Shown here: positions 1 through 64,000 of the stretch, one piece after another
Layout of the letters: every line of letters begins with the position of its first letter
Position numbering within the stretch: position 1 is the first letter of the stretch
Source: Galbibacter mesophilus
Lineage (GTDB): Bacteria; Bacteroidota; Bacteroidia; Flavobacteriales; Flavobacteriaceae
DNA length: 64,000 nucleotides
Direction: 5' to 3'
Assembly: GCF_023721415.1 (NCBI RefSeq)
Contig: NZ_JAMQVC010000002.1
Coordinates: 310,001-374,000 of the forward strand
The notes under the pieces: generated by a model
The model's input: the letters and a program-made list of their open reading frames with translations, nothing else
Databases searched by the model: none
What the model was told of the DNA's origin: nothing
Program-made: the position numbers and the translations under genes

Positions 1-1
1 G

Positions 2-472
2 CATCACGATGTTCCGAGTGCAACTTGGAACGGCGAGGGACAACCTATCAAAAAGATGAAATGGATAGAAAATGGGGTGGTTAAGAACTTAGCTTACAGC
101 AGGTATTGGGCAAAAGAAAAAGGAGTGGAGCCTGTTCCATTTCCGTCCAATTTTATCATGGAAGGTGGAAGCGCTTCGCTGGAAGATCTTATTAAGAATA
201 CCAAAAAGGGAATTTTGGTGACACGCCTGTGGTATATTAGAAGTGTAGATCCACAAACCTTATTATACACGGGACTTACCCGTGACGGAACATTTTATAT
301 TGAAAACGGAAAACTTAAGCATCCGGTTAAGAACTTTAGGTTCAACGAGAGTCCGATTATTATGTTGAATAATTTGGAAACGCTCGGACAACAAGTTCGA
401 ATCGACGGGAATTTAGTTCCGTATATGAAAGTGAGGGACTTTACTTTCACAAGTTTGTCCGACGCCGTTTAA
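2..472 (+). CDS. TldD/PmbA family protein, C-terminal part
   Basis: The frame is open from the left edge of the window, so the gene begins outside it and only the last ~156 residues are visible. The segment matches the C-terminal beta-barrel end of TldD/PmbA proteins: a Gly-rich SNFIMEGGSASLEDLI stretch, then LVTRLWYIRSVDPQTLLYTG, and an ending with LNNLETLGQQVRI. TldD/PmbA pairs form a metalloprotease that degrades unfolded peptides and matures some peptide antibiotics. The first in-frame ATG at 56 is internal and should not be taken as the start. The downstream MoxR cluster is separated by about 100 bp and is probably a different transcription unit. The family assignment is firm; whether it is the TldD or PmbA paralogue is less so, though the short C-terminus suggests PmbA-like. 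Confidence 0.85.
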   Translation, partial: HHDVPSATWNGEGQPIKKMKWIENGVVKNLAYSRYWAKEKGVEPVPFPSNFIMEGGSASLEDLIKNTKKGILVTRLWYIRSVDPQTLLYTGLTRDGTFYIENGKLKHPVKNFRFNESPIIMLNNLETLGQQVRIDGNLVPYMKVRDFTFTSLSDAV

Positions 473-571
473 GTCTTTTTAAAGAAACAACTGGTTGTAC
501 AGATTTTGTTCTTGCAACCAGTTTTTAATTTCAGGAATCATTTCCAATGAGACTGAACAAATGAAAATGGA

Positions 572-1267
572 TTGAAAAAGAAGAAGAGCGATTTAAAGGA
601 TACCTCTATTGATGAAAAGCAAAGTTTAGGTACCCAAACCATGCGTAAGGCAGATGAATTCTTTTTTACCAGATTACAGTACGAATCTGGAGATTGGGAT
701 GTAGATCAGCGTATGCCTTCCAATGTTTTAAATTCGTTGGTGGAATACACCACGCTTCCAGTTGATACCAAAGAAAACATTATTTCACTAAGCAGCGACG
801 ACATCTACAATTGTCCGTTTTGCTATATATCCGGACATAAATTGGTGCAATTCACCGCCAAAGAGCAAGAAAACTTTAAAAATTATGTCAATAATGGCGG
901 TTTCGTATTTGCCGATGATTGCAATCATGATATTGATGGTCTTTTCGCCAAATCTTTTGAACGGCAAATGGCAGAAATCTTTGGAGCCGATGCATTGAAA
1001 AAAATTCCTAACGATCACGAAATTTACAATGCTTTTTTCTCTTTTGAAGACGGCCCGCCAACAACTTCTCAGGAATTAAATGGTTGGGGAGATGATTTGG
1101 TACATGATTACCTGAAAGCCATCGAAATTAACGGAAGAATCGGTGTCCTGTATAGCAATAAAGACTATGGATGCGAATGGGATTACGACTTCAGGAATAA
1201 AAGATGGTACAAAAAAGACAACACCAAATTTGCCGTAAATATTGTAATGTACGCGCTTACATCGTAA
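572..1267 (+). CDS. DUF4159 domain protein, first gene of MoxR cluster
   Basis: 231 codons if translation begins at TTG 572; an ATG at 641 would give 208 residues and is the main alternative, because the conserved DUF4159 core starts right after it (EFFFTRLQYESGDWDVD). The core contains a Rossmann-like block with GGFVFADDCNHDIDGLF, typical of DUF4159, which is often found with or fused to BatA-like aerotolerance proteins. No signal peptide or membrane helix is visible from either start. It sits 19 bp before the MoxR ATPase gene and is the first of six close-packed genes, so it is probably part of the same complex or pathway. The biochemical function is unknown; the family call is confident. 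Confidence 0.8.
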   Translation: MKKKKSDLKDTSIDEKQSLGTQTMRKADEFFFTRLQYESGDWDVDQRMPSNVLNSLVEYTTLPVDTKENIISLSSDDIYNCPFCYISGHKLVQFTAKEQENFKNYVNNGGFVFADDCNHDIDGLFAKSFERQMAEIFGADALKKIPNDHEIYNAFFSFEDGPPTTSQELNGWGDDLVHDYLKAIEINGRIGVLYSNKDYGCEWDYDFRNKRWYKKDNTKFAVNIVMYALTS

Positions 1268-1286
1268 AGTGATTAAAAAGAACTAA

Positions 1287-2291
1287 ATGAGCAAAGAATT
1301 AGTAGCCTTAGAAAAAGAAATAAACACGCTTACCGCAAAGCTTGAAAGCTTAAAGAAAGAAATTGGGAAAATTATTGTAGGTCAGGAAGAAACCGTAGAG
1401 TTATTGCTTACCGCACTGCTAGCGGGTGGACATGCACTATTGGAAGGGGTTCCTGGACTAGCAAAAACATTAATGATAAGAACTTTATCCCAAGCGATTG
1501 ATTTAAAATTTAAGCGTATTCAATTCACACCCGATCTAATGCCATCGGATATTATTGGGACAGAGATATTGGAGGAAGACCATACAACAGGCAGAAAGTT
1601 TTTCGAATTTAATAAAGGCCCCATTTTCGCTAACATCATATTGGCGGATGAAATAAACAGGACTCCGCCCAAAACGCAAGCAGCGCTTCTAGAGGCGATG
1701 CAAGAGTTTGAAGTTACATATTCGGGTAAAACGTATGAGCTGGAAAGGCCATTTTTCATTCTGGCAACCCAGAATCCCATCGAGCAATCGGGAACGTTTC
1801 CTTTGCCGGAGGCGCAACAGGACCGGTTTTTATTGTATTTAAAAATTGGATACCCTTCACCTTCCGAAGAAATAGATATTTTAAAATTCACCACAGGGAA
1901 AAAATCAGTTTCTATTCAGCCTATTCTTACGGGGGCAGAATTAACTCGACTCCAAACACTTGTTCGTGAAGTTCCCATTAGCGACGATTTAATTGAATAT
2001 GTAAGTAAAATAGTTAGGGCTACACGTCCAGAAACCACTACCAGCGATTATATAAAAAAATGGGTTTCTTGGGGGGCTGGACCTAGAGCCGGGCAAGCCA
2101 TGATTTTAACGGCCAAAGCACGCGCTTTGCAGCAAGGTAGATTGGCAGTAACTGTATCTGATTTGGAGAACGTGGCATTTGCAGTATTAAGACATCGGGT
2201 TATTGTAAATTTCAGGGCGGAAGCTGAAGGAATTACCAGTGACGATGTTACTAGAACTTTATTGAAGGAAATACAAGTAGTATCCAAATAG
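1287..2291 (+). CDS. MoxR-family AAA+ ATPase
   Basis: A 334-residue AAA+ ATPase of the MoxR/RavA group. Walker A is GVPGLAKT at about residues 54-61, Walker B/sensor is LADEINRTPPKTQAALLEAM near 118-137, and ATQNPIEQSGTFPLPEAQQDRF carries sensor 1 and the arginine-finger region. Length is normal for the family. MoxR ATPases act as chaperones that assemble or activate von Willebrand A domain proteins. Here it is followed 8 bp later by a DUF58 protein and then BatA-type membrane proteins, the standard partner set. Its role in envelope stress or metal-protein maturation is inferred from the family rather than shown by the sequence. Confidence 0.93.
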   Translation: MSKELVALEKEINTLTAKLESLKKEIGKIIVGQEETVELLLTALLAGGHALLEGVPGLAKTLMIRTLSQAIDLKFKRIQFTPDLMPSDIIGTEILEEDHTTGRKFFEFNKGPIFANIILADEINRTPPKTQAALLEAMQEFEVTYSGKTYELERPFFILATQNPIEQSGTFPLPEAQQDRFLLYLKIGYPSPSEEIDILKFTTGKKSVSIQPILTGAELTRLQTLVREVPISDDLIEYVSKIVRATRPETTTSDYIKKWVSWGAGPRAGQAMILTAKARALQQGRLAVTVSDLENVAFAVLRHRVIVNFRAEAEGITSDDVTRTLLKEIQVVSK

Positions 2292-2299
2292 ATTACGCA

Positions 2300-3196
2300 T
2301 TGAAAAAGGATTATCGCGATTTACTAAAACCTGAAATTATTAATAGCCTTTCTGGCCTTTCCCTTATTTCGCGAATGATTGTAGACGGACAAGTTTCTGG
2401 ACTCAATAAAAGCAAAAGAGTGGGGGGCGGACTCGAATTTAGTCAATATCGGGGCTATGAAGCTGGGGATGACATTCGTTTGCTGGATTGGAAAATGCTC
2501 GCTCGATCTGGACGTTATTATATCAAGCAGACAGAAATTGATACGCATGTTTCGGTTAAATTTATTCTAGATGCGAGTAAATCCATGCTTCATGAAGAAA
2601 ATGGAGTGTCAAAAATTGATTTTGTTAAAGTATTGGTGGCTTCTATTGGATATTTAGCTTGGCAACAGGAAGACTCCATAAGTCTTTTCGCTTTGAACAA
2701 TCTTAAAATAGAAAGTTTATACGCAAGTTTAAAAAAGCATCATTTCAATAGATTTTTGTCCACTTTAATTGATATAAATGCTGAAGGAAATTGGCCCAAA
2801 GACGACAACAAGTTGCAACATATTCATGATAAAGCCCATAAAGAACTCATCTTTTTTATTACCGATTTGTATGAAAATAAAGAGGAATTAACCCAGAGCA
2901 TCAACCAACTTAAAACAGCTAGGAATGAAGTGATTGTGCTTCACATAATGGGAGCTAATGAGTTGAATTTCGATTTTGAAGGAGCAGTTGTCTTTGAAGA
3001 CTTAGAGACAGGAGAAAGAATTAAAGTAAATGCGAAAGAGGCAAAAGAACATTATTTACAGGCACTGAATAATAGTATGACAACATTTAAAAATACTTTT
3101 CTTACCAATGCCATTGGTTATGAGCTTTTTAGTACAGAAGATGAAGTGAGTGAAGCGATTAAATTGTTTCTTAACCGAAGAATGCAACTGATTTAA
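2300..3196 (+). CDS. DUF58 domain protein (vWA-like)
   Basis: 298 residues from a TTG start at 2300, nine bases after the MoxR stop. No better ATG precedes the conserved core. The DUF58 signature YRGYEAGDDIRLLDWKMLAR lies near residues 51-70, followed by a vWA-like strand with a MIDAS-type DASKS at about residues 91-95. No transmembrane segment is seen, so this is the cytosolic member of the MoxR partner set. DUF58 proteins are thought to be the substrate or adaptor of MoxR ATPases. The next gene begins directly after its stop codon, which implies translational coupling. Confidence 0.9.
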   Translation: MKKDYRDLLKPEIINSLSGLSLISRMIVDGQVSGLNKSKRVGGGLEFSQYRGYEAGDDIRLLDWKMLARSGRYYIKQTEIDTHVSVKFILDASKSMLHEENGVSKIDFVKVLVASIGYLAWQQEDSISLFALNNLKIESLYASLKKHHFNRFLSTLIDINAEGNWPKDDNKLQHIHDKAHKELIFFITDLYENKEELTQSINQLKTARNEVIVLHIMGANELNFDFEGAVVFEDLETGERIKVNAKEAKEHYLQALNNSMTTFKNTFLTNAIGYELFSTEDEVSEAIKLFLNRRMQLI

Positions 3197-4480
3197 ATGA
3201 ATTTTCTGAATCCTATATATTTCTGGACTTTTTTGGGACTTTTGGTTCCGTTGGCAATTCACTTATGGAGCAAACAGCGCGTGAAAGTCATAAAAGTAGG
3301 AAGTATTCAATTTTTAGAAAAAAAGGAATCGAAGAAAGCAAGGAGTCTGAGGCTTAACGAACTGTTTCTTTTAATACTTCGTTTGTTATTGCTGAGCTTG
3401 CTAACCTTGATACTGGCTGAGCCAATACTACAGATTTCAGAAACCAACAGTGAGGTGGTCTATTTTGTGGAGCCAGAATTATTTGAGGACGACAATTTTC
3501 AATCGGTTCTTGACACACTTACTGAAGATGAGGTGCGTTTGCTAGCACAAGGATTTCCTATGTGGAATAAAGATGCGTCGAACGAAGAATTTGAAACATC
3601 CAATTATTGGCATTTGACCGATAAGTTAGAAAACTACCCCGCCGACAGTATTGTTATTTTTAGTAAAGGCTATCAAAAAAAAATAAAAGGAAAGCGACCA
3701 ACAATTACTAAAAATTTAAATTGGGTATTGGTCGGGGACGACAAAGGCACTTCAAAGATTTTGCAGGCTTATAAAGTTGATGATTCCATTCAGCTAAAAG
3801 AGATTAGAAGCACCTCCGATTATTTAAATTTTTCAGTTAAAAAAATAGCTTCTTCCAGTGAGCAATCAGATTTCAACTTGGCAAAAGACAGCATAAAAGT
3901 CGATGATGAAAACTGGTTGGCTATTAAAAAATTAGATACGATACCCGTAACTATTTTTTCCGACGATGATTTTAAAGGAGAATTGTTATACATAAAAGCT
4001 TCGCTTAAGGCAATTACAAATTATTTGGAAATCCCAATTGCTATAAATGAATTCCAGATTAACGACTCGCTGAAAATTGAAGGTAGTGCGAATATAATTT
4101 GGTTGAGTGAGGAAATTCCACCTTCTCTACAAGCGAGAATACTTGTTTATAAACCCAATCCGTTTGTTAATAAATTAATTGAGGAAGATTTGGATGTAAA
4201 TCAATCCAATCTCACAAAGCGACTTACTCCAGAAAACATTGTTTCAGACAACTTGTCGGAGGCATTAGTAAACTGGCTACCTTTAGAAAAACCTTCCGAA
4301 GATAGTATTGCCAAATACGACATACGGACGGTTGAATTGGCTGCAATACAGCCTAATCTAAAAGAAGTTTCTGCAAAAAAGAGTAAGAATAAACATATTT
4401 CTTTGACGAAATGGATTTGGTTGGCGTTTATATTGACGTTAATTTTAGAACGTATCGTTTCAAAACTTCGCAAACAATAG
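3197..4480 (+). CDS. BatA-type (aerotolerance N-terminal) membrane protein
   Basis: 427 residues. The N-terminus (FLNPIYFWTFLGLLVPLAIH, then the basic LWSKQRVKVIKVGSIQFL and a second hydrophobic helix ending at the LAEP motif) is the classic BatA N-terminal domain. A ~300-residue soluble central part is followed by a C-terminal helix (WIWLAFILTLILERIV) and a short basic tail. The predicted topology is inner-membrane, with the central part probably periplasmic. The start codon abuts the stop of the DUF58 gene, and the next gene abuts its own stop. Named for Bacteroides aerotolerance genes; the molecular role is unknown, and the cluster context suggests a MoxR-dependent membrane complex. Confidence 0.85.
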   Translation: MNFLNPIYFWTFLGLLVPLAIHLWSKQRVKVIKVGSIQFLEKKESKKARSLRLNELFLLILRLLLLSLLTLILAEPILQISETNSEVVYFVEPELFEDDNFQSVLDTLTEDEVRLLAQGFPMWNKDASNEEFETSNYWHLTDKLENYPADSIVIFSKGYQKKIKGKRPTITKNLNWVLVGDDKGTSKILQAYKVDDSIQLKEIRSTSDYLNFSVKKIASSSEQSDFNLAKDSIKVDDENWLAIKKLDTIPVTIFSDDDFKGELLYIKASLKAITNYLEIPIAINEFQINDSLKIEGSANIIWLSEEIPPSLQARILVYKPNPFVNKLIEEDLDVNQSNLTKRLTPENIVSDNLSEALVNWLPLEKPSEDSIAKYDIRTVELAAIQPNLKEVSAKKSKNKHISLTKWIWLAFILTLILERIVSKLRKQ

Positions 4481-6736
4481 ATGGAGGCAGGTGAAAAAAT
4501 AATAAAACAAATTGTCCAACGGTGGCAATATCTTTCGTGGTTGGAAGTGTTTCTATACGCCTTCGGAACCGCTTTTATTACCTTCACTATTTTTAAAAAT
4601 TTTCTACTTGCTGTTTCCTTGTTCTTGGGTATGGTACTCCTAATTTCCCTACTAAAAAAGCCTTGGAAAATTACGGCTTTCAGTTTGAGTGAACATCTAG
4701 ACAATACTTGGGAGTATTATCAAAATAGCAGTTCGTTATTGCTGAAGCCTTCCGATGAATTATCTAATGTGGCTACGCTTCAACAAGCTAGGGTGGCAAA
4801 AACGTTGCAGCAGCATCAGAAGGAGATAAAATATAAGGGAAATCTTACATTTCCGTTTGCTTTTTGTATTGTTTTAATAGGTTTGGGAATTGTGGTTTAC
4901 CCCTCAAATTTTCTTCGGAATAAAAACAATCTACCCCAACAGGAAATTGACAATACCATTAATTTCACGCCTTTAGATTCCGCACAATCAAACACGGATA
5001 TTGCAAAAATAGTTTCCCAGAAAGTGGTGGTTTCATTTCCAAAATACACCAAAGTGAATCCCTATACCGCTCAAAATATGAATGTTAAAGTTCTAAAGGG
5101 CGCCTTGTTATCTTGGGAATTAAAGTTTTCATCAGCTGTGGAAGAAGTTTCAATGGAAATGAACGGTCAAAATGAAAATATGGAATCGTTAGGCGATGCG
5201 TATGTTAAAAGGGCTACTGTAAAGGAATCTGGTTTTTACAGTTTTTCTTTTAAAGACACTTTAGGGAGAGGCTATACTTCAAAGCTATTTTCAGTTGAAG
5301 TGTTTGAAGATGAAAAACCAACTATAAAAATGGAAGGTTTAAAGCAGTTTTCAACTTTTTCTTACGAGGAACCCAAAAAAATAGGGTTTACAGCATCCAT
5401 TAAAGATGATTACGGGTTACAAACACCGCACATTATAGCCACCGTGAGCAAGGGAAGTGGAGAGTCTGTAAAGTTTAGGGAAGAAAAAATTCCTTTTGAA
5501 AGTAAATCTGCTTTGGGAGCCAAAAGTTTAGAATTGAGTAAAATCTTGGATTTAGATGAACTAAAGATGGATCCTGGCGATGAACTCTATTTTTATGTTG
5601 AAGTAGCGGATGAAAAAACACCAAATTCCAACGTTACGAGAAGTGAAACTTATTTTGCCGTTATAAAAGATACAACCACCAACAGTTTTTCGGTTGAAGG
5701 TACGATGGGGGTAGATTTAATGCCAGACTACTTTAGAAGTCAGCGACAACTTATTATCGACACCGAAGCATTGATAAAAAGGAAGTCAGAATTATCCTCC
5801 AATCAATTTAAATCGGAAAGCAATACGCTGGGGTATGAACAAAAAATGCTCCGTTTAAAATACGGACAATTTATGGGGGATGAAAATGAAGGACAAATGC
5901 ATTCCGATTTAGAGACTTCTTCCCATTCTGAAGAAGGTGATCCCACCGACGGGTACCGACACGACCATGATTCCAGTAATGAAATGAATTTAGTCGAGGA
6001 AGATCATGATCATGAACACGATCACGATCATGGGAGTGAACATGAGCATGATCACGGCCATGAAGAGGGGAGTCCGGAAAGCAAAGAAGATCCTCTGGAG
6101 GAATATTTGCATAATCATGACAATCCAGAAGAATCTACGCTGTTTACGCAATCCTTAAAAAGTAAGCTTCGACAAGCTATCAACCAAATGTGGGATGCAG
6201 AACTCCATTTGCGAATGGGAGAACCTCATAAATCGCTGCCATATCAATACAATGCCTTGAAATTGATTCAGGATATTAAAAACAGTGCAAGAATTTATGT
6301 GCATCGCATTGGGTTTGACCCGCCGCCAATTAAAGAGGACAAAAGATTGAGTGGCGATTTGGATGAGGTAAGTAGTTATAGCGAAAAGGATGAATTTGAA
6401 GATCCTGAAACTTATGTAAATATGCGAATGTCCGTTGCTGTTTTGGAGCGGTGGATTAAAGATGATCAAAAACCTTCCACGGCAGAAATGGAAATATTGG
6501 AAAAGGCAGGGGGAGAATTGGCAGAGAGCGCGATTAAAAATCCGAGTAAGTATTTGAAAGCCTTGGAGAATTTAAAGGCTTTAACTAACAATAAATTATT
6601 AAGTAAAAAGGAATTAGTAACTACCCAAAGTGGACTTTTACAAGCGATACCAGAGCCTTTAGTACGTCCATCAAAGAATAAAACCAAGGAAAATAGCCTT
6701 ACCAACTTAATGCTAAAAGAACTGTCAAACCAGTAA
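4481..6736 (+). CDS. DUF4175-like membrane protein with His/Asp/Glu-rich insert
   Basis: 751 residues. Hydrophobic helices lie near residues 22-60 and 125-142, followed by a long periplasmic-type region resembling DUF4175 proteins of MoxR/BatA clusters. Residues ~485-550 form a striking acidic histidine-rich tract with many HD/HE/DH dipeptides (for example EDHDHEHDHDHGSEHEHDHG near residue 507), absent from the rest of the protein. A helical region (RQAINQMWDAELHLRMGEPH) and a low-complexity C-terminus follow. The tract looks like a metal-buffering or metal-sensing segment; zinc, nickel or copper binding is inference. The gene starts right at the previous stop and overlaps the next by one base, so it is firmly in the operon. 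Confidence 0.75.
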   Translation: MEAGEKIIKQIVQRWQYLSWLEVFLYAFGTAFITFTIFKNFLLAVSLFLGMVLLISLLKKPWKITAFSLSEHLDNTWEYYQNSSSLLLKPSDELSNVATLQQARVAKTLQQHQKEIKYKGNLTFPFAFCIVLIGLGIVVYPSNFLRNKNNLPQQEIDNTINFTPLDSAQSNTDIAKIVSQKVVVSFPKYTKVNPYTAQNMNVKVLKGALLSWELKFSSAVEEVSMEMNGQNENMESLGDAYVKRATVKESGFYSFSFKDTLGRGYTSKLFSVEVFEDEKPTIKMEGLKQFSTFSYEEPKKIGFTASIKDDYGLQTPHIIATVSKGSGESVKFREEKIPFESKSALGAKSLELSKILDLDELKMDPGDELYFYVEVADEKTPNSNVTRSETYFAVIKDTTTNSFSVEGTMGVDLMPDYFRSQRQLIIDTEALIKRKSELSSNQFKSESNTLGYEQKMLRLKYGQFMGDENEGQMHSDLETSSHSEEGDPTDGYRHDHDSSNEMNLVEEDHDHEHDHDHGSEHEHDHGHEEGSPESKEDPLEEYLHNHDNPEESTLFTQSLKSKLRQAINQMWDAELHLRMGEPHKSLPYQYNALKLIQDIKNSARIYVHRIGFDPPPIKEDKRLSGDLDEVSSYSEKDEFEDPETYVNMRMSVAVLERWIKDDQKPSTAEMEILEKAGGELAESAIKNPSKYLKALENLKALTNNKLLSKKELVTTQSGLLQAIPEPLVRPSKNKTKENSLTNLMLKELSNQ

Positions 6737-8475
6737 TGAACGATATAAGTTTTACAAATACAACCTATCTCTGGCCCATTTTGCTCGGTGCTTTCTTGTT
6801 GTGGATTGTTTTTCTGTGGAAAGAATGGAAGGGAACTTTTAAAGTTCAATTTTTCTTCAGCGCCGTAGTTAGTTTTTTAGCAATCGCTTGTTTGGTTGTA
6901 ATGGTGTTACAACCTACAAAGCCTCAATCCTCATCTAATAAAACAGCTATCGTTTTAACAGAGGGTTTTTCAAAATCGGTGTATGATAGTCTGAAAAAAA
7001 AGAATCGGAAAGCGCTTATTGTGGATTATCGCAAAGAGCAGCAACTTAAAGAAAAACTATCCAAAGTTTCCCGAGTTTTTGTTTTGGGAAATGGATTGGA
7101 AACCTACGACCTGTGGCAACTGAAGACGATTCCATCAACGTTTATTTCTGGAAAAGAACCGAAAGGAATTGGCAAACTTACATACAAAAACAAATTAACC
7201 CTTGGAGATTCCATTCATATCGCTGGTAATTACCATGCACCAACGGAGGGAAATCAATTATTTTTAGTAGACCCGAGTGGTCAGGAGTTGGATTCCATTA
7301 AACTTAATAACGAGCAAAAACAGTTGTTTAAACTTACTTCGGTGAGCAAAGCACTTGGTGATTTTGCTTATAGTTTGGTTCAGAAAAATTCTGAAGGAGA
7401 AACCATCGAACAGCATACTTTACCACTACAAATTCTTCCGAAGGAAGCATTGAAAGTTTTAATTCTGAATGGATCCCCAAGTTTTGAAACCAAATACTTA
7501 AAGAATTATTTGGCGGAAATGGGGAATGAAGTTTTAGTGAGAACCCAAATATCTCGTGGAAGATACAAAACTGAATATCTAAATTCCGAAACCATACAAT
7601 TTAACGGAATTTCATCATCAGTTTTGCAGGAATTCGATTTGTTGATTCTTGATGAAACTCTTTGGAATACTCTTTCTGCGGCACAACGAAATATTGTAAA
7701 AAACGCAATAGTCAGTGATGGGTTAGGACTTTTTATGCAAGCTTCTGAAAATGTACCACTTTCTTTTAAAGATTTTAGCGGGATTCGTTTTAAACAAACC
7801 AATCGTACGGAAATAAGGATCCATCCTTTTGAAAAAGTTGCTGCATACACATACGCAAATCGCTTTGTTGAAAGTATGAATTTAGTGGGAATACATTTTT
7901 CTGAAGGGGAAACGATAACCGGTTACAACCGCTTAGGAAAAGGAAGAATTGGAACTACCGTTTTAAAAAGCACTTACAATTTACTGTTGAAGGGAAATTC
8001 AGATAGCTACCGTTTTCTTTGGGCTCCCGTAATTGAAAAGTTGAGCAAACAGGAAGAAAAGGCTCTGCATTGGGAAATGGATTCTTTTCTGGCTTTCAAG
8101 GATGAACCTGTTACGTTTTCATTAGATACGGAGGAAGAGATTCCAAAAGTAACTTATGAAGGTTCTCAAATTCCTATGCGAGGTGATATTTTTATTAAAA
8201 ATCGTTGGGATGGGATAGTATATCCCAAAAAGACGGGATGGAACTCATTGAAATCGGCAAACGATACCAGCATTACAAAACAATTTTTTGTGTTTGAATC
8301 GGGCCAATGGAATACTTTAAAAAGCATTCAAACGCAGGGGGCCAATAAAAAGTATTTGTCTGATAAAACTCGAGTTGTTCAAGAGCAAGTGAAAGAACCC
8401 ATGAGCCTTTTTTGGTTCTATATCATTTTTATTGCTTGCTTGGGGTATTTATGGATTCTCCCTAAAATGAAATAA
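6736..8475 (+). CDS. BatA-cluster membrane protein with GATase1-like domain
   Basis: 579 residues; the ATG overlaps the preceding TAA (TAATG). Two N-terminal hydrophobic helices (TYLWPILLGAFLLWIVFLW and FFSAVVSFLAIACLVVMVLQ) and one C-terminal helix (FWFYIIFIACLGYLWIL) enclose a long extracytoplasmic region. Around residues 235-330 there is a class-I glutamine-amidotransferase-like fold typical of this family (KVLILNGSPSFETKYLKNYL, then LLILDETLWNTL), without an obvious catalytic Cys-His-Glu triad. This is the last gene of the MoxR cluster; a 235-bp gap follows. The function is unknown; the membrane topology and cluster membership are the supported parts. Confidence 0.7.
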   Translation: MNDISFTNTTYLWPILLGAFLLWIVFLWKEWKGTFKVQFFFSAVVSFLAIACLVVMVLQPTKPQSSSNKTAIVLTEGFSKSVYDSLKKKNRKALIVDYRKEQQLKEKLSKVSRVFVLGNGLETYDLWQLKTIPSTFISGKEPKGIGKLTYKNKLTLGDSIHIAGNYHAPTEGNQLFLVDPSGQELDSIKLNNEQKQLFKLTSVSKALGDFAYSLVQKNSEGETIEQHTLPLQILPKEALKVLILNGSPSFETKYLKNYLAEMGNEVLVRTQISRGRYKTEYLNSETIQFNGISSSVLQEFDLLILDETLWNTLSAAQRNIVKNAIVSDGLGLFMQASENVPLSFKDFSGIRFKQTNRTEIRIHPFEKVAAYTYANRFVESMNLVGIHFSEGETITGYNRLGKGRIGTTVLKSTYNLLLKGNSDSYRFLWAPVIEKLSKQEEKALHWEMDSFLAFKDEPVTFSLDTEEEIPKVTYEGSQIPMRGDIFIKNRWDGIVYPKKTGWNSLKSANDTSITKQFFVFESGQWNTLKSIQTQGANKKYLSDKTRVVQEQVKEPMSLFWFYIIFIACLGYLWILPKMK

Positions 8476-8710
8476 TTTTTTCTTAAAGTTGTCACATACC
8501 AATACTTCAACGCAACTTTCAAAGCATATTCACCCAAAACTGGATGGCAAATCAGTTTAAAATCAAATTGTTATTATCGATAAAAGGTAAATTTTGTCGT
8601 TTATATGCAGTTTTTAGTTGTTGATACGGCAAATATTGTTACATAGATAAAATTTTTATTTAAAACACTGATTATCATTAATTTGAAGGTGTAAACCAAA
8701 TTTTATAAAT

Positions 8711-10543
8711 ATGAAACATGTTAAAAGTATTACGCTATTGCTATGGAGCTTTCTCTTCATTATTGCTTGTTCAAAAGATGAGTTTTCCACGGAAAATGTA
8801 GTTGAGGAAGCGGATTTGAATGCTCAATATGCAACTTCTGGTATCGACAAACCCATTGTTTTGGGGTATTTTCCCTCGTGGTCTGAAAGTTGGGCCGCGC
8901 CAGGACAAGGATCAAAGTTAAGGGACGTCCCACAACACATCACACACATTTTTCTGGCCTTTGCAAAACCTAACTTAAGGTATCAAAAAGGTTCATTCGA
9001 TCTTCAAGGAACTGGAATTCAAACGCCTTACGACGGACAAACACTTAAGGAAACGGTAGCTATTTTAAAAGACAAAGGCATAAAAGTAATTTTATCTATC
9101 GGTGGAGAAACCTATTGGGGTACCAGCGCCGCTTACGATATTAATTATCAACAGATAAAAGACCTTGTGGACGATATGGGTTTTGAAGGTATCGACTGGG
9201 ATTACGAGCCAAACGGGGGCTTTCAAACCATTGGGGAACCACAGAACATTCAGCATTTTATAGATTTCTTCAACAATTCCAGGGCGATTATGCCAGAAGG
9301 GGATTATTTATTGGCTTGTGCTCCGTCTGGTGTTGGCGCTTTGGGCGGATTGAACAACGATGATCCAGATTCGCCTTTCAAATATGCGAATAGAAACAGT
9401 CTATCAGGGGAGTCAGACGATAATCTTTACAACGCCACATCACCCAATAAAGCGATAAGCCTGTTTGGGTTTGGAGCCACAGGACACATGATTCCCGTTA
9501 TGAAAGCCGTTGGAGATAAAATAGACCTAATCGCCATTCAAAATTATAATATTGGCGCTGCTACCAACCGAACGATTTTATACGATTCGTATCGATACTA
9601 CGCAGATCAATATGGGTTTTCAATAGCTGCTGGAACACATTACCCAAATGAGCCTTGGGGTCCTTACTATACTTATACGTATGAAACAATGGCCAGCATT
9701 AGTTCCCATATTTCAGCAAAGAATAATCTCGATGGTATCATGATTTGGCAATTGCTTTTAGGAAATGGAACTTCTTCGGCGTATGGGTATACCTATGTGG
9801 CCAGTCAAGTTTTAAATGGTGTGTCTGAGGCGACCGCCATTCAGAATGCTGAAAACTATCCAACTTCACCGTATGAAGGAGGCGGCGGAAGCGATCCTGG
9901 TTCGGGAAGCGGTTGTGATAATGCTCCACAATGGAATAGTGGTAGCGTGTACACGCAAGGTATGCAAGCCATTTACCAAGGAAAATTGTATAGCGCTAAG
10001 TGGTGGACTCAAGGAGATACACCTTCCGTAGGAGGACCATGGGAATTTATTTCAAATTGCGATGGAAGCGGAGGCAACGATGGAGCCGCACCTCAAGTAA
10101 ATTTGACTTCTCCTCAAAACAATGCTTCCTTTACGGAAGGAGAAACTATTACTTTAACCGCATCTGCAACGGATAGTGACGGAAATGTGGTGAGTGTTTC
10201 ATTTTACGACGGAAGCACGTTATTAACGCAAGATACTTCAGCACCTTATGAATATTCCTATACAAATGCTTCTGAAAACAATTATCAATTTATAGCAGTT
10301 GCTACCGATAATGAAGGTAACAGCACCACATCAAACACGGTGAATGTTACCGTAACAGGAGATGGTGGAAGTTCTGGAGGGGATTGTAATGGTGTTGCTG
10401 CTTGGCAACCGTATCCAAAAGTGTACAACGCAGGTGATAGAACAGTTTATAACGGTACCATTTACGAAGCACAAACGGGGCCTATTTGGGTAGAACCAGG
10501 TAGTGGCGAGCACTGGTGGAAAACCATTGGAACTTGCGAATAA
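8711..10543 (+). CDS. GH18 chitinase lipoprotein with CBM5/12 modules
   Basis: 610 residues. A lipoprotein signal with Cys20 (SFLFIIACSKDE) places it on the outer membrane or cell surface. The GH18 barrel covers about residues 45-375, with the VILSIGG strand at ~126-132 and the catalytic DWDYE motif (Glu166 the acid/base). It is followed by a CBM5/12-like module near 400-447 (APQWNSGSVYTQG, WWTQGDTP), an Ig-like/PKD-like domain near 460-548 and a second CBM5/12-like module at the C-terminus (WQPYPKVYNAGDRTVYNG, HWWKTIGTC). It should hydrolyse chitin or related beta-1,4-GlcNAc polymers. No type IX secretion C-terminal domain is seen, consistent with lipid anchoring. It stands alone, with no SusCD pair nearby, and has a terminator hairpin after it. 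Confidence 0.93.
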   Translation: MKHVKSITLLLWSFLFIIACSKDEFSTENVVEEADLNAQYATSGIDKPIVLGYFPSWSESWAAPGQGSKLRDVPQHITHIFLAFAKPNLRYQKGSFDLQGTGIQTPYDGQTLKETVAILKDKGIKVILSIGGETYWGTSAAYDINYQQIKDLVDDMGFEGIDWDYEPNGGFQTIGEPQNIQHFIDFFNNSRAIMPEGDYLLACAPSGVGALGGLNNDDPDSPFKYANRNSLSGESDDNLYNATSPNKAISLFGFGATGHMIPVMKAVGDKIDLIAIQNYNIGAATNRTILYDSYRYYADQYGFSIAAGTHYPNEPWGPYYTYTYETMASISSHISAKNNLDGIMIWQLLLGNGTSSAYGYTYVASQVLNGVSEATAIQNAENYPTSPYEGGGGSDPGSGSGCDNAPQWNSGSVYTQGMQAIYQGKLYSAKWWTQGDTPSVGGPWEFISNCDGSGGNDGAAPQVNLTSPQNNASFTEGETITLTASATDSDGNVVSVSFYDGSTLLTQDTSAPYEYSYTNASENNYQFIAVATDNEGNSTTSNTVNVTVTGDGGSSGGDCNGVAAWQPYPKVYNAGDRTVYNGTIYEAQTGPIWVEPGSGEHWWKTIGTCE

Positions 10544-10563
10544 AGATATTTTGAATTTAGCTT

Positions 10564-10596
10564 AAAAGCTGTCTCATAACTGGGGCAGCTTTTTTA
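10564..10596. terminator. bidirectional terminator hairpin
   Basis: An 8-bp inverted repeat, AAAAGCTG ... CAGCTTTT, runs into a T-rich tract and lies between the convergent chitinase (ending at 10543) and serine ammonia-lyase (ending at 10603). It can serve both transcripts. Confidence 0.75.
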
Positions 10597-10602
10597 TTTT
10601 AA

Positions 10603-12027
10603 TTAGCAGTCACTCAAATGCACACCAACTGCAAGTCCACCTTCAGAAGTTTCTTTGTATTTGGAATTCATGTCTTTGGCCGTTTCCCACATGGTATTCA
10701 CCACTTTGTCCAATGGCACTTTCGCATTTTTTGGATCTGAATCTATAGCCAGTTCGGCGGCATTGATTGCTTTAATAGCTCCCATAGAATTCCTTTCAAT
10801 ACAAGGCACCTGTACGAGTCCGCCAATAGGGTCGCAAGTAAGCCCCAAGTGATGTTCCATGGCAATTTCCGCAGCCATTAAAACTTGTTCTGGCGTGCCG
10901 CCCAAGAGTTCAGTAAGTGCTCCCGCTGCCATCGCAGAGGAAACACCGATTTCGGCCTGGCAACCGCCCATAGCGGCAGAAATGGTGGCTCCTTTCTTGA
11001 AAATGCTGCCAATTTCACCGGCTACAAGTAAAAATTGTTTAATTTCTTTAAATCCGGCGTTGTGATTATCAATCACCAAATAATACATTAGTACGGCGGG
11101 AATTACTCCTGCGCTTCCATTGGTTGGGGCGGTAACTACTCTCCCCAAAGATGCATTTACTTCGTTTACCGCAATAGCAAAACAACCCACCCATTTAAGG
11201 ATTTGGCGGAATTTAACTTCGGTTTTTCTAATTACTTCCAACCATTCCTGCGGGGTTTCGTAAGGTAAATCGCCAATAAGTTTTTTATGCGTATCAAAAG
11301 CTCTTCTGCGTACGTTTAATCCTCCGGGAAGATTTCCTTCTGTATGACATCCTGTAAACATGCATTCCAGCATAGTATCCCAAACCTTTTGGAGTCCTTC
11401 ATCTATTTCTTCATCCGTTCGCAGTGAACGTTCATTTTCCATTACTATTTCAGAAATAGATTTCCCTTCTTGTTGGCAATACTGTAATAATTCGGTTCCT
11501 TTTTGCGTTGGGAACGGGAATGTTTTTAAGGTTTGTAGGTTTTCTTTGGCATGAATAAGTTCTTCCTTTACTACAAATCCGCCACCAATAGAGTAATACG
11601 TTTCTTCTTTCTTTTCTCCTGAAGTCAATGTCGCTTCAAAAGTCATTCCGTTGGCGTGAAATGGAAGAAAGTCGCGATGGAAGATTATATGGTCTTTAAA
11701 ACTAAAATTCAGTTCTTTTTCTCCGTTAAAGTTCAGGATATGATCATTTTTAACTTTCTGAACGATTCCATCAATTTCTTGAATAGGAAAAAGTACGGGA
11801 TCGGCTCCAGATAAACCCATAACGATGGCAATATCGGTGGCGTGTCCTTTTCCGGTAAGGGAAAGAGAACCATACACATGAGCTTTAACTGATGCCACAT
11901 CATTATAAAAACCGTTTTCCTTTAATTCGGAAATCCATCTTTCTGCAGCTCGCCAAGGCCCAAGGGTATGGGAACTGGAAGGGCCCACACCAATTTTTAA
12001 CATGTCGAAAACACTAATACACTCCAT
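10603..12027 (-). CDS. sdaA: L-serine ammonia-lyase (iron-sulfur type, single chain)
   Basis: 474 residues; the N-terminus [20 protein letters not shown] is the hallmark of the bacterial [4Fe-4S] serine dehydratase. Both the beta (N-terminal) and alpha (C-terminal) domains are in one chain. Candidate cluster cysteines are in [31 protein letters not shown] and [18 protein letters not shown]. It converts L-serine to pyruvate and ammonia in the cytosol. It starts 191 bp from the divergent end of the SDR gene and is probably monocistronic. Family, reaction and start are all well supported. Confidence 0.95.
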
Positions 12028-12140
12028 AACGCAATCGTTTTAGCGGTCGCAAATATACATTTTGTTATGAATGTTTATGTTAAGGATTGTAAAAGTTATT
12101 TTCTAATAATAACCTTTTTCAAAATTCAAATTTTAGATGG

Positions 12141-12836
12141 CTATAATTTCACTGTAGACATGCCACCATCAATTTTGAAAATCTGCCCGGTCACCCATTT
12201 CGACTTTGGTGTAAGCAAATACACGGCAGCTTCAGCGATATCTTCGGGTTGTCCTAAGGCTTTTAACGGACTCATTTCTGAATTGGCCTTTATTTTTTGT
12301 TCAGAATTTAAAAGCCTTTCCGCCAAGGGTGTTTGTGTTAAGGCTGGCGCAATAGCGTTTACCCGAATATTCGGCGCAAACTCGGCAGATAAGGCTTTTG
12401 TAAGTCCTTCAAGAGCACCTTTAGACATAGCGACTTGCGAATGAAAATTGAAACCTTGTTGCACCGCCACGGTGGAGAAAAATACAATGGAGCTTTTTTC
12501 CACTGCTTTTAATTTTGGAAGTATTTCCTGAATGATTTTCGTAGCACCCAACACCTGAAGTTTATAATCTTCCAAGAAATCCTTTTCTTTAAATCTGTTA
12601 AAAGGTTTAAGGTTGATACTTCCGGGACAGTAAGCAATTCCATTTATCTCTTCCGGAAGGAAATCAAGGTCTAACTCATCTGCTAAAACGTCTAATTTAT
12701 GGTACGAAACCTGTTCGCTATCCTCCATTTCCGTAGCATTATACGTTGCGTACACTTTGTGTCCTTCATTAGCTAAAAGGTTCACAATAGCCTTCCCAAT
12801 ACCAGAGGACCCCCCGATAACCAAATAATTTTCCAT
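12141..12836 (-). CDS. SDR-family protein lacking the catalytic tyrosine
   Basis: 231 residues with the SDR nucleotide-binding motif at the N-terminus (VIGGSSGIGKAI), the NAG-equivalent strand replaced by AYCPGSI near residue 69, the catalytic Ser (Ser121 in FFSTVAV), and Lys139. The normal YxxxK tyrosine position is Val135 (HSQVAMSKGALEG), confirmed by reading the codons on the minus strand. A C-terminal GQIFKIDGGMS is the usual SDR cofactor/tetramer segment. It should bind NAD(P)H, but a standard SDR proton relay is missing, so oxidoreductase activity is doubtful or uses another residue. Similar variants may be a conserved flavobacterial subfamily. No operon partner is evident. Confidence 0.88.
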   Translation of the reverse strand: MENYLVIGGSSGIGKAIVNLLANEGHKVYATYNATEMEDSEQVSYHKLDVLADELDLDFLPEEINGIAYCPGSINLKPFNRFKEKDFLEDYKLQVLGATKIIQEILPKLKAVEKSSIVFFSTVAVQQGFNFHSQVAMSKGALEGLTKALSAEFAPNIRVNAIAPALTQTPLAERLLNSEQKIKANSEMSPLKALGQPEDIAEAAVYLLTPKSKWVTGQIFKIDGGMSTVKL

Positions 12837-12954
12837 ACAATTTTTTCTTTTTAGCTTAAAGATAAGAAATCGATAAGAGATAGAATAATGATCTTAGGAA
12901 TTGCCGAACCAATAGAATTTTATCCGAGGAAAAAGCAGGAGGTAAACACGGTAA

Positions 12955-13185
12955 GTTTTAGGTGTTAGACCTAAAATTTCAGCTCCAAGACCTAAATGTT
13001 TAGGTCTTTTAACCAATTGTTGAGGTTAATTACTGAAGTGTTGAGGTTGATTAACGAAGTTTTTAGGTTAAGTAACCGAAATTTCTATAAAAAAAGGTCA
13101 AAATTTAGGTTACTTAACCTAAATCTTTGGCTTAAAGACCCAAAAACTTCGGTCTTTAAGCTAAAAATTGGAGTTGGTAAAGCTA
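12955..13185. repeat. array of eleven 21-bp palindromic tandem repeats
   Basis: Within the 452-bp gap between the SDR and AlkB genes, eleven successive 21-bp units can be phased from 12955 to 13185. Most follow a loose pattern of two or three A/T, then TTNAGGTT, a short centre, and AACCTAA; unit 7 (13081-13101) is the most diverged. Many units are self-complementary, for example AGACCTAAATGTTTAGGTCT around 12989-13008. Units 6 and 8 form an inverted pair (TTAGGTTAAGTAAC at 13063 and GTTACTTAACCTAA at 13107). Units 9 and 10 form another (CTTAAAGACC / GGTCTTTAAG). The periodicity creates a 68-codon plus-strand frame with a seven-residue repeat (LRLITEV, LRLINEV, FRLSNR), which I do not call a gene. 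Confidence 0.85.
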
Positions 13186-13237
13186 AAAATATCATTAAAT
13201 AACCGTAAAGCATAGTATTAGTAGATTAATGGATAAT

Positions 13238-13281
13238 GAAAAAGCCCGAATAGAAGGTGATGCAACCTAAACACCGGGTTA
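13238..13281 (-). terminator. probable terminator of the AlkB-like gene
   Basis: Read on the minus strand: an outer CCCG ... CGGG stem with an inner AGGT ... ACCT stem, ending CGGGCTTTTTC. It is directly downstream of the stop codon at 13289. Confidence 0.55.
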
Positions 13282-13288
13282 TTCTTAC

Positions 13289-13903
13289 TTAATTGTTCGG
13301 TACAATAGTTCTAAAAGTGAGATTAATTCGAGGATTAGCTACTTTTTTGGTAGGGGGTAATCGGTGCAGCCAATGCTTTTGCGTAGTTCCTTTCATTACT
13401 AAAAGACTTCCGTTTTCCAATACAACATCAACTTTTTCCTTGGTGGCTTTGTGCTTAAAAGCAAATTTTCTAGTGGCGCCAAAACTTAACGATGCAATGG
13501 CCCCGTTGTCTTTAAGGTCTTTTTCCGCATCACTATGCCATGCCATGCCTTCGCTTCCGTCGTGATATAAATTCAACAAACAAGAATTATAGGTCTCTTT
13601 GGTGGCTTTTTCGGTTGCTTTTTTTAGCTGAAGTAACTCGGGTGTCCAAGGCAAAGCAGCTTTTGTAGTATTGGAATAGGTGTACTTAAACGAATGGTCG
13701 CCATACCAAGCCACTTTACGTTTGGTAACCATTCTTTTTCCGAAGATAATCGCCTCATCATTTTGCCATTGAATAGAGGAAAGCAGTGCTTCAAAATAAG
13801 CATCGGCTTCATTTTTACTGAATAAAAATCCGTGATAATATACTTCTCCATCTTTAGGAAGAAGGTTTTGCTCGTTAACCGGAAGAGTATTAAAAAGATC
13901 CAT
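13289..13903 (-). CDS. AlkB-like 2OG-Fe(II) dioxygenase
   Basis: 204 residues. The iron-binding HxD is His123/Asp125 in MAWHSDAEKDL, the distal His is in KHWLHRLPP (about residue 180), and the 2-oxoglutarate-binding arginines are in PRINLTFR near the C-terminus. These are the ALKBH2/3-like DNA-repair features, together with the substrate-loop YHDGSEGMAWHSD. It should oxidatively demethylate alkylated bases such as 1-methyladenine and 3-methylcytosine. Length is typical for small bacterial AlkB proteins. The gene is not in an obvious operon, although a cupin gene lies 81 bp upstream on the same strand. Family call firm; DNA versus RNA specificity unknown. Confidence 0.9.
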   Translation of the reverse strand: MDLFNTLPVNEQNLLPKDGEVYYHGFLFSKNEADAYFEALLSSIQWQNDEAIIFGKRMVTKRKVAWYGDHSFKYTYSNTTKAALPWTPELLQLKKATEKATKETYNSCLLNLYHDGSEGMAWHSDAEKDLKDNGAIASLSFGATRKFAFKHKATKEKVDVVLENGSLLVMKGTTQKHWLHRLPPTKKVANPRINLTFRTIVPNN

Positions 13904-13984
13904 TAAACTTTTTGAGGAATTTTATTGGCACCGCCAAAGGGTATAATACCCCAAGGCTTGTACCGAGGTAATTTACTATTGAAA

Positions 13985-14281
13985 CTATCCTTGTGTGAGC
14001 AAGCATAAACTGTCTTCAATTGCTTCTACGGAATGCAATACATCCACAGGAATATCAACGACCTCATATCTTTCCAAAGTAATATTTTTATCTCCTTCTT
14101 TATACACCACCGAACCTTCCAAAACCGTAAGCTTGGAAGTGATATTGGCTTTGTGTTCTTTTAAAACCATCCCTTTTTTAAAGCCTATGCCCAATACTTT
14201 AAAATTTGTTCCTTGGTGGATGGATTTGGCGACAGGATGTTTCGCCTCATCTAATTTCGATTTAATTTCTTGAAGTACCAT
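13985..14281 (-). CDS. small cupin-domain protein
   Basis: 98 residues from the ATG at 14281 (MVLQEIKSKLDEAKHPVAKS). A longer reading frame extends upstream, but its first 44 residues are AT-rich intergenic translation. The protein has the single cupin barrel signature: GMVLKEHKANITSKLTVLEGSVVYKEGD, then YEVVDIPVDVLHSVEA. The two His residues (in KEHKA and LHSVEA) and the Glu in LEGSV are reduced relative to a full cupin metal site. Cytosolic; substrate unknown. It may be cotranscribed with the AlkB-like gene. The divergent symporter promoter lies upstream. Confidence 0.8.
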   Translation of the reverse strand: MVLQEIKSKLDEAKHPVAKSIHQGTNFKVLGIGFKKGMVLKEHKANITSKLTVLEGSVVYKEGDKNITLERYEVVDIPVDVLHSVEAIEDSLCLLTQG

Positions 14282-14522
14282 AACTGTAAAATAGTGTTCT
14301 ACTAAAATACGAAATAGAATATATTGTAGAAAGCACCTATCGATTTCATTTAGAGAAACTTCTTTTAATGTTGAAAAATATAAATGTGAATTTAGAATGT
14401 TTATTTGCAACAAAATGTTACCATTTTGATTGGAAATGCCACATTTTAATTGCGGAAATCATAATTAAGTTTCTTCAAATACTTTATATTCGCAATTAAT
14501 TTAAATTTTAACTTGAAAACGT

Positions 14523-16175
14523 ATGACATCAACTTTTAGTTTCTGGGATTACATGGTATTTGTTTGTTATGCCATTTTAATCTTAGGTGTAGGTTTATGG
14601 ATGTCCAGATCTAAAGACGGACATGAAAGAAATGAAGAAGATTATTTCCTAGCTAGTAAATCGTTACCGTGGTGGGCTATTGGTGCTTCTTTAATTGCGG
14701 CCAATATTTCTGCTGAACAATTTATTGGGATGTCTGGTTCTGGATTTGCTTCGGGATTGGCAATCGCCTCTTATGAATGGATGGCGGCTTTAACACTACT
14801 AATTGTTGGAAAGTTTTTCCTCCCTATTTTTATTGAAAAGGGATTGTATACCATTCCGGAGTTCGTTGAAAAAAGATATTCTACCAACTTAAAAACCATT
14901 TTGGCAGTATTCTGGATTGCACTTTATGTATTTGTTAACCTGGCTTCTGTACTTTATTTAGGGTCGTTGGCGTTGGAGACCATAATGGGAATACCCATGA
15001 TTTACGGAGTTATAGGATTGGCACTTTTTGCAGCTGCCTACTCGTTGTATGGCGGGCTCTCAGCGGTGGCATGGACAGATGTTATTCAAGTAGTGTTCTT
15101 GGTTTTAGGTGGTTTGGTAACTACTTATTTGGCGTTAGATACTGTTTCTGGAGGAAACGGGGTAATTGCTGGTTTGGAAACGGTGTATGACCGCGTTCCA
15201 GAGCGTTTCGCTATGATTCTTGATAAATCTAACCCAGAATATGTAAACCTGCCGGGTATTAGTGTACTTGTAGGGGGAATGTGGGTTGCCAATTTATATT
15301 ACTGGGGTTTTAACCAGTACATTATCCAGCGAACTTTGGCGGCAAAATCGCTTAAGGAAGCTCAAAAAGGTATTTTATTGGCAGCTTGTTTAAAATTGGT
15401 TATTCCATTAATAGTGGTAATTCCAGGTATTGCAGCTTACGTAATTATAAACGATCCAGAGATTATGGCTAATTTGGGAGCGGTTGCCAACAACAACTTG
15501 CCTTCTCTTGATCAAGCAGATAAAGCCTATCCTTGGTTGTTACAATTTTTACCTGTAGGATTAAAAGGAGTCGCCTTTGCAGCATTGGCAGCAGCTATTG
15601 TTTCATCATTGGCTTCGATGCTTAATTCTACATCTACCATCTTTACGATGGATATTTACAAACAATACATTAATAAAACTGCGAGCTCGTCTAGCTTAGT
15701 AAACGTTGGAAGGATTTCTGCCGGGGTAGCACTTTTAGTAGGTTGTATCATGGCGCCTCTTCTAGGAGGAATAGACCAGGCATTCCAGTTCATTCAGGAA
15801 TATACAGGTGTTGTGAGTCCGGGTATTTTGGCAGTGTTTATTTTAGGACTTTTCTGGAAGAAAACTACCAACAAGGCTGCAATTATTGGAGCATTGGTTT
15901 CCATTCCAATCGCCATGTATTTCAAGGTTGCTCCTAAAGGATGGTCAGACAGTGCGATTTTCGTAGATATTCCATTTATGAATCAGATGGGCTTTACTTT
16001 CCTGTTAACAGCGCTAGTAATGATTGTTGTAAGCTTGCTTCAGAACAAAGGAGCAGAAGATCCACATGGAATTCAGTTAAGCAAAAAAGTATTTAAAACA
16101 GGACCTATTTTCAATGTAGGTGCTTTTGCGGTAATGATTGTTTTAGTAGTACTATATTCAATGTTCTGGAGTTAA
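14523..16175 (+). CDS. sodium/solute symporter (SSS family, SGLT-like)
   Basis: 550 residues with about 14 hydrophobic helices. Family markers include LASKSLPWWAIGASLIAANIS and SAEQFIGMSGSGFASGLAIASYEW in the first helices, and GLSAVAWTDVIQ further on, typical of the SGLT-like subgroup that takes up sugars or other organic solutes with Na+. It is an integral inner-membrane protein. No catabolic genes lie beside it, so the substrate cannot be deduced. A TATATTCG box at 14485-14492 could be the -7 element, about 30 bp before the ATG. The downstream hairpin at 16221 ends the unit. Confidence 0.92.
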   Translation: MTSTFSFWDYMVFVCYAILILGVGLWMSRSKDGHERNEEDYFLASKSLPWWAIGASLIAANISAEQFIGMSGSGFASGLAIASYEWMAALTLLIVGKFFLPIFIEKGLYTIPEFVEKRYSTNLKTILAVFWIALYVFVNLASVLYLGSLALETIMGIPMIYGVIGLALFAAAYSLYGGLSAVAWTDVIQVVFLVLGGLVTTYLALDTVSGGNGVIAGLETVYDRVPERFAMILDKSNPEYVNLPGISVLVGGMWVANLYYWGFNQYIIQRTLAAKSLKEAQKGILLAACLKLVIPLIVVIPGIAAYVIINDPEIMANLGAVANNNLPSLDQADKAYPWLLQFLPVGLKGVAFAALAAAIVSSLASMLNSTSTIFTMDIYKQYINKTASSSSLVNVGRISAGVALLVGCIMAPLLGGIDQAFQFIQEYTGVVSPGILAVFILGLFWKKTTNKAAIIGALVSIPIAMYFKVAPKGWSDSAIFVDIPFMNQMGFTFLLTALVMIVVSLLQNKGAEDPHGIQLSKKVFKTGPIFNVGAFAVMIVLVVLYSMFWS

Positions 16176-16220
16176 ATTTCCCTTTGGCATTTAAGTAATT
16201 CAATAATAAATTTAGATATG

Positions 16221-16251
16221 AACCCTGGTTATTGCTGGGGTTTTCTTTTTT
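16221..16251 (+). terminator. terminator after the symporter gene
   Basis: AACCC ... GGGGTT hairpin followed by TTTTCTTTTTTA, 46 bp after the symporter stop codon. Confidence 0.65.
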
Positions 16252-16285
16252 ATAGTATATTTATATAAAACGTAATAAATATTCT

Positions 16286-17821
16286 ATGTTAAGAAAAGTA
16301 TATGGTAGTTCCGTTTTTGGAATCGAAGCAACTACAATTACGGTAGAGGTGAATATCGGACAGGGAATTGGGTATCATTTAGTGGGCTTGCCAGACAATG
16401 CTATCAAAGAAAGTAATTATAGAATTGCCGCCGCCCTGCAGTATAATGGTTATAAAATTCCAGGAAAGAAAATAACCATTAACATGGCTCCAGCGGACAT
16501 GCGTAAGGAAGGCTCGGCTTATGACCTTACATTGGCCATCGGTATTTTGACTGCTTCTGAACAAATTAAAGCCGACGGACTGGAAGATTATTTGATTTTA
16601 GGTGAACTTTCCCTCGATGGAACTTTGCAGCCTATAACTAGCGCATTGCCAATTGCCATAAATGCCAAGGAAGAAGGATTTAAAGGTTTTATTCTTCCTG
16701 CGGAAAACGCCAAAGAAGCCGCTATTGTTGATGGATTGAAAGTGTATGGTGTGGAGGACATTCGGGAAGTAATCGATTTTTTTGATAAAGGTGAACCTTT
16801 GGAGCAAACCATTGTAAATATTGAAGAAGAATTTTACAAAGCCCTCAACTTTCCCGAATTTGATTTTGCTGATGTAAAAGGACAAGAGAGTATTAAAAGA
16901 AGCATGGAAATTGCGGCTGCTGGAGGCCATAATATCATACTTATCGGTCCGCCCGGTTCGGGAAAGACCATGCTTGCCAAGCGATTGCCTTCCATTTTAC
17001 CACCAATGACGATGAGTGAAGCTTTGGAGACCACTAAAATACATTCCGTTACCGGAAGAACCATAAACACAGGTATAATGAACCAGCGCCCGTTTCGTAG
17101 TCCGCACCACACAATTAGCGATGTCGCATTGGTCGGTGGCGGTGCTTACCCTCAGCCAGGAGAAATTTCCATGGCGCATAATGGGGTTTTGTTTTTAGAC
17201 GAACTGCCAGAATTTAAACGAAGCGTTTTGGAAGTAATGAGGCAACCATTGGAAGACCGCGAAGTAACCATTTCGAGAGCAAAGTTTACGGTTACTTATC
17301 CTTCCAGTTTTATGTTGGTAGCCAGTATGAACCCGAGTCCGGGTGGTTATTTTAATGATCCTGATGCTCCTGTGACTTCTTCCCCAGCAGAAATGCAACG
17401 GTATTTGGGAAAGATTTCTGGACCGCTTTTAGATAGAATCGATATACATATTGAGGTAACACCGGTTCCTTTTGAGAAACTTTCCGAAGATAGAAAAGGG
17501 GAGGGTAGTGTAGAAATAAGAAAACGGGTAACGGCAGCAAGAGAACTGCAAACAAAAAGGTTTAAGGATTTACCCACCATTCATTACAATGCACAGATGA
17601 ATACCAAACAAATTCGGGAGTTTTGTAAACTGGATAATCTCTCCATGGAATTGCTTAAAAACGCTATGGAAAGGCTCAATTTATCGGCTAGGGCATACGA
17701 TAGGATTTTAAAGGTTGCAAGAACTATAGCCGATTTGAATCATGAAGAAAGCATTACCGGCAACCACATCGCCGAAGCCATTCAATATCGAAGTTTAGAC
17801 AGGGACGGCTGGTTGGGGTGA
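16286..17821 (+). CDS. YifB/ComM-family AAA+ ATPase (Mg-chelatase-like)
   Basis: 511 residues. The N-terminal half is a Lon-protease-like ChlI domain (residues 1-~175, beginning MLRKVYGSSVFGIEATTITV). The AAA+ domain follows, with Walker A GPPGSGKTM near residue 220 and Walker B LFLDELPEF near 300. The Mg-chelatase C-terminal region contains LSARAYDRILKVARTIADL. Length is typical. ComM, the best-studied member, is a hexameric helicase promoting branch migration during natural transformation; most family members are housekeeping and uncharacterised. The gene is monocistronic between the symporter terminator and the pxp operon. Confidence 0.92.
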   Translation: MLRKVYGSSVFGIEATTITVEVNIGQGIGYHLVGLPDNAIKESNYRIAAALQYNGYKIPGKKITINMAPADMRKEGSAYDLTLAIGILTASEQIKADGLEDYLILGELSLDGTLQPITSALPIAINAKEEGFKGFILPAENAKEAAIVDGLKVYGVEDIREVIDFFDKGEPLEQTIVNIEEEFYKALNFPEFDFADVKGQESIKRSMEIAAAGGHNIILIGPPGSGKTMLAKRLPSILPPMTMSEALETTKIHSVTGRTINTGIMNQRPFRSPHHTISDVALVGGGAYPQPGEISMAHNGVLFLDELPEFKRSVLEVMRQPLEDREVTISRAKFTVTYPSSFMLVASMNPSPGGYFNDPDAPVTSSPAEMQRYLGKISGPLLDRIDIHIEVTPVPFEKLSEDRKGEGSVEIRKRVTAARELQTKRFKDLPTIHYNAQMNTKQIREFCKLDNLSMELLKNAMERLNLSARAYDRILKVARTIADLNHEESITGNHIAEAIQYRSLDRDGWLG

Positions 17822-17946
17822 TTCTTAAGTTAAATGTTGAAAGTGCAAAGCTAAAAGTTTGTTCAGTGCACTTTTAAGCGGTAATATTTAGACAATCACT
17901 AAAGTTATCCTATCTTTAATGTTAAAAATTGACTAGTCTGCTGGAA

Positions 17947-18675
17947 ATGAGGTCGAAAATCATCATAAATTGCGATTTAGGAGAGGGGATTGATAATGAG
18001 TCTTCGTTGATGCCGTTTATTCAAGCGTGTAATATTGCTTGTGGCGGGCACGCTGGGGACAAAGCTTCTATGAGATACGTAATCAATTTAGCGAAAAATC
18101 ATGACGTTGCTATTGGTGCGCATCCGTCGTATCCAGATAAAGAAAACTTCGGAAGGAAATCGTTGCCCCTTTCCGAAGAAGAATTAATTCAATCCATAAA
18201 AAGTCAATTAACGGATTTTCAACTAGCCATTAATGAAGAAAAAGCGACTTGGCAACATATTAAACCGCACGGCGCACTTTATAACGATATTGCAAAAGAT
18301 GCACATCTAGCGGCGGTTTTTTTAAAAGCCATCGAGGATTTTAAAAACAAAGAGCTGTATGTCCCCTATGGAAGTGTAATTGCCGAAAAAGCAACTCAAA
18401 ATGGTTTTAAAATTATATATGAAGCTTTTGCAGATCGTGCTTACAATAACGATTTGTCTTTGGTAAGCCGAAAGCTTCCTAATGCTGTGCTCACGAGTAA
18501 AAAAGCTATTTTGAAGCAGGTTAAAAATATAGCGTACCGAAACTCGGTTGAAACCATTCAAAACGAAACGGTTTATATTGAAGGGGAAACCTTTTGTGTC
18601 CATTCCGATACCGACAATGCTTCAGAAATAGTTGAATTTCTTTATAATCACCTAGAAACTGTACACGTTGAATAA
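17947..18675 (+). CDS. pxpA: 5-oxoprolinase subunit PxpA (LamB/YcsF)
   Basis: 242 residues from ATG 17947 (RSKIIINCDLGEG); an upstream in-frame TTG at 17929 would add six residues but family members begin close to INCDLGEG. Recognisable LamB/YcsF motifs are NIACGGHAGD, GAHPSYPDKENFGR and HIKPHGALYN, with metal or substrate-binding His and Asp residues. PxpA, PxpB and PxpC together hydrolyse 5-oxoproline (pyroglutamate) to glutamate with ATP. The following pxpB start overlaps this stop, so the three genes form a translationally coupled operon. No metal transporter, often found with pxp genes, is adjacent. Confidence 0.93.
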   Translation: MRSKIIINCDLGEGIDNESSLMPFIQACNIACGGHAGDKASMRYVINLAKNHDVAIGAHPSYPDKENFGRKSLPLSEEELIQSIKSQLTDFQLAINEEKATWQHIKPHGALYNDIAKDAHLAAVFLKAIEDFKNKELYVPYGSVIAEKATQNGFKIIYEAFADRAYNNDLSLVSRKLPNAVLTSKKAILKQVKNIAYRNSVETIQNETVYIEGETFCVHSDTDNASEIVEFLYNHLETVHVE

Positions 18676-19402
18676 ATTTAAACTTGAATATAGAGCGTTT
18701 GGACCACGGGCATTGCTCATTGAATGGCCACGTATGGTCAATGAAGAGGTGTTGAACGACATCATAAAATTTAAAAAAATGGTGGAAGAAGCGTTGGAGG
18801 GATACGAGCTTATTCCTGCCTATAATTCGTTGACAATCATTTCCGCCAAGGAAATTAATCATGAATCGTTGACTTCCCAATTAAAAGATATTTACCGCAG
18901 CACGTACACTTCTGCAAAAGTTCAACGTAAATTATGGCATATTCCCGTATGCTACGATGAAGGCTTTGGAATTGATTTGGAAGCATTTTCCATGGAAAAA
19001 AAGTTACCTTTCGAACGCATTGTAGAACTGCATACCGAGCCACTTTATACGATTTATTGTATTGGTTTCTTGCCTGGCTTTATGTATTTGGGCGGACTGA
19101 AAAAAACATTGCATCACCCAAGAAGGAGTACTCCCCGATTGAAAATACCGCAAGGTTCTGTGGGGATTGGCGGTGAGCAAACAGGAGTTTACCCGCAGGA
19201 ATCTCCAGGCGGCTGGAATATTATTGGAAATTCCCCCGTTAAAGTGTTTAACACCGAACACGAAAATCCGTGTGGGGTAAGTGTTGGGGATAAAATTAAG
19301 TTTTACCCGATTGACCGTGACGAACATAAATTGATAACCATACAAGTGGACGCCAATATTTTTCATTTAAAAACATACGAACTCGATGATACAGGTAAAT
19401 AA
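18668..19402 (+). CDS. pxpB: 5-oxoprolinase subunit PxpB
   Basis: 244 residues from TTG 18668, overlapping the pxpA stop by eight bases. The KipI/allophanate-hydrolase subunit 1 signatures are clear: YCIGFLPGFMYLGGL near residue 130, then TPRLKIPQGSVGIGGEQTGV and YPQESPGGWNIIGNSP. It is the partner of PxpC in the 5-oxoprolinase complex; in Bacillus the related KipI-KipA pair also influences a histidine kinase. A second operon overlap joins it to pxpC, whose ATG is inside its last codons. Confidence 0.93.
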   Translation: MNKFKLEYRAFGPRALLIEWPRMVNEEVLNDIIKFKKMVEEALEGYELIPAYNSLTIISAKEINHESLTSQLKDIYRSTYTSAKVQRKLWHIPVCYDEGFGIDLEAFSMEKKLPFERIVELHTEPLYTIYCIGFLPGFMYLGGLKKTLHHPRRSTPRLKIPQGSVGIGGEQTGVYPQESPGGWNIIGNSPVKVFNTEHENPCGVSVGDKIKFYPIDRDEHKLITIQVDANIFHLKTYELDDTGK

Positions 19403-20228
19403 AACCGGTTTATATTCCACTATTCAAGATTTAGGCAGGTTTCATTATCGTGATAAAGGAGTGCCAGTTAGCGGTGTTATGGATGCTGTTTCCGCCAAGT
19501 TTGCCAATAAGTTATTGGGAAATGATGAGAACGATGCCGTTATGGAAATAACGATGACGGGACCAGAATTAGAATTTCAGGTGGAAACACTTATTGCTTT
19601 AAGCGGGGCTATGATTTCCCCCACCCTAAATGGAAAAGAAATTTATAATGATGAGGTTCACCGTGTGAAAAGGGGAGATGTACTGGAATTTGGAAAGCTA
19701 ACAAGTGGAATTCGATGTTATTTGGCGGTTAAGGGTGGTTTTATGACAGAAGAAGTGTTGGGAAGCCGATCTTGGTATGTTTCTCTTACAGAATTTTCGC
19801 ACTTGGAAGTCGGGAAAACGCTAGACATAAAAGAATTTAAAGAGATTGTAGATCTGGAGCATTTGCCGGGAGCCGACCATAACTTTAAGGAGAAGGAGAT
19901 TACTGTTTTTAAAGGTCCGGAATTTCATTTGTTAACTGAAGACCAAAGAAAACAAGTGTTAAGCGGTATTTTTAACGTAGCTAAAGAAAATAACCGAATG
20001 GCATGTCAGTTGAAACAACAATTGTTTCCGCATAAATATTCTATTCTAACATCCGCCACCTTGCCTGGGACGGTGCAATTTACACCTTCGGGAAAGTTGA
20101 TAATCTTAATGAAAGATGCCCAAACCACGGGAGGATATCCTAGAATATTGCAACTTTCTGAAGAAGGAATCGCCTTGCTGGCGCAGAAAAGAACCAACGA
20201 TGAGATTCTGTTTTCTTTGCAAGAGTAG
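19386..20228 (+). CDS. pxpC: 5-oxoprolinase subunit PxpC
   Basis: 280 residues; ATG 19386 lies 17 bp inside pxpB. The biotin-dependent carboxylase-like/KipA fold is shown by GLYSTIQDLGRFHYRDKGVP at the N-terminus, ITMTGPELEF, and a C-terminal region with LIILMKDAQTTGGYPRILQL. It completes the PxpABC complex converting 5-oxoproline to L-glutamate in the cytosol. It is slightly shorter than many homologues (about 300 residues) but no conserved block is missing. The convergent gene on the minus strand ends 22 bp away. Confidence 0.93.
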   Translation: MIQVNKTGLYSTIQDLGRFHYRDKGVPVSGVMDAVSAKFANKLLGNDENDAVMEITMTGPELEFQVETLIALSGAMISPTLNGKEIYNDEVHRVKRGDVLEFGKLTSGIRCYLAVKGGFMTEEVLGSRSWYVSLTEFSHLEVGKTLDIKEFKEIVDLEHLPGADHNFKEKEITVFKGPEFHLLTEDQRKQVLSGIFNVAKENNRMACQLKQQLFPHKYSILTSATLPGTVQFTPSGKLIILMKDAQTTGGYPRILQLSEEGIALLAQKRTNDEILFSLQE

Positions 20229-20250
20229 TAGCGTTTAACCATACTCCTGT

Positions 20251-20811
20251 TTATTTTTCTTGGGTTTGAATGGCTTCCGTTAATAGATAATGAATATCAG
20301 TTGTATGAAGTGTATTTGAAACGAATAGCGCTCTTTCTTTAAAATTATCGTGCTGAAGGAATATTTCCCAGAGATTTTCAATAAAAGCTGAAAATTCTTC
20401 TGTTTTCTTTTGTTGAATCATATTGCTATCAAATGCTTTAACAGCCAAAGCGGTAATTTCCTTTTTGGCAAGATCAATTTTATCTTTTATCGGCTGTAAG
20501 ACACCTTCTAAGGTTTGTGAAATGTTGGGCAACAACTCCGACGCCTTTTGCAGTTGAAATTTCTTTTGAGGAACACGCTGATCGAAAGCCACGCGAGAGG
20601 ACCAGAAATTGGTTCGGTAGGTGGCAATATCAGTAAAGGCAGCCATATTATTTCTTCGTAACAAGTCCTCTATTTCATTTAAAAAAGAGTACAATTCGTC
20701 CGAAGCTGTGATATCATCATTTTCTAAAAGGAATTTAATTCGTTTTAAGGAGGTGTTTGTTTTGGTATTAATTCGGTTGTAAACGTCTAAAAAAGGGCTG
20801 TTTTTTTCCAT
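20251..20811 (-). CDS. conserved hypothetical protein, helical
   Basis: 186 residues from the ATG at 20811 (MEKNSPFLDVYNRINTKTN). An upstream in-frame ATG would add 37 residues of hydrophobic AT-rich intergenic sequence and is unlikely. The protein is rich in Leu, Lys and Glu with predicted helices, has no signal peptide or membrane segment, and I recognise no catalytic motif. The N-terminal part (TSLKRIKFLLENDDITASDE) may form a coiled coil. It is a cytosolic protein of unknown function next to the convergent pxp operon, without a clear partner. Confidence 0.6.
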   Translation of the reverse strand: MEKNSPFLDVYNRINTKTNTSLKRIKFLLENDDITASDELYSFLNEIEDLLRRNNMAAFTDIATYRTNFWSSRVAFDQRVPQKKFQLQKASELLPNISQTLEGVLQPIKDKIDLAKKEITALAVKAFDSNMIQQKKTEEFSAFIENLWEIFLQHDNFKERALFVSNTLHTTDIHYLLTEAIQTQEK

Positions 20812-20983
20812 CTTGCTTATTTTTGTTTCAAGATGCAGTAAATAAATAATATGTAAAAGGGGAAAATTCCTTATTAACGTATTTTTTGGTTCGTTTTTTA
20901 TCGATGAAATAGATATTAACAAATTTGAATTAGAATACGATTTTTAAAGAAAATGACTTATCTCGTTATTGAATAATAATTGT

Positions 20984-21814
20984 TTAACTAAATCCCAAAT
21001 ATTTAAAATAAGTAAGCTTCAACTTTTTATCGTATTCATTTCGTTTATAAGAAGGGCCGTTGTAACCTCGGGAAAAAACATCCCAGTCCTTTTTCCGCAA
21101 TGGGATTAAAAGATTGTTGGCTTGTAAAAACTTTCCAAATGCTCTTAAATGCTCCCTTTCATGGGTTTGCATGGCAGCTACAAAACGTTGCATACTTTCG
21201 TAACCTAGCGACGAATAGTGATAGCCCATAATTTGAAACGATCCCCATGAGGCAGCTGCATGAGCGGCTTCGTAAAAAATGGAATTTTCTTCCAGGGAAG
21301 CTGCCAATTCTAACCGTAAATATTCGCCTTCGCCGCCCACATAAAATTTTTTGGTCCATTTAGGATATAAGATATGATCTGTTTTTTCAGACACATATTT
21401 TTCAGGATTTATCCCTCTTTTTCTAAGTTCCCGCCAAAAAACGTGACCTTCAAATAGAATCTTGGCTCTGCCCGAAATCAAAAAACCTTTGCCGTGACTT
21501 TCAATTTCGTTAATAGCTTTTACCAAAGCTAGTTCCAAGTCAAATTTTTCAGCAAAATTTATTAAATCTTTTTCTGAAAGTAATTTATTGGTATGTTCAA
21601 AAAGCCCTTTTTCCATCGCCAATAGCTTACTCCATGTTTTTACCCCCACAATACCATCTATAACTAAGTCATTCTTCTGTTGAAAATCCCGCACCGCACG
21701 GTCTGTATCCTTTCCAAAGTAATTGGAAACCACAATGTCGTATCCCATTTTGGATAGGATTTGTTCTAATAAATAAACCGATGGATCGTAAGATTTGTAT
21801 CGAAGGACTTTCAT
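20984..21814 (-). CDS. N-acetylmuramidase with N-terminal peptidoglycan-binding domain
   Basis: 276 residues. Residues ~5-65 form a PG_binding_1 domain (FGKDTDRAVRDFQQKNDLVI, DGIVGVKTWSKLL). The remainder is a muramidase of the DUF3380/GH108-like group: NEIESHGKGFLI contains the likely catalytic Glu, followed by LFEGHVFWRELRKRG and AASWGSFQIMGYHY, with a C-terminal FSRGYNGPSY. No signal peptide is visible, so release would need lysis, a phage-like holin or an alternative export route. Such single-gene muramidases occur as phage endolysins and as chromosomal genes; no other phage genes are near. The PG-binding domain and enzyme class are well supported. Confidence 0.85.
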   Translation of the reverse strand: MKVLRYKSYDPSVYLLEQILSKMGYDIVVSNYFGKDTDRAVRDFQQKNDLVIDGIVGVKTWSKLLAMEKGLFEHTNKLLSEKDLINFAEKFDLELALVKAINEIESHGKGFLISGRAKILFEGHVFWRELRKRGINPEKYVSEKTDHILYPKWTKKFYVGGEGEYLRLELAASLEENSIFYEAAHAAASWGSFQIMGYHYSSLGYESMQRFVAAMQTHEREHLRAFGKFLQANNLLIPLRKKDWDVFSRGYNGPSYKRNEYDKKLKLTYFKYLGFS

Positions 21815-22028
21815 AAACTTAGACGTATTGTTGATTATGTTCGATTAAATTAGAGGTTTTTTCCCCTTTTTGCAAACTTGGATATCAGCAAATAGCTGTT
21901 TTTCAGTATTTTAATTTTTGCTGTAGCTATAAGTTACTGATAATTAATAGGATTAGCGAAAAAAAATGTTTTATATTAGTGAAGGTTTAGCAAAGGCTAA
22001 ACTACAACAACCAAAAAAAACTAACATA

Positions 22029-22664
22029 ATGAAAACCAACTATTTAAAATTGCTAGTTATTGCACTAGTTACAATTTGTTTGCACTCATGTAAGTTTGCT
22101 GAAGAGAAAGAAGGCAATTACTTAAAATTTGAACCTGTAGATCTTAAAGAACATTTACTTCCAGTAAAAGAAGCTAAAATTGCCAGTGAACTTTTTAAGG
22201 ATGATATGGACTCTTTATATAGGAGGATTGACGAACTAGAGCGAATGTTGGAAGAAAAGGACCAGGATCCAGATCAATCTAGTTCCAACTCTAAAGTAAA
22301 CCAAAATGACAATGGTGAAAAGTCTTATAAATTTAAAGTGGCACTTTCAAATTGGTACTCCACAGATGAACTTCTTACATATATATACAATTCTAAAAAG
22401 ACTGTTGAAAGTAAAGGAGGAAAAGTAGATGGTTTTAGAATTTATGTAGCCGTTTTACCGGAAACTGACCAAATAAAACCCAATACCTTAACTACGTTTA
22501 TAACTCCAACGGGTACTCCAAGTAGAAAAGGGAAAGAGGAAGCAAACATATTACCAAATTTTGATGCGCCTCTACCTTATCCTCCAGGTTCACAGGATTT
22601 ACAAGAGGTAGAGCCACTTGATTATGGTGGACATAGGGACCCACCAGCTCCTTATGGGGAATAG
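22029..22664 (+). CDS. hypothetical lipoprotein with coiled-coil segment
   Basis: 211 residues from ATG 22029 (MKTNYLKLLVIALVTICLHS), with lipobox Cys21 (CLHSC). A longer frame from 21966 places 21 extra residues before the signal peptide and is rejected. The mature protein has a Lys/Glu-rich start, a short coiled coil (DSLYRRIDELERMLEEKDQD), an acidic low-complexity linker, then YKFKVALSNWYSTDELLTYI and a Pro-rich C-terminus. I recognise no family. A hairpin (GTTTAGC ... GCTAAAC) lies in the leader. The following membrane-protein gene is 17 bp downstream and probably cotranscribed. Confidence 0.65.
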   Translation: MKTNYLKLLVIALVTICLHSCKFAEEKEGNYLKFEPVDLKEHLLPVKEAKIASELFKDDMDSLYRRIDELERMLEEKDQDPDQSSSNSKVNQNDNGEKSYKFKVALSNWYSTDELLTYIYNSKKTVESKGGKVDGFRIYVAVLPETDQIKPNTLTTFITPTGTPSRKGKEEANILPNFDAPLPYPPGSQDLQEVEPLDYGGHRDPPAPYGE

Positions 22665-22681
22665 CCTTATAATTTTGATTT

Positions 22682-23395
22682 ATGGGGGATAATTTTGTTC
22701 TATTTAGAGTTCCTATTTATATTATTGAAATTTTAGCTCTATTGATTGGAAGCTTGAAGTTCAAGTATTATAAAAATACGGCTTCAGAATTAATTTTGTA
22801 CTTCTTGTACTTCACAGTGGCTCAAGAGATATTAACTTTTGCTGTGACATTAAACTATAGGTATGAAGAGCCGATATTGCAAGCCTTATTAGAATTCCTT
22901 CCGGAAAAACTTAAAAATACCACGATATGGATAGGTGCGATTTATTCAATAATCTCATTTTACGTTTATCTTTTTTATTACAAAAAGTTACTTAAACAGC
23001 ATGGATTTGTAAAAATTATTAATTTTTTTATTCTTGTTTACACTGTCTTTGTAATTATTTCTTTGATAGACTATCAAAATCTTATGAAATCGTGGCTAGG
23101 TCCTCATATGTATGCAGGTGTTCTGCTCACTTTGGGAGCCATATTTGCATATCTGTACACCATTTTAAAGAGTGATGAGATACTTACATTTTATAAAACC
23201 CTGCCTTTTTGGATAACGGTCGGCATCCTGTTCTTCAATTTGGTTACCATGCCCATATTTATTTTTGCCAGGCAGCTAAAATTTTCCGCAATAGTATATG
23301 AATTTATATTGCTGATTTCCAATTACGTCATGTATGGCTGTTTTATTACGGGGTTTGTAATAAATGCGAGGGAGAAGGAGAGGTTAAAAAGCTAA
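22682..23395 (+). CDS. hypothetical seven-helix membrane protein
   Basis: 237 residues with about seven hydrophobic helices spanning nearly the whole chain, for example VPIYIIEILALLIGSL, FFILVYTVFVIISL and YAGVLLTLGAIFAYLYTIL. The architecture resembles seven-transmembrane signalling or sensor modules but no kinase, cyclase or other output domain is attached. It follows the lipoprotein gene at 22029 by 17 bp, suggesting a lipoprotein/membrane-protein pair. A perfect 12-bp terminator hairpin ends the operon at 23439-23475. Function unknown. Confidence 0.6.
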   Translation: MGDNFVLFRVPIYIIEILALLIGSLKFKYYKNTASELILYFLYFTVAQEILTFAVTLNYRYEEPILQALLEFLPEKLKNTTIWIGAIYSIISFYVYLFYYKKLLKQHGFVKIINFFILVYTVFVIISLIDYQNLMKSWLGPHMYAGVLLTLGAIFAYLYTILKSDEILTFYKTLPFWITVGILFFNLVTMPIFIFARQLKFSAIVYEFILLISNYVMYGCFITGFVINAREKERLKS

Positions 23396-23438
23396 GGTGA
23401 AATTGTTATTTCTTTATAATTATTAAGCAGTTAACAGC

Positions 23439-23475
23439 AAGAGATCCGCAAACATAAGTCTGCGGATCTCTTTTT
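23439..23475 (+). terminator. strong rho-independent terminator
   Basis: Perfect 12-bp stem AAGAGATCCGCA ... TGCGGATCTCTT with a 10-nt loop followed by TTTG, 44 bp after the membrane-protein stop. Confidence 0.85.
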
Positions 23476-23535
23476 GAACTCATCTTGACAAATTTCAATC
23501 ATTTTTTAGGAAATGGAAAAAGTCAAGATGAGTTC
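23476..23535. repeat. 14-bp inverted repeat with 32-nt loop
   Basis: GAACTCATCTTGAC (23476-23489) and GTCAAGATGAGTTC (23522-23535) are perfect inverse complements. The loop has a minor ATTTC/GAAAT pairing. It starts immediately after the preceding terminator and lies 31 bp downstream of the minus-strand gene ending at 23567, so it may protect or terminate that transcript, although no T-run follows on either strand. Confidence 0.7.
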
Positions 23536-23566
23536 ATTATTAACGAACTAAACAACTAACTGTGTT

Positions 23567-24715
23567 TTACAAATTTCTGCTACTACTTCTGCCTGAAGAT
23601 CGGGTAGCTGAAGAAGACCTTGATGATGTAGATCTGGAAGTTCTTGCAGCACTGCTCGAGCTTTTTGTCCTACCGGAAGACACACGGTTGCTCGAAGGAC
23701 TACGACTGCTCGATCTAGCGGTGTTTCTGCTATTCTGACTAGAAACGGCACTTCTCGAATTGTTTGTCGAAGCGCTACTTCTTCTAGCTGTTGACGTTTT
23801 GTTGGTAGAAACATTTGGTGTTCTACTGTAACCACTACTGCGGGAAACGTTATTTCTTGAATCATTTTTAGTGCTATATCTCGCTGAGCTTCTTTGAGGG
23901 GAATTACTCTCCCTTGAGGCGGTATAGCTGTTTCTAATTGCGTTACTAGAACTTCTGCTGGTACTACTTCTGTTGTTCTCATAGTCCAAACTTCTACTTC
24001 TAACAGAACGCTGGGTTTTATAATCGTTTCTTGCTGAAACTCGTCTGTCGTTATTATAAACGGCTCTTCTGGAATTACGCTCTTTATAGTGATACGTTCT
24101 TCCTAAAGAAGCATACGACCTTCTGTAATTATTTCGATAGGGTCTGTAATACGTATAGCGTACCGGTCTGTAATACCTTCTATATGGTTGATAATATACC
24201 ATGCAAAACGCCGGTCTCGGTCTTACAAAATAATGATGATACGGTCTGTACACATATACTCGGTTGTAAACATTTATATAGCCTGTACAATGCGAGTAAA
24301 CGCCGCTATTGTTATAATAAATATTCAATCCGCCAATTCGGTTTACATAATTACCACGATAGAATATGTTTACATTTCCAATCTGACTTACCCTTCCGTA
24401 GAAATCATAGTAAATGGGGGTGTTTTCTACTTGAATAACCGCTCCATAATCATCATATTGAACATAAGGTCCGTATTGGTATCCCGAATTAAAAGTGATG
24501 CTAACATTGCCTGTATGCACACTAGCACCAACACTAGCTCGGTTATCGATATAAAAATCGAATTCTCCATCAGGGTATACGGAAAACGTAATGTTATTTT
24601 CGTTAAAAATGAAGGAGTTGCTATTGTTGTTATACGGATTATGGATGTTGGATTTTCCAAACCCAGTTCCTGCTACAAGGAGGAAAAGAATAGTTATGTA
24701 CGATGTGTTTCTCAT
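23567..24715 (-). CDS. secreted Tyr-rich and Ser/Arg-rich protein
   Basis: 382 residues with a clear signal peptide (TSYITILFLLVAGTGFGKS). Residues ~25-150 are a beta-rich segment with repeated NVNIFYRGNY / GLNIYYNNSG-like strands. Residues ~155-215 are Tyr-, Arg- and Pro-rich (YRPYHHYFVRPRPAF, YYRPVRYTYYRPYRNNYRR). From ~230 to the end it is low-complexity Ser/Arg/Asn, for example SRSSGYSRTPNVSTN and RSSGRSSSRNL. No enzyme motif is present. The basic tail would bind acidic polymers, DNA or polysaccharide; this is inference. A second long frame on this strand is only a shadow of the SR-rich codons. Unusual composition makes its annotation uncertain, but the signal peptide and continuous frame support a real gene. 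Confidence 0.7.
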   Translation of the reverse strand: MRNTSYITILFLLVAGTGFGKSNIHNPYNNNSNSFIFNENNITFSVYPDGEFDFYIDNRASVGASVHTGNVSITFNSGYQYGPYVQYDDYGAVIQVENTPIYYDFYGRVSQIGNVNIFYRGNYVNRIGGLNIYYNNSGVYSHCTGYINVYNRVYVYRPYHHYFVRPRPAFCMVYYQPYRRYYRPVRYTYYRPYRNNYRRSYASLGRTYHYKERNSRRAVYNNDRRVSARNDYKTQRSVRSRSLDYENNRSSTSRSSSNAIRNSYTASRESNSPQRSSARYSTKNDSRNNVSRSSGYSRTPNVSTNKTSTARRSSASTNNSRSAVSSQNSRNTARSSSRSPSSNRVSSGRTKSSSSAARTSRSTSSRSSSATRSSGRSSSRNL

Positions 24716-24989
24716 GATTTCTATTTTTTAAGTCCTTTGAAAGTGAGTTTTAATATGAAGAGCTTATTTAGCCTTTTATCCTAAAAAAATCACTTTTTAT
24801 CGGTTGTTGTTAAAAAGAAATCAAAGTGCGTGCCAAAAATTGAAGAAAAGATATGTTTGACTGTATTTTATTGATAATCAGTAAGTATTTATTAAGTTAT
24901 TTTGAAAAAAATTATGCTAAACAAGTTTTGAGATTTCGATATGGCTCTATTAGTTTTGATAAATGAGAGCAAAATAAAGTTCCATGATG

Positions 24990-25036
24990 GGCTTCGACAT
25001 ACTGAAGCAATGTTCAGCACGAGAGCTCAGCCTGAC
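24990..25036. repeat. degenerate copy of flavobacterial intergenic repeat
   Basis: GGCTTCGAC and GCTCAGCCTGACC at the ends match the well-known Bacteroidota intergenic element (CTTCGACTTCGCTCAGCCTGACA type), separated here by 25 bases containing a small CTGAA/TTCAG hairpin. A better copy is at 57674-57741. Confidence 0.5.
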
Positions 25037-25106
25037 CGCAAGCTCTTTAACAACAAATAAGGACTAATTAACCTAACGATCAATAAAATAGTTTATCCAT
25101 AATAAA

Positions 25107-25147
25107 GAAAACTCCGCTGTTTGGGTTTCAAACGTGACGGAGTTTTC
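25107..25147. terminator. hairpin downstream of the peroxiredoxin gene
   Basis: Perfect 10-bp stem GAAAACTCCG ... CGGAGTTTTC with a 21-nt loop; on the minus strand the 3' arm runs into TTTCTTTATT. It is positioned to end the peroxiredoxin transcript. Confidence 0.6.
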
Positions 25148-25239
25148 TCAACTAACCAACCAAAAAAAATCAACTATGAAATTTGATTAACTAAAATCAA
25201 ACAACGTGCCAAAGACTTTTTGGGTGAGATTTTAACGAA

Positions 25240-25884
25240 TTATTGGGTTTTAATTGCTTTTAAAATCTCCTCTGTATCAGCTCTTTTTGTATAATCTTCA
25301 TTTACAAATTGATAAATTACCTTTCCATTTTCATCCAACACAAAGGTTGCGGGCATTGGTAATTCATAATCATCATTCTCATTGTGCTTTTTAACATCAA
25401 TTCCAAACTGGTCGTAAATAGCTTTTAAATCTTCGGGAAGCCCAAAAACGAGTCCGAGTTCTTTAGCGAAAACATTGTTCACATCGCTTAGAACTTCAAA
25501 ATCGAGTTCATTTTTTTCTGAAGTAGATAGGGAGTTATCGGGAGTTTCTGGAGAAATAGCTACCAATTCGGCACCATTGGCTTTAAATTCTTCCAAAGAA
25601 TTCTGTAATGCTTTTAATTCCAGATTACAATAAGGGCACCAACCGCCACGGTAAAATGAAATAATCAATTTTTTATCAGAGTTAAGTTCTTTCAAACTAA
25701 CTTTTTCACCTTTCGCATTTGGCAAAGTAGTGTTAGGAAATGTGTCACCTTTTTGTATGGTTTTTTCGGCTAAATGCTTTTGTTTTAAATCATTTGTAGC
25801 CTTATCCATAACCTCCAAAACTTCATTTGGAATCTTCTCTCTATTATTTTGATTTAATTGTTGTAAGTCTGTTGTTAGTGACAT
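25240..25884 (-). CDS. peroxiredoxin-like protein (AhpC/TSA, WCPYC)
   Basis: 214 residues. A ~45-residue helical N-terminal extension is followed by an AhpC/TSA thioredoxin fold with SFYRGGWCPYCNLELKAL; Cys83 and Cys86 form a CxxC, unlike classic 2-Cys peroxiredoxins with a single peroxidatic TxxC. A C-terminal LPMPATFVLDENGKVIYQFV is typical. It probably reduces peroxides or disulfides in the cytosol. A perfect 10-bp inverted repeat immediately precedes the ATG, suggesting either operator control or a leader hairpin. Family is confident; the exact mechanistic class is not. Confidence 0.88.
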   Translation of the reverse strand: MSLTTDLQQLNQNNREKIPNEVLEVMDKATNDLKQKHLAEKTIQKGDTFPNTTLPNAKGEKVSLKELNSDKKLIISFYRGGWCPYCNLELKALQNSLEEFKANGAELVAISPETPDNSLSTSEKNELDFEVLSDVNNVFAKELGLVFGLPEDLKAIYDQFGIDVKKHNENDDYELPMPATFVLDENGKVIYQFVNEDYTKRADTEEILKAIKTQ

Positions 25885-25912
25885 TGATATAAATTTTAAA
25901 GTTTTATATCAA
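25884..25912 (-). promoter_or_regulatory. perfect inverted repeat at the peroxiredoxin start
   Basis: TTGATATAAA (25884-25893) and TTTATATCAA (25903-25912) are perfect inverse complements separated by nine bases. The repeat touches the start codon. It could be a palindromic operator for a redox repressor or a hairpin masking translation initiation. Confidence 0.55.
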
Positions 25913-26028
25913 TTGAGACGATTATCTTCGCGAACGCTTACAGATAAGGCGTTAAGCTTGTGTTAATGTTCCCTGAATCAGTGATAAACTTTTCAAAATC
26001 AGACGATTTAATTACTTGTAAAAACGTT

Positions 26029-28806
26029 TTAAATCTTTTCCTTAAGATATTTGCCTGTGAAACTTGCTTTAACCTTACTGATTTCTTCGGGCGTACCGGA
26101 TGCCAATAAATTCCCGCCTTTTTCTCCACCAAGCGGACCTAAATCAACTATATAATCGGCGCACTTTATTAAATCGATATTGTGCTCTACCACGATGATG
26201 GAATGACCAATCTCCAGCAGCGCATCAAACGATTTTAAAAGCTTTTTTATATCATGAAAATGGAGTCCAGTAGTAGGTTCATCAAAAATAAAGAGGGTTT
26301 TGTTCTTCGTTTGTCCCTTCACCAAAAAAGAAGCCAGTTTAATACGTTGCGCTTCCCCACCTGATAGCGTAGAGGAAGATTGCCCCAAAGTAACATACCC
26401 AAGACCAACATCCTGCAACGGCTGTAATTTGGAAGCGATTTTAGTTTCCTTATGTTCACTAAAAAAAGCTACCGCATCATCAATCGTCATTGTTAAAATA
26501 TCGTCGATGTTTTTGTCTTGGAATTTTACTTCCAGCACTTCCTTTTTAAAGCGTTTCCCACCACAGGTTTCACATTCCAAATGAACATCGGCCATAAACT
26601 GCATCTCTATGGTCACTTCGCCTTCCCCTTTACAGGTTTCGCAACGCCCACCATCTACATTGAAAGAGAAGTGTTTAGGTTGATAACCACGAAGCTTGGA
26701 AAGCTTTTGTTTGGCAAATAATGCTCTAATGTCGTCGTAGGCTTTGATGTAGGTTACCGGATTGGATCGGGAAGAACGGCCAATCGGATTTTGATCCACA
26801 AATTCAACGGAAGTAAGCGAACTGTATTTCCCTTCAATTCCCGTAAATTCTCCTATTTTTTCACCAAATCCGCCAGTTTCCTTTAAAATAGCAGGATAAA
26901 GGATTCGTTTTACCAAAGTACTTTTACCACTTCCCGAAACACCTGTTACCACGGTTAGGGTGTTTAATGGGAATGTAACGTCGATGTTTTTTAGGTTGTT
27001 TTCCCGAGCGCCATTAATTTTAATGAAGTTTTTGCTCACTCTCCGTTTATTGGGAACGGCAATTTCATCCGCGCCGCTTAAATAGTTGGCGGTTAATGTA
27101 TTATTCTGAAGGATTTCGTTAAATGTGCCTGTAGCCACAACATTTCCACCTAAAGTACCCGCTTCCGGACCAATATCGATAATTTCATCAGCTGCTTTCA
27201 TGATGTCTTCGTCATGCTCTACCACAATCACCGTATTTCCCAAATCCCGTAACGATTGAAGCACGGAAATTAGTTTTTCTGTGTCTTTTGGGTGCAAACC
27301 AATACTTGGTTCATCTAAAATATACATGGAGCCAACCAAACTACTTCCTAAAGAAGTGGCAAGATTAATTCGCTGGGATTCCCCTCCGGAAAGGCTGTTG
27401 GATTTTCTGTTCAGCGTTAAATAATCCAGTCCTACATTACTCAAAAATTCGAGTCGGCTATTGATTTCCTTTAATAATCGGTTGGAAATAGCTTCATCAT
27501 TTTTAGAAAGCTCAAGTTCTTTAAAATGCTGCTGTAATTTATGAAGTGGCATTTCTACCAAATCGGTAATAGTTTTATCGCCAACTTTTACATAATTCGC
27601 TTCAACCCGTAACCGTTTTCCCTTACAAAGAGAACATTTAGTTTTTCCACGGTATCGAGAAAGCATCACCCGATTTTGAATCTTGTAACTTTTCTCTTCC
27701 AATTCAGCAAAAAAATCAGTCAGCCCCGTAAAATATTTATTACCACTCCAAACCAATTCCCTTTGCTCTTCAGTAAGTTCATACCAAGGTTTATGGATGG
27801 GAAAGTCAAATTTATAGGCATTGTTTACCAACTGATCGCGGTACCAGCTCATGCTATCGCCCCGCCAAGCAAAAATGGCATTGTCGTAAATAGACAGACT
27901 GGTGTTGGGAACAATCAGTTCTTCGTCCAAACCAATTACATCGCCGTAACCTTCGCAGCGCGGGCAAGCTCCGTACGGATTATTAAAACTGAACAAATGC
28001 ACGTTGGGTTCCAAGAACTGCATTCCATCCAGTTCAAATTTATTGCTGAAATGCATCTGTTCCCCAGTACTTACATTTTCAATTATGCAAGTGCCTTTGC
28101 CTTCAAAAAAAGCGGTATCCACAGCATCTGCCAATCGGTTGTAGAAATCCTCATCATCTTTAACCACAATTCGATCAACCACCAAAAAGAAATCATGATC
28201 AATTTCCTTTTCAATCTCGTCAATCCTTAGAACCTCCTCTTTGTATTTTATTCGGGCAAATCCTTGTTGCGAGAGAATCTCCAAAGTTTTTATAACACTT
28301 CTATCTTCTGGAATATGAACGGGCGCCAACAACAAAAGTTTTGTGCGTTCTTCATACGATTTTACATGATTTACAACATCAGTAACCGTATTTTTCTTGA
28401 CTTCATTTCCAGAAATAGGGGAGTAAGTGCGGCCCACGCGAGCATACAATAACTTTAAATAATCGTAAATTTCGGTAGTCGTTCCCACGGTAGAACGTGG
28501 ATTAGTAGAATTTACCTTCTGTTCTATGGCAATTGCCGGTGCAATGCCTTTTATATAATCTACTTTTGGTTTGTTTAGACGCCCCAAAAACTGTCTGGCA
28601 TAAGACGAAAGACTTTCCACATAACGTCGTTGGCCTTCCGCATAAAGCGTATCGAAAGCAAGGGAAGATTTTCCACTACCTGATAAACCGGTAATAACCA
28701 CCAATTTATTTCGGGGAATAACAACGTTTATGTTTTTAAGATTGTGGAGCTTAGCCCCTTTTATAATTATGTTTTCTTTCGGGTTAACTTTGTTGATGTC
28801 TGTCAT
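26029..28806 (-). CDS. uvrA: excinuclease ABC subunit A
   Basis: 925 residues from the ATG at 28806 ([13 protein letters not shown]); an in-frame ATG seven codons upstream is possible. Two ABC ATPase modules are clear: Walker [16 protein letters not shown] near residue 40 and [13 protein letters not shown] in the second half, with [12 protein letters not shown] and [12 protein letters not shown] signatures. The second zinc module ([16 protein letters not shown] ... [12 protein letters not shown]) is complete. The first zinc module retains only the second CxxC ([10 protein letters not shown]); the usual first pair is replaced by [14 protein letters not shown]. UvrA finds bulky DNA lesions and loads UvrB in nucleotide excision repair. 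Length is typical. Confidence 0.96.
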
Positions 28807-28993
28807 AGCAATTTTAACAAAAAACAAAGATAAGAATCTCCAGTTATGTTTAGAAGGGAATGTTTGGGAGAAGTTTTTGGAATTGGAATGCTAAGGATAT
28901 AATTTTAGTAATTTGACTTCCATCCTCTGGAATTAATTTTTTCTTGCAGCTGTTATTTGCAGCTTTTAGGTTTTTCAACTTGGCTTTAGCCGA

Positions 28994-29626
28994 TTACTTA
29001 TCGTACGGAAATTTACGTGTAGATTTGCGCATCATTGCTTCGATAATGTCGTAAGTGTTCTTCCCTGATTTTCTGGTAATCACTTTTTCGTACTTCCAAA
29101 GTAATTTACCTGTATCTCCATCACTTAATTTAATAGCGATTCTTCCATAATCGGAAGTTCCGGAGATAAAGGAAATAAAGTCAAAATCCGTAGAAACCCC
29201 TTTAGAAATAAGGGCATTCAAGGCAAGGTCACCGGAAATTATGGCGTCCACATTCAGTATTTTACATAAATCCTGGGTGGTGTAAATATCCAAATTCATT
29301 AAGTTAATACCTTCTTTGGCAAGCAGGGCATTGGTGTTTTTAATGTCTTGGAACTCGATACGGTAATCTTTCCGTTTATGCATTTTTAGGAAATAGGTTT
29401 CCAAGGCATTTTGAACTTCATAACCTTCCTTCTCCTGTAATTCTTTAAGCTTTGCTTCACTTAAGTCTTTGTTTTTTAGTTCCAATCGTGCATCAAAAGG
29501 AAGAATGGCTACCATTTTATGGTCTTTGCTCATCTCTTCAAAAGCGTCACTTTGGTAAATTGTTTTCTGTCCGAATGCCGTAAACTGTATCAGTACAATT
29601 AAAACGTAAAAAATGTTTTTCTTCAT
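28994..29626 (-). CDS. secreted or periplasmic protein in M23/TonB operon
   Basis: 210 residues with an N-terminal signal peptide (FYVLIVLIQFTAFGQKT; no lipobox Cys). A VAILPFDARLE strand near residue 39, followed by a mixed alpha/beta region with DAIISGDLALNAL and GKLLWKYEKVITRKSG, is reminiscent of CsgG/GNA1162-type envelope proteins, but similarity is weak. It begins three bases after the TonB receptor stop and is the last gene of a three-gene minus-strand operon with an M23 peptidase, suggesting an envelope role. Function unknown. Confidence 0.65.
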   Translation of the reverse strand: MKKNIFYVLIVLIQFTAFGQKTIYQSDAFEEMSKDHKMVAILPFDARLELKNKDLSEAKLKELQEKEGYEVQNALETYFLKMHKRKDYRIEFQDIKNTNALLAKEGINLMNLDIYTTQDLCKILNVDAIISGDLALNALISKGVSTDFDFISFISGTSDYGRIAIKLSDGDTGKLLWKYEKVITRKSGKNTYDIIEAMMRKSTRKFPYDK

Positions 29627-29629
29627 TAT

Positions 29630-32059
29630 CTAAAACCTCAATCCTGCTTTAATATTAAATATTCTTCCGGTCATGTAGTTGGGTATAGCGTATTGTCGGT
29701 TAGTGTAATAATCGTTTACCCACGTATTGGTTATGGTGTTTTGGATGTCAAAAATATTGAAAATCTCAAAGCCTACCTCAATTTCTTTGAATTTGTTGGT
29801 CCAATGTCCAGGTTTAACATTCTGCTTACCATCTACAAACACATAATTAACTCCTACATCCAATCGTTTATAGGATGGTAGCCTTGTTTGGTATTCGTAT
29901 GGATTAGCATAGTTTGGTGACCCTCCGGGTACACCGGTATTGTAAACTCCGTTTAAGTACAATTTTACATTGGGGATGCTTGGGATATAATCTTGAAACA
30001 GCACGGCAAACTTCAATCGTTGGTCGGTAGGCCTAGGAATGTAACCGTTATTTTCTATGTTTTCTTCAGTTTTCAGATAGCCTAAACTTACCCAAGATTC
30101 GGTACCGGGTACGAATTCACCGTTTAATCTGAGGTCTAATCCGTAAGCATAGGCCACTGCATTGTTGTTGGCAGCGTAGCGGATACGTACGTTTTCCAGA
30201 GTATACGGATTTACTTCATCAATATATTTGTAGTAAGCTTCTGAAATTAACTTAAATGGTCGGTCCCATAATTTGAAACTATAGTCGTGTCCCAATACCA
30301 AATGATAAGATTTTTGTGCTTTAACATCTGGTTGAACAGTACCTGTGCTATCACGAAGTTCCCTGTAAAATGGAGGTTGTTGGTACACTCCGCCCGCAAT
30401 TCTAAAGAGCATATCTTTTTCCCAATCGGGTTTTATGGAAAACTGCGCCCTCGGACTCACAATGAAGTGTGATTGCGATGATATACTGTCACCAGAAACA
30501 TTCCAGTACTGCGCCCTAACTCCAGCATTTAACCACACTTTCGCATCGCCTAGATAGGCAAGCTTGCTCCATTGGGCAAAACCGGATATTCTATTGTTTT
30601 CCGTGTTGTTTTGTGCATTTATATTATTAAAAGATGGAATTTCCCAAGCATTTGGGAACGAAATGGAGTCATTAGTAAATCCCGTGGTGTCAATAGCTTC
30701 AAATTCATCCAAAAGGTCATCAAATTTTTCGTAGCTGTATTTTACACCCCATTCTACAGTAGTTTCATCTATTTCATAAAACCCTTTATGTTGAAGGTTG
30801 AAAATAATTGCATCAAGGTCGTTTCGGGCGTATTCAAATTGCCTGCCGACTTCAATAAAATCTTCCACCAAACCTCCCATTTCAGGATTAATTTCACCTA
30901 TTCGGTATCTTGAAGCAATGTTGTAATATTCTTTTTCTTCAGTATGAAATAATGAAGCTATAAATTTTAAAGTGGTTTTTTCATTCAATTTATAATTCCC
31001 TTTAAGCGCTCCAAAAGCGGTTTTGTAAGAATCCTCTTCCTCGCCGATATAATCCACACGAATAGCAATGGGCCTGTCAAAAGTTCCTGTGGTAGTTTGG
31101 CGACTTTGGGGCTGGTAATCGTATTCATTTAAAGATAGATTTCCTAAAAATTGTAGTTGAAACCTGCCTGAAAACCGATACGTTAAAAATGTCTGTGCAT
31201 CTGCAAAAACCGGATTAAAATTACTTTCCACATCGGTACTGTTAATAAGTAAGCTATTGTTTCGGTAACGAACTCCAGTGAGTGTTGTGAACTTTTGGTC
31301 TTTGGAAGCCGTGCCTAAAAATGCACTTCCTCCTAGAAAACTTGCATGAGCACCGCCGGTTAATTGACGAGGGGTTTTGTAAGTAACGTCCAACACAGAA
31401 GAAAGCTTGTCGCCATATTTCGATTGAAATCCGCCTGCCGAAAAATCGATATTCTGAATCAAGTCGGTATTTATAAAACTCATACCTTCCTGTTGCCCTG
31501 AACGGATGAGAAAAGGCCTGTACACCTCAATTTCGTTTACATACACGAGGTTTTCGTCATAATTGCCACCCCTTACCGCATATTGAGTGCTCAACTCGTT
31601 GTTGGAATTAACCCCGGGAAGCGTTTTCAAAATATTTTCTACTCCTGCATTGGCACCGGGTATGGAACGAACTACCTCAGGTTCTATATTTTGTATGCCC
31701 TCAACACTTTTCTGATTTCTGGAAGAAACCACCACCTCACCAATTTGCTCAATTTCGGTCTTCATCACGGGGTTAAACTCGAAATATTCCCCGTTTTTTA
31801 ACTGAATGGTGAGTGATGTTTTTTCGAATGAAACGTGACTAAATGTAACCGTGATTTTTTCTTCTGAAGGCATTATTAGCTGATAAAAACCATTTTCGTT
31901 AGTTTTTGTATTTCCATCAGTGGAAGCTACCATTACATCTTCAATAGGGGTAGAGTCCTCACCAAGCACTACTCCAGTTAAGGTTGCTGTTTGGGCAAAA
32001 CTGGAAGTTACTGCTGAAGCTAGAATTAGAAAAAAAAATAGTTCTTTAGTGAAATTCAA
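29630..32059 (-). CDS. TonB-dependent receptor
   Basis: 809 residues with signal peptide (LFFFLILASAVTSSFA). Residues ~23-105 are a carboxypeptidase-regulatory-like domain (TLTGVVLGEDSTPIEDVMVA), followed by a plug domain (ILKTLPGVNSNNELSTQYAV, then RGGNYDENLVYVNEIEVYRP) and a long barrel ending in an aromatic (GRIFNIKAGLRF). It should import a substrate across the outer membrane with TonB/ExbBD. No SusD-like gene is adjacent. It lies 10 bp after the M23 peptidase stop and 3 bp before the next gene, so the three genes are an operon. Substrate unknown. Confidence 0.9.
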   Translation of the reverse strand: MNFTKELFFFLILASAVTSSFAQTATLTGVVLGEDSTPIEDVMVASTDGNTKTNENGFYQLIMPSEEKITVTFSHVSFEKTSLTIQLKNGEYFEFNPVMKTEIEQIGEVVVSSRNQKSVEGIQNIEPEVVRSIPGANAGVENILKTLPGVNSNNELSTQYAVRGGNYDENLVYVNEIEVYRPFLIRSGQQEGMSFINTDLIQNIDFSAGGFQSKYGDKLSSVLDVTYKTPRQLTGGAHASFLGGSAFLGTASKDQKFTTLTGVRYRNNSLLINSTDVESNFNPVFADAQTFLTYRFSGRFQLQFLGNLSLNEYDYQPQSRQTTTGTFDRPIAIRVDYIGEEEDSYKTAFGALKGNYKLNEKTTLKFIASLFHTEEKEYYNIASRYRIGEINPEMGGLVEDFIEVGRQFEYARNDLDAIIFNLQHKGFYEIDETTVEWGVKYSYEKFDDLLDEFEAIDTTGFTNDSISFPNAWEIPSFNNINAQNNTENNRISGFAQWSKLAYLGDAKVWLNAGVRAQYWNVSGDSISSQSHFIVSPRAQFSIKPDWEKDMLFRIAGGVYQQPPFYRELRDSTGTVQPDVKAQKSYHLVLGHDYSFKLWDRPFKLISEAYYKYIDEVNPYTLENVRIRYAANNNAVAYAYGLDLRLNGEFVPGTESWVSLGYLKTEENIENNGYIPRPTDQRLKFAVLFQDYIPSIPNVKLYLNGVYNTGVPGGSPNYANPYEYQTRLPSYKRLDVGVNYVFVDGKQNVKPGHWTNKFKEIEVGFEIFNIFDIQNTITNTWVNDYYTNRQYAIPNYMTGRIFNIKAGLRF

Positions 32060-32069
32060 TGATGCGGGT

Positions 32070-33755
32070 TTATTTCATATAAAATTCAGCATTAAATGTA
32101 GTACTATTTCCTACATTATCGGTAACAATCACTTCCAAATTATGTGCTTCTACATTAAAATCAACATCACTTAAGTCGAACGTTATGGTATTTTCTTTGT
32201 ACTCATATTCCATTAACACCCATTCGCCGTTTATAGTTGCCCTGTAAGAATTAATACCACTTAAATCATCGGTAATTTTCAATTTTATGTAACGAAAATT
32301 AGATAGCCACTGGCCATCCCGAAAGTTCAAAGGCCTTATTTTGGGAGCTACTGTGTCTTTAGCAATAGTAAACTTACCCAAATCTCTTGTGCGGGTGCTT
32401 AGCGTGTTTCCTTTGCGGTAAGTGTGTTCGTAATAATAATTGCCTTCATCGGTTTCATGAGCAATAAAAAGTTTGTCTTTATCCGTTTCCTCTAAATCAC
32501 TAATATCCATGCTGATGGTATAGTTGCTTTTCACTGGCGTTCTATCGTTGTGAATGATAATACCGTTTTCGTATTCGGACAAATCAATAAACAAATCGTA
32601 GTAAAAAGTGTTTGCCGGAAAATAGACCGAAGCCTTTCCGACGGAAAAAATATTGTCTCTTCCAGCAACCAGATATTGTCCGTTATTAGGATTTTTCACA
32701 GGCTTTGTAACTTCCTGCTTTTTTCCTTCCACTGGAATAACAATAGTGGTTGTGTTTTGAGCATAATCGGATACTTCCAAAGTGACTTGGTAAGACATTC
32801 CTTCATTTATGGAGATGAGACCGCTATTTTCCCGGTTTTTATAAATGCTCAACTTGTTGTAGGGTTCTATATAGCATTTTTGTATTCGGGTTCTGCTATC
32901 TATGTAAGTAGAATAATCAATCAAGGTGTTAATATACCTACTTTCATCGAAAGAAAATTTTTCGAAGTTATATTCAAAATTCACCGTTCCGTTTACGGAA
33001 GTACAAATTTTATAAGGACCGTTTTTGTTGTAAGCCATATCCAATTGGTCATAAGTTTCAACACCCAATCCAATTGCTCCAAAAGCTTCAACTTTATCAG
33101 CAATATAGGTGTTTTCATTTTCTTTGGTAAGCCTTAGTTCTATTCTTTTATTGGAATTGTTTACCGCGGAAGTGTCCCCAACAGCATACGCATAAACACC
33201 CATTACACGGGGCGCTTTAGTGTCTTTAATGTTATATCCAAACAGAAGTGGATTCATAGGTCTGGAATTCTCATCCCGGATTTCGTAATGAAGGTGCGGA
33301 CCGCCACTACCGCCTGTATTTCCGCTTAAAGCAATTAATTCGCCTTTTTTAAGCTGAAATTTATCAGTAGTAGGGAAAAGCTCTATTTCATAGGATTGTT
33401 TTTTGTATTGTTGTTCTTTCACATACGCTTCAATTTCAGGTGAAAATTTTTGTAAATGACCATAAACAGTGGTGTAGCCATTCGGGTGCGTAACGTAAAC
33501 AGCTTTTCCGTAGCCATAAGTCTGTACTTTAATTCTAGACACATAACCGTCTGCGGTAGTATAGATGTCCAATCCCTCCCTTTGTTGCGTTTTAATATCA
33601 ATTCCAGCATGGAAATGATTGGAACGAAACTCACCAAATGTACCTGCTAATACGATGGGAATATCCACCGGAGAACCGAAATAATCTTGTGGATACTTAT
33701 TCTGGGAAAAAAGCAACTGGCAACCTAAAACCAGTGTTAAAAACAGATAGCGCAT
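32070..33755 (-). CDS. M23-family peptidoglycan endopeptidase
   Basis: 561 residues from the ATG at 33755 (MRYLFLTLVLGCQLLFS); the longer frame from 33776 places seven residues before the signal peptide. The LytM/M23 metallopeptidase domain has zinc ligands in NHFHAGIDIKT near residues 46-56 and GGPHLHYEIRD near 160. The ~380 residues after it are beta-rich and may fold as several Ig-like domains (VTLEVSDYAQNTTTIVIPVE, KLKITDDLSGINSYRATING). It is probably periplasmic and cleaves peptidoglycan cross-links or activates amidases. It is first in the operon with a TonB receptor and a secreted protein. Confidence 0.9.
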   Translation of the reverse strand: MRYLFLTLVLGCQLLFSQNKYPQDYFGSPVDIPIVLAGTFGEFRSNHFHAGIDIKTQQREGLDIYTTADGYVSRIKVQTYGYGKAVYVTHPNGYTTVYGHLQKFSPEIEAYVKEQQYKKQSYEIELFPTTDKFQLKKGELIALSGNTGGSGGPHLHYEIRDENSRPMNPLLFGYNIKDTKAPRVMGVYAYAVGDTSAVNNSNKRIELRLTKENENTYIADKVEAFGAIGLGVETYDQLDMAYNKNGPYKICTSVNGTVNFEYNFEKFSFDESRYINTLIDYSTYIDSRTRIQKCYIEPYNKLSIYKNRENSGLISINEGMSYQVTLEVSDYAQNTTTIVIPVEGKKQEVTKPVKNPNNGQYLVAGRDNIFSVGKASVYFPANTFYYDLFIDLSEYENGIIIHNDRTPVKSNYTISMDISDLEETDKDKLFIAHETDEGNYYYEHTYRKGNTLSTRTRDLGKFTIAKDTVAPKIRPLNFRDGQWLSNFRYIKLKITDDLSGINSYRATINGEWVLMEYEYKENTITFDLSDVDFNVEAHNLEVIVTDNVGNSTTFNAEFYMK

Positions 33756-33977
33756 GAAAAAAATGTTATACGGCAAAAATAGATAATAGATAATTAAAGA
33801 AGAAAAAACTACGGTTAAAACGCATTTTTCATTATCTTAGTGTTATTAAAGTTTATAGCTTGGTCTAAGCGATATTTTAAAATTCTGAATAGTTTTATTA
33901 GCAAAAAATAAGTTTATTTCATTTTTATACGGTTAAAAATTGCTAAATAAAGCTTAAAAAGAAATTTTTATAAAGTA

Positions 33978-34008
33978 TTGTGAAGTATATAAAGGTATAT
34001 TAACTTTG
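33978..34008 (+). promoter_or_regulatory. Bacteroidota-type promoter of the zap genes
   Basis: TTG (33978-33980), a 20-bp spacer and TAACTTTG (34001-34008) match the TTG / TAnnTTTG consensus of the primary sigma factor in this phylum, 28 bp before the ATG at 34036. Confidence 0.7.
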
Positions 34009-34035
34009 TAAAGATATGCGTTGAATATTGCATGT

Positions 34036-34326
34036 ATGAGTGAGATTATAGAAATTGTTGATTCTCTGGAAAGTAAGGTTGGTAAGTTGCTTGATAAATT
34101 GCAACAAGAACAACAAACCAATAAAAAATTACGACAGGAATTGACAACTTCGAAGCAGGAAAATAATGAATTGGCTAATTCCATTGAAGATTGGAAAGCA
34201 AAATATGAATCGCTCAAAATGGCAAATTCAATGCTTGGCAGTAATGAAAATAAAACGGAAGCTAAGCTTAAAATAAATACTTTAATTCGGGAAATAGACT
34301 ACTGTATTACGCAGTTATCCGAATAA
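34036..34326 (+). CDS. small coiled-coil protein upstream of zapA
   Basis: 96 residues from ATG 34036 (MSEIIEIVDSLESKVGKLLD); a TTG five codons earlier is less likely. The sequence is almost entirely a heptad coiled coil (LLDKLQQEQQTNKKLRQEL, ENNELANSIEDWKAKYESLK), with a C-terminal LIREIDYCITQLSE. It resembles ZapB-like or FtsL-like division coiled coils in size but homology is not obvious. It lies 17 bp before zapA and shares its promoter, so a role beside ZapA at the division ring is likely but inferred. Confidence 0.75.
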   Translation: MSEIIEIVDSLESKVGKLLDKLQQEQQTNKKLRQELTTSKQENNELANSIEDWKAKYESLKMANSMLGSNENKTEAKLKINTLIREIDYCITQLSE

Positions 34327-34343
34327 AATGTTCTGAAACGGTA

Positions 34344-34634
34344 ATGAAAGACAAGCTTAAAATTAAAATATCTATTGCAGATAGGGTGTACCCACTAACC
34401 GTAAGTCCGTCACAGGAAGAAGGTTTGCGAAAGGCCGCCAAGAAGATAGATACGTTGATTAAGGAGTTTGAAAGAAACTATGCCGTAAGGGATAAGCAAG
34501 ATGTTTTGGCCATGTGTGCCTTGCAATTTGCCTCTAAAGTGGAACAGGAAGGTATTGAAACACATAAAATTAGTGAAGAGACGGAAGAGCGTTTGAAAAA
34601 TTTGGACGCTTTGCTATCTCAACATTTGGGCTAA
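34344..34634 (+). CDS. zapA: cell division protein ZapA
   Basis: 96 residues with the ZapA signature: LKIKISIADRVYPLTVSPSQ at the N-terminus (FtsZ-binding beta domain) and a C-terminal helix (DVLALCAL-like region DVLAMCALQFASKVEQE) for dimerisation or tetramerisation. ZapA cross-links FtsZ filaments in the Z ring. It is cotranscribed with the upstream coiled-coil gene; its stop is 39 bp before the conserved 6S-like RNA stem, the same gene order as in Gammaproteobacteria (zapA-ssrS). Confidence 0.88.
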   Translation: MKDKLKIKISIADRVYPLTVSPSQEEGLRKAAKKIDTLIKEFERNYAVRDKQDVLAMCALQFASKVEQEGIETHKISEETEERLKNLDALLSQHLG

Positions 34635-34673
34635 GCCGAAATAAAATGTTCTTTTAAATAAAATAATGTTACT

Positions 34674-34868
34674 GCCTACATTGGTTGCATTTTTTTGACA
34701 AACTCAACAAGTATTAATTAAAAAAGGTGAGTTCGAATTGTAAAAGCAAGCCGCTCCTCTGATTAATTTCAGAACACAGGACTGCGGATCCTTGATCAGT
34801 TTGGTAGCCTTAAACCTGTTTTTAGGAGTTTGTACAAAACTTCAAATACCAATGTAGGCTTTTTTTTT
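34674..34868 (+). ncRNA. ssrS: 6S RNA (6S-Flavo-like)
   Basis: The 248-bp gap between zapA and rny contains a long self-complementary structure. The terminal stem GCCTACATTGGT (34674-34685) pairs perfectly with ACCAATGTAGGC (34848-34859) and is followed by a T9 tract. An internal stem ACAAACTC (34698) pairs with GAGTTTGT (34826), and an inner hairpin with CCGC/GCGG and CTGA/TCAG leaves a large central bubble as in 6S RNAs. 6S RNA binds the housekeeping RNA polymerase holoenzyme in stationary phase. Position behind zapA, size (~195 nt) and fold all support the call; confirmation would need a covariance search with the 6S-Flavo model. Confidence 0.8.
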
Positions 34869-34882
34869 AAATATATGTAAAG

Positions 34883-36445
34883 ATGGACAGTACACTATTG
34901 ATAATAGTTGGAGTAGTGGGGATAGTAGTTGGATTTCTAGTGGCGAAAATATTGGAAAAGCAAAACGCTACTAAAATTATCTCCGGAGCGAAAAAGGAAG
35001 CTCAAAAAATATTAAAAGAAGCAAAAACTGAAGGAGAAAGTATAAAGAAGGACAAAATACTTCAGGCAAAAGAAAAGTTTTTAGAATTAAAAGCAGAGCA
35101 TGAGAAAGTTATTGTTTCTAAAGATAAAAAGATAGCAGAAGCCGAAAAACGTACCAGAGATAAAGAGTCTCAAGTCTCTAACGAATTGGCAAAAAGCAAG
35201 AAAATAAATGCTGAAATTGAGGCCAAAAATAAAGATTATGATTACCGCTTAGAGTTTTTAGAGAAAAAACAAAGCGAGATAGATAAACTTCATAAAAATC
35301 AAATTGAACAGTTAGAAGTTATTTCCGGTTTATCTGCGGAAGAAGCAAGAGCTCAGTTGGTAGAATCGTTAAAGTCTGATGCTAAAAGCGATGCAATGAC
35401 GTATATTCAAAATACGTTGGAAGAAGCAAAGCTTACCGCTCAGCAAGAAGCCAAAAAAGTAATTGTAAACACCATTCAACGAATCGGTACCGAGGAAGCT
35501 ATCGATAACTGTGTTTCTGTATTCAATTTGGAGTCCGATGACGTGAAAGGAAGAATTATTGGTCGCGAAGGAAGAAATATCCGTGCGTTGGAATCGGCTA
35601 CTGGAGTAGAAATTATAGTAGACGATACACCTGAAGCGATTATTCTTTCCTGTTTTGATTCTGTTCGTCGTGAAATAGCGAGATTGTCCCTACACCGTTT
35701 AGTAACCGATGGCCGTATTCACCCAGCGCGTATTGAGGAGGTGGTGAAGAAAACCAAAAAACAGATTGAAGAAGAAATTATTGAGGTAGGTAAAAGAACT
35801 GTTATCGATTTAGGGATACACGGTTTACATCCAGAATTGATAAAAGCAGTAGGAAGAATGAAATACCGTTCTTCTTATGGTCAGAACCTGTTGCAACACT
35901 CCCGTGAGGTTGCCAAATTATGTAGTGTAATGGCAGCTGAATTAGGTGTAAATGCTAAATTAGCCAAAAGAGCTGGTCTATTACACGATATTGGAAAAGT
36001 GCCGGAAACTGAAATTGAAACTCCACACGCTATACTTGGTATGGAGTGGGCAGAGAAATACGGAGAGAAAGCCGAAGTTTGTAATGCAATCGGTGCTCAC
36101 CACGATGAAATTGAGATGAAATCGCTATTGGCACCTATCGTTCAGGTTTGTGATGCCATTAGTGGGGCGAGACCTGGAGCAAGACGACAGGTATTGGATT
36201 CTTACATCCAGCGTTTAAAAGACCTTGAAGAAATTGCTTTCGGATTTACAGGTGTGAAGAAGGCCTATGCTATTCAAGCAGGGCGTGAGCTTCGTGTAAT
36301 CGTAGAAAGTGAAAAAGTTTCAGATGATAAAGCTTCAGAATTATCATTTGAAATTTCACAAAAAATTCAAACGGATATGACTTATCCAGGGCAAGTTAAA
36401 ATTACGGTAATTAGAGAAACCAGAGCTGTGAATATTGCTAAGTAG
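34883..36445 (+). CDS. rny: ribonuclease Y
   Basis: 520 residues. The N-terminal transmembrane helix ([20 protein letters not shown]) anchors it to the membrane. A long Lys/Glu coiled coil (residues ~30-190) follows, then a KH domain ([16 protein letters not shown], near 215-280) and an HD domain with [27 protein letters not shown] and AHHDEIE metal-binding motifs. It is an endoribonuclease that begins mRNA decay. The ATG lies 14 bp after the end of the 6S-like RNA T-tract, and a terminator hairpin follows at 36477. Confidence 0.95.
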
Positions 36446-36476
36446 CAAATTTCTGTCCTTAAATAAAAACCATTTT

Positions 36477-36506
36477 AAAGCCTAGTCGATTGACTGGGCT
36501 TTTTTA
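36477..36506 (+). terminator. rny terminator
   Basis: 11-bp stem AAAGCCTAGTC ... GACTGGGCTTT (one G-T pair) with T-run, 31 bp after the rny stop. Confidence 0.85.
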
Positions 36507-36596
36507 ATTCTTATTTATCGGGTTAAGTTCTTTCAATTAAATTGAGTATATTTAATATATCTATTTTATTTTGAGTGAATTATAACTTTTCGATTC

Positions 36597-37757
36597 ATGA
36601 GATTTCGCTACTGTATTTTTATCGGAATAGTATTCGTTTTTATGCAATCTTGCTCCTTGTTGCGTATAGAAAGTGCGCAAGAACCACTTACCAAAAGACA
36701 ACTTAACTCAAGATTGCTAACCCAACAGTTTGTTGCTGATGCGACGGATAGAGTAGAGGAAGCAGCAGACAGCATTATCACTTCTGAAGCTAATTTGGAA
36801 ATTGAACGAAATGCATATCTCTGGAAATTAAAAACACTCACCGCCTATAGAAAAGTAGGGTTCCAAACCATGCCTCAATTGGCGCTACTGGATTCGTGGG
36901 AAATAAGTCTGGCTATTGAAAATTTTATGGCGACGCAAAAAGCAGCGTCCATGTTTGGTAGTTGGCAGAATTATGTTCAGATAATCTCCAAGGAAAACCT
37001 TTTGGAAATAGAAAGGTATGCACGAGGCTTGCTTGAAGAAGATGAATACGAAGCTTACAAGGAACTGGTGTATGCTTTTGCTGAAGAAAACCCCATTGAC
37101 GAATTCACATTTACCCATACATCTTTACGAGAGGCCTATCTAGAAGCTCAAAATATTGCGGACAGCAATGCTGTACAAACAGTTGGAAGTCTTTCGGAAG
37201 TCATGAATAACTTTTCCAACCGCCTAGTTTACACGTCAGAAAGTACGGGAAAACAGCTGCAATGGAACGCTGAATTGATGCTAAAGGAACAGGGCGTAGA
37301 TTCTGCAAGCTTAAAAGCCGCTTTCGATAATATGGATAGAAGTTTGGATAGGTTGGTAACCACTGCAGAAACCACACCAGAACTTTTGGATCAGTCAGTG
37401 AAAGATTTTAGGGCAGATATGTATGTTTTGTTTAGGGGTTTGCATCGAGATATGGAAAGTTCAAAAGAGTTTATAACTATGGAACGTTTGGCTATGGATA
37501 CCATAATTGAAAGAGAACGCATTGCATTGGATAGTTTTATTTTAAGGGAGCGAAAAGCGCTTACTGCAGAAGTGAATTTATTGGCGGAAGATGTGGTAGA
37601 CAACACCATGGATCACGTAAAAGGTTTATTGACGAGGGTTCTGTTACTATCCATTTTATTCTTTGCGATTATTCTTTTTCTGCCCTTCGCCATTGGCTAC
37701 TATACTGGGAAAATTCGTCAACGAAACAGGCATTTGAAGCGTAAAAAGCAGGGTTAG
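36597..37757 (+). CDS. hypothetical lipoprotein with C-terminal membrane helix
   Basis: 386 residues. The N-terminus is a signal sequence with a possible lipobox (VFVFMQSCSLLRIE; Cys19). Residues ~30-340 are helical and rich in Glu and Leu, with possible coiled coil (ERLAMDTIIERERIALDSFI, LRERKALTAEVNLLAEDVVD). A C-terminal hydrophobic helix (LLLSILFFAIILFLPFAIGY) is followed by a strongly basic tail (KIRQRNRHLKRKKQG). A lipid anchor plus an inner-membrane helix in one protein is unusual and may mean that the first helix is a signal anchor instead. Function unknown; single gene. Confidence 0.6.
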   Translation: MRFRYCIFIGIVFVFMQSCSLLRIESAQEPLTKRQLNSRLLTQQFVADATDRVEEAADSIITSEANLEIERNAYLWKLKTLTAYRKVGFQTMPQLALLDSWEISLAIENFMATQKAASMFGSWQNYVQIISKENLLEIERYARGLLEEDEYEAYKELVYAFAEENPIDEFTFTHTSLREAYLEAQNIADSNAVQTVGSLSEVMNNFSNRLVYTSESTGKQLQWNAELMLKEQGVDSASLKAAFDNMDRSLDRLVTTAETTPELLDQSVKDFRADMYVLFRGLHRDMESSKEFITMERLAMDTIIERERIALDSFILRERKALTAEVNLLAEDVVDNTMDHVKGLLTRVLLLSILFFAIILFLPFAIGYYTGKIRQRNRHLKRKKQG

Positions 37758-37838
37758 TCATCTAGCCTTTGGTCCACAATTTCATACAATACTTTTGAGT
37801 TCAGCGTATTTTTAATTTATTTCTTCGGGTTAAATACA

Positions 37839-37869
37839 GTAAACGTCTATAAGATTATAGGTAAACGTC
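37839..37869 (+). promoter_or_regulatory. LytTR-spaced direct repeat upstream of the Spy/HK/RR operon
   Basis: Two identical 9-bp sequences, GTAAACGTC at 37839-37847 and 37861-37869, are separated by 13 bp (22 bp start to start, two helical turns), the arrangement of LytTR-family binding sites. They lie 66 bp before the ATG of the operon that encodes a LytTR regulator, so autoregulation is plausible. Confidence 0.6.
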
Positions 37870-37934
37870 GAATTTAATTTTTAAATGATTGTATTGTAAA
37901 TACTTTAGACGCAGAAAATTAAAAATTTTATATC

Positions 37935-38276
37935 ATGAAAAAGAATCTAATAATTATGGCGTTATTTACAATACTTTTTATAAGTTTTGGAAATGCACAA
38001 GAAAGAAAAGGACGTAGAGGAAACGGTCCTGAAAAGGCTGTGGAAGCTTTAGATGAAAAAGCAGATTTAACTGATAGCGAAAAAACAGAGCTAACGGCTA
38101 TTTTTACCGATTTTCAAGAAAAAATGAAAGAAGATAGGGAAAATAGAAGAGGGTATACAAAAGAAAGAGACGAGGCTGTTGCCAAGGTTTTATCTCCAGA
38201 AAAAAATGCCATCTATCAAGAAATGCTAAAAGAGCAAAAAGCAAGAATGCGCAGCCGAGTAAAAAACAGACAATGA
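37935..38276 (+). CDS. small Spy/CpxP-like exported protein
   Basis: 113 residues with a signal peptide (LIIMALFTILFISFGNAQ) and an Arg/Gly-rich mature start (ERKGRRGNGPEKAVEALD). The rest is helical and charged, with a KADLTDSEKTELTAIFTDFQ segment and KVLSPEKNAIYQEMLKEQKA, the pattern of Spy/CpxP-like periplasmic chaperones or metal-linked stress proteins (LTxxQ-like repeats, weakly conserved). Its stop overlaps the ATG of the histidine kinase, so it is probably sensed by or functionally linked to that kinase. Role inferred. Confidence 0.65.
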   Translation: MKKNLIIMALFTILFISFGNAQERKGRRGNGPEKAVEALDEKADLTDSEKTELTAIFTDFQEKMKEDRENRRGYTKERDEAVAKVLSPEKNAIYQEMLKEQKARMRSRVKNRQ

Positions 38277-39343
38277 GCAAAAAATTAATGAATACCCTAA
38301 AAACCATATTTCTACATGTAGTGATATGGTTTTTTATTTTACTTTTTCCCTTTATCCTATCGGAAGGAAATGAACTTAATAAATTATTATTAAGGCAGTG
38401 GGTTCCGTTGATAATGGGTTCTTTTCTTATTTTTTATGTAAATTATTTTTGGCTTTTGCCAAAAGTTTACTTCAACAGAAATTCTTTTCAGTTCTATATT
38501 TTTAATGTTGTTCTTTTCGGGTTGGTTTTAGCGGGACTTAGATACGGCAACGATTTTGCTAATTTTATAGATTCAGACTCTTTATTTGCCACTTCAAGAA
38601 ATAGAAAGCGTAGACCTTCATTTGGACCTTGGTTTGTTGCCAGAAATGCTCCTTTGCTTTTTATGTCCGTAGGAATTGCCTTTGGAATTCGCTATTCTCA
38701 AAAGTTAAATGAGGAAGAAAGACTTAAAAAAGCAAGAGAAAACGAGCATTTAAAATCGGAATTGAAAATGCTGAAATACCAATTACAACCGCATTTTTTC
38801 TTCAATACACTTAACAATATTTATTCGTTGGTAGATACCAATGCAGAGTTTGCTAAAGATGGCATTTTAAAACTGGCAAAACTAATGCGTTACTTATTGT
38901 ACAAAACTGAAGATGGTAGTACAAAATTGAAAGACGAAATTCAATTTATAGAATCTTATATAGATTTAATGCAAATGCGTTATGGCGATCAGCTTACAGT
39001 AACAGCAAACTTTCCAAAACAGGATGTATTAAATATAGAAATACCGCCACTTTTATTTATTCCGCTAGTAGAAAATGCCTTTAAACACGGAGTAGCCGCA
39101 TCCGATGAAAGTTTCATTGATGTAGATTTGAAATTGATTAATGAAGAATTGATTTTCAGTATAAAAAATTCTTATTTTCCAAAGAGCGATACGGACAGAA
39201 GTGGTTCGGGAATAGGGATACAAAACATGCAAAAAAGATTAAAATTGCTGTACCGGGAAGAAGAATATTCGTTTTATCAGCAGCGCGTCGAAAACACTTT
39301 TTTTACTGAATTAAAAATGAAAACACATCATGCAAATACTTAG
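38273..39343 (+). CDS. LytS/YehU-type sensor histidine kinase
   Basis: 356 residues; ATG 38273 overlaps the previous stop by four bases. Four hydrophobic helices (residues ~10-30, 44-62, 74-90, 125-140) form a membrane domain. A short coiled coil follows, then a His_kinase domain with QLQPHFFFNTLNNIYS (His174 the phosphoacceptor), IPLVENAFKHG as the N-box and GSGIGIQNMQKRL as the G-box. It phosphorylates the cognate LytTR regulator encoded next. An Arg-rich segment (SRNRKRRPSFGPW) lies between helices three and four. Confidence 0.9.
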   Translation: MSKKLMNTLKTIFLHVVIWFFILLFPFILSEGNELNKLLLRQWVPLIMGSFLIFYVNYFWLLPKVYFNRNSFQFYIFNVVLFGLVLAGLRYGNDFANFIDSDSLFATSRNRKRRPSFGPWFVARNAPLLFMSVGIAFGIRYSQKLNEEERLKKARENEHLKSELKMLKYQLQPHFFFNTLNNIYSLVDTNAEFAKDGILKLAKLMRYLLYKTEDGSTKLKDEIQFIESYIDLMQMRYGDQLTVTANFPKQDVLNIEIPPLLFIPLVENAFKHGVAASDESFIDVDLKLINEELIFSIKNSYFPKSDTDRSGSGIGIQNMQKRLKLLYREEEYSFYQQRVENTFFTELKMKTHHANT

Positions 39344-40037
39344 TTGCCTTATCGCAGATGATGAGCCTCATGCAAGAAACCTGATCAAATCTTATATTGA
39401 AAAGGTTCCTTATTTACATCTAGTTGCGGAATGCAAAGATGCAAACGAGGTATTAGGTATATTTAAAAATAAGCAGGTAGAAATAGCTTTTTTAGATATT
39501 CAAATGCCAGGCATGTTGGGAGTGGATTTGGCAAAAATTATTAAGAACGAAACCAAAATCGTTTTTACCACCGCTTTTGATGAATATGCCATTGAAGGCT
39601 ACAAAGTAAATGCGGTAGGTTATTTACTTAAACCTTTTTCTTTTGATGAATTTTTGGAAGTAACCCAAAAAATATACAGCCAAGACACAAAAAAAGCACC
39701 TTCTTCTGAAAAGCCAGATTTTTTAATGGTGAAAGCAGATTACAAAATCCACCAAATTCCGTTAAACGATATTCTGTATTTTGAAGGATTAAAAGACTAT
39801 GCAAAGATTTATAGAAAAAGCGTGGAGAAACCCATTCTTTCTTTAATGACGCTAAAGAGCGTGGAAGAAAAATTGGAGCATAAAAATTTTATGCGCTTGC
39901 ATCGATCCTTTGTGGTGAATATGGATAATGTTGAGCTTATTGAGCGTAACCAAATTGTCTTCGGGAAAACAAGGATAACAGTCTCAGAAAAATATAAAGA
40001 CGTTTTTCAGGAATTCATTAAAACTCGGTATGAGTAA
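39330..40037 (+). CDS. LytTR-family response regulator
   Basis: 235 residues; starts 14 bp inside the kinase gene. The receiver domain has an acidic pair at Asp10/Asp11 (IADDEPHARNL) and phosphoacceptor Asp56 (IAFLDIQMPGM), followed by a linker and a C-terminal LytTR DNA-binding domain (residues ~130-235) with FEGLKDYAKIYRK and NFMRLHRSFVVNMDNVE. It should bind direct repeats; the only well-formed candidate seen is the 37839/37861 pair, with a shared 12-mer upstream of the next gene. Confidence 0.93.
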   Translation: MQILSCLIADDEPHARNLIKSYIEKVPYLHLVAECKDANEVLGIFKNKQVEIAFLDIQMPGMLGVDLAKIIKNETKIVFTTAFDEYAIEGYKVNAVGYLLKPFSFDEFLEVTQKIYSQDTKKAPSSEKPDFLMVKADYKIHQIPLNDILYFEGLKDYAKIYRKSVEKPILSLMTLKSVEEKLEHKNFMRLHRSFVVNMDNVELIERNQIVFGKTRITVSEKYKDVFQEFIKTRYE

Positions 40038-40123
40038 TTATTTAAGCCCATTTCAGTGTAAATAAAGTTCCTAAAAACACATTCTTTCACTGGGAATTTA
40101 AATGTACAAGCTACTTTCTTCTG

Positions 40124-40135
40124 AAACGTCTATAA
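40124..40135 (+). promoter_or_regulatory. shared 12-mer upstream of the receptor gene
   Basis: AAACGTCTATAA here is identical to 37841-37852, which is part of the direct repeat in front of the LytTR operon. It is 73 bp before the ATG of the outer-membrane protein gene. No good second half-site was found 22 bp away on either side. Confidence 0.5.
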
Positions 40136-40207
40136 AATAACCATATTCTTCTATTTAGGTTGAAATGAAACTGCTTTAGTCGGAAGTTTACCGTAAAACA
40201 GTTTTAG

Positions 40208-43033
40208 ATGAAGTTATTTTTTCAGTTTACGGTAATGGTTGTGCTTTTTTCGATTTCCGAAAGTATGTACTCACAAAATTCAAAACAGACATTATTTGAG
40301 GTGTTTGGTATTGTTAAAACCCAAGATTCTGTTATGAATATGAGCGGAACTAACGTTGTTTTAGTGAAAACGGACAGTAAAAGTGTTCAGGGAACTTCAT
40401 CAAATCGTGATGGATCTTTTTCATTGGCTGTAAACAGCGGCACATATTCAGTAACCGTTACTTTTGTTGGGTATGAAGATTTTACTTCAGAAATAAAAGT
40501 ACAAAATGAGGCATTAAATTTAGGAGAAATTGTTTTAAAAGAAAGCGCATTGGCTTTGGAAGAGGTGGTTGTTGAACAAAAAATTCCACCAGTGGTACAA
40601 AAGAATGATACAACGCAATACAATGCTCTAGCTTATAAAACCAATCCAGATGCCACTGCGGAAAATCTTTTGGAAAAAATGCCAGGTATTGTAATTACAG
40701 ATGGAAAATTGCAAGCACAAGGAGAGGATGTGAAAAAAGTTTTAATCGATGGAAAGCCTTTTTTTGATAACGACCCAAACGCGGCCATTAAAAATTTACC
40801 AGCCGAAGTTATTCAGAAAATACAATTGTACGATGAGCAGAGCGAATTAGCCCGACTTACCGGTTTTGATGATGGAGAATATGAAAAAACAATCAATATT
40901 ATTACCAAACCAGAATATCGTGAAGGTGTTTTTGGAAATGCTACAGCAGGCTACGGTACTAATAACAGATACCAAGTAAGTGGTGTAGCCAATATTTTTA
41001 ACGACGATCAACGTATTACTGTTTTGGCACAAAGTAATAATATCAATCAGCAAAACTTTTCCTCGGCAGATTTGGCGGGTGTTTCCAGCTCTTCTGGGGG
41101 TCGTGGTGGTGGCGCTGGTGGTGCACGACGCGGCGGCGGAAGGCGTGGCGGAGGTGGACGCGCTGGGGGCGGCGCAGATGTAAGCAGTAGTGAAAGCGAT
41201 TTTTTGGTTGGGGAACAAAACGGTATTGTGAGTTCTAATGCTTTTGGAATTAATTATTCTGATAGTTTTAATGATAAAATGGAACTGGCATCAAGCTATT
41301 TTTTCAACCAAAGTGAGAACGATGCGTTTACGCAAACTTCCAGAAGTTATTTTAATAACAATGCTGGTCAGCAAGATTTTGTAGAAGAGGCAGAATCTGG
41401 ATCCATAAATACCAATCACCGATTAAATTTACAGCTGCGATACACGTTGGACGATAAAAACAGCTTGGTTTTTAAGCCTAAATTCACCTCCCAAACCAAC
41501 GATGGTTTTAACAATGCAACGTCTACTTTTTTTACTGAAAATGGTAATGAAAGCACGGTAAGGAATAATACAAGAGCTGTTTTAGATGCGTATAATTTTA
41601 CTAACTCCGTACTTTGGCAACACAAATTTGAAAAGAAAGGAAGGAGTCTTGCCATTGATTTTGGACAACAAATTAATACAAGCACGGGAGATAATAATGT
41701 TTTTACAGATTATTCTGATGCAAACGACCAGGATATAGATCAAATTTCTACTTTAGACCAGCAAGAGAACACAGCTTATACAAGAATTTCTTTTACAGAA
41801 CCTCTATGGGAATCTGCTTTGTTGCGGTTAAATTACCGACCGAGTATTACGTTTAGTGAAATTGATAAACAAACCTTCGATAAAAATGAAATAACCGATG
41901 CTTACGATCTTTTAAATTCAAATTTAAGCAATCAAAGTTACAGTGAATTTTTTTCGCAACAAGCTGGAGCTAGTGTCCTCATGAGAAGTGGTCAAAGTAA
42001 TTTTATTTTAAGCTCTGCCATGGAATGGTCGAGTTTAACCAACGAGGAAACACTTCCTAATGAAGGTGTTATTTCAAAAAATTATACCAATTTCTTACCA
42101 TCATTTATTTGGAGATGGCGCATCAATAAAAGTAAAAATATAAGATTGAATATAAGATCTACTACTTCCATTCCGAAAATTAACCAATTACAGGAGGTGT
42201 TGGACAACTCTAATCCATTAAATCAATATATTGGTAATGGAGACCTCGATCAGCAAAAGCAAACTAACGCTAGTGTTCGATATTCATCCACCAATTCGGA
42301 ATCACTACATACATTTTATGTTTTAGCATCCGCTAACTTGGTACAGGATTATATTGGGGATTATATTTTTCTGAATAATACTGATGCGTCGGTAGAAGTA
42401 GAAAACGTTACACTTTCACCAGGATCACAGCTTACAAGGCCCGTAAATTTTGATCAGCAATTCAATACAAAGGTTTTTAGTTCGTATGGCTTTCCAGTAG
42501 ACTTCATTAAATCCAATCTAAACTTTAACGCAACGGCACAATATGCCAATACACCAAGCTTGGTAAATGATGTTGAAAATGAGCAATCCGACATAAAACT
42601 TTCACTGGGCGTGGTTTTAAGTAGTAATATTAGTGAAAATATAGATTTTACTTTAAGTTCAAATTCCTCCTATCAATATACAACCAACAGTACGCTCAGC
42701 AATAGTATTACGAGGCAGTTTATTCAGAAGTCAAAATTAAGGTTGTCGTATACTTTTTTAAAAGATTTTGTTTTGAGAAGCGATCTTAACCATTCATATT
42801 TTGGGGGGCTAGAAGAAGGCATTGATCCCGATTATTTGCTTTGGAACATCAACGCGGGAATGAAATTTTTAAAAGACAACCGAGGCGAGTTAAGCCTTAC
42901 GATGTTTGATGTATTGGGTGAAAACACAAGTTTGGTTAGAAATACTACCGATACTTATTTTGAAGATGTTAGGAACAATGTCTTGGAGCAATATTTTATG
43001 TTATCGTTTACGTATAAATTTAGAGGATTCTAA
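40208..43033 (+). CDS. outer-membrane beta-barrel (TonB-receptor-like) protein
   Basis: 941 residues with an N-terminal hydrophobic signal (TVMVVLFSISESMYSQ). A carboxypeptidase-regulatory-like domain (KTQDSVMNMSGTNVVLVKTD ... VTFVGYEDFTSEIKV) precedes a plug-like region (LLEKMPGIVITDGKLQAQGE, VLIDGKPFFDNDPNAAI) and a large barrel that matches the OMP_b-brl_3 group. An unusual Gly/Arg-rich stretch of about 28 residues lies near positions 297-325 (GGRGGGAGGARRGGGRRGGG), with locally GC-rich DNA. It is downstream of the LytTR operon and shares a promoter motif with it. Substrate unknown; no SusD partner. Confidence 0.85.
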   Translation: MKLFFQFTVMVVLFSISESMYSQNSKQTLFEVFGIVKTQDSVMNMSGTNVVLVKTDSKSVQGTSSNRDGSFSLAVNSGTYSVTVTFVGYEDFTSEIKVQNEALNLGEIVLKESALALEEVVVEQKIPPVVQKNDTTQYNALAYKTNPDATAENLLEKMPGIVITDGKLQAQGEDVKKVLIDGKPFFDNDPNAAIKNLPAEVIQKIQLYDEQSELARLTGFDDGEYEKTINIITKPEYREGVFGNATAGYGTNNRYQVSGVANIFNDDQRITVLAQSNNINQQNFSSADLAGVSSSSGGRGGGAGGARRGGGRRGGGGRAGGGADVSSSESDFLVGEQNGIVSSNAFGINYSDSFNDKMELASSYFFNQSENDAFTQTSRSYFNNNAGQQDFVEEAESGSINTNHRLNLQLRYTLDDKNSLVFKPKFTSQTNDGFNNATSTFFTENGNESTVRNNTRAVLDAYNFTNSVLWQHKFEKKGRSLAIDFGQQINTSTGDNNVFTDYSDANDQDIDQISTLDQQENTAYTRISFTEPLWESALLRLNYRPSITFSEIDKQTFDKNEITDAYDLLNSNLSNQSYSEFFSQQAGASVLMRSGQSNFILSSAMEWSSLTNEETLPNEGVISKNYTNFLPSFIWRWRINKSKNIRLNIRSTTSIPKINQLQEVLDNSNPLNQYIGNGDLDQQKQTNASVRYSSTNSESLHTFYVLASANLVQDYIGDYIFLNNTDASVEVENVTLSPGSQLTRPVNFDQQFNTKVFSSYGFPVDFIKSNLNFNATAQYANTPSLVNDVENEQSDIKLSLGVVLSSNISENIDFTLSSNSSYQYTTNSTLSNSITRQFIQKSKLRLSYTFLKDFVLRSDLNHSYFGGLEEGIDPDYLLWNINAGMKFLKDNRGELSLTMFDVLGENTSLVRNTTDTYFEDVRNNVLEQYFMLSFTYKFRGF

Positions 43034-43055
43034 AAAAAATATTACAAATTATAAC

Positions 43056-43122
43056 TTATTTAGATTTATTTAAAATAAAATAGATTTTATTTAGAATAAG
43101 TAAATATAAGTTGTTAGTTTTG
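43056..43122 (+). promoter_or_regulatory. probable Fur-box-like and promoter region
   Basis: Two TTATTTAGA motifs (43056 and 43087, 31 bp apart), the second within TTATTTAGAATAAG, resemble Bacteroidota Fur-box half-sites. A TAGTTTTG -7 box at 43115-43122 lies seven bases before the ATG at 43130, so the leader is very short. Iron control is consistent with the downstream TonB receptor/PepSY pair. Confidence 0.5.
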
Positions 43123-43129
43123 CCGGCAA

Positions 43130-45658
43130 ATGAAAAATAAGATGTCGCTTAAAACTACTCTAACCTTTACATTTTTTTTGTTTTTATCCATAGCAATTTA
43201 TGCCCAAAATGGCTCTCTTTCAGGTACTATTACATCCGCTAATGGTGTTCCCGTACCGCAAGTGTCGGTGTATATGAAAGGACTTTCAAAAGGAACATTT
43301 ACCAATGAAGAAGGTGTTTTCAGCATAAAGAATGTTAAGCCTGGAACGCATGATATTACCGTGTCTTTTATTGGTTATGAGACTCATCATACACAAGTTA
43401 CCATTTCGGCTAATGTATCAACAAAGTTAGATGTACAGTTAAAGGCTACTGAAGAGGAATTACAAGAAGTAATTGTTTCAGCCATTCGTAATAATCCAAA
43501 CGAAAGAACAGTAGCATCGGTTTCTTTACTTCCTGTAAAAGTTAAGTATCAAAGTCAGGCACTCACTATTTTAGACAATAAGTTGTTAACGGAACAGCAA
43601 TTAATGAATTTAGATGAAGCCATTAATTATGCACCAGGATTTAATTTAGAGTCTACACGAGGGAATCAATACCCAAATATACAAGTTAGGGGAGCAAAAG
43701 CAACTATTTTGGTTAATGGGCTGCGTTTACAATCGTCTACAAGGGAAGGAGATGGTAATTTCGATTTTAATACGTTGGATAATATTCAATTTATAAGCGG
43801 TTCTTCTTCCATTGGTTTGGGAAATGGGAGTATAGGTGGGGCCGTAAACACCGTTACAAAACAGGCTACTTTTAAAAACGATGGTTATGTATTTTCATCT
43901 TTGGGAAGTTTTGGACGAACATACAATGGCTTTGATAAGCAATTTTCCATGGCAGATGACAAACTAGGTTTTAGGGTAAATGGAAGTTGGAGCAAAGGAG
44001 AAACTTTTAGGGATGATGTAGATTTTGAAGCTTTTACGATAGCTCCAAGCGTAGCTTATAAAATATCTGAAAAAGATATGGTAAAAGTAGATTACATTTA
44101 TAATAACGACGAGCGCTCGCAAGATGTTGGGCAGCTACGGGTAGACAGTTTACTGTTGGCTAAAAACGGGATTTTTATTGAAGAAAGTTTTAGACCTTCA
44201 CAGCAGCAGTCAATTAGAGAGGATTATTTAGGTTTTAAAGATGATTTTCAAAAACAAATTACCAACACCGTTTTTGCTAATTATACGCATAAGTTTTCAG
44301 AAAAAATAAGTTTAGGCGTTACAGGGGGAATAAACCATAAAGATAGAACCAGCAGGGGAATAAATACAAGGAGAGCCTACCAAGATACCGATAGGGATGG
44401 AGCAGCGGATGTGTTTGCAAGAAGTTCGGTATATCAAGAAACTGGAGCGACATCAAGCTCTGTTAGGGCAGATTTCCTCGGAAAAGATGTTAAACTGGGG
44501 GTTAAGCAAAATTTTCAATTAAGTGTAGATTTATATAAAAACAAAAATTTTGCCAAAGGAAATGGATCGGAAAGTAGAGATCCAGGACCAGAAATTGACA
44601 GGATAGATATTTTAAACCCACAGTTTGAAAGTAACATCTCTAATTTGTCTCCTGAAGCTCAAGAAGCTTATTTTGCTGAATTACTGAACACCAACAATAA
44701 ATCTGAAAATACTATTAATGGAATAACTTTTCAAGATCAATTGGAGCTTACTCAAAAATTACGATTAACATTAGGATTACGCTATAGTTGGGTTACTTCC
44801 TTTAATGAATTGCACGAGAATTTGGGTACAGATTCTTTAAGAGTTTCAGAAAGCGACCGAATTGACACTGGGGGGTTTTCTCCAAGTGTAGCAGCATTTT
44901 ATGATTTAAATAGAAATATAACCGTCTATGGTAGCTATACCAACACTTTCAGCGAAACTTCCATTTCTCCTACTCGGGTAAATATAAATGGGGAACAAAT
45001 TGGCCCAGAAGTTTTTGATCAGTTGGAAGCTGGAATTAGAGGTAGTTTTTTTCAAAATAGATTTGGTGCCAACTTAGTTTTCTATAACATTTACAACAAT
45101 AACGTAGCTGTACAGGCGGTGGACATTAATAATGATCCCCTAACATCTCCAGATGCTGTAAGCGATGTGAATCCAGATGGAGAATATTTTGTAGAGGTTG
45201 GCGAGCAGCGAAGAAGAGGTGCAGAAATTAGCTTACAGGGAAAAGTAACAGATGCTTTAACGCTGTACGGAACCTATGCATATTACGAGTTTGCTCAAAA
45301 GAGTACTGAATCGGGTGACGCAGTCGTTCAGTCAACAGATTATAATCCAAAAAATAGTGCAAGTTTAATTGCGAATTACGAATTTCTCGATGGATTCTTG
45401 GAAAACTTTAAAATAGGAGCTGGTAGCGTTTTTACTGGTGACCGAACCGTTAGCACGCGGGGTGGAAGTTCCATCTCTTTTGTAAATGATGCATTTACCA
45501 CTTTTTCATTAACAGCAGGCTATCAGATTAATAAGTTTTCCATCAACGCTAAGTTTAATAATCTAACTAATGAGCTGGCTTACAACTATTTTGGAACAAC
45601 GTTTATCAACCCGATTGCTCCTTTTAATTTTGATGTTCGGTTAACCTATAATTTCTAA
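43130..45658 (+). CDS. TonB-dependent receptor (probable iron/siderophore)
   Basis: 842 residues with signal peptide (TFTFFLFLSIAIYAQ), a carboxypeptidase-regulatory-like domain (LSGTITSANGVPVPQVSVYM), a plug (INYAPGFNLESTRGNQYPNI, QVRGAKATILVNGLRLQSST) and a barrel ending in NFDVRLTYNF. The downstream gene for a PepSY membrane protein begins two bases after its stop, the typical pair for ferric-siderophore uptake and reduction. The Fur-box-like motif upstream strengthens this. The ligand is not known, and other metal chelates remain possible. Confidence 0.9.
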   Translation: MKNKMSLKTTLTFTFFLFLSIAIYAQNGSLSGTITSANGVPVPQVSVYMKGLSKGTFTNEEGVFSIKNVKPGTHDITVSFIGYETHHTQVTISANVSTKLDVQLKATEEELQEVIVSAIRNNPNERTVASVSLLPVKVKYQSQALTILDNKLLTEQQLMNLDEAINYAPGFNLESTRGNQYPNIQVRGAKATILVNGLRLQSSTREGDGNFDFNTLDNIQFISGSSSIGLGNGSIGGAVNTVTKQATFKNDGYVFSSLGSFGRTYNGFDKQFSMADDKLGFRVNGSWSKGETFRDDVDFEAFTIAPSVAYKISEKDMVKVDYIYNNDERSQDVGQLRVDSLLLAKNGIFIEESFRPSQQQSIREDYLGFKDDFQKQITNTVFANYTHKFSEKISLGVTGGINHKDRTSRGINTRRAYQDTDRDGAADVFARSSVYQETGATSSSVRADFLGKDVKLGVKQNFQLSVDLYKNKNFAKGNGSESRDPGPEIDRIDILNPQFESNISNLSPEAQEAYFAELLNTNNKSENTINGITFQDQLELTQKLRLTLGLRYSWVTSFNELHENLGTDSLRVSESDRIDTGGFSPSVAAFYDLNRNITVYGSYTNTFSETSISPTRVNINGEQIGPEVFDQLEAGIRGSFFQNRFGANLVFYNIYNNNVAVQAVDINNDPLTSPDAVSDVNPDGEYFVEVGEQRRRGAEISLQGKVTDALTLYGTYAYYEFAQKSTESGDAVVQSTDYNPKNSASLIANYEFLDGFLENFKIGAGSVFTGDRTVSTRGGSSISFVNDAFTTFSLTAGYQINKFSINAKFNNLTNELAYNYFGTTFINPIAPFNFDVRLTYNF

Positions 45659-45660
45659 AA

Positions 45661-46911
45661 ATGAGCAAGCTTAAATTATTACGGAAACGAAAAAAGAAAG
45701 AGTCTTTTTTTAAATACATTACGAATGTATTGCATTTGTGGCTCGGCTTGCTTTCCGGAATTGTCTTGGTTATTGTTTGTTTAACTGGGACTATTTTAAC
45801 TTTTGAAGAACAAATAGAGAACCTTATCAATAGGAAAGTTCGTTATGTTGAAGAAGGAACAGATAGAGTGCCTTTAGATTCGCTAATTGCTTCTTACAAA
45901 AAACATTACGATTTACCGGTTGGAAGAATAACAATAGCTGAAGAAAAAAATATAGCTACTCATTTTTTTGCTTTTGATAGAAAAGCGGGAAAACGTGTTT
46001 CAACCTATTTCAATCCGTATACAGGAGAACATTTGGGAGACGAAAGCAAAGCAGCTCAAGAATTTTTCAGTTTTAATTTACAATTGCATAGATGGCTTTT
46101 GGTAAGAGGAATTGGTAAACAAATAGTAGGAGCAAGTACGCTTATTTTTCTTTTTCTTCTTGTTTCTGGACTGGTTCTTTGGTGGCCAAAGCGAAGAAAA
46201 CAGCTAAACAGAGGACTTACCATTAAATGGAATGCTAAATTTTATAAGTTTAACTACGATTTACATAACGTATTGGGTTTTTATTCCCTAATTGGCTTGT
46301 TTTTTATTGGCGCTACGGGACTGTTTTTTTCGTATTCATGGGTGAGGGATGGTTTGAATTCAGCTTTGGGAAATGAGGCTATTGAAATAGTTGAAAACAG
46401 AAATATAGACAATTCTACTTCCGAAGGAAAAAACAAAGGCAATAAAAACCAACACGGCAAAAAAAGTAGCGGAAAAGGAAATAAAAATACAGCTGGACGT
46501 CGCGGTGGAAATGGAGAAAGGGGCGGCAGACGTGGCATGGGAAGAAAAAAAGAGCCTGTCTCGGTTGAAGCAATGCTTGTTAATGCCCAAAAAGAACTAC
46601 CGTATAATTCCAATGTGATAATAAGTTTGCCTGGCGGAAGAAGTGCTAATTACAACTTCACCAAGCTAAACACCAGTAATTGGCTTTCTGCAGCATTACC
46701 CGATAAAGTTGAATTTGATACAAAAGGAAAGTTCGTTACCAAAAAACTGTACAGCGAACTTCCATTAAATCTTCAAGTGCGCTCCATAATTAAACCCTTG
46801 CATACAGGAGCCATTATGGGTTGGCCAAGTTTAGTATTTTACTTTTTAATGTGTGTTATAGGCACCTCATTGCCAATTACAGGCTTTATAATTTGGTATA
46901 AAAGAAAGTAG
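45661..46911 (+). CDS. PepSY-associated membrane protein
   Basis: 416 residues. PepSY_TM architecture: a first helix (WLGLLSGIVLVIVCLTGTIL), a periplasmic loop, further helices (LIFLFLLVSGLVLWWPKRRK, VLGFYSLIGLFFIGATGLFF) and a last helix (PSLVFYFLMCVIGTSLPITG). His residues in YDLHNVLGFY, LQLHRWLLV and LHTGAIMGW could bind haem. Residues ~255-300 form a Lys/Arg/Gly-rich insert (GRRGGNGERGGRRGMGRKK) unlike most homologues. Such proteins next to TonB receptors are thought to reduce ferric siderophores. Operon with the TonB receptor. Confidence 0.85.
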   Translation: MSKLKLLRKRKKKESFFKYITNVLHLWLGLLSGIVLVIVCLTGTILTFEEQIENLINRKVRYVEEGTDRVPLDSLIASYKKHYDLPVGRITIAEEKNIATHFFAFDRKAGKRVSTYFNPYTGEHLGDESKAAQEFFSFNLQLHRWLLVRGIGKQIVGASTLIFLFLLVSGLVLWWPKRRKQLNRGLTIKWNAKFYKFNYDLHNVLGFYSLIGLFFIGATGLFFSYSWVRDGLNSALGNEAIEIVENRNIDNSTSEGKNKGNKNQHGKKSSGKGNKNTAGRRGGNGERGGRRGMGRKKEPVSVEAMLVNAQKELPYNSNVIISLPGGRSANYNFTKLNTSNWLSAALPDKVEFDTKGKFVTKKLYSELPLNLQVRSIIKPLHTGAIMGWPSLVFYFLMCVIGTSLPITGFIIWYKRK

Positions 46912-47044
46912 AAAGTTTATTGAGCAAATTGCAATTTTAGGGATTAACCCTCTTTTCCCCACAAACGTTTATTAAGTTTAGTAACTCGGATTATTTCAGC
47001 AGATAAATTGTATCTTTCCTATTCCAATCAAGACGAAAAAATAA

Positions 47045-48190
47045 ATGAAGATTTTACATTTTGTAGCAGTATTTGCCCTTGTTATGGGCTGTAAAGACAA
47101 TAAAAAAAGTAATGACAGTGTTGTTGCTGAAGAAAAAGAGTCGAAAGTAATGGAAGAATCTAAAGAAACATTTCCATTCTACGTGGGTACTTATACAAGA
47201 GAGAACGGGGAAGGTATATATCAATTTGAACTTACGGAAGAAGGTCAATTGTCAAATGGCAAATTAATTGCAAAAACTGATAATCCTTCTTATTTGGCAT
47301 TTTCAGCAGATGCAAAACATTTACTTGCTGTAAATGAATCTAAAGAAGGAACGGTTTCCTCTTTTAAAATAGAAAAAGACACCTTACTTTTTGTAAATAA
47401 AAGTGCCTCTGGAGGTGCGCATCCATGTTTTATTGTCAGCAATGAAGAAGGTTATGTAGTAAACGCTAACTATAGCAGCGGCACGGTTGGACTTCATAAA
47501 CTGGATGAAAATGGAAAACTATCTGATTTGTTGGATGTACAGAAACACGAAGGTAAAGGTACGCATGGAAGACAGGAAGGCCCTCATGCACATTCCGTTT
47601 GGTTACAGCCTTCTCAAAACGAGGTAATAGCAGTGGATTTAGGAACCAATGAACTTTGGTTTTCAAAAATTGATGGTAGCAATAATAAATTGGAGCCAAA
47701 AGCGCAAACCAAACTTGCCATGGCAGATGGCGCCGGACCAAGACATATGGCTTTTCACCCCAACGGTAAATTTGCTTTTGTTTTAAATGAATTGGATAAT
47801 ACCGTTACAACACTTGCTTTAAAAAATGGAACCTATGAAATAGTAACTACCATTTCTTCGCTGCCCAAAGATTTTACGGATAAAACCAAAGCAGCAGATA
47901 TTCATATATCTTCAGATGGAAATTATCTGTATGCTTCAAACCGCGGTCATAATTCCATCGCTATTTTTAAAGTTTTAGAAGAAGGAAGTATAGAAATCGT
48001 GGGTTACGAGGGTGTTCGCGGAGACGGGCCACGTAATTTTTCTTTTTCCCCAGACGAAAAATTTCTTTTGGTCGCCAATCAGTTTACCAATAATATTATT
48101 TCTTTCAAAAGAAATGAAGAAACTGGCAAACTTACCTTTATTGATGAAATTGAAGCACCTTCACCGGTTTGTATTCTATTTAAAAACTAA
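47045..48190 (+). CDS. lactonase-family beta-propeller lipoprotein
   Basis: 381 residues with lipobox Cys16 (FALVMGCKDN), so probably anchored in the envelope. The mature part is a seven-bladed propeller of the 6-phosphogluconolactonase/3-carboxymuconate cyclase type: VGTYTRENGEGIYQF near the start, HPCFIVSNEEGYVVNANYSS, AGPRHMAFHPNGKFAFVLNE, and DGPRNFSFSPDEKFLLVANQ. An extracytoplasmic lactonase is unusual for the pentose-phosphate enzyme Pgl and suggests another lactone or a structural role. Single gene; 133 bp after the PepSY gene. Confidence 0.85.
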   Translation: MKILHFVAVFALVMGCKDNKKSNDSVVAEEKESKVMEESKETFPFYVGTYTRENGEGIYQFELTEEGQLSNGKLIAKTDNPSYLAFSADAKHLLAVNESKEGTVSSFKIEKDTLLFVNKSASGGAHPCFIVSNEEGYVVNANYSSGTVGLHKLDENGKLSDLLDVQKHEGKGTHGRQEGPHAHSVWLQPSQNEVIAVDLGTNELWFSKIDGSNNKLEPKAQTKLAMADGAGPRHMAFHPNGKFAFVLNELDNTVTTLALKNGTYEIVTTISSLPKDFTDKTKAADIHISSDGNYLYASNRGHNSIAIFKVLEEGSIEIVGYEGVRGDGPRNFSFSPDEKFLLVANQFTNNIISFKRNEETGKLTFIDEIEAPSPVCILFKN

Positions 48191-48339
48191 ATACCTGATT
48201 AAGAATATATTATTTCATCGTTTAAAAAGTTAGTTGAAAGATTTTTTGTTTTAAATACAATATTTCTATTTAAATTTTAGTACCTCAAAGAGCACTATCC
48301 TATTTAATATGAGTGGTTTAACAACTAAAAATAGAATAG

Positions 48340-49557
48340 ATGTATATCAATGGGTCTTTTCATTTGTCGTATTGCACCAATGTGCATAACTCAGAATCTT
48401 GGGAAACTACTTTTTCTACGCTCAATAATTTTATTCCGAAGATAAAAAAGGATTTATCGGATAGAAATCCTTTTGGAATCAGTCTGCGATTGTCGCACAA
48501 GACATGCAAAGAACTTTCGCAAAGAAAGAATCTTGCCATTTTTAAAGATTGGCTACAAATTCATCAACTTTATGTTTTAAGTATAGACGGAGTGGCGTAT
48601 GGTAAAATGCAGGGACACGAGGTAAAGGATTTATTGTATGCGCCAGATTGGGCTTCAACTGCACGATTAGATTATACACTTATGCTCATAAATCAAATGT
48701 CTTACTTGTTGCCAAAAAGAATGCAAGGAAGTATAACCACTTCGCCATTGGGATTTAGGCATTGGTATTCCGATGAGGATGAAAAAGAGCAATGCTATAT
48801 AAAGTCGGCCATAAATTTGGTTAAAGTTGTTGAGGTGCTTTACGAATTGGAATGTGCCGCCGAAAAATACATTCATTTGGATCTAAAACCTGAACCCAAT
48901 AGTTTGTTATCCAACAGCACACAGGTGATCGATTTTTTTCGAGCATTTTTATTGCCTACTGGTGTGGAGATGTTATCCAAGAAATTGGGTAAGAAGGCCC
49001 ATGAAATAGAGGCAATGATATTTAGGTATGTCAATATTTGCTACAATACTGGAGCATTTTTTATGGCTTTTGAGTCGCCTTCGTTTACGTTCAAGCGCTT
49101 TAAACAAACGGATATTAAAATTGGGAAAATTCAAATGAGCTCGGTGCTGCGTTTTCAAATGAATGAACATAAGCGCGAGCGTATTATTAAAGCGTTTAAC
49201 CAATTTAATCAAAATTATTTTTTGCATCCTGTAACCGAAAAAATCGGAGAAACGGTAATAACATATCTTAATTTGGAAGATATAGTTAATAAACATTTGG
49301 AAATTGGAGAGTTACACGCGCTGTTCAACATTCCAATTTATACAGAAGCGTATAAAAATTTAGAATCCAGTCAGTATACAATTTTGGAGACATTAAAGTG
49401 CCTGAAAAAAAGCAATGTTTGTGAGCTCGTAGAAATAGAAAGCTATATGTGGGACTTGTTGCCGGAAAAACTGAAAAAAAATGGATTGCAATTTTCCATA
49501 GCAAAAGAACTTCGCTGGTTAAAAGAAAGAATGCAAGAAGAGGTTTACGCGAATTAG
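48340..49557 (+). CDS. eboE: EboE-family protein, isolated
   Basis: 405 residues, with the EboE N-terminus YINGSFHLSYCTNVHNSESW and GISLRLSHKTCKELSQRKN, and a xylose-isomerase-like TIM-barrel pattern (LDLKPEPNSLLSNS). In most Bacteroidota and cyanobacteria eboE sits in an eboABCDEF cluster involved in making or exporting an unidentified metabolite. Here neither neighbour is an ebo gene: a lactonase lipoprotein precedes and dnaX converges. It is full-length and looks intact. Whether it acts alone or with distant ebo genes cannot be told from the window. Confidence 0.8.
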   Translation: MYINGSFHLSYCTNVHNSESWETTFSTLNNFIPKIKKDLSDRNPFGISLRLSHKTCKELSQRKNLAIFKDWLQIHQLYVLSIDGVAYGKMQGHEVKDLLYAPDWASTARLDYTLMLINQMSYLLPKRMQGSITTSPLGFRHWYSDEDEKEQCYIKSAINLVKVVEVLYELECAAEKYIHLDLKPEPNSLLSNSTQVIDFFRAFLLPTGVEMLSKKLGKKAHEIEAMIFRYVNICYNTGAFFMAFESPSFTFKRFKQTDIKIGKIQMSSVLRFQMNEHKRERIIKAFNQFNQNYFLHPVTEKIGETVITYLNLEDIVNKHLEIGELHALFNIPIYTEAYKNLESSQYTILETLKCLKKSNVCELVEIESYMWDLLPEKLKKNGLQFSIAKELRWLKERMQEEVYAN

Positions 49558-49560
49558 TTA

Positions 49561-50233
49561 CTAAATATCCAAGTCGAAATCACTTCTAAGCTTGTCGATT
49601 AGCGGATTTTTCTCACGTAGTTTTTCATACTTTTCCATAGGCGTAAAAGCGTATTGCTTTTCAACCTCTTCGTTAATGGTTATGTAAAGCTCAATTTGGT
49701 AGTTGTTGAGATGTTTTTTTAGGTATTCCATTAAAGGATATTGGTCTCTTTCTACCTCTTTTTTTAGAGTATCATTGGCCAATTCAATCCAAATCTTGTT
49801 TTTGCCTTTTAATCGTGGCGTATCCGAACCGAGGGCAGCACCAAGAATTTTCTTACCTTGCTTATCGATTTTGGCCACATATTTTGCCCAATACTTTTGC
49901 ATCGTAGCCTCGTCGAATGGATCTTCAGGAAGGTTTTCCTCATCCACTACTTGATTCTTTTTAGCCAGCTCGTGTTCCTTTTTCTTTTTTATACTGGAAA
50001 GAGAAAGTCCGGAAACACTTTTTCTGTTCTGAAGGTTTATTTTTACATTCGGTTGAGCCGGTTTTTTTTCTTCGGAAACAGGAGTAGAGGCGGTTTCATT
50101 TTTGTCAGAAGCAACATTGTTTTGAACCGTATTGGCTATTTGCTTTTCTTCTGAAGTATTATTTTGAGAAGTTTTTTCTGAAGATACTTTGAAGAAAGAA
50201 GGAGGGATTATGAAATCACGGCCTTTTTTTTTT
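49561..50233 (-). CDS. dnaX: dnaX tau-specific C-terminal region, reached by -1 frameshift
   Basis: This frame is one base upstream (-1) of the gamma frame and is open from the A10 tract (50224-50233) to the stop at 49561. From the slip site it encodes about 220 residues: GRDFIIPPSFFKVSSEKTS, a Ser/Asn/Lys-rich linker, then PFDEATMQKYWAKYVAKIDK and a C-terminal domain resembling DnaX domain V. Joined to the first 357 residues of the gamma frame it gives a tau of about 577 residues, typical for Flavobacteriaceae. It has no own ATG; a GTG at 49947 is internal. The product would bind the polymerase alpha subunit and helicase. Sequence error is the alternative explanation. Confidence 0.8.
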
Positions 50234-51293
50234 CTCCATTATGATTGATGGAGGCAAGTTTCATTAAGCAAAGTTCAACAAGTAAACGTTGATTTCGACT
50301 GCTTCGGTAATTTAAATCACATTGGTTGGCTATTTCAATGCCTTCTAATAAAAATCCTCTGGAAGCCTTTTTACTTTGTTCCAAGTATTTTTGCTTGGCT
50401 TCGTCGCCCACCTCAAGTAGTGGTATGGTCGCTTCATTTTGGCAAACCAATAAATCCCTAAAATGTGATGCCAGTCCCGCAATAAAATGATGACCGTCGA
50501 ATCCGAGCGATAATATTTTGTTGAAATCCACCAATAACTTCGGGATATCTCCATCCAGAATAAGGTCGGTAGCTTCAAAATACGTTTGGTAATCGAGCAC
50601 ATTTAAATTTTCGGTTACAGCCTGGCGGGTAAGGTTCTCTCCTGTAAAACTCACCACCCGATCGAAAATGGAAAGTGCATCCCGCATAGCACCATCTGCT
50701 TTTTGGGCAATAATGTGCAGGGCATCATCTTCCGCTTGAATGCCTTGTTGTTCTGCAATATATTTTAAATATTCTTTTGCGTCTTTCACCGTTATCCTTT
50801 TAAAGTCGAATATCTGACAGCGAGAAAGGATGGTCGGGATTATTTTGTGTTTTTCTGTAGTCGCTAAAATAAAAATGGCGTGCTTTGGCGGTTCTTCGAG
50901 TGTCTTCAAAAAAGCATTGAAGGCAGCTTGCGAAAGCATGTGAACCTCGTCGATGATGTACACTTTGTATTTTCCAACTTGTGGTGGAATCCGCACTTGA
51001 TCAATCAAGCTACGAATATCATCCACAGAGTTGTTGGAGGCAGCATCCAATTCAAAAATATTAAATGCAAAATCCTCGTCATCACTTTGCGTACCGTCTT
51101 GGTTTATTTTCTTGGCCAATATTCGGGCACAAGTAGTTTTACCAACACCACGCGGTCCACAAAATAATAGTGCTTGTGCCAAATGGTTGTGATCAATGGC
51201 ATTAAGCAAGGTGTTGGTTATGGCCTGCTGGCCAACCACATCTTTAAAAGTCTTGGGTCTGTATTTTCGCGCAGATACTACAAAGTGTTCCAT
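50208..51293 (-). CDS. dnaX: DNA polymerase III subunit gamma/tau (gamma form)
   Basis: 361 residues from the ATG at 51293 (MEHFVVSARKYRPKTFKDVV); an in-frame ATG eight codons upstream is less likely. The AAA+ clamp-loader ATPase has Walker A GPRGVGKTTCARILAKK, Walker B KVYIIDEVHMLSQAAFNAF, the SRC motif LSRCQIFDFKRI and sensor 2 GAMRDALSIFD. The zinc module normally between Walker A and the ELDAASN motif is shortened and has no CxxC. The frame ends ten codons after domain III at GEKKKAVIS, directly behind an A10 tract. This is exactly the position expected for a gamma product, with tau made by frameshifting. Confidence 0.93.
   Translation of the reverse strand: MEHFVVSARKYRPKTFKDVVGQQAITNTLLNAIDHNHLAQALLFCGPRGVGKTTCARILAKKINQDGTQSDDEDFAFNIFELDAASNNSVDDIRSLIDQVRIPPQVGKYKVYIIDEVHMLSQAAFNAFLKTLEEPPKHAIFILATTEKHKIIPTILSRCQIFDFKRITVKDAKEYLKYIAEQQGIQAEDDALHIIAQKADGAMRDALSIFDRVVSFTGENLTRQAVTENLNVLDYQTYFEATDLILDGDIPKLLVDFNKILSLGFDGHHFIAGLASHFRDLLVCQNEATIPLLEVGDEAKQKYLEQSKKASRGFLLEGIEIANQCDLNYRSSRNQRLLVELCLMKLASINHNGEKKKAVIS
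50224..50233 (-). other. A10 slippery site in dnaX
   Basis: Ten consecutive A on the coding strand (GGAG-A10-GG). The zero-frame codons are GAA AAA AAA AAG, and the zero-frame stop comes 12 bases later. Adding one A, or a -1 ribosomal slip, opens the tau frame. Thermus dnaX uses an A9 tract and E. coli an A-AAA-AAG site, so this position is the expected one for controlled frameshifting. Confidence 0.75.
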
Positions 51294-51383
51294 TGCAACA
51301 AAGATAAAAATTGACAAGTTATATTCTTTGATTTAAAACATCATTTTGTCTTTAATTATTAACAAAATGGTTAATAAATCATT

Positions 51384-51391
51384 TACTTTTG
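51384..51391 (+). promoter_or_regulatory. rnpB -7 promoter box
   Basis: TACTTTTG matches TAnnTTTG and lies five bases before the inferred 5' end of RNase P RNA. No good TTG -33 element is seen at the usual spacing. Confidence 0.55.
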
Positions 51392-51395
51392 CACG

Positions 51396-51693
51396 GCAGG
51401 CCACCTTATCGCTCTTAACTTTTAGTTAGGGGAGGAAAGTCCGGACACCACAGCGTAGCATAGCGGCTAACAGCCGTCGACCGAAAGGTTAGGACAAGTG
51501 CAAAAGAAAGGATGTACAGGTAATGCTGTAGTGAAATCAGGTAAACTCTATGCGGTGCAACGTCATGTAAACCAGCGTTTGAGGGTTGCGCGCCCGATGT
51601 TGGAGGGTAGGCGGCTAGAATGTTGCAGCAATGTAACATCCAGATAAATGATAAGGATCTTTTTCAAGATACAGAATCCGGCTTACGGCCTGC
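51396..51693 (+). ncRNA. rnpB: RNase P RNA
   Basis: The bacterial type A RNase P core is plain: GAGGAAAGTCCGGACACCAC near 51432, CGACCGAAAGGTTAGGACA, a GTAAACTC segment, AACCAGCGTTTGAGGGTTGC and the 3' conserved ACAGAATCCGGCTTACGGCC. Terminal GCAGGCC (51396) pairs with GGCCTGC (51687-51693), followed by a T8 tract. The RNA is the catalytic subunit that matures the 5' ends of tRNAs. Length about 298 nt. Protein frames drawn across this region are spurious. Confidence 0.97.
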
Positions 51694-51711
51694 TTTTTTT
51701 TAGTGAAACTC

Positions 51712-51785
51712 AATTTATGAGCTTCAGTTATTTGCTGAAGCTCATAAATTGTAAGTTGAACTAATCCCGATCTCTGCGTCGGGAT
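51712..51785. terminator. two hairpins between rnpB and hutI
   Basis: A perfect 16-bp stem (AATTTATGAGCTTCAG at 51712 with CTGAAGCTCATAAATT at 51735) and a 7-bp stem ATCCCGA ... TCGGGAT (51764-51785) lie between convergent rnpB and hutI. The first lacks a following T-run, so its role as a terminator is uncertain. Confidence 0.55.
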
Positions 51786-51820
51786 CTTATATCTTTTCTG
51801 CAACAATTATCTTTCAAAAA

Positions 51821-53059
51821 TTAAGAAACGACTTTTCCATCTAAAACCACCATATCTATATTGTTATTTCCGAAGTCATAAGGGAGGTAACTATACGATG
51901 GAATTTCTTTGGTAACTATAAAATTTGCTTTTTTCCCTTTGGTAATGCTTCCGTGGGTTTCGGATAGGCCCATGGCGTAAGCCCCATTTATGGTAGCCGC
52001 ATTTATGGCTTCTTCCGGGGTGATTCTCATTTTAATACAAGCGGTAGCGACCACTAAATTCATATTTCCACTGGGCGAAGAACCGGGATTATGATCGGTC
52101 GCCAAAGCAAATGGGAGACCGTTATCAATAATTTTTCTTGCGGGAGTATAAGGTATTCCCAAGAAGAATGAACAAAGTGGAAGTCCGACAGGCATGGTAT
52201 TGGAGTTTTTCAAACTATCGAAATCCCTATCTTCCATCACTTCCAAATGATCTACACTTAGCGCATTGTGCCTTGCCGCTGCAGGGATTCCTCCAATAGC
52301 ATTAAACTGATTAACGTGTACTTTTGGAGTCAAATCATATTTTTTAGAGGCAAAAAGAATGGCTTCCATGTCGCCTACCGAAAAATATCCCTTTTCGCAG
52401 AACACATCAATATAATCAGCAAGTTTCCCTTGGGCTACTTTCGGAAGTGTTTCATTTATAATCTTGGAGATATAAGCGTCTTTGTTTTCCTTGAATTCAG
52501 TAGGAACCGCATGTGCTCCTAAAAAAGTACTTTTTATCGCAATGGGGTAATTCTTCTTCAGCTTTGCAATCACCTTCAGCATTTTTAACTCTGCTTCCGT
52601 GGTGAGTCCGTACCCACTTTTAATTTCAATGGCGCCTGTTCCCAATTTTATGACTTCCTCCAAGCGTTTGGCGGATTGCTCATAGAGCTCTCCTTCCGTA
52701 GTTTGCTGCAAAGTTTTGGCAGAATTTAAAATTCCACCACCTTTATTCGCTATTTCTTCATAAGTAAGACCTTTAATCCTATCTACAAACTCTTGCTCCC
52801 GATTGCCAGCATAAACCAAATGCGTATGGCTATCACACCAACTGGGCAACACTATTTTATTTCTTACATCGACTACATTTTCAATATTCTTTTTTGGCGC
52901 ATCTTTCATTTCACCAAAATCTAATATCAAATCATCCTCAATCAGCAAAAAAGCATTTTTAATAGTCGGCAAAGATTGCATGTCTTTTCCATCGACTTTA
53001 TGTATGTTATCTTCTCTTACTTGTAATAATTCTCTTATATTAAGATATAAAGTCTTCAT
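51821..53059 (-). CDS. hutI: imidazolonepropionase
   Basis: 412 residues of the amidohydrolase superfamily. HSHTH-type metal ligands are in WCDSHTHLVYAGNREQEF near residues 74-90, followed by GTGAIEIKSGYGLTTEAELK, HVNQFNAIGGIPAAARHNAL and ATDHNPGSSPSGNMNLVVAT. It hydrolyses imidazolone-5-propionate to N-formimino-L-glutamate, third step of histidine degradation. Other hut genes (hutH, hutU, a formimidoylglutamase) are not adjacent, so the pathway is scattered here. The gene is preceded by a divergent pta-ackA operon. Confidence 0.93.
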   Translation of the reverse strand: MKTLYLNIRELLQVREDNIHKVDGKDMQSLPTIKNAFLLIEDDLILDFGEMKDAPKKNIENVVDVRNKIVLPSWCDSHTHLVYAGNREQEFVDRIKGLTYEEIANKGGGILNSAKTLQQTTEGELYEQSAKRLEEVIKLGTGAIEIKSGYGLTTEAELKMLKVIAKLKKNYPIAIKSTFLGAHAVPTEFKENKDAYISKIINETLPKVAQGKLADYIDVFCEKGYFSVGDMEAILFASKKYDLTPKVHVNQFNAIGGIPAAARHNALSVDHLEVMEDRDFDSLKNSNTMPVGLPLCSFFLGIPYTPARKIIDNGLPFALATDHNPGSSPSGNMNLVVATACIKMRITPEEAINAATINGAYAMGLSETHGSITKGKKANFIVTKEIPSYSYLPYDFGNNNIDMVVLDGKVVS

Positions 53060-53180
53060 AATGTAAATTTGAGGTTAAAGGTATAAAACATTTAGGAAAG
53101 CTGTCTTTTATGGCGTATTTTTAGGGAGAAATTAGCATAATGAGTTATTTTAAATTATAGCTCAGAAAACGAATATTTGT

Positions 53181-55274
53181 ATGAATAAGGGTATTTATAT
53201 TGCAACATTAGAATCCAACAGCGGAAAGTCTTTAATTACTTTGGGCTTGATGCGAACACTTTTGGGGAAAACTGCCAAGGTGGGTTATTTTAGGCCGGTA
53301 ATAGATGAAGATAAAAAAGGCGGCAAAGACAATCATATAAGCACTGTGCTTTCTTATTTTGAAATTGATTTGGCTTATGAAGAGGCTTTTGCGTTTACAC
53401 GTAATCAAGTAATTCAAAAAAGAAATACAGGGAAATCTGGGGAGATTATAGATACCATTATTCAGAAGTACAAGCGTCTGGAAGAGCAATTCGATTTCAT
53501 TCTTGTGGAAGGATCCGATTTTTCTGGAGAGGGAAGTGTTTTTGAGTTTGATGTAAATGTACTTATTGCTAAAAATTTAGGAATACCTGCTTTGCTGGTT
53601 GCCAGCGGGAGCGATAAAACCAAGGAAGATTTAGCGGGAAGCTTGCAATTAGCATATCATACTTTTGTGAATAAGGATGTAAATGTAATGGCGTTGATTG
53701 CTAACAAAATAGATACCGAAAATTTGGAGATGATTAAAGCCGAATTGAAAACCTTTCTTCCTGATGAAGTTGATGTTTTTGCTATTCCAAAGGTTGAGTC
53801 CTTAGCCAATCCCACTATAAAGGAAATTGTTGAAGAACTTGATGGAAAAGTATTGTTTGGCGATGAATTTCTCGACAACCAAACTGGTAGCTTTGGTGTG
53901 GGTGCTATGCAGCTTAGAAATTACATTACGAAGCTAAAACATAATAGTTTGGTAATTACACCAGGAGACCGAGCAGATATTATTCTAGGAGCTTTACAGG
54001 CAAATATTTCCAGTAATTATCCGCGTGTCTCAGGAATTATTTTAACTGGAGGGCTGGTTCCAGAAGAGCCCATTTTAAAGCTGATTGAAGGATTGTCTCA
54101 AGTTGTGCCTATTGTTTCTGTGGAAGGTGGAACTTTTAACGTAACGAACCAAGTAGGAAGTATAAAATCGAATATTTATGCGGATAGTATCCCGAAAATA
54201 GAAACTTCCATTAGTACTTTTGAAAAATATGTATCGTTTGATACCTTGGCGGAAAGACTCATCAGTTTCAAACCAAAAGGGATTACCCCGAGAATGTTTC
54301 AGTACGGACTTATAACAACGGCGAGAAAAGCTAAGAAGAGAATCGTTTTACCCGAAGGACTGGATGAACGGGTATTGAATGCTACCGCGCGTTTGGTTGC
54401 CATTGATATCGTGGATGTAACGTTACTGGGCGATAAAGAAAAAATAGAAGAGAAAGTAAATAACTTGGGAGTACCATTGGATTTGAGTAAAGTTGAGATT
54501 ATTGATCCAACTGCTTCTGAACATTTTAATGAGTATGTGGCTACCTTTTATGAATTGAGAAAGCATAAAAATGTAAACATGGACATTGCCCGCGATTGGA
54601 TGAGTGATGTGTCTTATTTTGGAACCATGATGATTTACAAAGGTCATGCCGATGGAATGGTTTCGGGTGCCATTCATACTACACAGCATACCATTAGGCC
54701 CGCACTGCAATTTATAAAAACCAAACCGGGTGTATCGGTGGTTTCTTCCATCTTTTTTATGTGTTTGGAAGATAGGGTTTCTATTTTTGGTGACTGTGCC
54801 ATTAATCCTAATCCTACTTCAGAGGAATTGGCCGAAATTGCAATTTCTTCCGCAGATAGTAGTAAAGCATTTGGTATTGAGCCCAAGATTGCGATGCTTT
54901 CTTATTCTTCGGGTACTTCTGGTAAAGGGGAGGACGTGGACCGCGTGCGACAAGCAACGGAAATTGTAAAAGCCCAAAGACCTGATTTAAAAGTAGAAGG
55001 CCCCATCCAATATGATGCTGCTGTTGATATTTCGGTAGGAAAAAGCAAACTTCCGGATTCGGAAGTAGCTGGACAGGCAAGTGTTCTTATATTTCCTGAC
55101 CTAAATACAGGTAATAACACCTACAAGGCGGTTCAGCGGGAAACAGGCGCATTGGCAATCGGACCCATGTTGCAAGGATTGAATAAACCCGTAAACGATT
55201 TAAGCCGTGGTTGTACCGTTGATGATATTTTTAATACAGTCATCATTACCGCTATTCAAGCACAGGGTATATAA
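53181..55274 (+). CDS. pta: phosphate acetyltransferase (long form)
   Basis: 697 residues. An N-terminal P-loop domain of the BioD/CobB type (TLESNSGKSLITLGLMRTLL) is followed by a DRTGG domain near residues 215-330, and a C-terminal PTA_PTB catalytic domain (~375-697) with ARKAKKRIVLPEGLDERVLN, GMVSGAIHTTQHTIRPALQF and FPDLNTGNNTYKAVQRETG. It interconverts acetyl-CoA and acetyl phosphate. The long form is often allosterically regulated. ackA begins 120 bp downstream, so this is a conventional pta-ackA pair for overflow acetate metabolism or acetate use. Confidence 0.95.
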   Translation: MNKGIYIATLESNSGKSLITLGLMRTLLGKTAKVGYFRPVIDEDKKGGKDNHISTVLSYFEIDLAYEEAFAFTRNQVIQKRNTGKSGEIIDTIIQKYKRLEEQFDFILVEGSDFSGEGSVFEFDVNVLIAKNLGIPALLVASGSDKTKEDLAGSLQLAYHTFVNKDVNVMALIANKIDTENLEMIKAELKTFLPDEVDVFAIPKVESLANPTIKEIVEELDGKVLFGDEFLDNQTGSFGVGAMQLRNYITKLKHNSLVITPGDRADIILGALQANISSNYPRVSGIILTGGLVPEEPILKLIEGLSQVVPIVSVEGGTFNVTNQVGSIKSNIYADSIPKIETSISTFEKYVSFDTLAERLISFKPKGITPRMFQYGLITTARKAKKRIVLPEGLDERVLNATARLVAIDIVDVTLLGDKEKIEEKVNNLGVPLDLSKVEIIDPTASEHFNEYVATFYELRKHKNVNMDIARDWMSDVSYFGTMMIYKGHADGMVSGAIHTTQHTIRPALQFIKTKPGVSVVSSIFFMCLEDRVSIFGDCAINPNPTSEELAEIAISSADSSKAFGIEPKIAMLSYSSGTSGKGEDVDRVRQATEIVKAQRPDLKVEGPIQYDAAVDISVGKSKLPDSEVAGQASVLIFPDLNTGNNTYKAVQRETGALAIGPMLQGLNKPVNDLSRGCTVDDIFNTVIITAIQAQGI

Positions 55275-55394
55275 TTTTATGTTTACTGTGATTTACCGAA
55301 ATATTTTCCGTGGAAGCTCAGAAAATAAGGGTAATCAAAATAATATAATTAAATTTAGTTGAAATAATTAGAAGCTTAATATAGGAGTTATAAA

Positions 55395-56582
55395 ATGAAA
55401 AAAATATTAGTAATAAATTCAGGAAGTTCATCTATAAAATTTCAATTGATACGAATGCCAGGCGAAATTGTAATCGCTTCCGGACTTGTAGAACGTATCG
55501 GGTTGGAGAATTCTACCATTCATTATAAGTCTAAAAAAATGAATGTTTCCGACAAGGTGGACATCCAAAATCATGAAGATGGTTTAAATAAAGTAGCCGC
55601 TTTTTTATTGGATAAGGAAAAAGGCGCAATTGCAGATATGAGTGAAATTGATGCTGTAGGGCACCGCGTTGTGCATGGCGGTAAAGATTTTGCAGATACG
55701 GTTGTTATTGATGGCAAAGTAAAAAAAGCGATAAAAGATTTATTTCCATTGGCACCCTTGCATAATCCACACAATTTTACTGGAATTGAAGTGGCGGAAG
55801 AGGTTTTTCCAAACGCAAAGCAAATTGCAGTTTTCGATACGGCTTTTCATCAAACATTACCAGAAAAAGCATTTCGATATGCCATTCCTAATAAATTGTA
55901 TAATGAAGACCACATCCGAGCGTATGGTTTTCATGGTACCAGTCACAAGTACGTAGCGGAAAAGGCAAAGGATTTTATCAGTAAGAAGAAATCCAAAGTA
56001 ATTACGGTTCACTTAGGAAACGGTTGCAGTATTACCGCTATCAAGAATGGTAAAAGTGTAGATCATTCTCTTGGTTTCGCTCCCGTAAACGGGCTCATTA
56101 TGGGTACACGGAGTGGCGACATAGACCAGTCTATTATATTTTACATGGTAAAGACGTTAGGCTACTCTTTGGAGGAAGTGAGTGAGGTACTCCACAAAAA
56201 AAGTGGTATGCTAGGCTTAACAGGCTACAGCGATTTAAGGGAAATTGAAGAGAAAGCAGCCGAAGGAAACCGTGAATGCCAGCTTGCCTTGGAAATGAAT
56301 GCTTACAGAATCAAAAAATATATCGGGGCTTATGCAGCCGCTTTAAATGGCGTAGATGTTATAGTATTCACCGCTGGAATAGGCGAAAATAGTAGCATTT
56401 TACGAAGAATGGTGTGTGAAGACATGAGTTATCTAGGAATCGAGTTGGAAGACTATAAAAACAATGTCCGTTCTTCAGAAAATAGAATTATCAGTAAAGA
56501 AACCTCCAAAGTTTTGGTGTTGGTAATACCAACCAATGAGGAACTCGAAATTGCTAAAGAAAGCTTTAAACTCATAAGTTAA
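55395..56582 (+). CDS. ackA: acetate kinase
   Basis: 395 residues, with the ASKHA kinase motifs INSGSSSIKFQLIRM (N-terminal phosphate loop), GHRVVHGGKDFAD (catalytic Arg and His region), DTAFHQTLPEKAFRYAIP, GFHGTSHKYVAEKA, HLGNGCSITAIKNG and FTAGIGENSS. It makes ATP from acetyl phosphate and ADP, or the reverse. It follows pta by 120 bp, long enough for its own promoter. Length and motif set are complete. Confidence 0.96.
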   Translation: MKKILVINSGSSSIKFQLIRMPGEIVIASGLVERIGLENSTIHYKSKKMNVSDKVDIQNHEDGLNKVAAFLLDKEKGAIADMSEIDAVGHRVVHGGKDFADTVVIDGKVKKAIKDLFPLAPLHNPHNFTGIEVAEEVFPNAKQIAVFDTAFHQTLPEKAFRYAIPNKLYNEDHIRAYGFHGTSHKYVAEKAKDFISKKKSKVITVHLGNGCSITAIKNGKSVDHSLGFAPVNGLIMGTRSGDIDQSIIFYMVKTLGYSLEEVSEVLHKKSGMLGLTGYSDLREIEEKAAEGNRECQLALEMNAYRIKKYIGAYAAALNGVDVIVFTAGIGENSSILRRMVCEDMSYLGIELEDYKNNVRSSENRIISKETSKVLVLVIPTNEELEIAKESFKLIS

Positions 56583-56614
56583 GCACTTTCATTAACCAAA
56601 ATAAAAAATCCAAA

Positions 56615-56644
56615 AAGTGTCTTCATTCTTTTATGAAGGCACTT
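56615..56644 (+). terminator. hairpin after ackA
   Basis: AAGTGTCTTCA ... TGAAGGCACTT, an 11-bp stem with one G-T pair, 32 bp after the ackA stop and 17 bp before the next ATG. No strong T-run follows, so termination is possible but not certain. Confidence 0.5.
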
Positions 56645-56660
56645 CAATAACCATTAACCA

Positions 56661-57623
56661 ATGAAAAAAATAGTACCCACCTTTATTTTATTATTTACAT
56701 TTTTTCTGAATGCCCAAAATAACAATCCGGTTTTTCCTGGATGGTACGCCGATCCCGAAGGAATAATTTTTAATGATGAATACTGGATTTTTCCAACATA
56801 TTCAGCACCTTTTGATGATCAAGTTTTTTTTGATGCATTTTCTTCTCCAGATTTGGTAAATTGGACTAAACACGAACGCATTTTAGATACTGCCGAAGTG
56901 AAATGGGCCAAAAGAGCCATGTGGGCGCCTTCTATAATTGAAAAGGACGGAAAATATTTCTTTCTATTTGGGGCAAATGATATACAAAGTAACCAAGAAG
57001 AAGGTGGAATTGGAGTGGCGGTATCCGACAAACCGGGAGGGCCCTACAAAGACTACTTAGGAAAACCACTAATAGGAAAAATCCATAATGGAGCTCAGCC
57101 CATAGACCAATTCATTTTTCATGATAAAGATGGACAATATTACCTAATCTACGGCGGTTGGAGACATTGTAACATAGCTAAATTAAAAGACGATTTTACT
57201 GGGTTCGTTCCATTTGAAGATGGAACGGTTTTTAAAGAAATTACACCAGAAGGTTATGTCGAAGGGCCTTTTATGTTCATTCGTGATGGTAAGTATTATT
57301 TCATGTGGTCGGAAGGCAATTGGACGGGCCCTAATTACAGTGTCGCATATGCCATCGCGGATTCACCAATGGGACCCTTTAAACGAATTGATAAAATTCT
57401 TCAGCAAGATCCAGCAATTGCCACGGGTGCTGGACATCATTCGGTTATAAAAGTTCCAAATGAAGATGCCTATTACATGGTTTACCACCGCAGGCCACTT
57501 ACTGAAAAGGACGGTAATTCTCGGGAAACTTGCATTGATATAATGGAATTTGATGAAAACGGACATATACTTCCCGTAAAAATTACAAATGAGGGCGTGG
57601 GGGCAAATCCATTGAAAAAGTAA
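56661..57623 (+). CDS. GH43-like secreted glycosidase
   Basis: 320 residues with signal peptide (VPTFILLFTFFLNAQ). The five-bladed propeller of GH43-type enzymes is visible: FPGWYADPEGIIFNDEYWIF (Asp as catalytic base), FSSPDLVNWTKHERIL, MWAPSIIEKDGKYFFLFGAN, GYVEGPFMFIRDGKYYFMWS (Glu as acid) and GAGHHSVIKVPNEDAYYMVY. It probably acts on arabinoside, xyloside or galactoside linkages; substrate cannot be fixed. The sulfatase gene lies 131 bp downstream and may take part in the same sulfated-polysaccharide breakdown. Confidence 0.87.
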   Translation: MKKIVPTFILLFTFFLNAQNNNPVFPGWYADPEGIIFNDEYWIFPTYSAPFDDQVFFDAFSSPDLVNWTKHERILDTAEVKWAKRAMWAPSIIEKDGKYFFLFGANDIQSNQEEGGIGVAVSDKPGGPYKDYLGKPLIGKIHNGAQPIDQFIFHDKDGQYYLIYGGWRHCNIAKLKDDFTGFVPFEDGTVFKEITPEGYVEGPFMFIRDGKYYFMWSEGNWTGPNYSVAYAIADSPMGPFKRIDKILQQDPAIATGAGHHSVIKVPNEDAYYMVYHRRPLTEKDGNSRETCIDIMEFDENGHILPVKITNEGVGANPLKK

Positions 57624-57673
57624 GTAAACTTTTAGAGGTTAATAGATAGTCACCTAATTTATCATTTTTAGAT

Positions 57674-57741
57674 TGTCTGGCTGAGCGCAGTCGAAGCCTA
57701 TTTTTAAAAACGAATAGTTCTCGACTGCGCTCGAACTGACA
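57674..57741. repeat. flavobacterial intergenic inverted repeat
   Basis: TGTCTGGCTGAGCGCAGTCG (57674) and the imperfectly complementary CGACTGCGCTCGAACTGACA (ends 57741) form a 24-bp-arm element with a central A/T spacer, the dispersed repeat seen between many genes of Flavobacteriaceae. It lies between the GH43-like and sulfatase genes. Confidence 0.75.
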
Positions 57742-57754
57742 CTTATTTTTAATT

Positions 57755-59530
57755 ATGAAATACCCAATACATATACTTTTCATCTTTTTTTTGATGGTCA
57801 TAATTTCTTGTGAAAAAGAAGAAAAGAAAGTCGAAAAAGACCAACCTCCTAATGTAGTTATTATTCTAGCGGATGACATGGCTTGGGGTGATACTAGTTT
57901 TAACGGAAATCCGAATATTGAAACACCTAATCTAGATCAAATGGCTCTAAATGGGGTCGTGTTCGAAAATTTCTACGTGAGTCCGGTTTGTTCACCAACC
58001 AGAGCTGAACTCTTAACAGGTCGATATAGTTTTAGGAGCGGGGTGTACGGCACTGGAGGAGGTGCGGAAAGAATGAACATCGATGAAACTACCATTGCTG
58101 AAGTTTTTAAAAATACTGGCTACCAAACGGCTGCATATGGAAAATGGCATAACGGAATGCAATACCCTTACCATCCCAATGCAAGAGGATTCGATGATTT
58201 TTATGGATTTTGTTCCGGACATTGGGGGCATTACTTCTCACCAATGCTAGAACATAATGGAAAGGTTGTACAAGGAAATGGGTTTATTGTTGACGATTTC
58301 ACCAACCATGGTTTAGAATTTATAGAAAAGAATAAAGACAAACCTTTTCTGTTATATCTTCCTTACAATACACCGCACACGCCTTTTCAAGCACCACAAG
58401 AGAATTGGGATCACTTTAGGAATAAAGAAATTATAAAGCAAGAAAGGGATTCCTCTGAGAAAATTCAAGAAACCAGAGCGGCATTAGCAATGGTTGAAAA
58501 TATAGATGAAAATGTAGGTCGTATTCTAGAAAAATTAAAAGCTTTAAACCTTGAAGAAAATACCATCGTACTGTTCTTTAGCGATAATGGCCCTGCAAGT
58601 TACCGTTGGAATGGCGGATTAAAAGAAAAGAAAGGCTCTACGGAAGAAGGGGGAGTACGATCTCCGTTAATAATGAAGTGGCCTTCTAAAATTGGCGCCG
58701 GAGGAACAATCAATCGTTTGACATCGACGATAGATTTATTGCCCACTTTAGCTTCTTTATGCGACATTGATTATGAAATCAACAAGCCACTGGACGGGAT
58801 TAATCTTTCAAAAAGCATTTTAGACCCATCCAGCAGTTATGAAGACCGGTTTATATTGAATACGTGGCAAGATCAAATAAGTATTCGAACGCAGAAATAC
58901 CGCTTATCGAAAGATGGAAAACTGTATGATATTGAAAATGACAGGCAACAAAAAAACGATCTTAGTGCGCAGCTTCCAGCAGTAAAAGATAGTTTACAAA
59001 ATATTGCAGTTTCATTTCGTAAAGAAAAAGCATTGACCTTGCCCAAAGTTGATGACCGCCCTTTTGTTCTTGGGCATCCAGCTATGAAATTTACTCAAAT
59101 CCCTGCCCGTGATGGCAAAGCCCACGGAAATATTCAACGATCTAACAAGTATCCCAATTGTTCCTTTTTTACGGATTGGACAAGTACGAATGATAGTATT
59201 TCATGGCAAATAAATGTACCAGAAGACGGTTTGTTTAAAGTTAAATTATTCTATGCTTGCGAGGACGGAGATGAAGGGTCAAAGGTTCAATTATCATTTA
59301 ACGAAAGTAAACTGAATTTTCAAATCAAAGAATCGCACGATGTGCCTTTAAAAGGAATGGAAACCGACTTAGCGCCTAGAAAAGAATCTTATGTAAAAGA
59401 TTGGAAATCGGTAACCGTTGGCGATATAAAGCTTAAAAAGGGTGAAGGATTAATGACGTTAAAAGCGATTCAAATTCCAAACAACTCCGTAATGGACTTC
59501 CGATTGCTGTTGTTTGAAAGGGTTCCGTAG
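57755..59530 (+). CDS. sulfatase lipoprotein (type I, FGly motif)
   Basis: 591 residues with lipobox Cys19 (FLMVIISCEKEE). The type I sulfatase domain has metal residues in NVVIILADDMAWGDTSFNGN, the formylglycine motif CSPTRAELLTGRY (Cys79), and HTPFQAPQENWDHFRNK, SDNGPASYRWNGGLKEKKGS with the catalytic Lys. A ~130-residue C-terminal extension after ~450 is beta-rich (SISWQINVPEDGLFKVKLFY) and resembles a carbohydrate-binding module. Cys-type maturation would need an FGly-generating enzyme or anSME elsewhere. It probably removes sulfate from a polysaccharide at the cell surface; partner to the upstream GH43-like enzyme. Confidence 0.88.
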   Translation: MKYPIHILFIFFLMVIISCEKEEKKVEKDQPPNVVIILADDMAWGDTSFNGNPNIETPNLDQMALNGVVFENFYVSPVCSPTRAELLTGRYSFRSGVYGTGGGAERMNIDETTIAEVFKNTGYQTAAYGKWHNGMQYPYHPNARGFDDFYGFCSGHWGHYFSPMLEHNGKVVQGNGFIVDDFTNHGLEFIEKNKDKPFLLYLPYNTPHTPFQAPQENWDHFRNKEIIKQERDSSEKIQETRAALAMVENIDENVGRILEKLKALNLEENTIVLFFSDNGPASYRWNGGLKEKKGSTEEGGVRSPLIMKWPSKIGAGGTINRLTSTIDLLPTLASLCDIDYEINKPLDGINLSKSILDPSSSYEDRFILNTWQDQISIRTQKYRLSKDGKLYDIENDRQQKNDLSAQLPAVKDSLQNIAVSFRKEKALTLPKVDDRPFVLGHPAMKFTQIPARDGKAHGNIQRSNKYPNCSFFTDWTSTNDSISWQINVPEDGLFKVKLFYACEDGDEGSKVQLSFNESKLNFQIKESHDVPLKGMETDLAPRKESYVKDWKSVTVGDIKLKKGEGLMTLKAIQIPNNSVMDFRLLLFERVP

Positions 59531-59547
59531 GGTATTCATTCATCATT

Positions 59548-60324
59548 TTACGTTTCATCAAATCCAGGACGAATAAATTTCTGGGCATTTGGGAATTCTT
59601 CAGAGGTTTCTTTTTGTATTTGCTTTAACAGTACCAAAATGTCTAAAATTTCGTTTTGGGCTTCCTTAAAATAATCAAATAAAACTTCCCATGCATTTAA
59701 TGATTTTTCAGTAAGGATTAGAGCTACTTTTGCAGAACCGTTGGCGTCATTTTGAATTTCATCTTGAATGGCAAGATCCAGTTCATCATTTTGCAAAGCT
59801 CGAAGAAGTTTAAAATGTATTTGGTGTTGGTAGCGTTTTATAGTGTTAATTTCTTCGTCAATGCCCAGAAAGTCAAAAAGGTCCTGTTCTTCTAAAATCC
59901 CAAGTTCTACTTTATCTAAAATATTTTTACCTAAAGAGTGCAGCAACGGTCCATTCCTTTTAAACCAAACAAAAACTTTAAAAGCGTATTGCTTGCTTAT
60001 AATGGCTAAGTGATGTGCTCTAGCAATTTGCTCTTTCTGCCTTTGTTCTGGAGACTCGGTAGTTTCGAATAAAACGACTCCTTTTTCTTTAGCTAACTCC
60101 TTTATTTCTTTAATGGCAATTTCTATTTTTTCTGTAGCTTCTTGTAAATACCCTTTTTCTTCGGATGCTTTTTTCTCGTCTATAACATTCAATTTCATGG
60201 CGTATTGAGTGCACTTAGCTTTAAAATCGCATTTTTCGCACCATCGGTCACAATAGCTTTCAATGTTTCTTATGAAATGGTCATGATTTTGGCTAAAAAA
60301 TTCTCTCAGCTCTTTTTTATTCAT
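59548..60324 (-). CDS. hypothetical protein with N-terminal Cys cluster
   Basis: 258 residues. Near the N-terminus YCDRWCEKCDFKAKCTQYA has four cysteines spaced C-x3-C-x2-C-x5-C (Cys24, 28, 31, 37), a pattern that could hold zinc or an iron-sulfur cluster. The rest is helical and acidic, for example LGILEEQDLFDFLGIDEEIN and AKVALILTEKSLNAWEVLFD. No signal peptide, membrane helix or recognisable enzyme motif. Converges with the sulfatase gene and is divergent from the hydrolase gene at 60441. Function unknown. Confidence 0.65.
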   Translation of the reverse strand: MNKKELREFFSQNHDHFIRNIESYCDRWCEKCDFKAKCTQYAMKLNVIDEKKASEEKGYLQEATEKIEIAIKEIKELAKEKGVVLFETTESPEQRQKEQIARAHHLAIISKQYAFKVFVWFKRNGPLLHSLGKNILDKVELGILEEQDLFDFLGIDEEINTIKRYQHQIHFKLLRALQNDELDLAIQDEIQNDANGSAKVALILTEKSLNAWEVLFDYFKEAQNEILDILVLLKQIQKETSEEFPNAQKFIRPGFDET

Positions 60325-60440
60325 AAAGTTTGATGCATTAAAAAGTGTAATTAAATGAAAATAATTTGCTTAAAACATGGCGATTGTCATTTCATTTTCC
60401 GATTTTAGAATTTTAGAAAACGCCCCAAAACAAAAGTAGA

Positions 60441-61271
60441 ATGCAACATCAAGGATTCGATTTTTACAGCAGTAACAAGCGCTTGTTTGGCCAATGCTGG
60501 CATGGCGAGGAAACCAAAGCCGTTGTATTGCTGGTACACGGTATGGGGGAACATAGCGGTCGTTACACAGGCTCGATAATCCCAGAATTGGTACATGCCG
60601 GCTATGCTGTGTACAGTTTCGATCATTTCGGTCATGGTCATTCCGAAGGAAAACGAGGCTATTGTCCCAGTTTTAAAGCTGTTCTAAACACTATTGATGA
60701 CGCTTTGGAACTCATTGAAGAACGCTTTGCCAAGCTACCTGTGTTTTTGTACGGACATAGTCTTGGCGGAAACGTTGTTATCAATTATACCATGCAACGT
60801 GCAAGCAGTATTAAAGGTATTGTAGCTACAAGTCCGTTTCTGCGCATGGCTTTTGATCCTCCATCGTGGAAAATGAATGTTGGTAAAATATGCTATTATT
60901 TACTACCGTTTATTACTTTGCCAAGTGGTATAGAACCAAAATATATTTCGAGGGACGAACGGGAAATTGAAAAATATAAAGACGATCCTTTGGTGCACGA
61001 CCGAATAAGCCCCAATTATACCTTTCCTTTTATAAAATGGGGTGAATGGGCACTCAACAATCCCAAAAAATTAAATACCCCGACGCTTTTGCTGCACGGA
61101 ACAGGAGATTACATCACCAGTCACTGGGCGAGTAAAGCTTTTGCCAAACAATCAGATTATATTACTTTAAAGCTTTACAAGGGCGGATATCATGAACTAC
61201 ATAACGATTTGGAAAGGGAAGATGTTTTTGAGACAGTAATTTCCTGGCTGGATAGCTTTTTTGATAAATAG
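60441..61271 (+). CDS. alpha/beta hydrolase (monoacylglycerol-lipase-like)
   Basis: 276 residues, serine aminopeptidase S33/lysophospholipase-like family. VVLLVHGMGEHSGRY near residue 28 forms the oxyanion region, VFLYGHSLGGNVVINY carries the nucleophile Ser near 101, LLLHGTGDYITSHWASK the Asp, and YKGGYHELHND the His. It is cytosolic (no signal) and should cleave a monoacylglycerol, lysolipid or similar ester. Complete and of usual length; apparently single, with the start about 117 bp from the divergent gene. Confidence 0.88.
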   Translation: MQHQGFDFYSSNKRLFGQCWHGEETKAVVLLVHGMGEHSGRYTGSIIPELVHAGYAVYSFDHFGHGHSEGKRGYCPSFKAVLNTIDDALELIEERFAKLPVFLYGHSLGGNVVINYTMQRASSIKGIVATSPFLRMAFDPPSWKMNVGKICYYLLPFITLPSGIEPKYISRDEREIEKYKDDPLVHDRISPNYTFPFIKWGEWALNNPKKLNTPTLLLHGTGDYITSHWASKAFAKQSDYITLKLYKGGYHELHNDLEREDVFETVISWLDSFFDK

Positions 61272-61295
61272 TAATAATGAAAGTCTGCCTAGGCG

Positions 61296-63203
61296 CTACC
61301 CAATTTTATATTGATTCACGCTATTGGTAGTAACCAATTCTTCAGCAATAAGTTCTTTTAAAGCTTCTAGAATGTAAACTTCTTTAAAGGTGATATTTTC
61401 AGCAAGTTCTTTTGAAGAGAGCGGACTTTTTTGCAGGCATTTTAATACTTCTTCCTTTGCAATTGCAAGAACATCCGAAGAAAGACGGCTCTTTTTCGCT
61501 AAGCAAACCGAGCAAATTCCGCAGGTTTCTTTGGTATCTTCATCAAAATAGGTGAGTAGCTGCGTGCTTTTGCAAACTTTTTCATTATTTACATAGTTAA
61601 GCACTGCTTTTACTTTTTGTATTTTCAATTTATTTTGTTGCTCAATTTCTTTAGCAATTACATTAATAGTTTTATCGTCCTCACGAGGTTTTAAAAAGGT
61701 GATGGAGGCATCGGTATCTTTTGCTTCCAATTCTATAATATTATCTTTTTGTAATTGTTCCAGTGTTTGGAGTACCCTTTTTTCGAAGGTGTTTGTTTTT
61801 TTAGCAATCAACGTCACATTAATAGCTGTTGAAATATCAAAAACACCTCCGTAGGTTCTTAAAATGGCCTGTGTAATCTTTTCTGCGGAAGGATTTTGGT
61901 CTAAATAATAAAACAATTGCGAATTGCTGCAGATGAATAATACGCTTGTTTTTTTATGATGGGTTTCCAAAAAGGAGATGACCGAATGTTTATCAAGTAT
62001 TTTTAATCCGTTGTAAGCCAGCATCGGATTTATAGAGTATGCGCTGCAAAAAGCATTAAAGTTAAGTGAAAAATTTTGTTGGAAGCCTTCACCGTAAGGA
62101 ATTTGAAAATAATTATTTAGTTTTTTATAAAGCAGTTTGATAAAATCTACATTAGGTAACGTTTTTATAAACTGATTTTTAAGCTGAATCTCGTCACTGT
62201 TATTTTTTAAAATTACGGCTACCGCTTTTTCTCCATTTCTACCAGCTCTACCGGCTTCTTGGTAGTAACTTTCTAACGATTCAGGGAAATTAATATGGGC
62301 AATTACAGAAACATTCGGTTTGTCTATACCCATACCAAAAGCGTTGGTGGCCACCATAACCGTTGTTTGGTCGGTTAGCCAAGCATCCAATCGCTTATTT
62401 TTTTCTTCATTGGTAAGGCCTCCATGAAAAAAGGTGGCACTAATTCCTACTTTGTTCAAAACCTCACTGGTTTCCACGGTCGCTCTTCGGCTTCTCACGT
62501 ACACAATGGCAGCGCCGTTATTTTCTTTCAGTATTTGTTCTAGTTTAAACAGTTTGTCCTCTGTATGAAAAACTTGATACGAAAGATTTTCCCTTCGAAA
62601 GGATTTTTTTACTGTAACAGGTTCGTGAAGATGAAGGTTTTCTATAATATCGCCGGCAACCGTTTTGGTGGCAGAAGCGGTAAGTGCCATCATAGGAGTC
62701 TCTGGAAAAAATTCTTTTAAAACACTGCAATTTCTATAGGCTGGCCTAAAATCGTTTCCCCATTGAGAAATACAATGAGCCTCGTCGATGGCGATGAGGT
62801 TTACGTTCATGCTCTTCATTCGTTCTTGTACCAATTCCTGTTGAAGTCTTTCTGGAGAAAGATATAGGAATTTGTAATTACCGTAAATACAATTGTCCAA
62901 CAAGGAGTCAACCTCTTCGAATTTTAGTCCGCTTGTAAGCGCAATTGCCTTTATCCCTTTGCTCTTTAAAGAATTTACTTGGTCTTTTATAAGTGCAATC
63001 AATGGAGAAACAACAATGCAAATACCTTCTTTCATCAAGGCAGGAACTTGGTAGCAAATTGATTTTCCACCACCGGTAGGCAGTAAAACTAACGAGTCTT
63101 TACCATCTACGGCAAGTTGGATTATTTCTTCCTGCGGTTCTTTAAATGAAGTAAAACCCCAATATTTTTGTAAAACTTCCTGAGGTTTTAGCATGGCATT
63201 CAT
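61296..63203 (-). CDS. RecQ-family DNA helicase
   Basis: 635 residues, ATG at 63203. SF2 helicase motifs: LLPTGGGKSICYQVPALMKE (Walker A), VSPLIALIKDQVNSLKSKGI, AIDEAHCISQWGNDFRPAYR (DEAH), MALTASATKTV, VYVRSRRATVETSEVL, ATNAFGMGIDKPNVSVIAH and QEAGRAGRNG. A RecQ zinc region with four Cys follows (VCKSTQLLTYFDEDTKETCG, then ICSVCLAKK). The C-terminus is a short winged-helix region; no HRDC domain is visible. It unwinds DNA 3' to 5' in recombination and repair. Bacteroidota often have several RecQ paralogues, so I leave the symbol blank. Confidence 0.93.
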   Translation of the reverse strand: MNAMLKPQEVLQKYWGFTSFKEPQEEIIQLAVDGKDSLVLLPTGGGKSICYQVPALMKEGICIVVSPLIALIKDQVNSLKSKGIKAIALTSGLKFEEVDSLLDNCIYGNYKFLYLSPERLQQELVQERMKSMNVNLIAIDEAHCISQWGNDFRPAYRNCSVLKEFFPETPMMALTASATKTVAGDIIENLHLHEPVTVKKSFRRENLSYQVFHTEDKLFKLEQILKENNGAAIVYVRSRRATVETSEVLNKVGISATFFHGGLTNEEKNKRLDAWLTDQTTVMVATNAFGMGIDKPNVSVIAHINFPESLESYYQEAGRAGRNGEKAVAVILKNNSDEIQLKNQFIKTLPNVDFIKLLYKKLNNYFQIPYGEGFQQNFSLNFNAFCSAYSINPMLAYNGLKILDKHSVISFLETHHKKTSVLFICSNSQLFYYLDQNPSAEKITQAILRTYGGVFDISTAINVTLIAKKTNTFEKRVLQTLEQLQKDNIIELEAKDTDASITFLKPREDDKTINVIAKEIEQQNKLKIQKVKAVLNYVNNEKVCKSTQLLTYFDEDTKETCGICSVCLAKKSRLSSDVLAIAKEEVLKCLQKSPLSSKELAENITFKEVYILEALKELIAEELVTTNSVNQYKIG

Positions 63204-63232
63204 CGTGACAGATTTACGGTATTAATTCCGAA

Positions 63233-63775
63233 TTAAATTAAGGATAAATTTTTAAGTATAAAATCAGCTCTTTCCTCTACAGTTCCGGTAGGAACATCCT
63301 TTAAACCGTAGTCATATTTTTCATACGTTTCTTTCAAGTATTGGTGAATTTTTTTTGCCTGCTCAAAATTCTCGTAGCGTTCACTGTCAGACCTGTATAT
63401 TTCTTCCCATGGAGGAAGTAAAAAAACCAGATCATACCGGTAATTTTCACAAGCTTCATTGAAATAATTAGGATACTCATCCCCAGCATAGTCCATATAA
63501 GCAAGAACATCTGGAACACCGCGATCAAAAAAAACAGTCCCATGGAGCTTCTCAGCATCCTTGTGTTGTTGAATACGGCCTTCCAATAATTTTTTACTGA
63601 AGAGTAGGGAATCGGTTAGAAAAAGTTGCTCAATGCCCTTTTCCCTTGCTTCCTGGGTAACTTGTCTTGAAATTTCCAATATGCACTGGTGTCCATTTTG
63701 CTTTAAAAAGTCTATAACAGTAGTTTTTCCCGTTCCAGGACCACCAGTAATTACTATTTTTTTATTTCTGTTCAT
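63233..63775 (-). CDS. small P-loop ATPase (AAA_28-like)
   Basis: 180 residues from the ATG at 63775 (MNRNKKIVITGGPGTGKTTV). A longer upstream frame adds 45 residues of intergenic translation. Walker A GGPGTGKTTVIDFLKQNG, then VFFDRGVPDVLAYMDYAGDE as a Walker B-type region, and VFLLPPWEEIYRSDSERYEN as the lid-like part, match the AAA_28 family of nucleoside- or NMN-kinase-like ATPases. Cytosolic; substrate not known. It lies 29 bp upstream of the RecQ-family gene on the same strand, so the two may be cotranscribed. Confidence 0.8.
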   Translation of the reverse strand: MNRNKKIVITGGPGTGKTTVIDFLKQNGHQCILEISRQVTQEAREKGIEQLFLTDSLLFSKKLLEGRIQQHKDAEKLHGTVFFDRGVPDVLAYMDYAGDEYPNYFNEACENYRYDLVFLLPPWEEIYRSDSERYENFEQAKKIHQYLKETYEKYDYGLKDVPTGTVEERADFILKNLSLI

Positions 63776-63972
63776 GAGATTACATCCAAACTGCAAAAGT
63801 AACCAAATGATAACCGAATTAAAAATGAATGAATGCGAAGAAATTAATACTTCGGAATATTCTGGATTGGGCATGAAAGATTTTAAAAGTAGTCTCAAGT
63901 CGGCAATCACAATATTTCTTTAATATTCATGTATTCGTATAGAAGGAAACTGCTAAATTGATTCGTAAAACT

Positions 63973-63980
63973 TATCTTTG
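63973..63980 (+). promoter_or_regulatory. possible -7 box at window end
   Basis: TATCTTTG matches TAnnTTTG and is followed by GCAC, a usual start context in this phylum. No TTG at the usual distance. The gene it serves would lie beyond the window. Confidence 0.35.
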
Positions 63981-64000
63981 CACAAAACAAATTTGCTTTA

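Follow-up and report, generated by a model that had tools for sequence, protein, structure and literature searches.

The run of ten As in the dnaX gene of Galbibacter mesophilus is probably a programmed slippage cassette that yields both the gamma and the tau subunit of the clamp loader, mostly at the transcriptional level. From the comparison of sequences across the class Bacteroidia, we infer that slippage takes place at this tract, mostly during transcription, and that the cell makes both proteins. The gene lies in a stretch of 64,000 nucleotides, hereafter the window, and the features of the locus are collected in Table 1.

Table 1. Features of the dnaX locus in the window
Feature	Positions	Strand	Remarks
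dnaX zero-frame ORF, gamma subunit	50208..51293	minus	ATG at 51293, TAA at 50208; ATPase, lid and domain III matches
-1 frame, tau-specific C-terminus	49561..50223	minus	220 residues plus stop at 49561-49563
Putative A10 slippery tract (T10 on the plus strand)	50224..50233	minus	codon phase GAA AAA AAA AAG
A_AAA_AAG heptamer, last six As of the tract and the next G	50223..50229	minus	from the sequence
Zero-frame TAA terminating gamma	50208..50210	minus	13 nt beyond the tract; stop ends 16 nt after it
+1-frame TGA	50216..50218	minus	stop ends 8 nt after the tract

The gamma and tau frames

The zero-frame ORF has 361 codons and encodes a protein of 361 aa whose C-terminal end is ...GEKKKAVIS*, the junction reading GGA GAA AAA AAA AAG GCC GTG ATT TCA TAA on the minus strand. 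Pfam matches on the gamma part comprise the delta'-like ATPase, the lid and domain III, the last at residues 222-354 with a marginal score (24.6 bits against a cut-off of 24.4), and gamma also matches the models NF011531 (E 4e-191) and TIGR02397 (E 2e-115). The first-pass annotation had placed the gamma stop just past the clamp-loader domains, and this agrees with the finding of the three domains inside the 361-aa frame. It had also put that stop 12 bases after ten consecutive As; the ten As are there, while the gap has to be corrected to 13 nt.

Some other traits of the gene and of its surroundings were also observed. The cysteine-rich (zinc) module, a usual part of DnaX, is apparently missing after GKTTCAR in the protein of the window, and fewer than three Cys were counted from the P-loop to the DAAS stretch in 204 of 296 class loci and in all 107 loci of a family subset that includes the window. 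The gene and a bacterial RNase P RNA (RF00010, 51393-51700, plus strand) lie head-to-head, the RNA being about 100 bases upstream of the dnaX start. Elsewhere in the window, a 6S-Flavo RNA (RF01685, 34702-34831, plus strand) scores 93.1 bits, the gathering score being 85.

The length proposed for the second product, about 577 residues with some 220 of them in the -1 frame, holds exactly, as 220 residues are open and 357 + 220 = 577. On its own, the tau piece matches positions 415-613 of the 614 of NF011531, that is, its C-terminal end (E 3e-21). The tau piece scores 75.9 bits and the gamma piece 636.9 bits, both under the whole-protein cut-off of this model (685), as is to be expected of fragments. 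Between the window and its nearest relative (G005), the tau frame keeps 75.6% amino acid identity over 217 aligned codons with synonymous sites saturated; dN/dS was not computable, as dS was saturated in all six tau pairs, and amino acid identity was used in its place. Given this identity in the face of synonymous saturation, tau seems to be still under selection. These data bear on a possible decay of the gene, in which the tau part would be lost and gamma alone used. The clamp-loader domains do all lie in gamma, and a few loci of our survey lack tau (4 of 296 by the survey cut, one of which, L056, may represent a second frameshift). Nevertheless, the 220-codon frame of the window is intact and conserved to the degree just mentioned, and its product matches NF011531 nearly to the end of the model, which makes decay hardly credible.

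Genus relatives and the question of a sequencing error

All seven genomes of the genus Galbibacter carry A10 or A11 at the same codons, GAA AAA AAA AA(A/G). The gene is split in three of them, with tau at -1, and intact in four, with tau in the zero frame. The first-pass annotation had asked whether the frame offset is conserved among relatives; it is kept in the three split genomes and not in the four intact ones. The nearest relative, G005 (one contig), is split in the same way as the window; the assignment of the genus to Galbibacter is based on named loci with identities of 94, 94 and 88%. Among the intact genes, L006 has A10 and one more base downstream, and L007 and L008 have A11 with the spacing of the window, so that the frame switch of the window could lie in the tract or after it. 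Split genes are also the rule in the 17 f5 loci with tau (17/17) and in the nine genomes of genus g127 in the order table (9/9, judged by open-frame length).

If one base were missing from the tract or from the sequence behind it, the same picture as a split gene would result, and L007 and L008 do combine A11 with an intact frame, as expected if a homopolymer error in sequencing or assembly had broken a single tau frame in the window. Such an error is very unlikely, close to negligible. The tract of the window has the commonest length of the class (A10 in 226 of 296 loci), the split is shared by three members of the genus and by all the f5 and g127 cases above, and across the class the tract is accompanied by off-frame stops. 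The same evidence, namely the tracts and the stops of the relatives, strongly supports the preference of the first-pass annotation for a real slippery site.

Sampling of dnaX loci

The dnaX loci were gathered from genus, family, order, class and phylum samples, those of order and class being drawn by the whole gamma protein. From 353 loci (L001-L353), 328 were parsed, and after removal of another 25 parsed class loci that were duplicates or cut short, 296 distinct Bacteroidia loci were scored, with ten loci of low anchor score retained in the counts. The 25 unparsed loci comprise side hits in the own genome (L002-L004), a repeat of L288 (L334) and 21 that were re-examined by alignment. Thirteen of these 21 belong to the class; nine of them have an A-run of at least 9, and tau is at +1 in two and at -1 in one. 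The order sample used 100 of 129 matched genomes and omitted most members of the reduced-genome family f16 (four were added later), together with some weak, fragmentary or unselected matches. The class sample consisted of 87 matched genomes minus the window, G132 and one fragment, and G404 was counted under order. No counts were taken from the family table, which gives a part of its 384 matches. The named family loci were picked because they are close to the window and, in part, by pattern; one of the six patterns, NHNGEKKK, covers tract residues, which biases the family figure. The loci are related, so that the counts are not independent. Searches of plasmid and phage collections gave partial matches only, mostly of 60-80% identity, and added nothing to the analysis.

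The tract, the frames and the stops across the class

Conservation of the tract, which the first-pass annotation had proposed to look for in related genomes, is broad: besides all seven genus genomes, an A-run of at least 9 stands at the site in 275 of the 296 distinct Bacteroidia loci. The longest run at the site is 9 in 22 loci, 10 in 226, 11 in 21 and at least 12 in 6, and it falls below 9 in 21. By codon phase, the runs of at least 9 distribute as 214 in phase 1, 31 in phase 0 and 30 in phase 2; their occurrence in all three phases indicates that the nucleotide run itself is kept, not one codon pattern. The run is present in 91 of 95 tau loci of the order sample (40 of the 91 split), in 59 of 73 of the class sample (17 of the 59 split) and in 75 of 75 named family loci, of which 7 are split, the choice of these last loci being biased.

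Of the loci with a run of at least 9, 274 have tau. It is encoded in the zero frame by 201 of them, whereas 63 have it at -1 and 10 at +1. It is also at +1 in two further realigned loci, where the open frames are only about 390-400 nt. In 259 of these 274 loci, each of the two non-tau frames meets a stop within 30 nt, against a background of 30% at 8,220 random in-gene positions. Among tau-bearing loci with a run shorter than 9, both frames stop within this distance in 4 of 18.

Several lineages depart from this pattern. The A-tract is lost and tau lies in one frame in L262, L263, L267, L269, L276, L278, L281, L282, L309, L313 and others, and in lineages without the tract the close off-frame stops are often gone too. 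Three genomes of endosymbiont size (about 0.6 Mb; L324-L326) keep A10 or A11, with a downstream frame of about 390-400 nt that is the zero frame in one and +1 in two; a fourth (L323) has A8. Outside the class, we looked at the best 15 of 44 matches. Family f83 (L339-L343, from another class) has A9 in 5 of 5 loci, with a -1 stop that ends 6 nt after the tract, and in 4 of the 5 a +1 stop at 14-17 nt, an arrangement similar to that of Thermus. The other 10 of these 15 loci have no A-run longer than 7 within the ORF.

Apart from the A10 of dnaX, no A or T run within the 64 kb window reaches a length of 10. The genome, of 3.77 Mb, has 14 distinct A/T runs of this length, and two are a sense-strand A10 in an ORF that starts with ATG and has at least 100 aa. 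The only other one found besides dnaX (L416, G000:C5:150672-150681) falls at codon 499 of a 1003-aa frame. By synonymous shuffles, a run of at least 9 at the site has a chance of 0.43 per gene, given the amino acids, so that the tract in a single gene is weak evidence and it is the persistence through the class, in three codon phases, that carries the weight. Elsewhere in the 201 genes with tau in the zero frame, A-runs of at least 9 are depleted (14 observed against 49 expected from synonymous shuffles), as are those of at least 10 (4 against 18.8), which is expected if such runs slip. The 44 ORFs of the window, too few for this purpose, showed no clear avoidance of runs of A9 or longer (2 observed, 3.2 expected).

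Differences in tract length might also reflect genomic phase variation, that is, replication slippage that alters the tract among cells and thereby toggles tau. Within one genus the length does differ between species, as Lacinutrix alone has A9 with tau at -1, A10 with tau in the zero frame and A11 with tau at +1. However, the class-wide mode at A10 is strong and tau is an expected core part of the replisome. Moreover, several split loci (e.g. L010, L081, L088) still have A10, so the switch of frame may lie after the tract. We regard phase variation as very improbable.

Slippage by the polymerase or by the ribosome

In the mechanism that we propose, RNA polymerase would slip on the ten As and produce mRNAs of mixed tract length. 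An mRNA of normal length, or longer by a multiple of three, would be read up to the nearby TAA to give gamma (361 aa), and one with an additional A, or with two fewer, would bring the tau frame into register to give tau (about 577 aa). The third register would end at once at the TGA, leaving a gamma-like product. As slippage would fill all three frames, the frame encoded in the DNA would matter little; small insertions or deletions, within the tract or right behind it, may turn a template that has tau in the zero frame into one that has it one base off, or the reverse, and neither protein would be lost.

Of the 201 loci with tau in the zero frame, 197 have a -1 stop (background 49%) and 178 a +1 stop (background 35%) no farther than 20 nt from the tract. 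Within 9 nt, the -1 stop is present in 178 of the 201 and the +1 stop in 27, the latter not above background. Codon choice shows a related bias. At tau codon index 4, the commonest Ile position, which was chosen after looking at the 274 loci, 121 of 137 Ile codons are ATA. For the first eight codons of tau together the share is 201 of 353, against 1,565 of 7,768 upstream. When followed by A, ATA creates a TAA one base on.

The first-pass annotation had left transcriptional and ribosomal slippage side by side. Both may indeed occur, but the data incline towards the polymerase. The ribosomal alternative is a programmed -1 frameshift on A_AAA_AAG that would make tau from a uniform A10 mRNA, the mechanism of E. 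coli with its polarity reversed. The heptamer of the window is identical to that of E. coli dnaX (L354, used as comparison) and sits in the zero frame, and tau is at exactly -1 in the window, as it is in 63 of the 274 loci. Only the UUU anticodon was found for tRNA-Lys among the 40 tRNAs found in the genome, and a sole tRNA-Lys(UUU) is said to favour ribosomal shifting in a 2016 review (PMC5009743). The excess of tau at -1 over +1 (63 against 10) and the nearer -1 stops in loci with tau in the zero frame are also what a ribosomal shift predicts, and they count against the polymerase; one added A, though, predicts both equally well.

Against a ribosomal device stand, in the first place, the 12 loci (10 and 2 realigned) with tau at +1, out of reach of a -1 shift, and the enrichment of +1 stops noted above. 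A pure -1 ribosomal device would need neither, and polymerase slippage is favoured in consequence. According to Antonov (2013, PMC3711429), mixed shift directions among orthologues indicate transcriptional realignment, and by this rule tau at -1 and +1 among our loci points to the polymerase. Shine-Dalgarno-like sites at the E. coli spacing occur in 8 of 274 loci, compared with 4 at a control place, and in the window a GGAG directly borders the tract, leaving 4 nt to the heptamer where E. coli has 10 nt. By raw energy, the fold of the 60 nt downstream also appears weak, at -3.0 kcal/mol in the window versus -19.7 in E. coli, although this is a weak test, as energies are confounded by base composition. 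Dinucleotide-shuffle z-scores miss the E. coli stem itself (z about 0), which leaves raw energies as the usable measure. For every second usable class locus (n=137), the mean z was -0.56 against -0.30 for an in-gene control, with z below -2 in 10% against 6%, and the mean energy was -7.6 against -8.8, so that the class loci are slightly more structured than the control by z and yet weaker in mean energy. Taken together, these indirect lines favour slippage mainly by RNA polymerase, and ribosomal -1 shifting may act alone or in addition; as the whole explanation of tau, the ribosomal shift appears unlikely, but deserves to be kept in mind.

Evolution of the frame

A FastTree protein tree of 292 loci requires at least 39 changes between the intact and the split state. 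The number falls to 24 after collapsing branches under 95% support and to 9 at under 99%, and errors in the tree can inflate the higher counts. In 50 shuffles of the labels on the 95% tree, the mean was 39.8 changes and the minimum 34; since the observed 24 lies below this minimum, the state is partly inherited. Grouping the loci by name gives 54 groups of at least two members. Both states occur together in 12 of these, including 'uncultured Flavobacteriaceae', a name that does not denote a genus. On balance, we lean towards the view that gamma and tau of Bacteroidia come from one frame-agnostic cassette, formed by the A10 and two off-frame stops, whose frame has drifted almost neutrally among three states many times, and that loss of the tract tends to take the stops too.

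If this is true, a core replication gene of a major bacterial class would depend on slipping RNA polymerase for its decoding, and beyond the tract its DNA frame could drift freely. Read literally, about one in four of the loci (73 of 274) would have a short dnaX, with tau made nonetheless. This could account for dnaX genes that look short or 'frameshifted' in Bacteroidia genomes, and it warns against taking such tracts as errors. Furthermore, intact, -1 and +1 relatives, often of the same genus, constitute a natural experiment on transcriptional versus ribosomal slippage.

Comparison with known systems

The first-pass annotation stated that the locus reproduces the arrangement of Thermus and E. 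coli. This does not stand, because the polarity is reversed: tau is in the zero frame in those genes, whereas here gamma is in the zero frame and tau is shifted. With E. coli, the window shares the A_AAA_AAG, a close stop and the production of gamma and tau from one gene, the latter predicted here. It differs in the opposite polarity, in the Shine-Dalgarno that E. coli has at 10 nt and, by raw energy, in the apparently far stronger downstream fold of that gene. In E. coli, a -1 ribosomal frameshift gives gamma as the shifted product (PMC5009743). The fixed shift direction expected of E. coli-type orthologues is not seen in our survey, where 63 of the 274 loci have tau at -1 and 10 have it at +1, as do 2 more outside this count.

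Thermus offers a closer parallel in some respects. A long A-run (at least 9) lies at the end of the gamma domains in both cases, with close stops in both non-tau frames; the run is A9 and tau is in the zero frame in Thermus, whereas the window has A10 and gamma in the zero frame. The tau-zero state of Thermus is shared by four of the seven genus relatives and by 201 of the 274 loci. Larsen reportedly described transcriptional slippage in Thermus thermophilus dnaX in 2000. Two papers (PMC1088944, PMC5009743) state that the Thermus gene slips on A9 and has tau in the zero frame.

Reversed polarity itself has precedents. In Antonov (2013, PMC3711429), a two-ORF dnaX with gamma in the zero frame and tau at -1 is listed for 17 genes in 12 genera, out of 1106 genomes, with A10 at the junction in nine of the 17 and transcriptional realignment as the inferred mechanism; such a dnaX is also noted in the 2016 review (PMC5009743). 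The passages of Antonov (PMC3711429) consulted do not describe the continuum of intact, split and +1 genes, and the frameshift finder used there would presumably not flag intact relatives. Among the top matches of the open-licence literature searched, we found no description of class-wide conservation or of frame switching in Bacteroidia dnaX. The window resembles the two-ORF genes of Antonov (2013) in its overlapping gamma and tau frames, in tau at -1 and in the A10 junction. Reversed polarity with A10 was thus already known from that work, and the window is a further case of it.
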